Under the pieces are notes generated by a model. The model worked only from the letters and a program-made list of their open reading frames with translations, was not told the DNA's origin and searched no databases. Made by a program: the position numbers and the translations under genes. Shown here one piece after another: positions 1 through 64,000 of a DNA stretch of 64,000 nucleotides. Positions within the stretch are counted from its first letter, which is position 1, and each line of letters begins with the position of its first letter. Origin of the DNA: Dictyophora rubrovolvata (lineage: Eukaryota > Basidiomycota > Agaricomycetes > Phallales > Phallaceae); assembly GCA_029959195.1 (NCBI GenBank), contig CP114124.1, forward strand, positions 930,001 through 994,000. The letters run 5' to 3'.

Positions 1-747
1 TGTATAGGAAACGTTAGGAAAGGTATCTATTAAAAAAACGGTATTGTTTAATACGTACCAACTCACTTGAAAAATATCCCGGGGAAGCTTCATCAGCAGG
101 CGACCCTATTATTTAGAATTGAGGGAAGAAAAGGTTCTTGAACAAAATCGTATAGAAAGTTCACACCATCTGGAAGCACTTTTCGAAGCGTTTTACGAGA
201 CTTCGCGGAGGGTTTGCAATTCGCCAAGCCCCCACGACAAGCAGCAATGGGCCAGACTTTGAAATTGGAAAGCGAGGCAGCCTTTGGTTATCTGATTAAG
301 GAAAAGGGGACTACATAACGTATCAACGATTGACAACTTACACCCCCTGTACCATCGTCGTGAAGTTGGCTGAAGCCTGTTGCATTGTACATAGGATTCG
401 AATCATATCCTGCTTGCTGAATTATACTTCAGACGAAGGAGTTGCATTATGTGTTAAAGTTAAATTACGTTTCCGGGAGAATCGGTGTCTAGCCCTGCTT
501 TGACCATTCCGTGCGGCACCGTTGCCCCTAAGCAAGTAACGTGAAATATATTACACCTTTCTTTCGACAATGGACTCTTACCAGGAAAAACGTGACCATC
601 ATTAGTCGTTCCAATGAAAAGGTTTACAAATTTTGTCCAGTCGACTTCCCAGTCATCGTCATCCACTTCAGACGAGGTAGGAGTGACTGCTAGACCCCTT
701 GCGTAAAAAGCCAGGAAAATGAGGAAAATACATAGCTTCTGTCTCAT
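1..747 (-). CDS. GH92 alpha-1,2-mannosidase, N-terminal part (runs off the left edge)
   Basis: The ATG at 747 opens a hydrophobic signal peptide (MRQKLCIFLIFLAFYARG). The mature start then reads VNLFIGTTNDGHVFPG, and after an intron ATVPHGMVKAGLDTDS, and after another GYDSNPMYNATGFSQLHDDG, GTGG and FKVWPIAACRGG. These blocks are the N-terminal hallmark of glycoside hydrolase family 92, calcium-dependent exo-acting alpha-1,2-mannosidases that trim mannose from N-glycans or mannoproteins. The signal peptide points to secretion. At least four short introns are needed; the first exon is 582-747. The frame is still open at base 1 (DEASPGYFSS, then VRIKQYRFF), so the catalytic C-terminal domain lies outside the window. 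Family assignment is secure; substrate is inferred from the family. Confidence 0.85.
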
Positions 748-1248
748 AGTATCACCTCTGATGATCGGGTTTCATGCGAACAAAAAGGACTCAAGTGACG
801 TGTTGTAAATCTTTTAAATACGATTGATTTGCCAAGACAAAGTATGATCACCAATGGCATAGTGTGTACTTCTCCGATGATATCCCAGGCTCGAATAGCA
901 TTGTATTGACATTTGATTTTCCCATTTAGTGTAGTAATTTCATATGGAGAGTGAGCATTCCATGGTTTGAATTCCGCCATGTTGAAGAGATGACAGCGAA
1001 AACAGTTAAAATCTGAAATTATTCTGATCTCTCAGAAACCCCATTCCAGTCAGGTCATCATCAATCTACACTGCAATGTAGATGAAAGGTTTGTTGGGGA
1101 AAAGTTGGTGAAATAGCTCCATAGAACGGAAGAAATTCCGGCCAGCTGTGAGGCCTCGTGAGGTGTAGCAGTCGCGCGAGCGCCTATAATCCTTCGGCGG
1201 AGATTTCCCGAACATGCCGAGGATTCCAACTCCGAAAATTGAAGGACA
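748..1248. other. Divergent intergenic region, GH92 / LYC1-like genes
   Basis: About 500 bases lie between the two divergent start codons and probably hold both promoters. A 78-codon frame on the minus strand (744-980) is AT-rich, matches nothing I know and overlaps the GH92 start, so I do not call it. I see no clear TATA box or repeat. Confidence 0.5.
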
Positions 1249-2602
1249 ATGTCAACCAGATCTACTGTGGAGCATCTCGCTCAGTTTACGCTAGTCAGAG
1301 CAACTTCAGAACAGGTGAATAATAATTTTTGATGCTTCTAGACAAGCTTACTCAAATTTTTAAAATAGATATATGTGTCCCGGAAGCGCCAATTAACAAC
1401 ATGGGCGCGAGGAATGACCGAAGAGGAATTTGTCAGACGGGAAGAATTTTTAGAGGTTCAAGAACATGCTGGCGACAAATATATTGCATGGTGATAATTA
1501 AAAATTGACAAAAGAAAAATTTTATTCATTATTGTAGGGTACTTGTTCCTAGAGACAACACAACAACTCTCGATTACCCATGTTCTTGTGAAACGTGCGT
1601 ATATTTTCGTTATCAACGAATCAATCTCAAATTCAGAAAAAACAAAATATTAGATTTCGTCGGAAAGTCTTAGTATCAAAATCAGGCGTTGTGGAAACAA
1701 AGATCGGCTATGGAATTGCCTCTGTCTTCTGTGGTGAAGAACACAGAGGGAAAGGTTATGCTTCGCACATGATGCGTCTCCTGCATTATGCTTTGGCACC
1801 CCCGCATTCTCTGCCCTCATTTCCTGAAGAATGGGGTACGCCACCCCAACATGACCTTGCATTATACGATGCCCAACTTTCGGTACTTTACAGCGATGTC
1901 GGAGATTTTTATTCGCAGTGCGGTCCATCGCCTGCTACACCGGGTTGGCTGGTCAAAGATCCTATTAGCACAATTTGGAAAATGGATTTCATTACAGGCG
2001 TTGTCCCCAAATACACCGATATATCATTCGAATGGCTCACGGAAGAAAAATGCAAAGAATTATGGACCCTAGATAGCGCATATATCAAGGAAAAATTTAC
2101 ATCGATGGCATCTGAGATACCCAACTCTTTCTCCACATTTACATTCCTACCTGATGAAGGCGTGGCTGGCTATCTCTTGCAAAGGACAATCAGCGAGGCC
2201 CCTTTAATCCCTCCAGATCAGGAAATGCTCCTGGACCATTTCGGCGTGCGTATCACCGTCTCAAAAGAACCTGTTTCACCTATATATGCAACATGGACCT
2301 TGGATATGGAACTCTCAAAACAGCCTGTGATAGTAATAACGAGGCTTCGTTCAACCGCGAAATATTTCCCTGCCTTAATTGGTCAGATCATGAAAGAGGC
2401 TTCTTGTATAAACGCAAAAGCCATCGAAGTCTGGAACCTCCCCTCAGAATTTGTTGATATCGCCGCAAATATGGGAGGAAGGACAAAGCCACGTGTCGAT
2501 CACCTTCCAGCAGTAGCTTGGTACGGCCAAGAAGTTGTGCAAAGTGTGAAATGGTTATTCAATGAAAAGTGCGTGGTATTCAATTTGGTTGAGCAGCTTT
2601 AA
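1249..2602 (+). CDS. LYC1-like GNAT lysine N-acetyltransferase
   Basis: Four exons (about 1249-1314, 1369-1490, 1538-1593 and 1639-2602) join into a protein of about 400 residues that starts MSTRSTVEHLAQFTLVRATS. Blocks such as VSRKRQLTTWARGMTEEEF and VLVPRDN are followed by the GNAT acetyl-CoA loop GEEHRGKGYASHMMRLL. The later block LYSDVGDFYSQCGP is typical of fungal LYC1-type acetyltransferases. In Yarrowia, LYC1 acetylates L-lysine on the 6-amino group as the first step of lysine catabolism. That activity is transferred here from the family, not shown by the sequence. No signal peptide is seen, so a cytosolic enzyme is likely. It is transcribed away from the GH92 gene and towards HMG-CoA synthase. 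Confidence 0.75.
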
Positions 2603-2957
2603 GCCAAACCTATTTTTGCAGATATGGCTGGTGTTGACACCCCCCTTTTTTTGGCGTATTATACCTCCAAATGGCACACGAAACTAGACGTTATGCATCA
2701 TATCCACTTTACCCCATAAATATAATCCGAACTCTGGTTGATCATTTCCCCCATTTAAGGCTGGGTTCCACGCCATGTGATCTAATTGTTTTGATTACCG
2801 TTAAATCAGATGTCATTAATCTATTATGATTCTAATTTATTTTGTAGTAGGGTATTCTATCGATTAAGAAAGTTAGGCACTTCCGGGTCAAAAAACCGAC
2901 CCGCATTTATGCTTCCGAATAATACAAAATTTGGATGGCTGAAACATGAATAAGAAA
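2603..2957. other. Convergent 3' intergenic region
   Basis: About 355 bases lie between the stop codons of the LYC1-like gene and HMG-CoA synthase. The stretch is AT-rich and should hold both 3' UTRs and polyadenylation signals. I see no coding or RNA-gene signature. Confidence 0.5.
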
Positions 2958-4839
2958 TTATAGTTCAGGGACAATAGCGTATTTCCGTCGGTATTTGTTG
3001 TCGATGCTTTCGAGATAGTAGGTACCTGGCCAGAGGTGTTCTAGAGGTCCGGAAGGAACGTAGTTACCGGCATTGTGGTTCTCTTCTCGAAGCTAATGAG
3101 AAAGAAAAAAGGTGTCTTAGTGAGAACTGATCGCAGTGGCGAAAAAATAAGAAACACGTACTTTCAACGCGGTAACGTAGTCTTCACAAGGAACAACGTT
3201 CATGCTCTTTAATCGACGTTGCAAGTCTAACTTGTCTCTGATTTCCGAAGTATCACCGCGGACACGGATGGCGTAGAACGAGCTCGCGCATCCAGATCCA
3301 TAAGCGTACAAACTGAGACGCTTGCCCAGGAGTTCGGTAGGTTCGACATTCGCGACCAATGAGGCTAATCCTCCGTACAAGCTAGCAGTGTACATGTTCC
3401 CGCATCGCTTAGCAAGGGACATGCTAGGCGAAACACGGGTCTTGTAATCTTGGGTCGCAATGCCAAGGAACGTCTTTTCAACAACTTTCGATGATAAAGA
3501 TTCCTTGTACGATATGGCAAGAATGTCGGCAGGGGATGGTACGTTGCTGAAACGTGAGCTTTCGGGGTTGGATAGGAAATCATTGTAAAGCAGACGTGCA
3601 TGACCCTTTTGGACTTGTTTGCCGTAAGGGGAATGGAAGCAGTGATAATCGAAATCATCGAGAGAAATGGTGGCTTTCGGATCTGAAGGAGCAGTTTCGG
3701 ATTGAGCATGACCATTTTCACCATTAAGGTGACCATTTCCGTTTGCATGACCATTAGCGTGACCGTTTGAGTGACCATTGAGCGAAGCGACTTTCGTGCG
3801 TACTGATTGAGCACGGGCATGCTTTTCACGGAAAGTAGAGTACGAGCTGTCCAAGGCAGTAATATATGAAATTACCGATAAAGGTCCGTCGACTTCTGGA
3901 TATTCAGAATCCAACTATTACACGAGGTGAGCCAGGAGGATAAATGGAGCCACATGCCGAGACACGGACTACTAACCTTGGGCTTGTAGAAGTCATACAT
4001 GTTGGCCATGTAATTGCCATGAATGGCTAATCACAATAAATTAATATTACACGGAACGAAACAGAGTTGTAAAGCCACTTACGTTCGAACACCAGGGGTG
4101 CATTAGGGCCGACAAGGATGGCGACAGCGCCAGCACCACCGACGGGTCGTGCACCGCCTTCAGCATAGATAGCAATATCACCCGCAAAGACCAATGCATT
4201 ACGACCGTCCCATGAACTTGATTCGACCCAATTGATAGCATTGAAAAGGGCAGCAGTTGAACCATAGCATGCATTTTTGGAGTCGATACCTTCGATATCA
4301 TAGTTACCGGATTCGGCGAAGAGGTCCATAAGGACGGTCTTGACGGATTTAGATTTGTCAATGATGGTTTCCGTACCAACATCGAGACGACCAATTGATT
4401 TAGGGTCGACGTTGTATTTCTTCAATAAAGAAGAGACGACTAAATGTCAATGAATGAGCCAAACGCACCAACGGGGGAAAAAAACCTAGACGAACCGTTG
4501 AGAGCAAAAGAGTTGATGTCCTCGCGGTCATCGGTAAAGGCCATGTATTCTTGACCAAGACCGATAGTATATTTGCCTTTCGAGACACCATCGAAGACTT
4601 CGAGAGCCTCTTCCGAGATGCACTAGCATATACCGTCAATACACGCCAACGTCGACGGATAGACAAGAGAGAGCAAACAAAAAGGAGACACGAACTCGTT
4701 TTGGGACATAGAACTCGAGAGCTAAAATGCCCACGTTTTGGGGTTTAGCAAGACCGAAAGGATTTCCCTCCGACTCTTGGGTCATGTGCACGCCGTTGAC
4801 AGTGCTTTCTGGGACAACGGAGGAAACGGGGGCAGGCAT
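2958..4839 (-). CDS. Hydroxymethylglutaryl-CoA synthase
   Basis: This enzyme condenses acetyl-CoA with acetoacetyl-CoA to HMG-CoA, the committed entry to the mevalonate/ergosterol pathway. Reading down the minus strand: [32 protein letters not shown] (general-base Glu region); [36 protein letters not shown] with the acyl-accepting Cys (NACYGGT in animal enzymes); the GGAR block; and [21 protein letters not shown] with the active-site His. The C-terminus ends AIVPEL. The ATG at 4839 precedes [14 protein letters not shown]. At least four short introns interrupt it. An odd feature is an Asn-Gly-His-rich insert at about 3705-3782, just before the catalytic His block. No mitochondrial presequence is seen, so the cytosolic isoform is likely. 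Confidence 0.95.
3705..3782 (-). repeat. Asn-Gly-His-rich codon repeat inside HMG-CoA synthase
   Basis: Twenty-six codons encode a repeat built from NGH, NGHA and NGN units ([20 protein letters not shown] and on). The DNA is a degenerate 6/12-bp tandem repeat of GACCATT-like units. It stays in frame and lies between conserved catalytic blocks, so it probably forms a disordered surface loop. Confidence 0.85.
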
Positions 4840-6379
4840 GTTTCAGTTTATGGGTTTGTGTAGAGGGTAAAAGACAAAAGAGATCGAATGGGGTGTGTTT
4901 GAAGCGAAATTAGGGATGGGTGCGGTGAGTTTTATAGCATAGGCGATGGTACGATTCCTTAAAAAAAATTAAAAAAATCTGACGGTTCAAAAATCAGACC
5001 AGAGAGAGGAGGTCACATGATGTAAGCGAGATTATAAGCGCCGTAGACAGATACACACTATCCAACAAGCTTCTTTATCGGAGATGGCTGAATCCGTGTC
5101 CAGTCGGTGCTCGTCACAAAGAACTTGCCTGCAGACGCACCGTTCTCTTATCTTGATGCTTGTCGGGGGATGTTCGAGGTTTTGAATGGAACGTCATCAA
5201 AGTTGCGGTCCGAACCGGAGACAGAACAATCGGCGTTCGAGATGGACTCCTGCGAAACAGGCATTTGCCACGTTCGGCGACGGAACTCGTCCTCGGCGGA
5301 ATAATCTCAGTTGTTCATCAATTCAATGGTAAATGATCTTGCGCCTTGTAAATACATAGCATAGTGGTCAATATCAGTGTTAGTGGATCGTTTTGGCACA
5401 CACGTGTTAAGCGCCATAGTACTACTAATGGGCTTTGCCCTGAACCAGTGCCAGCAGTTAAAATATACCATGGCACGATACGCAATTGCAAAATTCCAGC
5501 CTTTACGTATAATGATACGCAAAGCAGCCAGACTACGCCAAGATATTGAAATCATTATATACAAACTAAAAGCAATGCTAAGTACATAACAAATATTATT
5601 ACGATACAAGTATGAGACCCTCCCAATCATCAAAAAACTCAAAGTAATTGGAAATGAATACAATCATTAAGTGGGGAAAAAAAAGAACAAATAAGAAAAA
5701 AACATTACGTAGAGTATCAAGGGACCAAGAAAAGCCGGGGTGGGAGTAAAAAAAAAGGGGAGGGATGGACAGCAAAGTTCGCAAACGGAACGAAACGGGA
5801 CACAACTTCAGCTTCAAAGTTCAGTGAAGTAAATGTTCACCAAACTCAAGCATAAGGATATCCAAATATCGGCAGCTACATAGACGAGTGAAAGTGCGGG
5901 TATCCAAAGTAAAACACCGTCGTCTATGACGTCGAAGGGGAGAGTCTATATGTATGAGCTGTGACGAACGAACGCACGAAATCATTATATGTATGAGCTC
6001 GTAGTAGTGCAGGAAAGAAGGCAGACAGGGGATGGTGAGGTCGAGATATGAAAAACGATTACGACACCTTGTGTAGAGAGTATACGCATTATCCAAAATC
6101 GCGAAGACGAAAAACGAACAGAGACTTAAAGTTATAAATAGTTCATATAACGGAAACAGGTTTATGGTTTATGCACAGTAGAACGCCAAAATTAGACTGA
6201 TACATTTGCTTGATGATAGGAACTCGTGGGGACGACGGGATATAGGAGCCGTAAAGCGGGATCGGCAAATCGACACAATAATTAAAAGAGACGAAACCGC
6301 ATCGCTATCAATTTACACACAGCCAGACAGACAGAAAGAAGAGAGCCAAATGCAAGAAGGTAGACAGGGCATCCCGAGG
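4840..6379. other. Gene-poor stretch: HMG-CoA synthase promoter and downstream region of the Reg1-like gene
   Basis: I find no recognisable gene in these 1.5 kb. Next to 4839 is the HMG-CoA synthase promoter with a TATA box. At 5083 an ATG opens only 33 codons, and the longer frame at 5107-5304 has no ATG. Frames on both strands at 5300-5660 are hydrophobic, AT-rich and also lack ATG starts. The part next to 6380 is probably 3' UTR of the Reg1-like gene. A small spliced gene or a non-coding RNA near 5080-5300 cannot be excluded. Confidence 0.45.
4930..4936 (-). promoter_or_regulatory. Probable TATA box of HMG-CoA synthase
   Basis: On the minus strand the sequence CTATAAAACTC lies about 90 bases upstream of the ATG at 4839. 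This is a canonical TATA element in a sensible place for a highly expressed biosynthetic gene. Further upstream (5013-5019) is CATGTGA on the minus strand, a bHLH-type site. A link to sterol or lipid control is only a guess. Confidence 0.5.
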
Positions 6380-9300
6380 TCACCGCGCATGTTGTACTTG
6401 AGCCTGAGCTTGTCGCTCGTTAACAACAACAACACCAGCAGCGGTATTTGAATTCCACAGAGACCCGAGATAGCCTCTCGCAGATGTCACGGCACGACTT
6501 AAAGCAGACTCTTCAAAATTAGATGCGCGGGGAGTTGTCGGTGTCGAGCTTGAAGACGATACAGGAGTCGGAGCGGTTGGCGTGCTTATACTTGGAGGAG
6601 CAGGAGGAGGTACAGGAATGAGAGACGGCAGAACAGCAGGTAAAGTGTTGATAGCCTCCATGATCGCCGGCGCAGTAACCGGTCCCGCAAGGTCTGGTAG
6701 AGGAGTTGGTAGATGCGCCGGCGCAGTCAGCACATTCTTACTTGCCGAAAGACTTTGTGACGATGATAACGAAGGTGCAGGAATATCAATCGGCTTTGAT
6801 TTAGCAACCGGCACCAGGAGAATCTCGGGAGTGGGAGGAGTAAAAGACGCCAACGATGATGGAGCAGGGTTTTCGGGGACAGCTGGTAAAGATGTTCTCG
6901 CGGATGATACCAATGAAGGCGAATTGGAAACATTGGGCGTCTCAGAAACTGTAACGCCGTTGACTGTTTTAGTCGCAACTCTAGATACACGGTCTTTCAC
7001 ATAGGATCCCGAAGGAGAAGGATGCGACGGAGGTGATAGTGAGCTTTCATCCCTCCCGCCGGTACTTCTCTCCCTTTCAACAAGACCTGACCCAGTCCGC
7101 CTTGGCTTGGTTGATCGTCCTTCACGTCGACCATCCAACTCTTCCGGACTTAAACTCGCCTCTCTCCAAACAGGGCTGTTAAACGATCCTAACCTAGGAG
7201 TGCCACAGCTATAACCTCCCAGATTATCTAAACTACCACGTCCATTAACGAGCCGAGATCGACTTCCGCTCCGAGGACTAACACTTCCTTCAAGTGGACT
7301 ACTTCCAATACTCCGACTCCGACTACGTCCTCTAGCAGGTTCATCACGGTCATCCGCAAGAGACATCGAACTGCCGTTTGCTTTTCCAATCGAACCAGAT
7401 CTGCCACGAGAACCGTCCCGACTTGGTGAAGCTGATGTTACAGGGGATATTGAACGGTCCCGAGGCGGCGGTTCTAACAAAGGTGAACCATACGAGACTC
7501 CTGACGTCGAACCATTTGACGTAGTGGTCGTCGAAGTTCCAGTCGAAGTGGTAGACCGGGCAGGCGAAGGAACCTGATGGATATGAAACTGAGCACGAGA
7601 AGTCTTTACATATGACCGAACAGGTGACGGCGAATCATGATCGTCTAGAAGTCTCTTTGTAGGAGATGCACGAATATTCGTACTTGTCGTCTGTATGGAC
7701 GCGCCAATCGGTAAAGTCTGTGGGGCGACAATAGTACCTTCCTCGCTCGCACTACCGGACCCTTTAGAGCCAGTACTGAGAACATCAGCTTCCGACGTGC
7801 GAACGTCAGATGGAGTATTCTTCAATACTGCCGCTCGTGTTAGCGACGAAGAGCCGTCCATATTATCCTGAACAGACGGAGGTGGAACCCTGACAAACTG
7901 CGTACCAAAAGAAGGAGATGGAACGCGCGTCTTCGACTGTGGATCATAGAGAATCTCGTCATCATCGTCATCATCATAAAAAGATGGTGCATGAATTGGC
8001 TTCGACAAGTGTGTGGTAGGTGAAGTGCCTAAAACCCGAACAAGTGCGGCAGCCGCCTCCTTGCCATTCAAAGTCGAGGGCACATTCCCATTCATAGCTA
8101 GCCGTTCAGCATAAACACTTCCTTGCGGAGGAGCGAACACTAGGTTAACACCGTCGTCCGCTTGTTCCAATTCGAGGATCGAGGACGATGGCGGTGTCAT
8201 GCCAGCGAACAGACATTCCACATCTTCAATCTCCACATCTTCTTCCCATATACCGCGGGACGCAGTAATGGGCGATGAAACAGCAGAAGTCTTCAGTATT
8301 GTAGGAGCAATCGGTGCAATGGTAACATGTTCTCGTTCGGCCGATGTATCATATACAGTGCCATATGAAGCAGTTGAGGACGAAGCAGATGATAAACGAC
8401 GGCGATTCTTTCCAGGACAGAGATAAGCGCTAGACTTCATTTGCAAGATATCATCGTCACTGTCATCTTCATTGCTAATCTCATCATCTTGGTCATATCC
8501 CTCGTCACCAAATGCTCCATCTCCGTCGACGTCGACTTCAGCATCGGTATAATATGCGTCCCGCAGCTTATTAGGCTTTTCGATAGCGATACGTTGTTCT
8601 ACGAAGGTATTGAATGTTATTCGCTTCTTAGGAGGCGGCTGAGAACTGTTATTCGAATCACTAGACGAGCAGTCGTGATGTTCGACGGATGATGGGAGAC
8701 TGAGAGGATCTTCAGGAATCAACGGTAGCGGTGGTGAATCGCCACGAAAAGGATTGTGTCGGTGAACATTAGTGTCCGACCGTGCATGAGTTAATTTCGG
8801 TCTCTTTCGGATAAGATTAGTCGGTTCCGATTTGGCGATATACCCGTGAATAGTTCCAGATGAAGATGAGCGCCTAAAATAAGGATCTTCTTCTAGCTCC
8901 AATTGCTCAGAGTGAGGGGATGGGAATGGTACAGCTAATAATTCAGATATGGAACGGTGTTTCAAGATAGACTTGAGAGCCCACGGCGAATTCGATCGAG
9001 AAGATCCCGAACGGCTATTACGGGTTAGAGAAGAGGATGGCGTCGTTTCTATAGATGACAGCGATGTTTGAATTGAGTTGCTAGGGGTTGCCAACTGCCG
9101 AGATAGCTGTGCCCAGTCAGCTGCTGTGTGTAGAGGACCGTAAAGCCATGTAACGTCCGAGTCTTTGAGCCTGTAAAAAATAAATGAAAGCATGTGAGCA
9201 CCAGTTGCGCAGTCATGGCACAAAAAAGGGGAGAGCGGTAAACAGATATACATAAGGGCGTGAGAATGCCATAGCTTGCGTGAGCCCAAGGCTTCTTGAG

Positions 9301-9739
9301 ACTTTGCAAGAGAACATTAAGGGGAAGGTGAAGGGTGAGAAGAAGATTAGGTTGTACACTCAACAGGTCACAGAAAAATGACCGAGAGCTGGCCCTTGGC
9401 GCGACGCGACAAAAGCCACGTCTCCTGGGTTGGAGAGAAAAAGAGAGTAGGAAGATTAACTTACCAGTTCAAAGTCTCTGGGCTAATAGTAGGTAAATTA
9501 TTGCGTTGTTTCCACCACGTCCTCCAACTAGCGTTTTCGAGACGAGCACCATTCTGAATATAATCTTTGCGTCTGGTCATGTTCCGCCATGACTTGGCTA
9601 TATCTTCTTCTTGCCAATGATGACTAAGATAATCAACTTGATTTATGGCCTGGGTATCGAGTACAGAATCATCCGGCGTAATAGTTGGAGCCGAAATTGC
9701 AGAAACCGATACCAAAAGGACTGGAAGATACTGCGCCAT
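6380..9739 (-). CDS. Reg1-like protein phosphatase 1 regulatory subunit (DUF1752 protein)
   Basis: Exon 1 (9465-9739) and exon 2 (6380-9170) join across a 294-bp intron as TLNW/LKDSDVTWLYGP. The N-terminal 100 residues carry the fungal DUF1752 signature: QVDYLSHHWQEEDIAKSW, NGARLENASWRTWWKQRN, then SPETLNWLKDSDVTWLYGP. Near 8590-8632 is KKRITFNTFVEQR, an RVxF-type PP1 docking site (RITF) in the context seen in Reg1 proteins. Yeast Reg1 targets the Glc7 phosphatase to the Snf1 pathway for glucose repression; that role is inferred here. The remaining roughly 700 residues are Ser/Pro/Thr-rich and disordered with acidic patches, ending in a possible amphipathic segment (SRAVTSARGYLGSLW). I chose the ATG at 9739; the codon before it is TTG. 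Confidence 0.8.
9171..9464 (-). other. Long 294-bp intron in the Reg1-like gene
   Basis: The donor TG/GTAAGTT and acceptor TTTTTTACAG/G splice through the conserved DUF1752 block. The intron is about five times the usual size in this window. An ATG-less open frame runs through it, but the conserved protein continues only if it is removed. Confidence 0.8.
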
Positions 9740-10587
9740 CAATGAGAGTACAAAGAGGAAGAATAGGCTGAAAGGTAGTTCGAGGAAAAGCGTATGGTCG
9801 TCGTCGAAAATGAAAAGTGGGTCTTAGTTGATGTCCGCTCGGTCTGTATAATAATATTTAGAACGAAGCAAACATGGTGGAGGAGGAGTAGAGAAGCGGT
9901 GGAGAGAGACGAAAAGGAAAGCCGGTCCGTGAAAACCAACAAGACGGGCGCCCAATGAACTGGCGCCGATACGTTCGTCCGCTGCCCGCGTTTACCCGAA
10001 CACTTTTGGAACAGAAACCAACAAATTCTTAAGTGCAGTTTGTGTCACAATTTCGATTCAATTTTCCTCCAAATTTCTTGGTACATAGAAAGAAAAAAAT
10101 TTCACCCTAATTGATTCCCCGCATAAGGATGCCCCTTGGGCCTTTGCCTTCCGACTCGGAGCTGTGACTCCGTGAGGGCTCCTGCTCCGAATTCCGAGAC
10201 ATTGCTGGATCGTTGCCGAGCTAACAGGTGCCCTAATCGGTGTACACGACTTCCTCAACAACAAGAAATCTACGGACTATTGAGCTTTGAGAAGTGCCTG
10301 AGGAAAGAGCTTATAACAAAAGCTAAAAATCGAGTCCGTTTGTTCCCAAAAGTAGTGCCGTTCTATCTCCTTATCTGCGTTGACATTCGGCTTCCCCATT
10401 GGATGTAAATCTGACATTCTCAGGCTATCATCTCCGGGGAAAAATCTCGCGGGAATAACTGGATTTATCTCTAGATCAAAAAAAAGCGTGGGCATAATAA
10501 TATTCAACATATTGACTCTGACAGCCGGGTATACTAGTGAGAATGCTCTACAGCTATAGTACATAACGCAAATTCCCGTTATCAACC
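9740..10587. other. Intergenic region upstream of the Reg1-like gene
   Basis: The first 250 bases are presumably the promoter and 5' UTR of the Reg1-like gene (minus). The end near 10588 is the 3' side of arrestin-like gene A. Around 10153-10198 short GC-rich inverted repeats (CGGAGC...GCTCCG, ACTCGGAG...CTCCGTGAG) could form a hairpin. I see no supported gene. Confidence 0.4.
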
Positions 10588-12345
10588 TCAAGTTGGCGAC
10601 CGTATGATTTCCATTCCATGTATCAACTCATCTCCATAGGGATCGGTAGTCAACCGGATTGGTATATAGAGTTCAATACGATTCAGTGGATAGTCCTTGT
10701 ACTTCGGAGGAACAATCCTCAGAGCGATAAGATCCTATACGCACGATATCAATAGACTCGCCTCTTAGTAGATACGGATGGTTCCTTACTCTAACAAAAA
10801 CATTTGGTGCAAGGAAACCCGAACAACCTCCCCACAGTGGCTCATCTCCAGAAACCATAATTTCCCCTTCCCAGCACATGCAAGCATTGCCATTTCGTGT
10901 CGAGAATGCCGTCCTTCCTGCTGCTTGCGCCCGGTCTATCGCTGTTCGAACTGTCGGCCGGAGCTCGTTCTCATGCAGTCGGATGTTGGCCGTTGCCAAA
11001 GTCTGGGAAAATTTGAGAGTACGTTGAAGCATCTCGACTTTGAGGTTTCTCAATGCGGCGACATCAACGCGTGCCGTCTCTGAACTGCTACTCTGTCCTT
11101 TTGAATGTCCCAAAGCAGGAGGCACTTGAGTATACATGGCCAACGTACTCGGCGAAAGGCTCCATAGTTCCAGGTAAAATCGAATCCTTGTGTTTATAGG
11201 ATATACTTGGCAACAAGGAAGTGCTAGCTGTGGATTGTAAGGTAAGTTGGTGAGCAGCCTAATCCGATAACGGAAGCTTACGAATGCCTGCACAACGTCA
11301 ATGTTACTAGAAAAACCTTTTCGTACGCCAGACTGCGCACTGAATACTCTCCAATCTTCTGGACTATTGTCGGTAATTGGTTTTGTAGGACGCGACCGAG
11401 GAAGATATGTAATGGGAAAGGAAGCACTAAACATCTTTTCAATTTTCAATTTTTCAAGTTTTTTTAGTCAAAACAACTCACGAGGTTTTACGATCGACCA
11501 AGGAGCCCTTCCTGGTTATGATGACCTTAAGATCATACTGCACTTTGACTGCGGCGGCTTCATTGAACTGGCGGTTAAGTCGGGAACATAAAAAGTCTGA
11601 GACGATTTACCGTTACGATGGCGAACTACGATGGAATATGTAGGTGGAGGGAAATAGGACGTTCCATCGCATGAATACGAAAAGGGGATACGCAATGAGA
11701 AAGAAAGTTCCTGGGGGCACACTTCGTTAGACTGCTGAACAGACGTGGACCCTCTGGCAAAAAAAAAGTTGCTCTGGCGCCTTGTGGCCGCGGTACTAGT
11801 CTGGCCCACCGTTGTGGTATCCGACTGAGGAAATATTTTTAAATTTTGTTCGAAAAGTGAATTGTCGTTTTCTCCTGTATTAGTTTCCGTGTCTATCGAA
11901 TAGAACATCTTTCCTTCGAACTAGATCAACAAGGGTGTGTTTTCAGATGAATGAAAGTAACACAATACAAGATATTATTCACCTTGAGGACAACGGAGGC
12001 AACATCTTCCGGTTTGAAGATATTTAACAGGCCCTGTATCGCAGTTCCACGCCCATAAGTAGGTCTTGTACAGTTTGGAGGTTGGTTCATGAAAGTGACC
12101 GAAAAATGTTTAGTTTTTTCGCAGACAACATGACTGAGATCTTCCGTCCTTGATTGATGCAAAGCAGTGCCAGTGGACAGGTGGATCCTTGCCTCACAGG
12201 GACGGGGGTCGGGAGTATAGTGAGGAGTTGGAAGGGCAGGCGGATAGTAGCTTGGGGGGTAATCGCCTGTGTGGCGAGCTTGGTCGTCATTACCGTGATG
12301 ATGATCGTAATCGGGGAGAGAGGGACGAGGGTCAGCTGGAAACAT
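10588..12345 (-). CDS. Arrestin-like protein, tandem copy A
   Basis: The protein starts at the ATG at 12345 with a Pro/Tyr/His-rich leader (MFPADPRPSLPDY, DYPPSYYPPALP). Then come KTKHFSVTFMNQPPN, RPTYGRGTAIQGLLNIFKPEDVASV, GKMFYSIDTETNTGEND, CPQELSFSLRIPFSY and PPPTYSIVVRHR. This beta-strand pattern resembles arrestin N-terminal domains of fungal adaptor proteins that recruit ubiquitin ligases to plasma-membrane transporters. The PPSYYPP leader is a possible WW-ligand. Several introns interrupt it. The last one (10735-10789, phase 0) gives a C-terminus ending ALRIVPPKYKDYPLNRIEL and on. Without that splice the frame would end at 10673 with an unrelated tail. Copy B downstream shares every block. 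The molecular role is inference. Confidence 0.7.
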
Positions 12346-13634
12346 TTTCTAACCTTCCGCGAGCTAAGTACATATGTATGTACTACATACTAACACTGGT
12401 CTTGAAGGTACTTTTATTCCCTAGGCTGTCTCGCTGTCTCGTGTCTAGTACCAAGCAATGTATGATGTCAAAGTGCCAAAAAGGGACAGGACACATTTTT
12501 CATAAAGCTTAATGCAGGAAAGTCTCGGGGTTGTTCCTAGCTTGTCGTGATAGATTAACTCGCACCGACAAATAGGCGAAGGATCATGAGAGCGTCGCTC
12601 GGAAGCGTTCGGTTGCAAGTTGTCAGTGTACTTTGGTGCAGCCTGGCATGCGCGTATTGTCAAACATAAATCCATCATCGGCATCCATCATGTATCCCCT
12701 CGACGACTTACAGACCTGAAATAAATAATGCATGGGAGATGTGGCTGAGTGCGTAATAATTATATACTTGAATCGATCATATATATCATAATATGTCATG
12801 TGGAACAAAACAGATGTGTAATCGATTGATTCGATTCAAAAAAGGATTCAAGGTGAAGTATGTGCATGAGGCAGCGGAACGGATGATCAAAACAGTTGAC
12901 AGGAGAAGCTGATATAGTAATACCCATTCAAATTAAAGCTACACTTTTTTGTTATCCCGACCATTCAGGCGAAGGCTTAAGAGTAACTAGAACCACTAAG
13001 CTCAATGCAAAGTAGTTTTACTCCATGTCAATGACAATGAGTTCTATGTGGACCCGTCGGTAATATCGGCGAAATTTAGATTCGATTGAAGTCACACCTT
13101 CATCAGCTTTAGAACAAACCGTTGTCATTCAATTCTTGTAATGGAAATCGAAATAGAAACACCAGCGTATACGCCATCATTCTGATCTTCGGAGCCGATT
13201 AGTGCTGCAAAGCCTCATATCCGTAAACGGTATTATGGATGATCAGTCATTATTAGACAAACCCGAAGATGCTGGGTATTCAAATGGCACAGATATATAT
13301 ATTTGTTCAAAGATGGACCTGAAAGCCGTATTTTAACAAGGGGGGGTCTTCATTGGTTCGCAGGTGCAACCAGTTATGCATACATGACAGTTTCGCCGGG
13401 ATCGCTCAATCAGGTGCGTGAGTTTCCATCCCTCATACAGAGACATGTATGTGGTTTGGGCACACCCATTTGTCCCATTTAAGAAGCAATAATTATCTTA
13501 TTTGATTGTTGATTATTATTGTAGTGCCTGTCTATTATCTTGCTATCTCGTCTACTCGTCCAAACATAAACTCGCAAGGGGCCGAAGCAAACCCAGCTGC
13601 CAACTGGAGAGCGAGTGATGATCGAATGCGTTAT
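12346..13634. other. Intergenic region between the arrestin-like copies
   Basis: About 1.3 kb. The sequence is AT-rich with only short frames on either strand that lack coding character. It should contain the promoter of copy A and the 3' UTR of copy B. I see no direct repeats flanking the duplicated genes and no transposon signature. Confidence 0.4.
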
Positions 13635-15347
13635 TCAAATTTGCGATTGCACAATGTCCATTCCATGCACCGGTTGGACCCTATAAGGATCAGTAGTCAA
13701 CCGGACGGGTATAAAATATTCTATACGCTTCAACGGATGATCCTTGTATTTCGGGGGAATAATTCTCAAAACGACGACATCCTGATCAAACCATGTCAAT
13801 ATACTTCTTTTCCTCAAAGCTCCTCAATACCCACCCTTATAAAAACCTTTGGTGCAAGAAATCCGGCACAATCTCCCCACAACGCCCCATCTCCCGAAAC
13901 AATAAATTCCCCCTGCCAGGACATACAGGCATTGCCGTTTCGTACTGAAAAAGCCGTCGTACCTGCTTGCGCGAGCTGTATGGCTATTTGCACGGCTGGC
14001 TGAAATTCGTCCCCACATCGCCAGATGTCGGCAATTGCCAACGCCCGATTGATTTTAACACTAGGCTGGCTTAACACATCTAGCCTGAAACTTCGCAATA
14101 CTTTGATTTCTATATGTGCCGTTTCGGAATTCCTTCCCGCTTGAACGTTTCCTGTCGGCGGGGGTTCTTGAACATACATGGCCAATGTACTCGGTGAGGC
14201 ACTCCATAGTTGTAGATAAAATGGAATTTTTGTGTCTATCGGGTATACTTGAGAGCTTGGTAGGGCCAACTGTTTTTGTTGAAACACGCATAAAAATTAG
14301 TAAGCAAGAAACGGAACAGATAATCAGGGCTTACGAACGCTTGCACACCGACGTCATGCGGAAGTGTATTATCGGACCGTACAGTAAAAATTTTCCAATC
14401 GTCAGGAAGTGCGTCTCTTATCGGCGTTGAAGGATGGGACCGTGGAGCGTACATAATCGGGATAGTGACTCTAAATAACTGTTTCATGTTTTTGAAATCA
14501 GCAGTTTTCACCACAATTCAACTTACGAGGCCGTACGATCAAGTATAGTACTTTTTCGGGTTATGATGACTTTGAATTCATAGCGTACTCTTACTATAAT
14601 ACCTTTTCAAATAATAAGCAACGAGCAGCAGGGTATGAGTTTAGGCGACAATTTACCCTTATACAATATTCTAACGGAATATGTCGGTGGAAGCAAATAA
14701 GATGTACCTCCATGTAAGTAGGAAGAAGGTATGGGTAATGTGAAAGGAAGCTCATGAGGACATGTCTCGTTAGATTGTTGAATTGATGTAAATCCCCTAG
14801 AGAACAAACGAGTTGGGCTTCTCGTCGAATGACTTGCGATTTCCTTCTTAGGAAAAACCTTGAGAGTTTCTTCAAAAAGAGAAATATCATTTTCTCCCGC
14901 GCCAATGGGGGTATCTACAGCATGGAACATTCTCGCTTCAAACTGTATCAGAAACCATAATGGCAATGGGCAAGTATTTGTATTTGTTTTGAAGGAGGAA
15001 CAAACCTTCAGGAAAATAGAAGCGACATCACCGGGCTTAAAAACGGTCAGCACTCCTTGTAAAGCAGCGCTGCGTCCATAAATTGGCCTTGGGCCAGTAG
15101 AAGGTTGGTTCGCGAAAGTCAATGAGAAATGTTTAGTTTTAAGGGAGAAAACATTATTCGCGTCATCAACTCTTAATCGAAGTGTACCTGGGGTTGCATG
15201 GGTCTCTGACGAACTACTAGTAGAGCTAAAATTGGCATAACGAGGACTCGAAACAGCAACTGCATAGTTCGGAAGATCATCGATATCACCTATGTCTTCT
15301 TCTTCATATTCAGGAGGAGACTGCGAGTCGTCGGTTGAGGCTTGCAT
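13635..15347 (-). CDS. Arrestin-like protein, tandem copy B
   Basis: This paralogue of copy A has the same block order: LKTKHFSLTFANQPST, RPIYGRSAALQGVLTVFKPG, ARMFHAVDTPIGAGEND, CPHELPFTLPIPSSY and PPTYSVRI, then a C-terminal half with LPSSQVYPIDTKIPFYLQLW and NGNACMSWQGEFIVSG. The ATG at 15347 begins MQASTDDSQSPPEYEEEDIG, which contains a PPEY (PPxY) motif able to bind WW domains of Rsp5/NEDD4-type ligases. The upstream in-frame extension starts with GTG, so I do not use it. The last intron (13782-13834) and last exon (13635-13781) match copy A in phase and exon length (147 nt). Both sit head to tail, so a local duplication is the simplest origin. Transporter turnover is inferred from the class. 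Confidence 0.7.
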
Positions 15348-17117
15348 ACTCGATATTGCGTCGGTAGTATGATGAAGACTAAGTCGCCCGTTTAATAAGC
15401 ATAGCACGGATATCCAAGGTCGTCAAGCGATGCCGGGGTTATTCTCACGATGTTTAGTGCAACAAAGCATGGAGCTGCCTTTCTATTCGTCAGTTTGTCA
15501 TAATATCACTGATAGATTGACAAAGACTTGGGTAAAAATAACCCAAGTACACTGGCTTGAGTTGGCAGGGGAAAGAAAGGGCCGTCATCTCCGAATTATG
15601 GAGACAAATGAAGCAAGCTGCGGCCTGAGCTCATATGTCAGTACTGTCAGCAGGTGGCAGGTGCGATTCGAAAACGGAGGTGAACTAGCAAAGCAATACA
15701 CTTTGTTGACAAGTGCCGGGAATTGTCACATTGTGACCGGCACTAAGTTAATTAATGCAACTTAGAGTCACCGAACTAATCTTCACAATTTCCTGCATAA
15801 ACCATGTGGAGGTCCATAAATTCCGAAAACGCGTACAATTTGCTTCCCAAGTCTCAGTTATAATCTATCGGTATCGGTGAAGGTGGCCAACTAGTATACT
15901 CGGCACCACCAGTTTGCCACCAGTGCCATATAAGAACGAACCTGTCCAAGGCTGTGCAACTGACAAGCCTGAACGAGCCTAAAGGATTTTCGTTGGTTGA
16001 CAATCGAAGCTATTTCGCAAACACGTCAGATTATATAGATACGTCATAGGATTTCAGACCGGTATCAGCGGAGAGAATTCGGATTGAGGAACCGAGGTAG
16101 TCCGGTCTATCATGATGGCGCAGAGTTGTGTCTGTATAATTCAGATGTCAAATATAAACCTTCACAAGTAATGTCTTTCCCTATCATTCTTGAACACACG
16201 AGGTAGTCAGCTTCTAATGGTCTTCGGTGCCGTCCAACAGTACCTAACATGTCAATCAACAGCTCGGGATATTATTTAGTCGCGCTCAAAATACAAATGG
16301 AACTGTTCAAATGTGCCAGAAGTGAAATCGGATGTCTAGGAACTTTTGACATTTGAACCCCCCCGCATGTACCTCAATCTTCAGTATCTTCCTGCCTTCC
16401 ATCCATCACGTTAGAAGTTTAGAAGCGTCCTCGCGAAGCCTAAACTAAACGTCAAGACACCCGTCGACCCCTTTCAGGATGAATGCGAGTGTGGTGAAAA
16501 CATACTGAACCGATTGATATGCGTATGGTTCATACTATAGCTATAGCCGACGCCTTCGAAAGTGACAGTTATGCAAGGATTTCCCAACAATGACCAAACT
16601 GTAAGGCTGGGATCTGGTTGTATCTTTCCCATACTGATTTTTTCTGTCGCATACCCAGATTGTCTCTGATTAAATCTAATAAAAACACGTTTCCTAATTC
16701 GTAAACTTTATAGTTGGCCACTAAGTTCGAAGTGACGATGCAATCTTACTGACATGAGAAGTTGCCATGTTCAAGATCGGTGAATATATGTATCTAACCT
16801 GGGACTAAATTACTCACAATGCCTTCCCAACCTCATGAGACTATTTTGATGATGTACTTTTGGGGTTTAAGCCTCGTCGATGTGTGATTCGTGACTAGAT
16901 ATGCAAGCCGAGAAACTATTGCTTCTCGAAAAGCAATGTTACGTCATGTGTTAAATCAAGCGTTTCTCGGAAACTTAGCATCTAGGATTCTGAATTCAGA
17001 TTTAAATATATATATACGTATGTCACACACGCATGAGTATGAGAAAAGACCCTGTGATACCAGCCAGGATAATGTTATACATTGATGATGATTTATGTCT
17101 TCTCCATTCGCGCTTAA
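15348..17117. other. Gene-poor stretch upstream of arrestin-like copy B
   Basis: This 1.77 kb is the largest gap in the window. An ATG frame of 111 codons at 15430-15765 (plus) has no recognisable motif and ends inside a perfect-armed inverted repeat (15713-15743), so I treat it as chance. The stretch near 16980-17020 is TA-rich with short CA runs. It should hold the promoter of copy B and the 3' end of Arp2. I see no tRNA or transposon. Confidence 0.4.
15713..15743. repeat. Interrupted inverted repeat
   Basis: GTGCCG...CGGCAC arms enclose GTCACA-T-TGTGAC, so nested perfect arms are separated on one side by a few extra bases. It could form a cruciform or be a dimeric protein-binding site. 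No target-site duplication or element body is evident. Confidence 0.6.
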
Positions 17118-18680
17118 TCATTGTCCCAGCTTGTCTAACGCTCGTACTCCTTGTTCGTACCATTCCTCACGCGACACCCAGAACTCTTGACGATTTTTCA
17201 TGATATCAGCCAATACCGCGCCTCCCAAAAACACCATATGCTTTCGTCGAGGAGGGTCTTCGATACGGAGCTTGAAGTTCTGGTTAAGAAGATAGTTCAG
17301 CGATGAAACGTTCAACGCGTCGTTAAATCTCCTCGCCATACTCACTTTCAGCCTGCTCGCATCGCCATTTAGAACTCGGGTTAAGTATAATTGTTTCATT
17401 TCCTTCTCCAGCCGACTGGAAAAGCCTGGATACATGCTTGATCCGCCTGAAAGGACTATGTGCTTGTACAACTCTGCACGGGTATCAACAGCAGCGGCTT
17501 GAATGGTCAGATAGAGTAATTCTGAAGAAAGAGTATTTACCAAAACGAGATGTAAGTAAAAATACGGGCCACATACCTGCTACACCTGGCTGTTCAATGT
17601 CCACGAGATGAGGCTGGAACATGCATTCAGGTGCTTCAAACCGTTCGGAGCCCACTTTAATAACACGTCCATCTGGGAGCTTTGGACGGTCAGAACCAAG
17701 TCGAAAGAGAGAAACTGAATGCTTACCGTATAATTTTCCACTAGAATAGTCGTCTCTTCCGCTAGTCTTGTATCAACGTCCAAATTATAACTGAAGAAAG
17801 GTGAACATCGCAACATGTGCATTATACAACATCAATGAACCAACCTGACATAACATAATTTTTCCTTGATCTGACGAACTGTATCAAAGTCGGCGGTCCG
17901 ATTGAAAGCGTATCCTCTCATGAGGAGAAGCTTGATTAGATATCGAGTAACATCTCGACCTGCGATGTCCAATCGTCGGACTAGGTGGGGTAGTGCGAAA
18001 CCTTCGTATACGGGGACTACGTGCGTTACTCCGTCTCCGGAATCCACGACCACGCCCGAAGATAAGCCTGATGGATGAATATCGTCTCTTAGTCCTGGAA
18101 GGACACGAGCTAAACGAACTACATATACATACCTTGAGCGTACAGAGTTAACACTGCTTGAATCGCCACATATATCCCGCCAAATCCATATTCTTCAAAC
18201 ATAACCTGCGCTAACCTTTGTCGATTCACTTTAGGATTCATCGGCGGTTCTGTTAAAAGAATCTTTCGACCGTTGGGATTCACTTTCAGTTTTTCGTCGA
18301 AAGTAAAGTTCCAAATGTGCCGCATATCTTCCCAATTCTTGATGATACCATGTTCGAGCGGTTGAGTGATCTGAAGGTAATTACGGTACTGCTCTGCTTC
18401 GTCACCAATCATTATGTCCTTAATGACCGCATCGCCTTGGCGTTCCTCAGCACGAAGGATGGGACGGCCGATTATAGATGGAAATACTACATGCATTATT
18501 GCTGATGTTCTTCAATTGCTCAGCTAAGAGAACGTACCATGTTCAGGGAAGTTGGAGCCAGCGTATCCAACCTTCACATACTAGTTGGACGATGATAATC
18601 AGAATATTGCGATAAGGCGCAATTTTGTGAATGCATACCCCTGTGCCATTGTCCACGACTAAAGGTCGATCTGCATCCAT
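17118..18680 (-). CDS. ARP2: Actin-related protein 2 (Arp2/3 complex)
   Basis: The ATG at 18680 opens [14 protein letters not shown], the phosphate-binding actin-fold start, followed by [13 protein letters not shown] and [11 protein letters not shown]. Further on are [57 protein letters not shown] and [13 protein letters not shown]. The C-terminal block [20 protein letters not shown], then LADIMKN and [10 protein letters not shown], is diagnostic of Arp2 rather than actin or Arp3. Arp2 is the ATP-binding subunit that starts the daughter filament in Arp2/3-driven branched actin, acting in endocytic patches. Six or so short introns split the gene and the whole fold is present. It is divergent from the CID-protein gene. 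Confidence 0.95.
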
Positions 18681-19232
18681 AATTCCCTTGAGATGTCTTA
18701 ATAGGATGAGTCTACCAGTAAAAGATTATATTTGGTGCTCGAGACGAAGTTTTGAAACTCAGCGCTGTGGACTGTGGATGATGAGATCAAGGTAGACTGC
18801 GGTGACCAGGCTTTCTGCCTGCTATTTCAAGTTCATGACATCAAGGTTTTTTATTTCTCTCAGAAATGGCGTAGTCAGTTACTTTCCTGGACCGCGATTT
18901 TTTTATTCTTATCAGCGAGATAGCCCACAGACTGAGCAGACCAGGGTATTTAGGTAATAGCTTTGGGCTCTCTTTATTTTGATTTAAAAAAAATAGTACT
19001 TTGCATGCCTTTTTTCCAATGGGTTAAAAGTTCGAGTCGTCCTTCTCTTGCAACGAATTAGACTTTTTAGTTGTCTTATGTCTTATAAGAGTTAGAAAAA
19101 CATAAAACGGAGGTTAAACTGAATTCCCACACTCTGTTCACTGGGCTTCCTCGTTCCCTTCAAAGGCATCAACCTACGAATACTCATTTTCCACAAAATA
19201 CAGAAAAAGAAGTGCAGCACAACCCTTTTAGG
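18681..19232. other. Divergent promoter region, ARP2 / CID gene
   Basis: About 550 bases lie between divergent start codons and presumably hold both promoters. Poly-T/A tracts occur at 18898-18910 and 18983-18993. I see no TATA box or coding region that I can support. Confidence 0.45.
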
Positions 19233-22013
19233 ATGGCTACGTTAGAAGTAAGCAGTCATGTTGAACTCATGCCGTTGTTGTTTCTGAAGACCGCCACTGT
19301 CAGTCCTTCGAAGGGCTACTAAAGGAGTTGGTCAACGCAAAACGTCTCTCCGCATCAGGGATGAACACCTTGACGGATAAGGCAATGGCTTTAATGGAGG
19401 TGCGGTTGTGCAGGAGTTTGTTTTTTTTCATTAACTAATACTTGATACCCAACCGCATTTAGAATGATACCCAGTTGATCTCTATATTATATCGGACTCA
19501 CAAAACCCTCTCGCCAACGTCAAAAATCCATAGCCTCTATACTTTTGATGCCCTTGCCAGAGCTGCACGGAGTAAGGTGAACAAAATGGGACTATCTGGT
19601 GATATCAATGCAGAGAAAGGCAACTGCGCGACCTTTTTATTGAAGATGGACGGCATCTTGGACTCGCTGATACACGATATGATATCCTCGGAAAAGCCAG
19701 AAGCCAAGGTTAGTTTTTCATTTCATGACTATCTTCTAACCATCTCGTATACTTGGCACGTATGGGCTGTATTGTATCTGTAAAACGGAAACAGACAGGC
19801 GCACATTTTCGGAGTACTCTTTTTTTACCCTATGTGGAAATGCGGAGTATAACATTGTCCAGTCCTCTACAACAAGTGACGAGCAGACCTGAAGAAATGG
19901 GTGTTGTGCTTTTTACTGGGGTTTAGCCCAGTCAATATCAATATCACGGGCACCAATCGTTGCCGTGCCAATTGGTCATAATTGCCAATGGCATTTAAAA
20001 GTGTTATACGAACGAGGCTGCTTGTTGCATGTATCTCTTGCTATCAGCCTTTTTCCTCTGCCGTATACGGTGTATATGGCATGAAAGTGGCATTAGCAGG
20101 CCCATTCAATTAACGTGACCATGACATACGAGATATTTCTGTTTCTGGTTTTTTTCTCTTCCTTCAAAATTTTTGCAGAGGAACCATTCCTGACGATAAT
20201 ACGAATTTATCGGTGATTTTAGGAAAAAACAAAAAAAATTCTTGACATATGGACGAAAAACAACACATTTTCACCGAGCGTATTAGCACGGTTAGCGGAT
20301 ATAGCGAAGGATACTCATAAAGGTGCATATCATGATCCGGCTCTCATGTTTGCTAAGTACTTTTTTTGTTATGCAATCATATTGCCCGGGTTTATTATTG
20401 AGTTTTTGCGCGAAATGAAACTGAGATACTTTTTTTTTAAATTTGCCGTATCAGACGCAAATGCGACACCATCAAATACACCTCCTATAGACCCGCGAGC
20501 AGCAAATGCGTCAGGGCAAGTGATACAACCACCGGCGACAACAACAGCAGCAATAACAGCAACACCAACAGCTACACCAACCGATCCGACGCAAGCGCAA
20601 GCACTGCTTCAGGCATTGCTTACTAGCGCTGTTTCGTCAGCCATACCAGCTACAACAACGGCAACAGGGTAAGTGCTATTTACAGGCTCGTCTGTGTTCT
20701 GTAGTGCGTGGCCAATGTTCAAGCGCCCATATAGATCCGCAGGAAACCAATTAGGAACAAGTGCACCAATCGACCAAGTTGCACTTCTACAGCAATTAGT
20801 AGAAAAAGCGAAATCAAGCAATGGACTGATACCTTTACCAGTGGCGAGTTCGTCAAATATTGCACCCATAGTCCCCCCACAAAACCGACCTGTACAATCT
20901 ATACCTCCTTTGTCTTCTTCGTATAATGCCGTAGCAGCACCACAAGATCAATCCTTTGACATTGAACGTGGTGATCCATATGCAAATAAACCTGGTCAGC
21001 GATATCTAAATAATGACAACTATGATCAACGTTCCCCTCGAGACCGAGGTAATCATGACAATGGCCGTGACAGAGAAAGGCCGCCCCATTGGCGGGGCGA
21101 TTTTCGGGGAAGGGGGGGTTTTAGAGGGCGAGGTGGACGTGGTCATCACAGAGATTACGATGATCGGGATGCCTTTCCAAGACGACATAGGAGCAGGTCA
21201 AAAAGCCCTCCGAGATTCAGCGGGAGAGGTAGAGGCCGAGATATTCATCCTTACAGCCCTCCGAGCCGTCCGTCATTGCCCTCTCCACCGAACGAGGCCA
21301 GTGTACGGCCAATAGTACCTTCAGAAGCTGGGAAGGACGAGTTTGGCCGAGATATACGACCGTCCTCAGAGACACCGGAACAGGATCCAACCCACGCGTC
21401 CCACACGGATATTCACACAGGGAATCTATCCACGGAAGATCGAAGGGAACATTTCCGAGATTCTAATAGTCCCAAACCTAAAGTACATACTACTCCAGGC
21501 CTGGAAAGGTTTGACATAACAGTCTTCGATTTCTCCTCGCCGGCAGCCTGGGAAGCGCTTGGGAATGCATGGCAAGTTACACACAGTATCCTACCATCCC
21601 AAGAGCAACTCATGCAATTCGTCATGGAGAAAATGTCGCAAGGAAACCCAATGATGAACAATAATGCAACTTCTGACAATAACTTTGGTGGTCGGTGGAA
21701 TTCACAACAACAACATCAGCAACATCAGCGACCGGGAAAATCGATACCAACGTATGAGAGCGGATCAAACTTAGCCACTAATTCTTGGGAGGGGCAGGGG
21801 TCTTCGTGGGGCAAGGAAGAGGCGGCGTATGATTACGAGCACGGCATGTTCCCTATGAATGCTGATACGGACGCGGTTGTCCTGGGCGGGGGAGACCAAG
21901 CAACAGCTGCAAGTTCACAAGCCGAAAACACCGGTTCCACTGCGAGCGAGCCAAATAGTAGAGGTGGAGGTATGAAGCGAATAGGAGACAAATGGGTGTG
22001 GCAGCGATCTTAG
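19233..22013 (+). CDS. CID-domain, RGG/RS-rich RNA polymerase II CTD-binding protein
   Basis: After a 5-codon first exon (MATLE), residues 6-140 form a CTD-interacting domain: FEGLLKELVNAKRLSASGMN, NDTQLISILYRTHKTLSPT, SLYTFDALARAARSKVNK, then KTKKILDIWTKNNTFSPSVL. CID proteins (Nrd1, Seb1, Rtt103, Pcf11, SCAF classes) read the phosphorylated polymerase tail and couple it to 3'-end formation or termination. Next come an Ala/Thr/Pro linker, a 21100-21260 stretch rich in RG, RGG and RS pairs, and a Gln/Asn-rich tail with a conserved-looking block (ERFDITVFDFSSPAAWEALG). I see no RRM, unlike Nrd1 and Seb1; the RGG region may bind RNA instead. Introns include a 514-bp one (19709-20222). The exact subfamily is uncertain. 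Confidence 0.75.
19709..20222 (+). other. Unusually long 514-bp intron inside the CID coding region
   Basis: The CID reads EKPEAK before the donor AAG/GTTAGT and EKTKKILDIW after the acceptor TTTTAG/GAA, so the reading frame fixes both edges. Other introns in the window are mostly 45-60 bp. I checked it for an alternative exon or a C/D or H/ACA snoRNA and saw nothing convincing. Confidence 0.8.
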
Positions 22014-22349
22014 TCATTGTGCTTTTCCTCGGAATGTAGTCTGTAGTAACTCTAACCATGTATGTTATAATCAACGAGGACTGACTTGGCATTATTATTG
22101 TTGCCACCACGATTTGTGACTAGAGAACAAGCAAACAAGATACTTGGTCTTCGAAGCCAGTCGAGATTGTACAAAAGCACAAAAGCATTGAGCTAGAAGG
22201 CGAGACAATGATGAGGTCGGAGTTCCAGGTCAAAGCTTAAAAGAGATTCGGACCGGCGTCTGGGCCTGTCCGAAGTTATGACGAGAAATTCAAGGTAATA
22301 ATCATCATATCATAGGTTACCCATACTTGTCACCAGACATCCACCAAGA
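22014..22349. other. Intergenic region before pyridoxal kinase
   Basis: These 336 bases between two genes in the same orientation hold the 3' UTR of the CID gene and the pyridoxal kinase promoter. An ATG at 22278 in a short frame lies upstream but does not join cleanly to the kinase. No repeats or RNA genes are seen. Confidence 0.4.
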
Positions 22350-23747
22350 ATGGGAGAGGAAAGAGTTCTTAGCATCCAATCGCACGTATGTTCAGGTTAT
22401 GTTGGTAATCGCGCAGCAACATTTCCCCTTCAGTGAGTGTTTTCCGTCTACATGGCCCAACTGAAGCAATTAATATGAAGGCTACTTGGGTTCGATGTAG
22501 ACGTATGTTTAGTCTGGTCAGATAACAAGCTGTTCAACGAATTTTGATTCTTTTTCTTTTTGCTATATAGGCCGTTAACACGGTTAACTTTTCGAATCAT
22601 ACTGGTTAGAGTGTTGTGATACTTATATCAATATCTTGGGCTCATGCAATGCGCTGCTCCTTTTAGGATACGGGCGAGTAGGCGGCAGCAAAATGAGCTT
22701 TGATGACTTATCTTCCATTTTCTCCGTAATGGAACGAAATGACTTGCTCAATCCCACACGGTTTCTTACCGGTACGCGTGATCAGCGTGCTAGATGACCA
22801 CAGTTAGAATATCCGACCCTTTGACTAGGATACGTCCCCGGCGCAGCCGCTCTGAATGAGGTATATCAACTAGCAAAACGGTTACGGAGTCGATTCCCCA
22901 ATCTCATATACCTACTAGACCGTATAGTCGTTTTTCATTCTCATTCAGTGTTGAAATTGATCGCTTTTGCAGCTGTTTTGGGAGACGAAGGAAAAATGTA
23001 CGTTTCGGAAGACGTTATTCCCATTTACCGTAATTTATTACCTCTATCCACAATTATTACGCCCAATTATTTTGAGATCGAGTAAGTTTTGTCATTCTAA
23101 GAGCATTTTGCTTCCTAGAATTGAAACCATAACTTCAAAGAACTCTGACGAAGATATCCTTAAATTCGGTGACCTCCCTCAAGGACGCCCTTCGAGTCTT
23201 ACACGAAGAATACAAAGTCCCACACGTTGTAATGTCCTCTATACCTTTAAGGGGGGCATTATTATCCGATTTACCTTTGTGGATAAAAGACAAAATGATC
23301 CCCGACAACAGTGTTGCACAGTCAGGTTTCCTCTTGTGCGTCGCTTCATCGGTCGGTCCCAAGTCTGGTACCTCAACTGTGCATACTATGGTCATTCCCC
23401 GAATCAAAGGATATTTTGTTGGTGTTGGCGATTTCTTCTCCGCAATGGTCCTTGGTCACTATCGCGAGGGACATTCTGCAGACCGAGCTGATGCAATGGC
23501 TCGGGCGGTGACCAGGGCTTGTCAAATCACATATGCTCTACTCTGTCGAACGCACTATCATTCCTCCATATCACCATCTGAGGATAGTGATGAAGAATTA
23601 GATGCTCTCGACGTCGAAAGGATAGTGAAGCGAATGAAAGGCCGTGAACTTCGAATTATTCAAGAACAACGTCTAATTACAGAAGCAAGTCAATCAGAAC
23701 ATCTTCTAGGAAGGATGACTGAATGGCTAGAATTCTGGGATAATTAA
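22350..23747 (+). CDS. Pyridoxal kinase
   Basis: The enzyme phosphorylates pyridoxal, pyridoxine and pyridoxamine with ATP in the vitamin B6 salvage pathway. The ATG at 22350 opens [20 protein letters not shown], the substrate-pocket start of the family. [47 protein letters not shown] and ITPNYFEIE follow over six or seven short introns. The splice near 23130 restores [20 protein letters not shown]. The anion-hole/catalytic segment near 23425 reads [13 protein letters not shown]; most family members have GTGD, so the Thr is a Val here while the catalytic Asp is kept. The length (about 330 residues) is normal. An acidic insert ([13 protein letters not shown]) precedes the C-terminal helix. It is in tandem with the START-domain gene, 167 bases upstream. 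Confidence 0.9.
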
Positions 23748-23914
23748 TTATGTATTTCTCGTTAATAATATAGAATTTTTTGGATTCCAAGAAGTGTCGT
23801 ATGCTTGGGTGCCACACACCTCCGCTACGACGTAACGATGTCGTCACGCGGCCGCGGAGGAAATTGAGGAAATCCCAGTGCGTTAGGCCACTCAGTGTCT
23901 CTTTTCCTTGCGTA

Positions 23915-26900
23915 ATGTCCGATGGTTCCAGGTATGTTCAAATTGTTCGTATCTATAACAGATATCACATTTTTATAAAGGTTGAGACAATCCTGGAGCT
24001 CAGCTCTTTCAAACGCAGAAGGGCAATTTCGTTCATTATTACTCTCACCAAATTCCTCTAATTGGAAGAAAGTCTCTTTACATCCCACGTCTAACGGTTC
24101 ATCTAACCTATCAGGTCCTAAAAGCCCTTCTACTCCAAAGGGAAAATCTCGCGTATCATGGTCTGCAGAAAATATGATCATGCATCGGAGGCAAGCGAAA
24201 GATGGTGATATCATGCGCGTTGTGTTCGATTTGCCTTATGAAAGTCCCGTTGCAAAGCTGGACAAATGGAAAGCAATTCTGACGACACCCGATGTACGAC
24301 CGGAGTGGGATCCTTCTGTTGAGACTTCGAGCTTAGTGGAGATGTTTGATTGGAATACACGGATTACTCGAACAAATTATACACTAGGATGGCCAGCAAA
24401 GTGAGTCACTTTTAATGCTTTGATTTATCCTTTAAAAATGAATGGTATGATATCAGTCCTCGCGATACTGTTACGATTTCCAAAACATATTTCGACGGTG
24501 TAACTCTCCTTGACATTTCCACCTCGCTGCCTCGTTCACCGGACGAACCCGCTTATTTAAGGCCTGCACCGCCCTATGTAAGATCTCATTTGCATTGTAT
24601 GTCTGCCACACGTTTCTTTTTGAAGTATGCATCTCACATATGCGTATAGTGTTTGCATGGTGCATCCAATTACAGAATTCGAAGTCACCGTCGAGCGAGG
24701 AGGTATCCTCATCACCTAGCAAAATACGAGTCACCTGCTTCTGGCAGCATGATTTCAAGACAATTTGGACTTTCAACACGTCGTTAATGCAGCATTTACC
24801 AGTTATGGTTCAAGGTCTTGTGCGGCTGGTTCGGAAACGCGGTCATAGAATTCCAATGCTGTCTGCATATGGAACGGGCGTCGTAATTGAACATATAGCC
24901 TTTGAAATTGGTCGTGAAGCCTTAACCGTTGAATATGCAATTTTGAACGAAGATGACGACGAGAGTGCAAACCATTCTGTAAAGGATCTAGCCCAGGTAA
25001 ACGAAATCAAAGCGAAGAAACGGCTTGAACGCACAATAGAATGTGTTCTACCCGATCTAGTTGGATGGGATGTGCAACTGACCACTCGAGCTTCGTCAGA
25101 AGCTGTGGCGACCCTTCCTTGGAAAGCTTTAGCCCATCGTCCAAACGCACTCCCTGGGCCTGCGTATGCGACTTTGTCAATTCGTCACCCCTCTCTTCCG
25201 GATAACACAACTGTTTTGAAGGTCAAGCTAATTGTTGAGTTGTCAGGAGGAGCGTCAGGATTGCGTATCAACGGGCTGCCTCACACTGTAACCCAAGGGG
25301 AGAATCGCGATCCTCTTTCTTATACGTTGTCGCAGCAAATGCTACAAGAGACTTCAAGTGTTGGTGAACTAAGCTTTCATAGTCTTTCGACGGGACAAAG
25401 TGGTGACACACAAGCCTCGACCGTAGTACAACGTGGAAACGTTCCCAACCGGCCACCCGCCGCTGACAAGATGATTTGTGCGAGAGTTAAACGCAATTAC
25501 ATCTATTTCTCTTCTCTGTTACAAGAACCAGAGGCTAAGTGGAAAAGAAGTACGTTGTTGTTCATTTCTTTACTGATATGTCCAATGACGATGGGTTTAG
25601 GCTCGGAAGCCAGAGGGGTTACCATATCTCAACTTGATTCGATTGATCCGACGCTCATTGTTTATCGTGCGGAGGCCGTTTTTGTAGGTGTTGGACTATG
25701 GGATCTATTTAGTGCGGTAGTCTCTCCTGGAGCCCGCGTTTATTGGGACAAGATTTATGAAGACGCGACTCTGTTGCAGGATGTAAACGAGTTGACGGAA
25801 CTATGGCATTGGCGTTCCAAACCCAGTTGGCCTGTGAAGTGAGGACGTTTTCTATGTTTCCTCTTATCCTAGGAGCTTAACGATGATCTAGCGCTCGAGA
25901 CGCGATTCTGTTAAAAACCGTGTATAAGTCGCCGACCACGATTCACGTATTCTCCTTTTCTACGGATGATGTTCAACTGTTTCCCTCATTGCCACCTGTC
26001 GATCCCAATGTAATTCGGACTCAAGTGGATCTTCAGGGCTGGTCTATCGAAGTTCTATCTCCAACAACCACTCTGGTAACATTACTCGAACAATCAGACC
26101 CGAGAGGTTGGGCCGGTAAATCTTCCATTCCTCAACAAATGATCAACACAGTTACGGGAGTTGGAGAGTATGCTATCAAGTGCGGGGGACCCCCTATTAA
26201 CACTCGTATTGCCAACGCGCGATGTTTGGATATTCGATATGACCATGAAAAAGGCAGTTTTCGCTTAGAATATGAAAGTTGCGAGAATCGAGACACGAAA
26301 ACGGTTACCCCGGATGCAAGTAATGATCCCCAAGCAAATGAATCTACGACAGATTTGCCATTACAGTCAAGCTCAGATTCCTCGGACATTAACTACATCG
26401 AATGCGAGGTTAGATGCGACTTAGAGACCTGGGCTCAATCCTTGGATGTCGTAGTGGATCCGCCCCCTCAGACAGTTAGTTGTCTCCGACGCCATAAGCT
26501 ATCGAGGGAAGGAGGTGGTTTATGGCTAACCATATGTCATGATCCGGGCCTTGTGGATCGAGATCGACTTCTTGTCATTGTACGAAAAGGATCGGCAAAA
26601 GAAAAGGGCGCGGTGACGTTAAATGGTTCCAAAGTTAGGGTTGATGTCGAGGACCTACCGGAAGATGAAGTCAAATCATTGATGAAAATGAAAAGGATCA
26701 AGCCTCCACGAATACCTCTTGATCAACCTCCCGTTCTGGGACTCATCAAGCGTCGTCGAGAAGAATGGAGCGACGAAAGCGAGAACGATACTCCATCCAG
26801 TCAAACTTTTGCAGGGGTCGTGCGATGGGCAGTGTCTGCCCCAAAATTTCCGAGTCCATTGAGTCGTTTTTGGACAATGGCAGTGGAACAAACTACTGCG

Positions 26901-29386
26901 ACTACTACGGCCGCTGTCACCCTTGCTTCAACCTCCTTAGGGTCAAGAATCGTTGATGACGGTTCCCCACCTTCATCTAAACCTCCCATGAACTATGCTC
27001 TATCAGCTCTCGCTTTCCTCCAAAAACTTGACACTCGCAATGTTTCTGAAGATTGGACATTGGTCGGCAATAAAGGAGTTCCTATCCACAAAAAGACATT
27101 CCCCGAGTTATCTCTTAATGTGCCAGTCCACAGAAGCAGTAAAGTGATCGAAGGGATTTCCGCAGAAGAGATTGCTCAAATTGTGAACGATACTCGCAGT
27201 CGATCTCTCTGGGATAATACTTTTGATTCTTCAACGACATTGCAGACCTTTGGAAAAGGTTCTTACACTGCCTTCAGAGTTTATAAAGGAGGCTTCCCCT
27301 TTCGAAGTAGAGGGTTTTATACCGCTCATGTTACCGGAAGGCTATTAAAAACTTTTGACGCCCTTTCCCCGGGTGCGCGTACGCCAAATGACTCGTTACA
27401 TCCATGTCCTACAACAATATTTTGTGTATCTGCGTCCTTCAACCCAGATACGATCGAAATTTCTTTTGACCCCGTCAAATACAATCCTCATGGGCTTCCA
27501 ATTGGACAAGTCATCATTGAAGGCTGGATCCTCGAAACACTAGATCCCTATACGACTGAAAACTATGCAATTCCCTCCACAAAATGCACGTATGTGACGG
27601 CCGTCGATTATGCAGGCTCGGTACCGTTTGCTTATAATTCAATGTTGAATGCATCTCTACCTCGCGTTGTTCTTTCTATCGAACAATTTGCGAAAGCAAA
27701 CGCTGGATTTCCTTTGGTACGATTACCACCTCCAGTCATGGCTATTTTGCCTGATGCCGATGAATCACCCGCCGTCTCAGAATTGAAATCCATTAGCCCA
27801 CGCTGGGTTCTAGAGGACGGAGATAATTTGCGCTCACTTATCTTTCAGGATTCTGATATAACCACAAAAAAGTTTCAGGTTGCAATATTATTATCACCTC
27901 GAAGCACACCAGACAGTCCTCAGACGCCTCGTCCATTCCTCTCTTTACTACAGACGCAATCCCCAACTTCGCCTATCCCAAGTAGATCGCTGAATTCTTC
28001 GCCCATAGCGACAGTACGATCCCGTGCGATATCGACACCTTCGAGGTCGTTGACAGTACCTGGACCGTTATTGCGAGACAGCGTTCGTACGGCAACTGCT
28101 TCAGTGGGCTTGGGGGCCGACGTCGGATCACTCGATCTCATTTTGGGGGAAATTATCCTCGATACCAAGCTATATCCTAATGGTTACGTTATCACTGCGA
28201 AATCTCTTTTGAGAGATGCAACGACTACAAATAGTTTAATTTCACTATCGTTAATTTCTTCATCATCTCCCAGTCTTCCCATTCCCAGTCTTCCCATTTT
28301 ATGTTCATGCCATGAACTTCCGCCTACTCCCTCGCATTCATCTGGTTTGAACACCGATACGCCTAGGAGACAGTTGTTACGATTCACTCTTCCGACGGCG
28401 CAATATGATAATACTACCGATGATCCATTGTCGCTTCAAAATTTTGCAAGGCCTTCGTGGTTGTCAGATTTAGAAATGTACGGAGCCATAATTGAAATCT
28501 CGGTTTCCCCCGTGGAAGACAAGACGGGGAAGTCCCCAATGGTATTTTTCAACGGCTCAACTTTGGAAATTATGAAGGAAAAGGACTCGTCGCGATTGTT
28601 AAGAAAGGAACTTGATAACGAGAGGCTTGGGTCCCTGCCTCGATTGTCCAGGTACGATATTAGCGGTTTGATTTACAATCATTGACAAGCTTTCTAATAA
28701 CAGAACTTTAATGGCTCCGGGGGAAGATGAGCTGCCTAAAGACCTGGTTGAACCGATCGCTCTTGCTACTGTATTATTATTCAAACCTACCGACTCGAAT
28801 CCACCTCCAACATCCGACGCTCCCGATAAAGTCGCAGAGGGAACCCTCGATCTCCTGCGACATACATCTTCCGGTGACCTCTCTAATACTGTTAACGAGG
28901 TGTGTTTCTTTCACCTCATAAGCTGTATGCAGCTAAAATATGCAAATGCAGGAGTCACGGGCACCTTCTGAACAGACTGAAGTAGCGTCGCAGACGGGTC
29001 TTCTCAGGTTCCTGAATGGTTATCAAAGCGTGCTTTTCAGACGACCTAGTCAAAACATAGACGGATCAATGAAGTCGCCAATGGCAGCTTCTGGCAGTTC
29101 CACCCCGAGTAACGCAGAAGCCAAGCTGACCCAAGTTGTCGCGACGCAGGCGACGGCAAGACAACAATACCCCTTGTCGATGGTCCTTGTTATTGGCTTA
29201 ATTTCATTTTTGATTGGTTCGCTTTTGAGGTCTCTTCTCACACCTGCAGATTTCATCTACCTGTCCAAGGATTTATCCGAACTTCAAAATGATAGCAAGG
29301 GCTGGAGAGAAATTAAGCGCTTGGTAGAAGTCAAACAAATTTTTGGGGGCTGGGACTTACTAATCGGCGTCGTAAGACGGCATTGA
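23915..29386 (+). CDS. Large membrane-anchored protein with three START-like domains
   Basis: The ATG at 23915 (MSDGS) splices to RQSWSSALSNAEGQFRSLL, and about seven introns later the protein ends at 29386, some 1,700 residues. START-like lipid-pocket folds are suggested in three places. The first (about 24200-24900) has LDKWKAILTTPDVRPEWDPS and LGWPANPRDTVTISKTYFDG. The second (about 25600-26200) has VYWDKIYEDATLLQDVNELT, WHWRSKPSWPVNARDAILLK, VDLQGWSIEVLSPTTTLVTL and SSIPQQMI. The third (about 27040-27730) has DTRSRSLWDNTF, FRSRGFYTAHVTG and LPRVVLSIEQFAKANAGF. A C-terminal hydrophobic helix (MVLVIGLISFLIGSLLRSLL) is probably a tail anchor. START domains carry sterols or phospholipids; a role at membrane contacts is inference. 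I know of no named characterised homologue. Confidence 0.75.
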
Positions 29387-29595
29387 AAAAAGAACATTAT
29401 GGACACTTGTGATAAAATCACGACGCAATCTGTATTTTTATGTCACAATTCTGCATTTTATCGTTATAGTAGTAAAAATATATAATTCTGACAAATGAAA
29501 ATAGCATATGTATAGTATATATACAGCGTGTGTCAGACAAAACATCATTTTCGCTTGCCGGGGTGAACCAAAGCATCCCGAGTTCCGGTCAAAGC

Positions 29596-30651
29596 TTAGG
29601 AGTCATACCGCACAGGTTCATCTTGGTAGCTATCGTAAGGAGTATTGTACGGCTTCGGAGCGGACAATTGAATAGGCTGATAGGAGGTCGGTACAGCCCG
29701 ATTCTGGAAAGTATTACCAGCCCTTTTACACGAATATACACCCAGTCCTAAGCCTAGCAAGCTCAGGACACTGGCGACTACAACTAGCCCAGTGATGACA
29801 TGACTGAAATCCAATAATTGCTTAAGCGCGCTGGAATCAGAAGAGGAACCGGATGAGAGTCCAGAAGAAGAAGAACCGTCTGAGTTAGTTTGCGCAAGAG
29901 CTGAAAAAGAATGAGGAACGCGAAAAGCTTTTGATGGCGTGAATATTCACCAAGCAAGGATACAACTCTAGATTTTGCGATCGTATTAGGACTGCACTGT
30001 GTCAAATGGTATTAGTCTCAGTGATAAAAGTGTTATAATGCTACATACTGTGCCTGGTGGTCCACCCCCGAAAGAGCCGGTCCGAATAAGAGAGTGAACA
30101 CCGCTGGGGCTTGAAGAAGCATCTGCAACGTAATTCGTAAGATCGTTGGACGACTGGCCGTTGCTGAAAGTAGGATTGGTAGCGGTGAGGTTTGTAGAGG
30201 GGTTTGTCAATTGTATGATATCCATTGGACCAGTCCCGGCATCGATAGAAAACTGAGAGCCGTCAGGCGCAACGTTTCCGACCGTCTTGCGCACAACCAC
30301 CTCTGCTGCTGCTGCAGACACACCTGCTTTTCGAACTTTTGATAAGTCAGACGCAATATCATCTGCTGAGCAAGTGACATCAAAAACATCCGCTACGGTT
30401 CCATTATATCTGGATCGATTATAAGTACATGACAGAAGAAGTAAACGACATAATGTAACTCACACGGGGGTTCCTTGTTCAGAACACGAATAGTGGGCAT
30501 ATCCCGCCATAAGGAGAAGATTCTTTACATTGTTAGAATCCAAATTTAATTGGCTTGCTGTTGTGCTGGAAAGAGTACATGTTTTTGCTGAAGCAATCGT
30601 AGTCTTCTTGAGGAGCAATAAACCCAATGTCAAAAAGCCCAAGCCCAACAT
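29596..30651 (-). CDS. Predicted secreted/type I single-pass membrane protein, function unknown
   Basis: The ATG at 30651 gives a signal-like start (MLGLGFLTLGLLLLKK, then TIASAKTCTLSS). The exons that follow are KNLLLMAGYAHYSCSEQGTP, then YNGTVADVFDVTCSADDIAS, then an Asn/Ser/Thr-rich stretch ending GSFGGGPPGT. The last part has a Ser-rich stalk (SSSGLSSGSSSDSSALKQLL), a transmembrane helix (VITGLVVVASVLSLLGLGLG) and a short Tyr/Pro/Gln-rich cytoplasmic tail ending PVRYDS. Several Asn-X-Ser/Thr sites and paired Cys residues fit an extracellular glycosylated domain. The architecture resembles fungal wall-sensor or mucin-like proteins, but I do not recognise the family. A start in an upstream exon is possible. 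Confidence 0.55.
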
Positions 30652-30830
30652 ATCGAGAAAATCGTAAAGACGTAGCGATATGGGAAGAAAACAAATGGGG
30701 TGTCACTTTCCTTAAAGCCATCTGTTTAGCTCGGGCATTGTTGCCCGTACTGGAGAACCATTCGGATTTAATTATTAACGGGGGGGGAAGTTACGTGTAT
30801 ATATATTTGTTGAAGAGAAAAAAATAAAAA

Positions 30831-30857
30831 GGTCTAAAGGTCTAAAGGTCTAAAGGT
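30831..30857. repeat. Tandem repeat of GGTCTAAA, about 3.4 copies
   Basis: The 8-mer GGTCTAAA recurs three times without change and a fourth copy is partial. It lies about 180 bases upstream of the start of the membrane-protein gene on the minus strand, beyond an A-rich tract. It may be a microsatellite or a set of protein-binding sites. Confidence 0.9.
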
Positions 30858-30931
30858 AGTGATTATAAACAAGATTATATGATCCTTGCAAGAGCACAAG
30901 GACATTGCAAGGAGAAGAATTTTTTGGGAGG

Positions 30932-32859
30932 TTAAAGACGCGCCTGAACCCTTCCCCGGTTAACCGCGCCGCTACCCAGATACCACAAAGCGCCTTCGAC
31001 CACGTAAGCAAACCATTCCTCCACCAACTTTTGGTCGTACTTGCTTACATCGGCGAATAAAATGAACGTAAGCTGCTGGTTTAGAGCGATTGATGTCAGG
31101 TACAGTTCCTCCGGCCTGCACCGCAAATAAGGGCGGATAGTTTGGATGTGGATATCAGATATAATGTCGTCTTCGTCTTCATCTAAAGGGTAATTCGTGG
31201 GTATCAATGTATGAAGCTATATCAACTTGTTAAGACATTGTCTGGAAAACCAATAAAACACTGACATCGCCAACGGTGGAACACCCGTTTGCATAGGTAA
31301 AGTCAGGCTTGTACATGTCAACGAGTTCTTTTTCACCAGCTTCTAGCAAGGCCATCCATCGGTCCGCCATAATTTTAGATCTTTGTAAAGTCCTTGTACG
31401 CGATAATTCCGCAAACTCCACAAGTAGCGGATGCTTGAAGAATTTTTTTGATTGACGTTTGCAAGTTTCGCACCTCGAAAGAAATTGCTTTTCTGATAAT
31501 AAGGAGTCGAAGTCTGGATTCCGATGAACTTGCTCATTCGCTAGTCTAGCGATTGGCATGTACGGCAGTATTGTCTCGTACCAAGCAACTGCGATGCAGC
31601 AACGCGTCGATCCTCCGTTTTTCAGCCATTCGGGATCCAAATAGGATCGCAGATTGAAAGGGCCAAAGAAATATGTCGGTTCTCTTGTTCTGTACTCCCA
31701 TTCGGATTGAGAAATCAGCCCTTCGGCGTACAACTTGTGAGTTAGCTTGGCATGTGCCAGTTGTAGAAGGACGGGAAAGGCATTTCCAAGCGTAATCCCT
31801 TTCTGACGACAAGAGGCTAGGAGATTTCTAGTTTGCTCTCTATCAAGTTGATAGTGGAAGCTCCTGCACTTCAGAGGGTTTGAAGGGGTGTGGTCGGAAT
31901 CCCTTTGTGGTAAGGTATAGCCACCCTGAAGATAGCAAACATAAACAGACAGGTCTTTGAAAATATCGAGTAACATGTTCAACTAAACTACTCACTCGCA
32001 TCTTCAAAAGTCTTCGGTTATGTAATACCATTGCAATGGCTTTCTTCCAACGTTGAACAGGTACGGGAAGTTTTTTCGAAGGATTTAAAGGGTCTATTGA
32101 AGGGTGCAGTTCCAAGGACTCCTCCAGAACCACTGAAGGACGATATATTGGTGGAACGGTCCTGCGACACAGGATATCGAAAAATTGTTTGAATATTGAG
32201 TATACGCTTACTCCATCCATGATAGAATGTCGCATATGCACGATGACATGATGAACAGCCTTTCCGGGAGGACACTGTTTGCTCTGGGAGACAATCCAAA
32301 GTTGGCATAATAACTGATTTGAGAGTCGAGGTTCATCATTGACGGTTTTGTCGACCAGATGACAGGCCTCTTCCTCCGAGTTAACGTTGACAAAGACCAA
32401 CTCGTCTTTGGACAATGTATACAGATTTTTTTCATTTACTACAAAGTCGGCCCAGCTACCGTCCTCTCTCTCTTGTATGGTGGCCCCTAGGAGAGGGTGC
32501 AATTTCTTGATAACGAGCCATGCACCGGATACGTTTTCCCGGGAGAATAATTCATCCGCAGTTGCATGAGAGGACTCGACTGTAAACTGCGAAGCGGCTA
32601 GAAGAACAACAAATTGAGTCAACAAAGAGAACAGAAGTCAGGTGTTACCTACTATCGGAAATGCCTCTATAGACGGTGTCCCAATAGAAGGCACATTCAA
32701 CCTCTCCAAGTGGACGAGTAAATGAGTTTTTTTGACCTTGTATGCGACTCCAAACGGGCATTGAGGGAGGTGAAAAAAGTTGCGAAGATTAAAGATAGCC
32801 AGGGCAGACTTTTTATACACCAAAAATTTAATCATCACCAACAAGAGCGAATGAGACAT
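30932..32859 (-). CDS. Condensation-domain / acyltransferase-like protein
   Basis: The central block HVIVHMRHSIMDGVSVYSIF contains the HxxxDG catalytic motif (HSIMDG) of the CoA-dependent acyltransferase superfamily, which includes NRPS condensation domains and alcohol acetyltransferases. About 50 residues before it is an Asn/Glu-rich segment and after it PPIYRPSVVLEESLELHPS. A second half, FGPFNLRSYLDPEW and GGSTRCCIAVAWYE, sits where the superfamily has its DFGWG-like channel strands; I see no DFGWG. The protein ends GSGAVNRGRVQARL. There are no adenylation or carrier domains, so it is a stand-alone acyltransferase-like enzyme with unknown substrates. The 5' exon (32646-32859, from an ATG at 32859) is the least certain part. 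Confidence 0.6.
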
Positions 32860-32987
32860 CACATGAGAAAGAGATGCAGTAAAATTGGATACACCAAGGA
32901 AACAATCAGGTTATCGCCAAGCGACACGGTGGCCCCTGCCGGCTTGTGGAACTTAGCTCTTGCTAAACGAGATCTCCGTTTGTGACG

Positions 32988-33031
32988 ACGCGTTACCTGC
33001 GTGACAGTTTACCTTGCCGTAACCGACGCGT
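32988..33031. promoter_or_regulatory. Two MluI cell-cycle boxes upstream of the DNMT5-type gene
   Basis: Perfect ACGCGT hexamers lie at 32988-32993 and 33026-33031, 83 and 45 bases before the ATG at 33077. ACGCGT is the binding site of the fungal MBF (Mbp1/Swi6-type) factor that drives G1/S genes. Two copies within 44 bases next to a start codon are unlikely by chance, though single copies also occur within coding regions here. Confidence 0.6.
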
Positions 33032-33076
33032 CTATCAAAAAATCAACTTGCTTCTGTCGTCACTAGTTCCCTGGCC

Positions 33077-36000
33077 ATGACGAAAGACAGACCCGCAGCG
33101 GAACGTCCGAAAAACCAGCAGAAGCTGACCAAGTTTTTCCAGTCAGGTAAAAAATCGGAGGTCAACACGGAGTCTGACGCGTCGGACAATGAAAGCCCCA
33201 ACATCAATCAGGTCGCGTCGAAAGCAAGTAACAAACTCCCTCCCGACCAATCTGATCTTCCTCCCATCCATGATATTCCGAGCATTTTCGCCGACCTTGT
33301 TAATCGTATTCCCCAAATACAAGGCGTTGTGCAGCATGTCCGTGGCCGCAAGCTACGTGTTGCCACTATGTGTTCAGGAACGGAGTCCCCCCTTTTGGCC
33401 TTGAATCTAATTGGTAGATCTATCAAAGAAAAGTACGGAATGACATTAGAAGTCGAGCACATCTTCTCTTGCGAAATCGAACCATTCAAGCAAGCTTACA
33501 TCGAACGTAATTTTAAACCTCCAATTTTGTTTCGGGATGTCTGTGAATTGGGAGGAGAATACGCGTGAGTATCAGTGGCAACAAGTAGCTATTTTTAATA
33601 ATAACCAATTTGCAGAACGACTGCGTACGGATCTCGAATGAAGGTTCCGGGAAATGTGGATATTCTCATCGCAGGGACATCCTGTGTCGATTATTCAAAT
33701 TTGAACAACGAAAAACAGGACATTGATGCTGAGGGAGAATCCGGCCGTACTTTTCGTGGAATGATGTCCTGGGTGACAAATCATCGCCCTCCAATTGTTA
33801 TTTTGGAAAACGTTTGCGGTGCCCCTTGGGACAAAGTACAAAAATACTTTGAAGCCAAATCGTACAGTGCCGCTTACATGCGAGTGGATACCAAAAACTT
33901 CTATATCCCTCATACCCGTACTCGCGTATACCTTATGGCTGTTGACAAGAAAAAGTCGGATTTGCCCGATGATTGGAAAGAGCTCATCAAGCAGATTTAT
34001 CGGCCGGCTTCGTCGACGCTGGATGCGTTCCTTTTGCCTACGGACGATCCCCGAATCCACCAAGCTCGCGAAAAACTCGTGTTGGAAACTTCAGGGTCAA
34101 CTGATCGGAGAACTGGTAGAACTGATTGGGGACGTTGCGAATCTCGCCATCAAAGAGCCCGGCTAGAAGAGGAACTCGGCGGTAAGCGACCTTTGACTGG
34201 TTGGGACGAAGGTACGACAGTGTTTCAAACGTGGAATGAATAATATTTTTCTGAATAAGATAAGGTGGTTACTGCAATTTACCTGATTTTGCATGGAACG
34301 ATTGGGGTGTAATTCAAGTTGAGCGTGTATGGGATCTAATGGATATATCACTCCTTCGCGCTGCCAAAGACGGGGTAGACCCTTCGTATAAAACGTAAAT
34401 TCCCCTCCTTTAACTGTTTTCCCCCCATCTGAATATCAACTAGGCAAGTCTGGAATTTATCTCAAAATGTCGATAGGAATATAGGGACTCGACCGGGTAT
34501 CTGTCCCTGTTTGACACCAACGATGATTCCTTATGTCACAAATCGTGGGGGTCCCATGATAGGTTTGGAGGCTCTCTCTTTGCAGGGGCTGCCGGTGGAC
34601 GAACTTCTACTCACTCGTGAAACGGAAGATCAACTAGCGGACCTGGCGGGTAACGCTATGTCAACCACAGTTGTCGGTGCTGGTATTATGGCTGCTCTGA
34701 TTGTTGGGAAGAAACTGTTAAAAGGAAGCGACGGAGATGAGTCCATGGAGGTGGATGGCATAACTTCGCCAAAGGGAGAGAACATTATTGGCGAGGACCA
34801 ACTGCACTCGAAGCAGTTGGACCTTACGGAAACAGTTGAACATTCATTTCAAACTCTTCTCCAAAACGCCGATAATTCCTCCAGGTTATGCGAGTGCGAG
34901 GGAAGGACGGGAATGACAAATCGTTCCATCCGTCGTTGCGAAGATTGTGGGACAACTACTTGCGTTAAGTGTGGCGGACGTCCGGAACATGACTATGTTC
35001 CCATTGACTTTACCCATGCTCCACGTATCCCGCCAACCCAGTTTGCAGCGGACATCAAGACAGCATTGCCAATGTGTTTGAGCATTGGTGGCATGCGTGA
35101 AGGGTATCTTGAAGAAATGAAGAAATCGTGCCAAGCGAGCATAAGCAACGACGATTGGAAATCGTGGTGTGCCGCGGTCCTCTCTGCTTGTCAAAACGAG
35201 CTCTGCTTTTCAACCCTAAAGCGTCAGGACATATGGGTGGCAATTTATAACTCACCTACAGCCTTACTTGAGCTTCTGCTACACCCAAAACAGACTGAGT
35301 GGCGGTTATTTGGAAAGCCAGATCCGTCAGCTCCAGCTAATAGTCCCATCCGAAAGTTCCTCTCGCTTCCAGTAGCGCGATCTATTTGCAAGGGAGATTT
35401 GCTGGGTGGTAGGTGGGAATTTGGATTTCCACATAAAGTGGCATTCGATCTCGCAATCAAGGGAGTTGGAGATCTCGTACCTTCATGGGAAGCACGATTG
35501 GGATTGCAAGGAGCGGCGTTTAAGGATCGCCGAGTTCACACTCATTTAGAAGTATCAGTTCCTAGGGAATATCAATCATACTTGGATCGCGATATATCTG
35601 GGACCTACAAATACCTCCCGCAGTGTGGAAACGCAAACCATTCCCTCCACAAAAAAGTTGAAGAAACAAGCCTTCCTAACTTATTTCTTTTTATTGAACC
35701 TACCAGATGTGGCGAAGCGTCCGAAGATCCTTTTGTATTTTCTGTTAATACTAGACGATACGAATATGGGGAAACTCGACCAATCATTTGTAGTTTGGAC
35801 CCAAAATGGCGGCAAAGCGATTCGAATGAAGTCGAGACGGTGAAATGCCACGCTCCCTGTCAATGGGTTTCGGCTCCGGAAGTCAGCCTGCAGGTTGGTG
35901 CGAAGTTATTACTCCTCAGACTGGGCTAATATACCTTTCAGCTCAAATCGCGGCCGGCGGAATTTAAGGTACCTGCAAAGGAACTCGACCTCACGGTTTC

Positions 36001-39000
36001 GCAAAAGACCTGCGCCGATGCTAATGCGATCCTCATCGGTAACGTTAGACTACAAGGTCAGGCCGGACCTGAGTGGCCTCGAGGAGGGTGGAGGGATGTT
36101 GATGCCGTGCATGCACGAACAGTCTTCCAATCAATCGGATGGATCATTGAGCGTGTCAAGAATATCGGTGGCCATGTCGATCGTTGGATAAAAGTTCCTA
36201 TTGAAGATAACGGTAGTGCTTGTGAACGTTGTGCTCCTGAGCCCCCTAAGCTGCTCTGGAGGAAAATCGACCGCAAGGTTAAGGCTGTAGAAGATCAATC
36301 GCAGGCCGGTGCTTACGAGCAAGCATTGAAACATCGCCCGAGCGCATTCGTTACTCAGTTAAGACTAGATCCCGACTCTAATATTGGCAGTCTGCGTATT
36401 GGAGTCAACATGCCTTCGCTGATCCATCGCGCAGTCTCTCGTCTTCCCACTGAGTATCGTTCTGAACCGCCTACTGTATCCTGGCGTCTTACGACGAACT
36501 ATACGCCTCCTGCGAAGCTAGTTCTTCCGAAATTTACGTTAGTAGGAAATAAGCAGGATCCAGAACATAGCCAACCACCGAATTTCAAGATTCCCCTTCG
36601 TCGAGAACAACTGCGGTCTTTAAGTTGGATGATCAGACAGGAGTCTAGAGAAGCTAAGCCCTTCATTGAAGAAGAAATCGCAGAAGCTGTTTTTGAACCT
36701 TTGAACTGGCGCGCTGAAGGTCGAGCCCAACGACCTGTACGGATAAGAGGTGGCGTCCTGGCTGATGAAGTTGGTTATGGAAAAACCGCTATTACGCTCG
36801 GCCTCATCGACTGCATGCCGTACAGCAAATCGGATGCACCACCAAAGGAACTTGTTCGAGGTCGTATTTTCGTCAGAGGTACTTTGGTCGTCGTTCCACC
36901 CCATCTTACACGACAGTGGGCATCTGAGGCGAAGAAATTTTGTGGTGACACTTTTAATGTCGAAGTGATCTCTACGGCTGTCAATCTCAACTCCTTAAGT
37001 ATTGAAGACATTCAAAACGCAGACATTATTATCGTGGCTTCGAATCTCTTCAAATCTTCCGTATATTTAGCCAATTTGGAGGCTGTTTCGGCTAGCGGTC
37101 CGCTTCCCCTCGCAGAGGGAAGGTATTTCAATGCAAGGCTAAAACAACTACTGTCTTCACTCAAAAATCAAGTCGAACTGCTGAAAAAAGACGGTGCCAG
37201 TGCTGTTTTGAAGAAAATGGAGGAAGCGGAGTCGAAAGGTAAGAAAATAGGCTTCACGTTTTGTTGCTTTATTGACTTTTTCAACATCCAGGTAGTGAGC
37301 TTGAAGAAGAAACTAAGCCATTAAAGCGTCTCAAAGGCAAACAATATAGGGAGGTGAACGAAAAGAAAGCCGAAAAGGGTGCCAAGGTCAACAAGAAGCA
37401 AGTAGACGCAGTGCCTTCTAATATTACTCCCAATGCCAACCTTAAATGCGAGGTTGTGGTTCCACCTCTTCCAGAGAAAATCTCGGAAAGCCCTTCGTCG
37501 CACGACGCTCAGAGTTCGGCTGAATCTGACAAAGAGGATGTGCCTCGTGCTCAACGACGAAAGGCTGCTAAGGCCGTTATAGTGATATCGGATGAATCAA
37601 ACGACGACGAATCTGATAGTAACTACGGAGATACTAAAATGAGTCATGCAACGTCGGGATATTCAGAAGAAAGTCCCCTGTCAGAAGATGAGATGTCAGT
37701 TGATGCTAGTTCCGAGGACGAAAAGTCGCGAAAGACGAAAAATGCTCGCAAGCCGATACCAGCAAAAAAGGGATCCAAACTGTCAACGGCCGGTGATCGT
37801 GGAGGGAAAAAAAGAAAGAGCGAAGTGATGTGGTCTGACGATGAAACAGACGAGTCAAATCCAAAGAAGAAGATGAAGAAGGAAACCAAGCCGAAAGTTA
37901 GTCGAATCAAGGCCGATCCTTGGAAATTGAAGTCAACAGCGGTTCAGAAAGACTGGAAGAAGTTGCAAGCACCACCGCTTGAAATGTTCCATTTTCACCG
38001 GCTGGTCATTGACGAATACACGTATTTAGACGGAAAGACGCATTCATTGATCACCAACCTCCAAGCTACTTGTCGTTGGGTTCTCTCGGGTACACCACCC
38101 GTTCACGACTTCCCTTCACTTAAAACTATCGCTGTCTTCTTGGACATCCACTTGGGTATCGACGACGACGGCGAGGGCCAATCAGTTCAAGTTAAAAAGC
38201 GGAAACGCGAACAAACCGGTAAGTAGTTTATATGTTCTGAAGTATAATCGCTGAGTACGCGTTTAGATGTGGAAAAATTCCATTCGTTCCGTGAAGTACG
38301 TAGTCTTGAGTGGCATGCTCATAGACATCAAGTTGGGCAAGGTTTCCTCGATCAATTCGTTCGTCAGGTAAACGCAGTGATTTCTCTCTCTCAATATGTA
38401 CACAGTCTTACACCTCTTGAAGAATAAACCCGAAATTGACGAAATCCCTGCCACGGAGCATATAGAAACGGTATTCCTTCCTGCGGCTGAGCGAGCTATT
38501 TACTTGGAGCTCGACCATCATCTTCGCGCGCTTGACATGACAATTAAGCGTGGAAGAAAGAACGAAAGTGACCGAGAGAAGCGACTGCAGAAGTCTTTGG
38601 GCGAGAGCAAGTTAGTCATTTCATAGTTTCGGCATACTTCCACTCACACTTCCCCTCACTTTTTACTAGCTCAGCAGAAGAGGCGCTTCTCAAACGTTGT
38701 TCGCATTTCGATCTTGAAACATCCGACAAGGAGAACGCGATGAAAGCCTGCGAGATTATTGTAAAGGACCGTACGGCTCAACTAGACGAATGCCGGGTAG
38801 ACTTGCTAAAGAACGTTGGAAAAGCACTTGAAATGCAGAAACGGATTGGCAAGACGGAAGATGAAAGCTTGTTCCAAGAATGGTTGCGGGTTACTCGTGC
38901 GGAGGGTGTGGGTGACAGAGACGCCACCGATATCGTTCTGGATATTTTGCAAGAAGCAGGTGCTGACGCACAAGGTCCATTTAAGACAACTGCAAATACC

Positions 39001-40012
39001 GCGGGGAATGATAAAGCAAAAGCATCTGGGAGATCTGCGAAGCCTGCAAAGGGAAAGGGCAAGGAAAAGTCGCAAGATATCGGCGACCTTATTTGGGAGC
39101 ACCGAGAACATGCTCACGACCTGCGCAAATTGACGAAAGAGTTAGTTGGTCGGGTGCGCTCCTTACGGTATTTTACAGTCGTGCGTGATCTGCAGAAGCA
39201 GGAACAGAATGAAGCGAAACCTGTCAATTGCCCGCACTGCAGGAGACAATCATTACCGATAGCAGATATTGGTGTTTTAAGCTCTTGTGGCCATATGGGG
39301 TGCATAAAATGCGTTATCGCTTGTGCCGAACAAGAAGAATGCGTATACAGCACAACCGGAGATTGTAATGCAGCTGCCAGAGTGCTAAATGTCGTCAAAG
39401 CTGAGACGCTGGGTGTTGACGATGTTACGCGCGATGGGAAGGGTAAACACTTTGGTCGCAAATTGGAGCAGGTCGTTGATCTGATTAAGTGAGTAGCATA
39501 ACTTCACGGTATACGGATATGGAGCTGATTTTTTGTGTCAAGAAACCGAGTCCCCAAATCAGAACGTGTCCTGGTATTTGTTCAATTCCCAGATTTGATG
39601 AAAAAAGTCAACGAAGCCTTGACCGCCAATAAAATCAAATTTCTCGAGATCAAGGGTACGGCGACAATGAAGAGCAAAAATCTTGAGACGTTCCAAAACG
39701 AGACAGCTGAATCGCAACGAGTTCTTCTTCTCAATGTAACCGATGAAAGTGCCAGCGGAGCGTACGTCTGCTTCCTCTTTCCAATGTTATGCCGCTTACA
39801 GTTTGAACAGTAACCTCACCTCCGCGAATCACGCCATATTCCTCTCCCCATTACTCACACCCACGCAGGAGATATACGATGCTTGTGAGACTCAGGCTAT
39901 CGGACGTCTGCGGCGATTCGGACAGACGAAAATGGTTCATATTTGGCGATTCTTAACACTCGACACCATTGACACAGAAGTGTACGAAAAGCGAAGTGGT
40001 CAAAAATTGTAA
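33077..40012 (+). CDS. DNMT5-type DNA cytosine methyltransferase with RING and SNF2 ATPase
   Basis: About 2,100 residues over some eleven short introns. Residues 14-21 (QQKLTKFF) are a perfect PIP box. The methyltransferase follows: motif I VATMCSGTESPLLAL (about 95-109), catalytic loop GTSCVDYSNLN (Cys about 186), motif VI ILENVCG (Glu about 227), HTRTRVYLMAV, and a late motif LADLAGNAMSTTVVGAGIMA. Next are a Cys-rich putative zinc site (CECEGRTGMTNRSIRRCEDC), the ATPase P-loop LADEVGYGKTAITLGL (about 36755-36805), a basic/acidic insert with VIVISDE, a DEYT box (FHRLVIDEYTYLDGKT), a RING (CPHCRRQ...CGHMGCIKC) near 39230-39360, and helicase lobe 2 ending GRLRRFGQTKMVHIWRF. This order is that of fungal DNMT5, an ATP-dependent maintenance CpG methylase in Cryptococcus. 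I see no chromodomain at the N-terminus. Confidence 0.9.
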
Positions 40013-40314
40013 CATCCCTTAGTGTCAGTCGTGAGTCGAAGTAAACGGCATGCCGTACAAAGTAACTTAGCATTGTTGCAATAATTGTATATTGTACACT
40101 AGTACGAGAATAATATGGGTGGATAGCAGAAGATGGGAAACTTCTCCGGAACAAGTCAGATGGGGTACTATCTCCTGTCAGTCTAGTCTAAAGCCAGAAT
40201 TCAAGCTTCGAAAAGCAACTACTTCACTTCGTTAGTAAAGATGATGCCTGAAACCCCACCAAGAAAACATACCGTAATGTTTACGAACGGGCCAGGGAGC
40301 TTAAAGAGATTCAG

Positions 40315-40779
40315 TTACTTGTTGGTCATTGCATAACCTCTGGTATCTAAAATCTTCTTCCCGCATATACTACATAGACCCTTTTTGAAAGCACAACCTA
40401 CGTTTAAGAGTTGGATCAGCTGCCAAGCTAGCAGAGGATATGACATACCGTGGCAATATTTCGCAAGGTTTTGCGACACATTCTGCTTACAATCTTTACA
40501 TTTTCCGCCGTAAGGCTAAAAAGAAACAATTAGCTAAGGACAGTAAAGCATAAATTCCAAAGGCTAGTACTGTAAATCTGCTTTTTGATCCGCCAGCTTT
40601 CGTTATTAATTTGTTTTCCCCTACTTTGCGGGATCCCGACGCCACTTGACTTTGCGATGAAGAAAAGGGATCGGGTGCTGCTACTTTAGATAGTTTCTGT
40701 AATTGAGCGCAATTAGGGTTTATATGTCAAGTAATACTTATGTTTGTTTCCCTACTTTTGTGCACTTCTCGCATACCAT
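40315..40779 (-). CDS. CRIPT homologue (small Cys-rich zinc protein)
   Basis: The gene is split into four small exons and was recovered by joining splice sites. Exon 1 (40756-40779) encodes MVCEKCTK. It joins KLSKVAAPDPFSSSQSQ, then a stretch ending GGSKSRF, then PYGGKCKDCKQNVSQNLAKY, CH, GCAFKKGLCSICGKKILDTR and GYAMTNK. The CxxC pairs and the C-terminal block CSICGKKILDT match the CRIPT family (human C-terminus CAMCGKKVLDT). CRIPT was named as a binder of PSD-95 PDZ3 and is found in minor-spliceosome studies; the fungal role is not established. The product is about 97 residues, close to the usual 101. It is tail to tail with the DNMT5-type gene. Confidence 0.9.
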
Positions 40780-40947
40780 GAGGTGACGGTGACGGATGAA
40801 GATCAAGTTGCTACGGTAGACTGTAGTGTCCCTTAGTCAGCCTCAGTCAGAATGCAGAATGTATGGACAAGCGTTCTTTATATCTTTACTGTACATTTCA
40901 TATTGTTCGTTAGACTTTTAAAAATACATTCCTATAATACCCTTCGG

Positions 40948-41716
40948 TTACTTCCAAGTCGGCTTACCAACATCTTTATACAACACAAATTGTCGGAGAT
41001 CTCGACTAGTCGTCTTCTTCAACATCTCCAAAGCTCTGGGGGTTCCAGTGGCAGTTTTGACTTCAGGTAGTGCCGTATCCCAAGGTCTATCGGAGAAATG
41101 AATGTTGAGATAAGTTCCAGAAGGTGGGTCATTTCCATCGGCGTTTGCTATAAGCTCGACCGCGCTATCAAGCTTGTATCTTCTGGAATGAATCCATCCG
41201 GGGATTTTGGAGATAAGGTCGATGTGCTCTTCAACACACCACTTCTCATACTCCTCCTCGTCCTCAGACTTGACACCAATCGCCGCGAACACTACGTGTT
41301 TGGATGGGAGCTTGGAAATTCCGGTGTCGCCATGTGTACCGATTAAGGAATATACGCGACGGTTTAGCTTTCCAAGTCTGGGTAGCAATTTGCGTTCTCT
41401 TTCGGAAGCCTTGGGAGCTAAAGATTTGTACGCATCGGAACTCAAGACTTCCGGACTGTCGACATCGTACAGCGCGAGCCATTTGGGCTCCCGTTCATCT
41501 GTAGCTTCATATCGAAGTGCGGTGTGAAAACCTTTCACGCCCAAACGTTCTGGTGCATGCTCATTATTGTACCAATCTGCATTGGTAAGGTAAGCTATTA
41601 ATGCTATTCAACGATAATGAAATGGCACAATCCGTACCCTGGAATTCGTCGATTGGGATTTCATTTCCTAGCGAACATAGAACGAATAAAAGACCTTGTG
41701 GAATTGTCTCTGACAT
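40948..41716 (-). CDS. EthD-like dimeric alpha-beta barrel protein
   Basis: Exon 1 from the ATG at 41716 reads MSETIPQGLLFVLCSLGNEI, then PIDEFQ. It splices to DWYNNEHAPERLGVKGFHTA, then LRYEATDEREPKWLALYDV. The DWYNNEHAPERL and ALYDVDS motifs recur in fungal stress-response dimeric A/B barrel (EthD-type) proteins. A second barrel half follows: HVVFAAIGVKSEDEEEYEKW, CVEEHIDLISKIPGWIHSRR and GTYLNIHFSDRPWDT, so the protein is probably a two-module barrel of about 240 residues. No cofactor motif is visible. Family members include small oxygenases, decarboxylases and polyketide-modifying enzymes, so the reaction is unknown. Confidence 0.7.
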
Positions 41717-42460
41717 GTTATAAAAGCAAGACGAGGGACTCGAGAGCTTGAGAATATCTTTCTCAAATCTTATCTTTAAAGGTTTATCACAACGGGACCT
41801 AAGCCAATGGAACCGTTTTGATTATCCTCGATCGTGTAAGCGGTTTTCCGTATTTGGGCCATGCATGTGCTCCCGGCCATGAACATATATGCATGAACGT
41901 TGAACGCCGACTTCGCGAACTGGATGACGAAATTAGGTCTTTCCAACAGCAAGCACTCGCCAATTCATTCTTCACGCACGGAGTCTCCACTGTAAACAAG
42001 ACATGAATTGTTTCCTTACTTCACAATAAAATACAACATTCGACTAGTAGAACATTAAACGCAACCGACAGATAGTGAAGAAATAAGTTAGGTGTGTCCG
42101 TCAATTATCAATGAAGTATGAAATAGAGGAACCCCAAGAATTCAAAGCAAAAATGACAGGTTTCAGAATATCCCACCCCGTAAAGTCAGGGTCACAAGCA
42201 AAAGGCCTAAGATTAATCTAACAAAAAAGAATCTTTTTCTTTTTCGACGTACTACCTGAAATAGAGTTGTCGAACTTGATGATAACCCCTGGAGGGCAGC
42301 TTTCTCCGAACTAGATTCCGTTCTGTTCGCGGCGGGTAGGGGTCTACAGGAGAACGTGGCTGAGTTTTGAACAGACATCGGGTCGAAGAAAAAGGTCAAG
42401 TCTTCACCCACCTGGCGCTGAACTCGTTTTCTTCCGTAGTGCATCTGTTAAAGGCGACCT
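41717..42460. other. Intergenic region with one coding-like fragment
   Basis: Besides the promoter of the EthD-like gene, this stretch holds a coding-like plus-strand frame at 41893-42006 (listed separately) and, on the minus strand near 42163-42444, an open frame that could be a 3' extension of the neighbouring disordered protein (MHYGRKRVQRQVGEDLTFFF). Neither is secure. Confidence 0.35.
41893..42006 (+). CDS. Possible small coiled-coil ORF or gene fragment
   Basis: From the ATG at 41893 the frame reads MNVERRLRELDDEIRSFQQQ, then ALANSFFTHGVSTVNKT. The in-frame residues just before it (GHACAPGHEHIC) also look protein-like. The heptad pattern and codon choice look coding, yet the frame is short and closed upstream. 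It may be a small spliced gene whose 5' exon I cannot place, or a remnant of one. Confidence 0.25.
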   Translation: MNVERRLRELDDEIRSFQQQALANSFFTHGVSTVNKT

Positions 42461-44643
42461 TCACTTGACACCACCCGCGCGAGACGTTGAAACCATAGTC
42501 GATTTCTCGGTGCCATTTGTACCGGAACTATCTAACGGTTGTTGGCGCCCAAGGGAAAACATTGCGAAAGGACCTGATTCAATATTCCTATCAACTGAAT
42601 GGGAGCGACTGCGATGATGCGAACGTCGCTGAAGATCCTGCGGGCCTGGGGAATGTGATGCAGCCGGTGTCAAGTCTATTGCCGGAGCTAGTGTAAGAGA
42701 ATCGGAAGTAGTCGTGTCCTCAGAGCTTTTGGATCGCACATTTTGTTTTGTGCTAACGAGTGGACGAGATGAAAGTAAGGGCTGTACTTCCATGAAGGAT
42801 TGACCTTCATCTTGAGTAAAACTACCAAGACCGGTTTCCTGTGTTTCAGGCACCTCTTCAATACGATGCTCAGATGTAACCCTCGGACTATGAGCATCCT
42901 GATCCTGTTCTGTTTGATCGGGAATGTAGCTCTCAACATTGGCTTCGTGATCGGTAGATCCTGTTGCATCTTCCAGTTCGAGATCGCCGTGAGCAGTAGT
43001 AGGTTGTTCATCCCGCTCTCGGCTACCTGACTTCGACCCATATGCTTCCGCCTGATCCGCTAAGAAGTCCAGTGCACTTTTAAATTGGGGTGGATTAGTA
43101 TCACTTTGCTTCTCCTTTCCTTTATATTTGGTCGGTGACCCTTGTCCTTGTAAAAGACTGGAAGAATAGTCAAGTTTTTGACGCTTCGCCAATGGACTTT
43201 CTTGTGGTGCGAGGCTATGCTTGCCAGGATCTGATAACACGCTTTGAGCTACACTTAGAAGAGATTGGAGTGGTGTTCGAGGCTGAGCCGAAGGCGTATC
43301 CAAAGGTGTTCGTGTCAACAGAGGTGTACTCACATTTCCCGTCCGGCGGGGTGTCTTAGGAGTTTGCTGAGGTTTTGAAGGAGAGGCTGTTCGTCGTCGT
43401 TTTCGAGGACTTGGCGGCTCAGGAGGTGAATAGGGCTGAGAATAAATACCACTAAGGTATGTCGCTCTCCGCATGCCAACCTTTCTAGCCGCCAATAGTA
43501 GATGTTCCGTCCGAGCGTCGGATAAGAGGGGTTTTTTACTTGTTACCATACGGACATGCCCTGATTTTTTACGGGGAGTTTTGGGAGTTTGACTTGAAGT
43601 TGGCGGAAAAACGGGAGAGGAAACATCGCGACGTCCTTTGGATTTTTGAGGAGATTGTTGGAGGGACGAAAACGCAACTTCGGGCCCAACGGGTCTCAAC
43701 ACGGGGTTTCGGAATTGGGGACGAGGCTGCAGCTGCGGCGTTTCTTCATCGGAGTCTGCTTCATAATCCGAAACCTCGTTCCATCGTATGGTTCCAGGGC
43801 GGGGCGTTTCAGGACCTATACCAGGGAATAAATCCACCCTCGAAGAGGCGGAGTGTAACTGTCCAGGATGATGGAATAGAAGAAACGGCTTAAGCTGCAC
43901 CAGTTCTGATTCTAATGCGGACAAACGACTTTGAGCTTCAGTGAGCTAGACGGGAGAGAAATCCATAAAATAAACTTTGTACAGTAAAAGCATTATTACC
44001 TTTTGCTGAAAGAATTTCTTTTCGCTGTGAAGCAGAGCATTTATGCGCTCTATCTCTTGGGTAGACTGAGAAGAAACCTCAGAGGCAATGCTATGACGGG
44101 ACTGTGCGCCCGGGTCCTCCTTTTGACTTTGTGAGATTTCCTTACGACTTCGCAGTAGCAGAGCTTGTGCAACTCTAGTCCAGCTTTCCCGTTCAGCGTC
44201 CCATCGTTCTCGTTCTTCACCGGATCGCCTTACCAGAAAATCCCGCTGGCATATAAGATTAGCAATTGTTTCAGCTTGAGCATGTAACTGTGAGGACTGT
44301 GGTAAAGATGCGGGATGAGTGAGCTTGAGTAGCTAATTGAATGAAATCATAAATTAAAAAAAATCAATAAAATTCACGGAAATCGGCCGCTCACCATGTC
44401 GGCTAATTCTTGTTCTCTGGAGGTAGCCTTTTCCTTTCCTTTAGACGATTCTTCGTATCCCATAGATATTACTCGCTTGCGCATTCCCTCAATCTCTGCC
44501 AGGTCAAGGGGTTCTGCAAGTTCTGGCGTGCTGCTCTTTGGACGATGTAGAGGTGACTTTACAACACCAGTATTAATCGCCTGCGACGGGGATAATGGAT
44601 GCATGATATCGGATATGGACAGCGATGGCGAAGGAACCGACAT
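42461..44643 (-). CDS. Disordered protein with N-terminal coiled coil and many Ser/Thr-Pro sites, function unknown
   Basis: The longest frame begins with a GTG at 44703, so I take the ATG at 44643 (MSVPSPSLSISDIMHPLSPS). After an intron, LLKLTHPASLPQSSQLHAQA leads into a predicted coiled coil (RSGEERERWDAERESWTRVA; IERINALLHSEKKFFQQKLT). The C-terminal 490 residues are low-complexity with frequent SP and TP pairs (TPKTPRKKSG, TPKTPRRTGN, SPKRRR-like runs), typical of CDK or MAPK substrates. One ordered-looking block is LSDARTEHLLLAARKVGMRR. The clusters of Lys/Arg suggest nuclear localisation. I do not recognise a family. It shares a 430-bp promoter with the PACT-domain spindle pole gene, so a mitotic role is possible but unproven. 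Confidence 0.6.
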
Positions 44644-45072
44644 CGAGGACGGGAAAGATTTTCGTAAATGTTTGATGCGGCGCGTGTCTCTGTGGGTAGC
44701 CACGTGATTACTTTAGGGTAGGCGCGCGCCGCGCACTATTAGTCGGACTTTGCAGACGTCAGTCTTATTATCAAACGTCTTTGATGGCTGGCAATGATGG
44801 ACGAAGCGACACATACAGCCTTCCCGGGTTTCTGGCTGGATTTACTTCAAGTCCGGTATGACTACATTTAATATTCAACGGTCAAAATTTCAATCGCACT
44901 GATGCACGGTCGCACGCCGCACGGTGACTGTGTCACTGTCAGACTGTCACAGTAGCTGAGATAAGCCACGTGATGCTGTCAGTTGTGGACGCGCCGCGTC
45001 TGACGCGTCTGAACAACTTTGCGTTCCTCATTGTCGTGTCTTCAACATTGACCATTCAAACATCAAAACGAG
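44644..45072. promoter_or_regulatory. Shared divergent promoter with CACGTG and ACGCGT sites
   Basis: The region has two CACGTG E-boxes (44701-44706, 44967-44972) and one ACGCGT MluI cell-cycle box (45003-45008), 64 bases before the ATG of the PACT-domain gene. A GC-rich run (GGCGCGCGCCGCGC) lies at about 44719-44733 and short GACTGTCAC-like repeats at about 44928-44952. These suggest joint cell-cycle control of both genes. Binding is inferred. Confidence 0.45.
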
Positions 45073-48000
45073 ATGAATTTACCACTCGAGACACCTTCTC
45101 GCATCCTTCGAAGGATAAAAGCGTTGGAGGAAGAGGATATAGACTTGCCTTCTTTGCCATCGTTTCCTGCCTATGAGGATTCCGACATTCACACTTCGTT
45201 CAAAGCTAGCACGGCTGCTCCCTCATTATCAAGAAAGGATATCCAAAGAGAATTAGCTGACGTTTCTCAGAAGATTCAAGCACCATATGAATCTACTCAT
45301 ACTCCCTCCGTGCATGGCTCTAGATCAACCATCCACCCGCCATCCACAACACCTAGCGCAGGTCGACTCGCTAATTCTTTCGGCTCTTCTACCGCAAGGA
45401 AAAGTCCCAATCAAAACTTAGAAGTCAGCAAGTCATTTTCTCGAAAAAAGGACTATAGCATGGAGTCCGAACCTTCGCTTCCCCATATATACGTTCAACA
45501 ACCATACCTGCCGAATTCACTTGAAATGACCCCAGCGTTATCAGAAAAGTTTGTTCATCCTTCCATGCACACCAGTGAAATTCGTTCTCGTACTAGGTCC
45601 CCTTTATCATTTCAAACGGCACAGACACCTCGAAGTACGAATGTATATGACTATTCCGTCAGCTTGCGCTCAGATGGTCCTGAGGTAGGCTTCTCCGTCA
45701 TTAAGCTGAAAATATTTGTCATCTCATTTTTCTCGTGTCAGCATGTGTCAAATCGAGTTTCGCGAACTCGCACCCGCACGCCGTCGTTGAGTCGTACAAC
45801 GCCTTCTCCACCGTCGACATCACCAAATTCTACGCCGAAGAGTGCCCACTCCCTTATGATGTTCAGTCGTGAGCTTCATTCCCCTTCGCCAAGTCCCAGC
45901 GAACACTTGAACCTTCAAGCTCAGGAAAGTATTTCCCAGTCGCACGAGCAGAATGACGGTTTGCAGAACTCCCAAAGCATTGAGGACAACGATCTTGTTC
46001 ATTCCGAGTCGGTCACTTCGGATAAAAGCAAAGCATCCTTGAGGCAAGATTCAGCTTTGAAAGCGTCAGAATCAGTATCGTCAGAAGGGCAAGCGTCCAG
46101 CTCCTCTTCCTCGAGCGGCGGTGGTCTTGTCAGGAGCCCGTATCCTAACGCATTTTCTTCCCCCGCGAATACCGATTCTCAGACTCCCACCCCAGCTCCT
46201 CCATTCGCTCGTCGTCCTCGATTTGCAGTCCAAGAAACACAGTTACCTGCACCTAAACCCCAGAACGAAGATCAGAATACACCATACAGCCGCCGTCGAT
46301 CGTTTCTACTGGAACTTGTCAATTCCAACACTCGGCCAAGGATGACGTTTCCTACTCCACATCCCTTTGCGCGTGCGGTAGCGACACCTCGTCCTCGAGC
46401 TCATCCTTTATCTCAAGCCTGGACGCCATCCTCAGGTTCAGATGGTGAATTAGATACGCCGGGGAATCGCAATTCATTCGTTTCGACGGCTTCTTCTCAT
46501 GACTTGACGGTACATCCAAGAGCAAATGCTTCTTTCGATCCTACGACTGGAATGCAAGGTGTAGGAAGATTTAATGCTCCTAAGTTGAATCTATATATGC
46601 ACAGTCTAAATCGGCAACTTCAAGAAGAAAATCGTGTCCTGGTAGAGCGGCTTAGTAAACTGGGTGAAGAAGTTGAGCTGAACAAATTCGCAGAGGAGCT
46701 GGGAAATAACGAACTCAAGGCAATGGAGGACGCCGCCATAGCTGAGGTCGAAAGCATGCGACAGGAGCTTGAGAAACGGGATTTGGAAAAAGAAGCCCTT
46801 GAAGTGGAGCTGCAGACGTTACACAAAGACAAGGCTCAGATGGAGCAGGACTTGGAAACAGAGCGCGAAGGTCGGGAAGAAGACAACATCCAGTGGAAAG
46901 CACGCTTAGCAGAACGTCTCGAGTTTGTCAACAAAGGCGTTGATGAAACACTGTCAACAATGGAGGCCAAGCTAAACGAACTGACTGCTGGGAAAGCCGA
47001 AGCCGAAGAAAAACTGCGTCGGCGTGAACAGACGATACTTGCTTTGGATGAAGACCTCGAATTGGCAAAGTGCAGAGCGGAGAAAGCAGAAAGTGCGTTA
47101 GCTAATAACTCGGATTTGGGCATCGAGCTTCAAAAGGCCAACCGAGTGATCGATTCTCTCAAGGACGAAGCACGGTCAGCTGATAATTGTGCAAGGGAGT
47201 ATCAAGTTAAACTCAAAGAAGCTGAGAGAAAAGTGGCAGAAGTGGAGGATCACATTGAGGAAATAGATAACGAGCTACGACAAGCTCTCGAGGGGCAGCA
47301 GAACGCGGATGCCAATGCTTTGGAATTACAAACCGAGCTGGATGTTGCCAATCAAACCATAGAGAAACTCAACGCCGATCTCGATACTGCTCAAGGCCAC
47401 GTCAACCAGCTTACTGTCCACAGTGAAAATTCGAATGCTCGCACAAAGCATTTAGAAGCAGAGGCAACCAAATCGGAACAAGTCATTCGTCAATTAGAAA
47501 ATGCCTTGGAGGACAGTGAAAAGAAAATGATAGAGGACGAAGAGGAACTACAAGCTTTACGTGCCAGGGTCGAAAGACTAGAAAAGGACATTGAGCACTT
47601 GCAAGCTGCCCAACCAAATTTATCGAGTACGAGCGTAAGCAGATCCAAGGATGAAAAGCAGCTATACAGCGCGGAAATCGAACAACTGGAGGCAGAGTTG
47701 GATGACGCACATAAGGAAATTGGCAGACTAAATCACTTGCTTGGGCAGTCTCCTGCTCGCAAAGCTGTAAATGCCGCGAAAGACGTCCACATCGAACTTC
47801 TTGAAAAAGAGAAGAATGACTTAGTTGAGCGTGTTAAGTCATTAAGCAATTTGTTGGCCAGCTCTCCTACTAAATTCCCGACAACACCCAAGTTCGATCT
47901 GAAGGACACCCCTATGGCTCGAAAAGTTTCCGTCGCTTGGAGAACTCCGAAAACACCTGGACCACCACCGAAAGAGGTACGTTCGAAGGATTTAACTCAT

Positions 48001-50277
48001 CGTTACGTCCTTTTTTTTAACTTGTATATGGTAGTATTCATGGCTCCAAGATAAAACTTCGCTTAGTGATGCGGGTCCCTTACTCGCCCAAATTCAAGTT
48101 TTGCAAGAGGAACTCCATGTTGCGAACAACGACATCGATGAAAAAGTCAATAAACTCGAAGAGGCCGGTATGGGTATTGTCGGTTTAACAGAGAAGTTGG
48201 AAGATGCGAAAACCCGAACTGCCACTTTGGAAGATGAAATTGGAAGGCTTGTCCGTCGGGATGAGAGACGCGTTCGAAAACTAGAGAGAGTCAAGTGCTT
48301 CGAATGTGGTGTGAAGGTTGATGTAAGTAGGATAATTGGTAACAATGATAGCGAAAGGAGGTATGTGTTGATTGTCACTTTGTGTTTTATACTCTATTTG
48401 AACGATTGAATGCTCTCTTAGCCTCGACCTCTCAGCATCCACTCACTCCAGTCCTGTGACCCCGCCATCTAAAAAGCTAGCTTCTTTACGTTTAGCCTTG
48501 CAAGCCAAAACGACGGAACTCGATGCTTTACGTGTTGAATGGGAGACAGCACGAGCGAATCTAGTAGGAAAAAATGCTGTGCTTCAAGATAGGGCTAACG
48601 TCTTGAATCGCGAACTTGACGCCGCGAAAGCCGAAGCAAAGAAAGCTCTGGATAGTGGTCGTCGCAAAGCTGATGAACAGACGGCAGAGCGTATCAATGT
48701 TCAAGCTGTCAGTTCTTCTAATCGCCATTTTGAGAACGCAACTAGGAAATTGACGTTTTAGTTTAGGAGCTTGCTAAAGCGAAGGCTTTGGTTTCCGATT
48801 TAGAAGAGACGTTAAGAAATGAAAGAGCTAGATTAAGATCGTTGACTGCTGAACAGCAACAAGTCGTGCGAGAAAGGGAGAATGTAGTTGTCCAGCTTCA
48901 AAGAGCCCAACTTGTAAGTTGATTCATTATTGAGCCGGGGAAAATAGTAACCCATACCCCTGTTCGAAGGATATGGACGACGTCCGTTCGCATTTGGAAA
49001 AATTGAAGAACGAAAATAGAGGACTCGAGTCGGAATTAAGAGGTATGTTTTTTCCAGAATAGGGGAACGAAGCAGAGTTCTGATATCTCTTCAAAGCTAT
49101 GACTACTGTGGACAACAAGGCTCGTCATCTGCAGGCTAAAGTTGTCGAGAATTACAAAACCATCGACTCGTTGAGGGGCGAACGAGAGGCAATTATGGTT
49201 GATCACACCGCGCTGCAACAACGCCATCAAGAAATCTCGTCTCAGCTTGATAGTTTACGGCAACAGCTTTCTGCATCACAAACAACTCATGAAGAGCATA
49301 CCCACCAACTCGATCTCAAGGTTCACGAAATCGAAGATTTGCGTCGCGAACTCACGGAAAAGGCTCGAGCGGTTGAAAAAGTTACTACGGAGAAAGACCA
49401 AGCAAATGCTGATCGGAGTGATATCCTTCGCACTGTTGCGAGATTGCAAAGTGATCTGAAACGGGTTCGACGCGATGCGGAAGTGCTCGGTAAAGACTTG
49501 AAGGAGCTTCGTAATGAGCGAGATAAAGCGGAAGCTAAGCACCGAGACGAGCTTAATCAAGCTGAAAAAGTGCAGAAGCAGCTTTCTGCTCAGATGCGAG
49601 TTGCCAATGAGCAATTAGAAATGCATCGCGTCAAAGCGAAGAAAGCTTCGGCGGAATTACAGAATCACGTGTGTAAAACGTAGGTTGCACTAATCGCGTT
49701 GTTTATGGGTTTTACTTCAGTCATTGACACTTCCATAGAGAAAATCAAGATATCGACTTGCTTCGTATACAGCATAAGAATGAGTGTCGCGGTCTCATAG
49801 TCCAGATACATTATCTCAAAGCAAAATTTACGCGTGAATCGGTATTTAGAGCCGACCTAACCTATCAGAAATATTATTTATTAGAGGTGCTCTCCAAGTT
49901 TGAGAAAGGGTATGTACTTCGAGGTCAGTTCTTGCACATGTGCAGTCTTTTGATTGGTTTTTTTTTCTTCAGAGAGAAACAGATTCTCGCTGCTATAGCA
50001 CGACTGGACTTCCCGATGTACAATCAGCCTACTGAGCGAAATCGTAAACGGCCATCATTACGGACTGCGGCGGTAGCAGTGCGTTTCATTTGTCGAGCAA
50101 AGTAAGAATTAAAAGGCGATTGGTTAAACAAGAACTGACATCTACCCCCCTTTTTTCTTCAGACGCGCAAGTGCTTTGTGGAAGAGCCAAAGTTCGACCA
50201 GACCTGCGATTAATGCGGCGTTAATGGAAGTTCGGAAGAAGCGAAAGGCGATAACTTCCGGTCATCAGAAAGCTTGA
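45073..50277 (+). CDS. Pericentrin/Pcp1-Spc110-type spindle pole body protein (PACT domain)
   Basis: The ATG at 45073 opens MNLPLETPSRILRRIKALEE, followed by 480 residues of Ser/Pro-rich disorder. From about 46585 (KLNLYMHSLNRQLQEENRVL) a very long coiled coil runs to about 49680 with a break around WRTPKTPGPPPKE. The C-terminus carries a PACT motif: CRGLIVQIHYLKAKFTRESV, then LTYQKYYLLEVLSKFEK, then EKQILAAIARLDFP, ending TSGHQKA. PACT domains bind calmodulin and anchor pericentrin, Pcp1 and Spc110 at centrosomes or spindle poles, where the other end recruits gamma-tubulin complexes. Ten or so introns cluster in the 3' half. The protein is about 1,500 residues. I do not see a textbook CM1 motif; the HSLNRQLQEENR block is a possible counterpart. 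Confidence 0.85.
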
Positions 50278-50425
50278 TTCAGTCGTAACTTTTTTCAAAC
50301 ATAAATGGGCCCAAATATGTTGTACTTCAAAATAATGTTTTGCGTTTTGTTTTTTGTAACATTTGTAATAGTTTCTTGTAATCGTACGCTGATTGTCTCA
50401 TAGAGATAAATATACTCGTCTATTG

Positions 50426-51478
50426 CTATTTTTGGTTTTTGTTAGGTCTATGCAGAAATCGTACGGCGGTCTTTGAGAAGACGTAGCTCAGACCGCTCCA
50501 TACCGTAGTTCCGGCGACTGTCCATCTTTGCATGATACATTATCAGTAAAGGAATTGATAAACGAAGATTTTGAAAAACTGACTGTAGCCATGTTAAGAG
50601 GGTAGAGACATTAAAAGAAAGTAGTGGGCTGATTGTTGTAAAACCCATTAAAGCCAGTTGAAGGGCCGTGTTGACCTGATAACTGTCAAGAATCTGGGCA
50701 CTGGATCAAATATTTTCGCATTGTACTTTACTAATTCCAGTGGGCTTGATTTCTGCGGAAGGAATGGAAAAATCCCAGTATCGTTTAAATGTCCTCTGGG
50801 ATTATAACGAAGTGAAAGACAAGAGAAAAGCGTTAAAATTACGACATACAGGTGGTGGCAATGAGATGTAGCGATAATAGAAAGCGGTGATGACGAGTAG
50901 TACATCCCTGCCGATAATGATAACAGCCAGTGGTACTGTGATGTGTTGATACAAAAAAAAATAGAAATGCTAGCAATGGACTGACTCACTCGGGAGTAAA
51001 GACTTGTATGTAAGGCTTAGAGTCAAGACTGTGACTAACATCTTGTCTGCTGCTGGATCCAATATGGTCCCCAAGACAGAGCGCATGTTGTATTTTCGTG
51101 CAACATAACCGTCGACCTTGGTAGACAATTCAGGACACTCCGAATGAGAAAGTAAGGAATTCAATGTACCCAATCTGTTACGCCGGCATAGGCGAGAATC
51201 GAAGTGGCTATAGCAAAATCGCCTTTACATATTGACCACGCTAGGAAAGGACAGGCAGCAATTCGGGAGATTGTGAGTAGATTGGGCAATGTGTAGATGT
51301 TTTCGCGAAGAGTGCCATGACTCGATTTCGGTAAGAGCCCGTTACTATGTCGATTCCTTGTGCTAATAATCCCCCTGTTGAATATGGATATAGGAAATGA
51401 ATACTTTGGACATCGTAAGGACAGAGTCAGGTTAGGCCGCGTTCGGAAGCTTTGTGGCCACGGACGAAGGAGACTCAT
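50426..51478 (-). CDS. Cardiolipin synthase
   Basis: The protein carries the CDP-alcohol phosphotransferase signature DG-x2-AR-x8-G-x3-D-x3-D, seen here as DGYVARKYNMRSVLGTILDP followed by AADK. Flanking blocks NIYTLPNLLTISRIAACPFL, VPLAVIIIGRDVLLVITAFY, YRYISLPPP and TFKRYWDFSIPSAEIKPTGI are specific to fungal Crd1. Crd1 joins CDP-diacylglycerol and phosphatidylglycerol in the mitochondrial inner membrane. The ATG at 51478 starts an Arg/Ser-rich presequence (MSLLRPWPQSFRTRPNLTLS), as expected for mitochondrial import; the longer frame begins with TTG. The C-terminal exon reads RWTVAGTTVWSGLSYVFSKT and needs a splice near 50545; without it the tail is shifted and unrelated. Six or so introns in all. 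Confidence 0.9.
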
Positions 51479-51616
51479 TGACTGTGAAAGGCTTGGCGGA
51501 GTCAAATTCAATTCGACCCGTCGCGGACGCGTCCATGCCGGTCAATAAATTACATACCCTGTGCGTGTTTGTCGCGGTCATTGCGCTCTCGTCTGTTCTA
51601 CCACTACCAGTATACC

Positions 51617-52410
51617 ATGTCTTGCAGCATCTGTCTTGATAACTTCGATACCCCAGTTGCCACGCCCTGTGGTCATATTTTCTGTCTCGACTGCCTTATT
51701 TCAAGCTCACAAACAAGTGCCGACGCGACGCAAGCACCTTGTCCAACCTGTCGAAAACAATTCAGTCTCGGTTCGTGACCTGACATGTTTGTTTAAACTA
51801 AACTCATAATTCTGATGCTGTTTTGCTCAGTTACCCCCAATCCACTCTTTATACCAGAGAGATATCGTCAATTTATAGATTCCAACATTCGCCGTGTTTA
51901 TATCGATGAACAAAAGACGCGTCGTCTTCAAGACCAAGTAACCCGTTTAGAAGCCCGTGTGCAATCATTAGACAAGCAGAAAGATTCGTTGATGAAGCGC
52001 TGCGAGTCTAGCATGCAAGCCATTCATGGCTATGCTACAAGAGAGAGAGAAGCTAGGTTGCATTGCGAGGAACTTCAAAAAGAACTTGTTCAAACGAAAC
52101 GGGCACTCTCTCTTCAGACGACATTAGTGAACTCTCAGAACCAATGGTAAGTGTTATGTCTGTTCTACTTTGGTCATAATCCTGGCTTACACTGTTCCTC
52201 TGGTACCGTACAAGCTCTGCGAAACAAGCTCAGCTTATGGCTGTTCGTAGACCTTCTTCTAGTACTCTTAGGGAAAGTCATCCTGTCAAAGCTAATACAA
52301 CTGTGAAAAAGAATAACGAGGATTATGGAGATTCTGGATCCAGTCTCTCGCTGAAAAGGCGACGAGTGACAAGAAGCCGACATTCTATGCCAGTCCCCCT
52401 ATCCAAGTAG
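51617..52410 (+). CDS. RING-finger / coiled-coil protein
   Basis: The ATG at 51617 gives MSCSICLDNFDTPVATPCGH, then IFCLDCLI and CPTCRKQF, a C3HC4 RING typical of E3 ubiquitin ligases. The first intron joins FSL to VTPNPLFIPERYRQF. A heptad stretch follows (QVTRLEARVQSLDKQKDSLM) and continues to LQTTLVNSQNQ, likely a dimerising coiled coil. The tail is Ser/Arg/Lys-rich (SLKRRRVTRSRHSM), perhaps a nuclear localisation signal. The length of about 225 residues and the layout resemble small agaricomycete RING proteins of unknown target. An in-frame start at 51569 uses GTG. Confidence 0.75.
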
Positions 52411-52626
52411 TCTCGCATTTTTTTGTATAATTAGCAGACTGTATATATATATAATAACTCAAATTTGAACGTGATAATAATCCATGGCCATGGCCATAAA
52501 TAAGTTGAAGCGAGAAGTGGATACAGAGATGTGACGCGACGGCATTGTCCGGCACTGACTGCCTTGCCCGCCGCACAGTGCCTTGCCAGTCTCCGGTTTG
52601 AAACGTCCACCACTTTGTCCGCTGGC

Positions 52627-53439
52627 ATGGACTCTGGTTTTGACGACTTGCTCAGCTCTTCCCGCACCAACCCAGTTCTCGATAACCCTTTTGAGGATCC
52701 TTTCGCTCGTCCCAGCTTCCCGGATCCTTGGCTGACATATTCTCATGAGCCGGAGGCCTCCAACACAGTCAACAGCTTTGGCAACAACGAACCCCCTCAA
52801 AGTCCAGCTGTTTCCGAACAAGAACCTGTCCAACATCTTCCTGAATCACAAGTATCCCCAGCTTCGACGACCAGAATCCCCGACAACAATGATGATCCTT
52901 TGGACATCAAAACTGCAAACCAAGAAGAACCGGAAGAGTTGCTGAATCTACCAACTCAGCACAATACACCTTCCTCTGAACATCCCTCTCCAACCATCTC
53001 GCCTATCATTCCGACGCCAAAGTCAATTTCTGAGACTTCGTCAGTGTTAAGCGACTCCGAGGTACCTCCCCAGAGCTCAGAGTCCCCTCTTACAAAATCC
53101 TACGACACATTGACAGGGACTACTCCTATTCCGGAGCAAGTTCCTCCGCCGCCTAAGCCTGAATTACTGTCGCAAACATCCACTCTCGCGCAATCATCTG
53201 AATCTTCCATTTCAACCGTTATATCTCCTTTAGACAATTCATATATCAATGGCTACTCAAGCCACTCGTCCTTCGCTGCAATCGCGAATGACAATGCTGG
53301 ATGGTCCAGCACACCAAATTTGAGGTACTCAACAGAAGATAGATGGAATAATTCAGCAGGATGGGGTAACCATACTATAAATGGTACTATGGATATGTTT
53401 GGGAATGGTACATCGTCAAGACCTAACAATGATGATGAT

Positions 53440-53470
<31 letters not shown>

Positions 53471-55303
53471 TACCGATAGCAGTAAGGTCATTTCGTTTGT
53501 TGAATTATTCGTCGTTTCATATCTTACCCTCTAGCATAAGAAGCAAGCGTTAGCGGCTGCAGCTGCAGCCGCAGCTGGTTCGGCGTCGACGACTGAAGCC
53601 CAAGAAAACAAAGATGTTTCGGGAGAGCCTCCGTTGTTTATTATTACGGTTGGTGATCCACAAAAGGTCGGCGATCCAGTCAGACCTTATATAACATATA
53701 CAGTTCATACCAAGGTATGTCCTACAACATCTAAAATTACCAGAACAAAACTTGAATAACCAATATTCTATCTTTAAGACAACATCGCCACTGTACCGCA
53801 GCGCCTCTTTCTCAGTATTGCGACGCTACTCTGATTTTCTTTGGTTGTACGAAACGCTTACTCTGAACTACCCGGGTGCTATTGTGCCTCCAGTTCCAGA
53901 GAAACAGCAATACGGCCGTTTCGAAGACACTTTTGTCGAGAATCGGCGTTCTGCGTTGAATAAATGTATTCAGAAGATAGCTAACCATCCACTCCTGAGA
54001 GACGACCCGGATCTAAAGCTGTTCCTAGAAAGCGATTCTTTTGTTTTAGATGTGAGTCTTTAAACGATCTCGATGGCCAACTTTTAACGCTGATTATTTT
54101 ACACACTTTAGATTAAACACCGCAAGGCTGAGATTGCCCACGAAAGGGGAGGCTTGATGGCATCTATTGGTACAACGCTGGTTGGTCCAAAGTTCTATGA
54201 AACCGACGAGGCAAGTGGACGCGATAAACTCTCTGACGATGCTATTATATATGTCCTAACCTTTCTTACAGTGGTTTGACACTAAGAAAGCCTACCTAGA
54301 CACTCTTGAAACCCAATTACGAAGTCTAGCGAAAACAATCGATTCCGTAACAAAGCAGCGCAATGGTAAACGTTTTATGTCCTTTTCTCACTAACGTTTT
54401 TCTTTTCTGGTGGTGCTAATTTACATTTAGAGGTCGCGTTGTCTCTCAATGAATTCGCGGACAACATCAGTGCATTAACTGCATGCGATGTAGGAAAGCA
54501 GTTATCGGGCACTCTTAGTCTTCTAGCAGAGGTTCAGAAAAAAGCGAAAGATATTCAAGATATTCAGGCTCGAGAGGATGTTTCAGTACTCATGAGTACA
54601 GGTACTATAAGCCCCTACTGAACCATTGATCCTCTTTTTAATAGTTTTTTTTTTCCAGTCGATGAGTATGCACGATTAGTGAATTCTGTTAGAGTAAGTG
54701 TACTATCATGGATTTTTCAGACGTTTACGATATACATGTGATGTTCTCCCATAGGTGGCTTTTTCATCTCGAGCTCGACAATACATTCACTGGCAAATGA
54801 TGGACAACGAAATGAAAAAGGTTCAGCAGGCTCACGAAAAGGCCCGCAAACAAGGCAGAATACCCCAGGATCGAGTGGCAAGTTCACTTTCAGAGGTTGC
54901 GGAGGTATGTTGTTTGCTCAAACGTTTTGTATATATGTGTGTGTATGAAATTTACGCTGTGAGTGACTCTGATTGACAGGCTGAACGACGAGCAATGGAA
55001 GCGAAGCATGATTTTGATAAAGCTTCCAAGACTATTAAGAGTGAGATGGTCAGATTTGAACAAGAACGTGTGGAAGATTTTAAAGATTCACTGGTTGCCT
55101 TTTTGGAAGGAATGATGCAAAGGCAAACGGAGGTCAGTATCACACTCAAATTTTATAGTCATCATTATTAAACATTTCGGTTCTCGACATAGATAATACG
55201 GGCTTGGGAAACCTATCAGTCTATACTATTAAGCCAAGTGACCAACGCTAGCGCGAAACAACAAGGAACAACATCACTATCATCTACTGCAGCTGATATG
55301 TAA
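52627..55303 (+). CDS. VPS5: Vps5-type sorting nexin (retromer PX-BAR subunit)
   Basis: The ATG at 52627 (MDSGFDDLLSSSRTNPVLDN, then PFEDPFARP) leads a disordered N-terminal third. The PX domain follows: PLFIITVGDPQKVG, YITYTVHTK, SASFSVLRRYSDFLWLYETL, PVPEKQQYGRFEDTFVENRR, with the basic pocket that binds PI3P. A BAR region starts at EWFDTKKAYLDTLETQLRSL and ends RAWETYQSILLSQV. Vps5 with Vps17 coats retromer tubules for endosome-to-Golgi recycling. Seven or more short introns interrupt it. Before PX are an Asp run from GAT/GAC codons (about 53430-53469) and, across an intron, an Ala run (KKQALAAAAAAAAG). Confidence 0.9.
53430..53469 (+). repeat. GAT/GAC microsatellite encoding poly-Asp in Vps5
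   Basis: About thirteen consecutive Asp codons, first GAT then alternating GAC/GAT, lie in the disordered N-terminal part. A GCTGCAGC-type poly-Ala tract begins 75 bases further on after an intron. Confidence 0.9.
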
Positions 55304-55542
55304 AATCGAGTAGCAAGTAGTAATGTTAAATGTATTCTATTCACGGATAATATACAAAAATTCCTAATTGTTTGAAAGGAAACAAATGTATGCACGGTAT
55401 TGCGTGTGTGTGTGGTGTGTATGTCAAACAAAATGCAGTGTTAGAATGCAAACGAACAAGAAGGAAAGGGGGTCATGTGTATAAAATAGAAGCTACTCGG
55501 AAAAAATGCGCGCGCGAAGGTCTTACCAAACAAAAAATAAGT

Positions 55543-57683
55543 CTACTCCCAATAACTCGCGATGTTGTTCTGTCCACCCGCGACTTCATAAAAATCAGAT
55601 GGCCGTTCTCGATGAATGTTCCGTCGTCGATTATTAACAGGTAACCGTTGGTAGGCCGACTCCGTTCCCGCGGGCTGCTGATTTGAAAAGGGGTTAGTCC
55701 ATGATGTCCGATATTCTCGCTTAAAACCCGTATTAGGAGCCATGTTAAGTTGGGGATTATAACCATAATTGTCGTCTTGGAACGCGCCGCCTGGGATACC
55801 CACCATGGGCGGCCCTTGGACATTGTTAATTCCCATTAAACCTGTGGCACTTGCTGTTGACATGGTCGCTGCCATGGCCATCACGATCTGTGCTTGATGT
55901 ACCTGTCCCTGCAAGTGTTGCAATTGCATCTGTGTTGTCTGACGAACGTTCATCGGTAAATTGGGATTCTGTAGCATAACGCTGAGTTGAGCTATTTGAG
56001 CTTGCAGCTGTGGTATATCTGGAAATTGGGGAAGTTCGATTTCATTGCCTGGCTGTTGTTCTGTGTAGTCTTGCTCTACGTTATCAACTTCTACATTTGG
56101 AGGCGTTGACGATTTCTTAATAAAAGAAAGAAAAAAATCACAGTTTTTATATGCTGAAACTTCTTTTGAGACAGAATACTTACCCGCTCCTCCTCAGCTT
56201 TTGCAGCTGCTTCTTCGGCCGCTTTCTCTTCTATCTTTTGATATTCTTTTATCTCTTTGTCAATATAATCATTGACCCTTGTTCTGGTCGGCTTATCCAT
56301 GAGAAGTTTATCCAGAGAAGGTATTCTCGAGCTACAACCCGGACATACGAAATCATGCTCGAGAAGATAACTGTGAATACATTCTTCACAATATACCCTG
56401 TTACAACATGGTGTTTTAACAGCTTCACGATACAACTTTTGACACAATGAGCAAACTATAGAAGGATCCGATGGGGGCGGCCTTTCCCGAACGTCCTCAG
56501 CCGTCAATTGCTTAGGCCGGTTTCGTTGTTTTTGCCATGATGCGCTAACAATTAATTCATATATACATACACCTGTCAGAGATGAACAAACTTACGTATC
56601 CGGCTGTGCTATCACGTACCCCCCTTCGGGCGTTACCATCACCCCCTGTGCAAGCGCGCCTTCCGTTGGTTGTTCAACTGTTTTTAGGAAGCTTCGAGGA
56701 ATTCCTGTTGTGCGTTTTATTCGGGGCTTATGATCCCATTCCCGATCATTGTTTGTCGGACAATCCTGGATCCAATGGCCTAACAGTACTTGAGCTGACG
56801 TAAAAGAAGAGATAATTAAGACGAACCTTTCTGACCACAACGATAACAGACATAGCTTGCAGGTAATGGTTTGTCAGATTGTTTATGTTGATAAGGATGA
56901 TAAGCGTTTGCATGGTGCGGTTTACTGCGTAATGAACCTGGGAAACGGGGTGCGTCAATTTTCCGAAAGCTAAGTATGACACGAATATGGTAAAAAAAAA
57001 AACAGTCAGATATGTATCAACGGCTCAAAATGGTGACACTAACGTCGACATTTTTTCACCAGTCTCTTTCCAATGCTCCTCGGTGGCTTGAAACATAGCT
57101 TTCAAGGCTTCTGCCTCGTCTTCGTGCATGGCAGGTGCTTGGGGTATTTTCTCCTGTTTGTCTGGTTTGAGACACCGATATGGACTGAAGTGGGGAAGAA
57201 AAGACGCACTATTGAACGAGACTTGGTACTTTCTGATTTTCCGGGATCTGGTCGGTCAAAGCGTTTTGACATTGGACCTGTTGGTCTACTCCACGTGGTT
57301 CCATTATGCTTTCCTGTCTGTGGCATTTCACCAGCACGGGCAGTAGGCATTGTCCCTGCGATATACAAAGCAGCCTTACCCTTTCCTGGTCGAGATGCTG
57401 GTAATCGTTTAGCTATCACAGAAGAGGATCGAGGAATAAGCTGTGAATCATCGGTGTACTCTAGAAAAGAGGATTACGTGTCAAACGACAGTTAAGAAGA
57501 ATAATAGGACAAACCTTGTTCGGTATGTGGATCATAAATATGAAGGTCAAAATCGTTGGCTTTTAAATTATTTGCTAGAATTATCTCTTTTTTCAGATCG
57601 AAAACGGAGATGCCAGTGCCATCAAACGACACTCGAGACTCGTCTCTCTGTGATTTGAATTTGTAAAAGACAGATGAGGCCAT
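55543..57683 (-). CDS. MPE1: Mpe1/RBBP6-type cleavage and polyadenylation factor subunit
   Basis: Domains in order: an N-terminal DWNN ubiquitin-like domain (MASSVFYKFKSQRDESRVSF, then GTGISVFDLKKEIILANNLK and DFDLHIYDPHTEQ); a CCHC zinc knuckle (YVCYRCGQKGHWIQDCP); and a RING-like finger (CSLCQKLYREAVKTPCCNRV, YCEECIHSYLL, CPGC). A charged helix (KEYQKIEEKAAEEAAAKAEE) and a Gln/Met/Asn/Pro-rich tail follow. Mpe1 is an essential CPF subunit that senses pre-mRNA and activates 3' cleavage; RBBP6 is the animal counterpart. The ATG at 57683 fits the family start. Five or so introns. The gene is divergent from ZPR1 with 289 bases between starts. Confidence 0.9.
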
Positions 57684-57972
57684 TTTTTTGTCACGATATT
57701 CAGTCGTAAAGACTCAATAAAACAGTTTCTGTCTATAACACAAATCACGATTACTCGCAACTGGAATTGGATTTACAGGAATGATGAGGTTGACGACAAG
57801 ACTAGTCAGCTCGAGCGTAATAGCGAATTGCTTATAAACTCCGCTAGAAAATAAACGCCCATTCAGTGTGACTGCGGCTGAGTCTGTAACAATCAAGTAA
57901 CAATGGGATTTCGGACGCGACTTTCTTTTATCTTATCTCCTGTGTGCGGTTTGATCAGTTCATATTGTCATC

Positions 57973-59754
57973 ATGGCCGCTGAAAATCAGAAACAAGATT
58001 TTTTCCCAAAAATTGGTGCTGTCGCACAGACTACCGATCTTCTTCCCGAGGAACCAGAGGACCAACAGACTGTTGACAACGATGATGCTGATCGACCTTT
58101 GCAGGAGATTGAAAGTCTCTGTATGAATTGTGAACAGCAGGTGAGACACTCATGCCCTGAACGTATCATGTCTTAACTGATAGCAATGTAAAGGGTACAA
58201 CAAGGATGCTTCTCACTTCAATACCATTCTTCCGTGAAGTAATTATTATGTCATTTCGTTGCGAACATTGTGGAAACGAAAATAACGAAATCCAACCCGC
58301 CGGCGTTACTCGAGGTATAATATAATGCATGATAATTGACGCATCTCAGCTAAACCTATAACCAGATCAAGGAACTATCTACACCGCCAGAATACTTGAT
58401 CGCGAAGATTTAAATCGTCAAATTGTTAAATCTGAAACCGCAGAAATTATCATCCCCGAGTACGAATTTACGATCCCTGCCCACAGGGGTCAATTAACAA
58501 CTGTCGAAGGCCTTTTTCGTGATGTCGTAAAAGATTTGTCTGCTGGCCAAATACTACGACGCGTTCAAAATACAACAGCTTATGAGAAAATACAGCGCCT
58601 TCTGGAGAAACTTGAGGAGATTATCGACGATTGTGATGACGAGTACGAAAGCGAAGGCAAAAAAGACATCAAAGAGAAAAAGCCATTCACACCCTTTACG
58701 ATCAAACTAGATGATCCAGCCGGCAACTCATTTGTCGAATTTCATGGGTCCATGTCAGACCCTAAATGGAACTCACGCCAATATAAACGTTCTCGAGAGC
58801 AAGATATCGCCCTCGGTCTTGTGGCTCCTGCTGATGGCAACGAGACCAACCGAGTTTCAGCGCCGTCAGATGCACTTTCGAAAGATCCGCTCGCTTTAGC
58901 AGACGAAATGGAGGCGGCGGAAGTGTTGATCTTTCCCGGAGCATGTCCCTCCTGTCGCCTCCCATTAGATACCCGCATGAAAAAGGTCACAATTCCGTAC
59001 TTCAAGGTGATTCTGGTCTCTGAACGTCCTGATTTGAAACAGATTTTTACTTACTGCCTTGTAGGACATTTTGTTGATGTCTACCAACTGCGAACAGTGT
59101 GGGTATAGAGATAACGAAGTGAAGTCCGGTGGTAATATATCCGAGAAAGGCAAGAAAATCACGCTGAAAATAGAAGACACGGATGATCTCAGTAGAGATA
59201 TCTTGAAGGCATGTGACAAGCTCTTTGCTAACAGCTAAAAGGTTTACTCAAAAGCTTACCCATACAACAGAGTGATACTTGTGGTCTTTCAATACCTGAA
59301 ATTGACTTGGTACTTCAACCGGGAACGCTGGGCGGACGTTTCACAACTGTAGAAGGTATATTGGAACAAGTTTATGAAGAGCTGAGCGAAAAGGTCTTTT
59401 CCGATTCGGCAACTGGTGACAATGCATTTGTCAAATTCTTAGCCAACCTCAAATCGGTAAGGTAGTTTTATCGCTGGACATTCTGCTGTTCACTTTATCT
59501 TTGCCTCTTTCCAGATAAAATCTGCAGAAAAACCGTTTACGTTGATACTTGACGACCCACTCGCCAATTCATATCTGCAAAGTTTGTACGCCCCTGATCC
59601 AGATCCCAGTATGACAATCGAACTGTACGATCGGACACACGAACAGAACGACGACCTGGGATTAAACGATATGAAACTTGAAGGTTATGAAGAAGAACAT
59701 GCCGAGGAGATGAGAAAGCTGCGGGAAGCAAAGGAGAAGGAAGAACAGACATAG
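57973..59754 (+). CDS. ZPR1: ZPR1 zinc finger protein
   Basis: Two ZPR1 modules are present. Module one has the CMNC...CEHC zinc ribbon around [20 protein letters not shown], then [18 protein letters not shown]. Module two has CPSC...CEQC around [20 protein letters not shown], then [20 protein letters not shown]. The ordered C-terminal sequence ends [23 protein letters not shown]1 is a chaperone for eEF1A in yeast and binds growth-factor receptors and SMN in animals; it shuttles between cytoplasm and nucleus. The ATG at 57973 gives [19 protein letters not shown]. Six short introns, each fixed by the two ribbons. A TA-rich run at 59755-59770 directly follows the stop codon. Confidence 0.95.
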
Positions 59755-59844
59755 ATATATATATAATATATGCTATCGACTAATACAATCAGAATGTACC
59801 GATCCATCCATTATACACGTGCATTTCTAGACAAAATAAAATAA

Positions 59845-62800
59845 TTATAAATTACGAGAACGCCATAATGCCGCTTCTTCAATATTATCCTGGGATGTTG
59901 GCGATGACATGGCTGCATAAGTTAGGAGGTTCGAATCAAAGACAAAAAGCTCCTTGGACGTTTCTTTGTCCAACTCTTGTCTCCAAGATTCCAACGCATC
60001 CATAAGCCATTGCAAACATTCCCGTTTGTCAGGATCATCCCCTGTATCAACAAATATGACACATTTTTTTGCTTGCTCAAACTGTTTGTCATTAGGTTCA
60101 AAGACAACACCGTCTACTTCAACACGACAGCCGCAAATGATCAGAAGAGAGTATATAACTCCAATACGCTTGTCGGGCGAGATAATATCGGATGCTGGTG
60201 GCCTTGTTGTTGGTCGTTTCCCTTGTCGATCTTTGGGAATCCAGACATAAGCGTCTTGAATAAATTTAATGATAGGAGATGCTTTCCAATGATAACGACT
60301 CGTATGTTTGTAGGCGTCTGAGCCATCAGCGCCCATCTCCGTAGAAGCATCGAGTTCGAAGGATAAATTACTGCCGTCCGAGAGTTCTGGGCTTCTGTCG
60401 GGGTACTTCTTGGTGCTTGCCTCGCTGTGCGGTTTAACTGCTAGCATCTGGGAAATGTCTACCACAACAACTTGATTGTTACGGGGCGTTCGCGATCCCG
60501 GAGACATGGGAATCATCTTCTTCATCGTAGCCACCAGACTACTACTGTTGAATCCCTTCACATGGGTTTGTGGCGTTGACAGTGCAGCGGCAGCAAGAGA
60601 ACCCTCCAGGTTAAATTGATCCTTTTGATCTTGATATCTTTTGCGTTTTGATGAATAATTCTCCATTTCAAGTTTTCTCTTGAGTTCATTGTGTTGCTTT
60701 CGGAGGGCTCCTCCAGTGCTGGGGCTGTAATGTAGATTTTCCAAATTGAGCAATCTCTTATACCACTGCCCAAAGCGGGTCTCAATAACAGAGCGATCTC
60801 GAGGAGCCACTCGTGTGTGAGTTCCCCATATGCTTTCGACACTTCGATTAGCCCAATCGTCGCGTGATTCATGTCCAATAGCTGATCTTGCCAGACGCTG
60901 AAATTCTTCTAAATTAACACCTGGAAAAAATGAATAGATAATCATCATATGAGTTTTCGTAACAATCAGCGCACCCGCTGTCCAAGGTCTTTCGGCAGGG
61001 CGCCAAACTTTAGTTAAACGAGGGAAACGAAGAGAATAATGCTGTTCGGTCAAATCAGTCTATTTGCAATCTTATCAGACATTGCATACCAGCGTGCCAG
61101 AGTCCTTAGTAAAACCAGCTCCGTAGAATTCACCAAGCAAAGGTTGGAGGAACATGACAGTAGGTTTAGCACAAAGTGCACTGGGAAGCGAAAAATCATA
61201 TGAAAGACCTTCCATCTGTAGAGATGTAAATGAGGAATAAGGAATTTAATAAAAACACAGACCCGATTAATGGAGTAGGTGTAATATCCAGAGTGTTTGA
61301 TGTAAAAATTCAACGATTCCAGCGCTTCTCTGCTCAATCCATATTCAACTACAAATAATACTTGAAAATCGGTACGGTCTACCTGCTATCTGGTAAATAC
61401 AGACAACAACTAGAATTTTGAGTCATACTTTTGTGGGACTTGCTTTTGGTGCAGCGACGAAGAATGTAGTGAAAGTCTGCGGTGCCACTAGTGCCAATTC
61501 TTAGCGCAAAGATCATCTTGAAATGCTTATCCGTACCTCGAAGTTCTCGAGCTCTAGTTTTATTCCAACTCGCACCTGTAAGGACAAGGTCTACAGTATC
61601 TCCATAGCCAGGGATATAGTCTCTTTTCAGCTAAAAACACCAAATTAGTTCAGGTCATTATATCATTGACATGGTATTTACCTTCACCCACGGCTGCGCG
61701 CTATCATTATAAGTGGAGGTAGCACCTTTGAGCACGATTCCTGCTCAACATATCAAGTGGATTAACGACTGAGAGTACTTGTGAAGATACCTTCTTGATA
61801 GTCTGCTATATGTTCAGCAAAAATACGAGCTACACTTTCAATAGCGTTATAGCTAAGATCGACCCTGTCACGTTGACTGAGCGATGCAAATCCTAAAATG
61901 GGGCTAACGAGGCTTTCGAGTTGTGCTCGACGGTTCTGATAGCCCTCTTCGAGCAAACTACGACCATCTATAAACAGGACATCAAAAAAGACCACTTTCA
62001 AGTGCCGATTGGAACAGTCAGAGGCATTAGATATTAAGGAATCCTCGACGTTCCTATAGGACTATGAACTTCAAACTCATTCATCAAGGAGACACTTACT
62101 CTAAACATGAGTTAGCGCCGCTAGTTTGAGTGCTCTGACTTTCGCAAGGTGTCTCGGCCCCTTTTTTGGTGTGTTGCTTAGCACTCCTGATACCTAAAGC
62201 GGTGCTCGCAATAAGGCTGCGAATTCTCCAAAATTCTGAGTGAACAAAGTCAAAACAGGCTATGGGAAATCAACGCGGAAAATACCATCTATAGCACCCT
62301 CCCTTTCAGAGTAAGCTACCATTTCGGCATCAAGGATGACAGTATGTTCAAACTTGGGGGAACTAGACTTGATGCGTGAGAGCAGCAGAGGATCCGAGCA
62401 ATCACTAAGAGGCAAACTCAAGGCAGCGCGAATGATTCTGAAGTTTTGATCTCAGCCTAATATTTTTGGTGTGTCCACGACCGACGTACGAGTGGGTACC
62501 CATCCGATCTAACGTAGAATCCCGTTTACTTTTGCTGAATATAGTGATTTGCTGATCGTAGGACTTGGATAAATCTATATGGATTTGCATCCTATATACG
62601 GTCACGAATACTGGAGGAATAGATGTGTCTTAATAATTACCTTTCGCCATCATACTTCATCTCAGCCCATATTTCTTGCCGTTCTTTAAAATATTGCAAG
62701 GCATGTGACAGACTTCGACCCTTTTGGCTTTTAGGGATCTCTCTTGTGTATTAATATGACAAACAGTTGTAGAATAAATTTATTCCTTACTTCAATTGGA

Positions 62801-63708
62801 ATACCTAGCACCGGGGAACAAACCTTGGTAACGAATTGGGAGCCATTGTCTTCGAGTGCATCACATGTAGCATCCAGTGTGGCGCGCAGGCGGTAAATTT
62901 TTGGCATGGATGGGTGCCATGCACGCATGACTTCCCATTTTGTCAAGAAATCCATCTCGTTGCTCTTGTGGTGCAACAAAGCCCTGGTAGTATTGATCTC
63001 GCACACAGGATATAAAACGGGTCGTAAATCTTTCAATATAATTTGAGTCATAAATTTGGCTTCGGAGGGGCTCATGTTCGCAAAGATATCCTTGAGAACT
63101 GATATTCGCGGGCGGGACTGATCGCGTGTCTCTCTGATGTCTGAATGGGAATACCCAGACATAGATGCAAGGACATCTAATAGTCGATCAATTTCGTGAA
63201 ATGTAAGAGAGCGAGAGTTTCCCTGAAAAGAGTTGAAGTACATAAAAAATCGGGACGCGGACGATTTACCGAGTGTCTTAGAAGTAGAGCCTTTTCGACT
63301 TCAATTCCTAAGCAACCGACATTTGTTCTCGCTTCCGCATCAGACCAACCCATGAGGCGTTTTCCAGCACCTTTTTCGTCGATTGGGAGTGAAAATATTT
63401 GTACGAGAGACTTTGCTAAGGTAGTTTCTTGAATGTTATACCGGCGACGTACGTCTTCTTCTGGAAACAGCAAGCGAAAGAATATTTTACAAGTACTGGT
63501 TGGAATGGAGGAATGTTGTTTCAGTGTGAGTATCCATTTTTTGACCAAATCCAGACTTGAAGATGAAGATGATTTAAACCGATCCGCTTTAACATGAGAT
63601 ATGCTGTTCAATAATTTCACAAAACTGAAGATCCAGTCAGATTAACAAAAGACGGGTGTTATGCAAGGCGTACTCAGTGAACAGGATATCAGTTTCACAG
63701 ACTGACAT
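59845..63708 (-). CDS. Fungal ATP-dependent DNA ligase (ligase IV-like)
   Basis: A first exon (ATG at 63708, MSVCETDILFT) joins FVKLLNSISHVKADRFKSSS and the ligase N-terminal domain. The nucleotidyl-transfer motifs are intact: AEMKYDGERMQIHI with the KxDG lysine, VILDAEMVAYSE, FFDVLFIDGRSLLEEGY, GIVLKGATSTYND and KLKRDYIPGYGDTVDLVL. The C-terminal half (HYSLRFPRLTKVWRPAERPW, then VNLEEFQRLARSA) matches a fungal subfamily of ligase IV-like enzymes whose role is poorly defined. The C-terminus (CRVEVDGVVFEPNDKQFEQA) may be one BRCT repeat; I do not see the tandem BRCT pair that binds XRCC4 in ligase IV. About twelve introns. Non-homologous end joining is a plausible but unproven role. Confidence 0.75.
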
Positions 63709-63892
63709 GCCCGATGTAGGTAGACAGCTTGAGTGGCGCGAACAAATCTGAGACGCGTACACAGGCGCACACAGGCGTACACTCGCCGCAACGCGTCAGT
63801 GCTCCCACGCACACCCATAATATGTTTTTTCTCATATACACATAACTGTGAACGTTGACAACACAAAAAGCAACTGGATAGGAGTCTAACTA
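63709..63892. promoter_or_regulatory. DNA ligase promoter with two MluI cell-cycle boxes
   Basis: ACGCGT occurs at 63753-63758 and 63791-63796, 44 and 82 bases upstream of the ligase ATG at 63708. An E2F/MBF-like TTCGCGCC lies at 63734-63741 on the minus strand. Short ACACAGGCG repeats lie between the boxes. The site pair mirrors the one before the DNMT5-type gene. Binding by MBF is inferred. Confidence 0.55.
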
Positions 63893-64000
63893 TCACCTTT
63901 CTTTGGACTTTTCTATTACACTATCCAAGGCCGCCCCAGAAACCCGGAGGTCGTCCATCATACCACCAATTGCCCGTCGGGAATGAGCAAAGTTCCGGCC
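63893..64000 (-). CDS. 3' end of an unidentified gene (runs off the right edge)
   Basis: The minus strand carries an open frame from the edge to a TGA at 63893-63895: RNFAHSRRAIGGMMDDLRVS, then GAALDSVIEKSKER. The charge pattern looks like the helical C-terminus of a real protein, but the piece is too short to name. It is in tandem with the DNA ligase and its stop lies beyond the ligase promoter. Confidence 0.4.
   Translation of the reverse strand, partial: GRNFAHSRRAIGGMMDDLRVSGAALDSVIEKSKER

Follow-up and report, generated by a model that had tools for sequence, protein, structure and literature searches.

How DNMT5 methylases find hemimethylated CpGs is only partly resolved according to a 2026 review, whose section 2.4 has these enzymes acting independently of the replication apparatus (PMC13297926, in the part of the text available). 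A gene of the mushroom Dictyophora rubrovolvata raises the question of whether a DNMT5 might be recruited by the replication clamp PCNA. The gene lies in a window, the whole stretch of 64,000 nucleotides that was analysed (C8:930001-994000; positions below count from its first base). Its product carries close to the N-terminus the octapeptide QQKLTKFF, which has the form of a PCNA-binding PIP box, QxxLxxFF.

The gene occupies positions 33077-40012 of the plus strand. Its splice sites were chosen by the analyst from the genomic sequence alone, without transcripts, and the resulting model runs from an ATG at 33077 to a TAA ending at 40012 through 11 exons (33077-33564, 33616-34211, 34265-34394, 34444-35893, 35942-37238, 37292-38218, 38267-38367, 38423-38610, 38670-39488, 39543-39761, and 39811-40012) and 10 introns, all GT-AG, encoding 2138 amino acids without an internal stop. 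The top match in a phmmer search of the PDB was Dnmt5 from Cryptococcus neoformans (7r76_A, 2348 aa, 1748 bits), aligned in two stretches covering query residues 59-1359 and 1502-2133. The next match was Rad5 (6l8n), with 42 bits to the C-terminal part. Over the methylase segment of 297 residues, identity with the Cryptococcus enzyme reaches 66%, and the stretch TSCVDYSNLN is identical. Pfam, searched with the protein at E up to 10, gave a methylase (PF00145, 46.4 bits), an SNF2-related domain (PF00176, 53.8 bits), and Helicase_C (PF00271, 28.4 bits) and nothing further, the filters of this search removing most matches above about 0.1 despite the limit of 10. Because of the Dnmt5 match in the PDB, the aligned motifs, and the combination of methylase, SNF2, and Helicase_C, the gene is, as judged from its sequence, a complete and bona fide DNMT5, that is, a predicted SNF2-coupled maintenance CpG methylase. 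By analogy with Cryptococcus Dnmt5, it would maintain CpG methylation in Dictyophora rubrovolvata. CpG depletion was absent from the window (observed/expected 1.02), which thus holds no trace of its own methylation.

The architecture follows that of the Cryptococcus protein (PDB 7r76, 7r77, 7r78, and 7t02, where it is listed as DNA repair protein Rad8), with methylase, a putative RING-type region, SNF2 motor, and their order common to both. The methylase motifs lie at 33362-34672 on the plus strand. Motif I starts at aa 96, in agreement with the some 90 residues that a preliminary description had counted before it, and is followed by motif IV (TSCVDYSNLN, aa 184), motif VI (ILENVC, aa 225), and motifs VIII, IX, and X (LAGNAMSTTV, aa 472). 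The SNF2 and Helicase_C domains are placed after the methylase. The motor, at 36764-38100 on the plus strand, includes the Walker A motif DEVGYGKT (aa 1163), DEYTY within VIDEYTY (aa 1559-1565), and LSGTPP (aa 1585), and is interrupted by a charged insert. Helicase motif VI, QAIGRLRR (aa 2100-2107, 39893-39916, plus strand), was placed by alignment to 7r76; both domains, the SNF2 motifs, the helicase end, and the RING-type region can all be aligned to that structure.

The 58 residues before the aligned part, which starts at aa 59, form an N-terminal tail (33077-33250, plus strand) that is basic around the motif. QQKLTKFF occupies aa 14-21 (33116-33139, plus strand) and fits QxxLxxFF at all positions, as had been claimed for it. 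From the composition of the protein, the strict form is expected 2.2e-4 times in the first 92 residues. When residues 1-92 were shuffled 200,000 times, it arose in 43 trials, the relaxed form Qxx[LIMV]xx[FY][FY] in 214, and the loosest PIP form in 491. QQKLTKFF is the sole match in the 2138 residues even to the loosest pattern tried. When all six frames of the window were scanned in open reading frames of 60 aa or longer, 2 of 37,743 positions gave the strict form, the second one being in another frame and overlapping a DNMT5 exon. Short motifs can arise by chance, and QQKLTKFF was picked out after the whole window had been read.

The surroundings of the motif would suit a PCNA-binding peptide. 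The net charge is +5 across the 18 residues comprising the motif and five flanking residues on each side (aa 9-26), disorder-promoting residues make up a fraction of 0.86 of aa 1-58 by composition, and AlphaFold2, run on the single sequence and with low confidence (mean pLDDT 54.5), predicts neither helix nor strand before aa 67. In MSH6 and UNG2 the PIP box is N-terminal. The peptides used for comparison come from a study by Prestel and colleagues. In the available part of that paper, positive flanks are said to increase PCNA affinity and most motifs to sit in disordered regions, and the peptides from FEN1, MSH6, and UNG2 present Q, L, F, and F at the same spacing as QQKLTKFF (PMC6881253). 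These proteins are PIP-box clients, but none of them is a DNA methylase. Queried against the PDB, residues 1-42 matched three entries weakly (E 0.85, 1.8, and 8.2), and a PCNA-bound peptide was not among these.

Controls for the motif were sought in the same genome. An XPG_I search yielded seven matches. For six of these, a locus of about 3 kb was scanned for PIP boxes; in L038 the scan covered just the gene strand. By the analyst's judgement of the frames, three of the six carry a believable PIP box: the strict forms QGRLDGFF in L042, which we take to be FEN1-like, and QGTLNNFF in L038, presumably XPG-like, together with QASILQYF in L040. The match in L041 was set aside, as it sits in a frame of 21 aa, and so was QSIIPTFH in L043, which runs antisense to the XPG_I match; in the scanned locus L039 a PIP-like motif was not found. 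The genome's PCNA, as spliced by the analyst, retains both the LGIP linker and the tail YYLAPKI.

A second line of evidence, independent of the peptide, lies before the gene. Two exact copies of ACGCGT, the MluI cell-cycle box and an MBF-type G1/S element, are found at 32988-32993 and 33026-33031, their first bases standing at -89 and -51 relative to the A of the ATG. These boxes were noticed by eye and tested afterwards, and the statistics on them are all post hoc. The window contains 19 copies versus 10.7 (dinucleotide) to 12.4 (mononucleotide) expected. When it was divided into 6380 overlapping segments of 200 bases, 334 (5.2%) had one copy or more and 35 (0.55%) had two or more, a figure that counts the pair at DNMT5. 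Seven replication genes of this genome served for comparison, with MCM names from our own reading and start codons picked by eye. In four of them the 200 bases preceding the start contain one copy or more (PCNA at -37; MCM5 at -64 and -46; MCM7 at -73 and -42; MCM2 at -151), and the post hoc binomial estimate for at least four of seven at 5.2% is 2.3e-4. This count leaves out L035, where part of the MCM6 region is present a second time (5.5 kb, without ACGCGT); with L035 it becomes 4/8. The element is absent within 300 bases before the starts of MCM3, MCM4, and MCM6; since these genes do without it and it is common in the window, ACGCGT is neither necessary nor diagnostic. The genome has two KilA-N (APSES-type) matches, the kind of DNA-binding domain found in MBF. 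In the basidiomycete C. neoformans, ACGCGT is enriched in the promoters of periodic DNA-replication genes, according to the accessible part of the report (PMC5137879). The pair before DNMT5 points in the same direction as the peptide and gives indirect support to a use of DNMT5 in S phase, when the gene would be expressed.

Two further loci of this genome, L010 and L012, differ from DNMT5 in both respects. They are presumably DNMT1-like, a label resting on a methylase search and the reading of open reading frames. A frame-wise scan, which an intron-split motif would escape, found no PIP-like motif on the gene strand of either locus (no match in six frames of L010; one in L012, on the strand opposite the gene). 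ACGCGT is likewise absent within 300 bases of the start codons chosen, again by eye, and occurs elsewhere inside the loci (2661 and 7559 in L010; 6077 and 6807 in L012).

The reading favoured here, with moderate confidence, is that DNMT5 is docked on PCNA via QQKLTKFF and produced at G1/S. On freshly replicated DNA, QQKLTKFF would insert into the hydrophobic pocket of the clamp, and the basic flanks would assist this docking. The PCNA tether would hold DNMT5 behind the fork, at the place of origin of hemimethylated CpGs. There the core of SNF2 motor and methylase, driven by ATP, would check the hemimethylated CpG and then copy the mark by methyl transfer. The two ACGCGT boxes may drive G1/S transcription and so make the enzyme available when it is needed. 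Recruitment to the replication fork by a PIP box had been suggested in the preliminary description. The suggestion gains from the canonical motif and its place near the N-terminus, from the basic tail, and from the equally strict PIP boxes in two XPG_I-family loci, and the binding itself stands as a prediction. No description of a PIP box in DNMT5 was found in the open-access literature searched, as far as the available parts of those texts extend. A PCNA-docked DNMT5 would contradict, in a testable way, the 2026 review with which this account began.

The strongest alternative, although we consider it unlikely, is that QQKLTKFF is a chance match within a basic tail serving nuclear import or DNA binding, and that hemimethylated DNA itself, an SRA protein, or some other adaptor does the targeting. 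An SRA domain match does exist in the genome, the strict form turns up once in another frame of the window, and the motif is known here from a single DNMT5. Scans for relatives with exons of the window, or with its methylase aligned to that of Cryptococcus, returned none; a further scan gave one viral contig (L037) at 28% identity, which is uninformative on the N-terminus and was set aside. Against a chance origin stand the rarity of the strict form among the shuffles, the N-terminal place of the motif with its basic flanks, and the ACGCGT boxes in the promoter.

The C-terminal part of the protein allows another use of a PIP box. It might serve a Rad5/HLTF-like activity, in which SNF2 and RING together work on PCNA, or on chromatin, at the fork through ubiquitin or SUMO signalling and methylation is one output among others. 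Such a function would suit the match of the C-terminal part to Rad5, as well as two features of the sequence. One is a RING-type C3HC4 cluster of Cys and His at aa 1913-1958 (39229-39366, plus strand), whose spacing was read from the sequence and which is aligned in 7r76, but without a Pfam RING match. The other is a SUMO-interaction-like stretch, VIVISDESNDDE, at aa 1416-1427 (37576-37611, plus strand) in the SNF2 insert. The latter is a pattern match only, E3 activity and SUMO binding are putative, and a methylase, Dnmt5, is by far the closest PDB relative, which makes this explanation improbable. More improbable still is that the motif acts as a PIP degron, PCNA binding marking DNMT5 for destruction by CRL4-Cdt2 in S phase. 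The degron rule comprises T at position 5, D at position 6, and K at +4. QQKLTKFF has the T and the K after the motif, but K in place of D at position 6, and S phase is when a maintenance methylase has to be present, not degraded.

The region upstream of the ATG bears on the remaining alternative and on the chromodomain. That no chromodomain is visible, as the preliminary description had noted, was borne out by Pfam, which gave on the protein only the three domains named above; of the 43 matches that a genome-wide Pfam search for chromodomains gave with E limited to 1, none fell inside the window. A divergent upstream neighbour, weakly condensation-domain-like (PF00668, E 0.0065, 15.7 bits versus a cut-off of 30.6), probably starts near 32.85 kb as judged from its open reading frame and leaves some 230 bases, so that the room for another upstream exon is small. 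The plus-strand open reading frames at 32722-32982 and 32967-33077 matched nothing in Pfam under the same E limit of 1. A true start farther upstream, with a chromodomain exon overlooked in reading the genome, would find a possible 3' splice site, cttctgtcgtcactag, just 5' of the ATG, but is scarcely credible given the confined space, the two unmatched reading frames, and a window devoid of chromodomain matches.

The PIP box had also been presented as standing in place of a chromodomain. Both features are as stated, but the contrast is weaker than it appeared. A chromodomain is described for DNMT5 from Cryptococcus and Kwoniella in the legend of S11 Fig of one study, available in part (PMC11185503), and none was detected in the DNMT5 described here. 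DNMT5 is carried by 88 of 94 Aspergilli, and in the available part of its description it consists of methylase, SNF2, and Helicase_C, the same Pfam architecture as here, with neither a chromodomain named nor a PIP box mentioned (PMC9676040). A chromodomain is thus apparently not a trait of the whole DNMT5 family. Because Aspergillus DNMT5 is described without one, its absence here is probably nothing unusual, and there may be no targeting part for the PIP box to replace. The PxVxL-like HP1 motifs PEVSL (aa 883) and PIVIL (aa 222, inside the methylase) were also seen in DNMT5, and a chromoshadow search was without matches anywhere, controls included, and is therefore uninformative on an HP1 route.

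In comparison with known systems, the Cryptococcus chain is some 225 residues longer before the aligned part, where the present protein has its 58-residue tail with the PIP box; the first 283 residues of that chain fall outside the PDB alignments, and the comparison covers what follows them. Mammalian DNMT1 has an N-terminal PIP box. If the PIP reading is right, the two enzymes would be alike as clamp-tethered maintenance methylases, although they belong to different families, the one described here being a DNMT5-type methylase with an SNF2 motor.

A wider proposal may be made, more tentatively than that of PCNA docking for this single protein. The agaricomycete DNMT5 could be a replication-coupled, all-in-one maintenance machine, in which the PIP box ties the methylase, an ATP-driven proofreading motor, and the RING to PCNA, and MBF makes DNMT5 at G1/S together with PCNA and the MCM genes. 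Targeting by a chromodomain would then be a Tremellomycete alternative. If this proposal is true, the review's view of DNMT5 as independent of the replication apparatus would not hold for the agaricomycete branch. The PIP box and the G1/S promoter boxes would give a simple and testable answer to how DNMT5 is targeted in mushrooms, and two distinct maintenance methylases, DNMT1 and DNMT5, would have come to use the same clamp.

In addition to the pair of ACGCGT elements (MluI cell-cycle boxes) in the DNMT5 promoter, two copies lie in exon 1 at window positions 33177 and 33561, the second extending into the intron, and promoter and exon 1 together contain four copies in 580 bases. The only other ACGCGT pair less than 60 bases apart in the whole window is found at 63753-63796. 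Directly downstream of it on the minus strand, a DNA ligase gene has ORFs at 63180-63641 and 62734-63300, both of which match PF04675, so that the pair sits on the upstream side of this gene. The two pairs have the same spacing, 38 bases. The divergently transcribed neighbour of DNMT5 (minus strand, about 31230-32910) displays a weak resemblance, below the cut-off, to proteins with a condensation domain.

Other loci were located in the same genome. The MCM6 region is present again as a partial second copy (G000:C9:1606500-1612000), and this duplication also takes in sequence neighbouring MCM6. A single SRA-domain match was detected in the genome searched (L013, G000:C3:1852858); it may represent a UHRF1-like adaptor. 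Outside the fungus, the methylase segment of DNMT5 shares 28% identity with a protein encoded by the IMG/VR viral contig IMGVR_UViG_3300033485_000051.

The PCNA of D. rubrovolvata (L014/L036, G000:C5 about 1788320-1791565) comprises 365 aa in the splice that we chose. In this splice, residues 187-300 form an acidic and basic run within a single open frame, an insertion that contrasts with just residues 188-192 at the equivalent place in the structure 6qh1. Within DNMT5, the SNF2 insert contains a sequence, VIVISDESNDDE (window 37576-37611), that resembles a SIM by pattern matching. The association of a SIM with a PIP box is known from readers of SUMO-PCNA, and the putative SIM VIVISDESNDDE, together with the PIP box of DNMT5, would match this combination.
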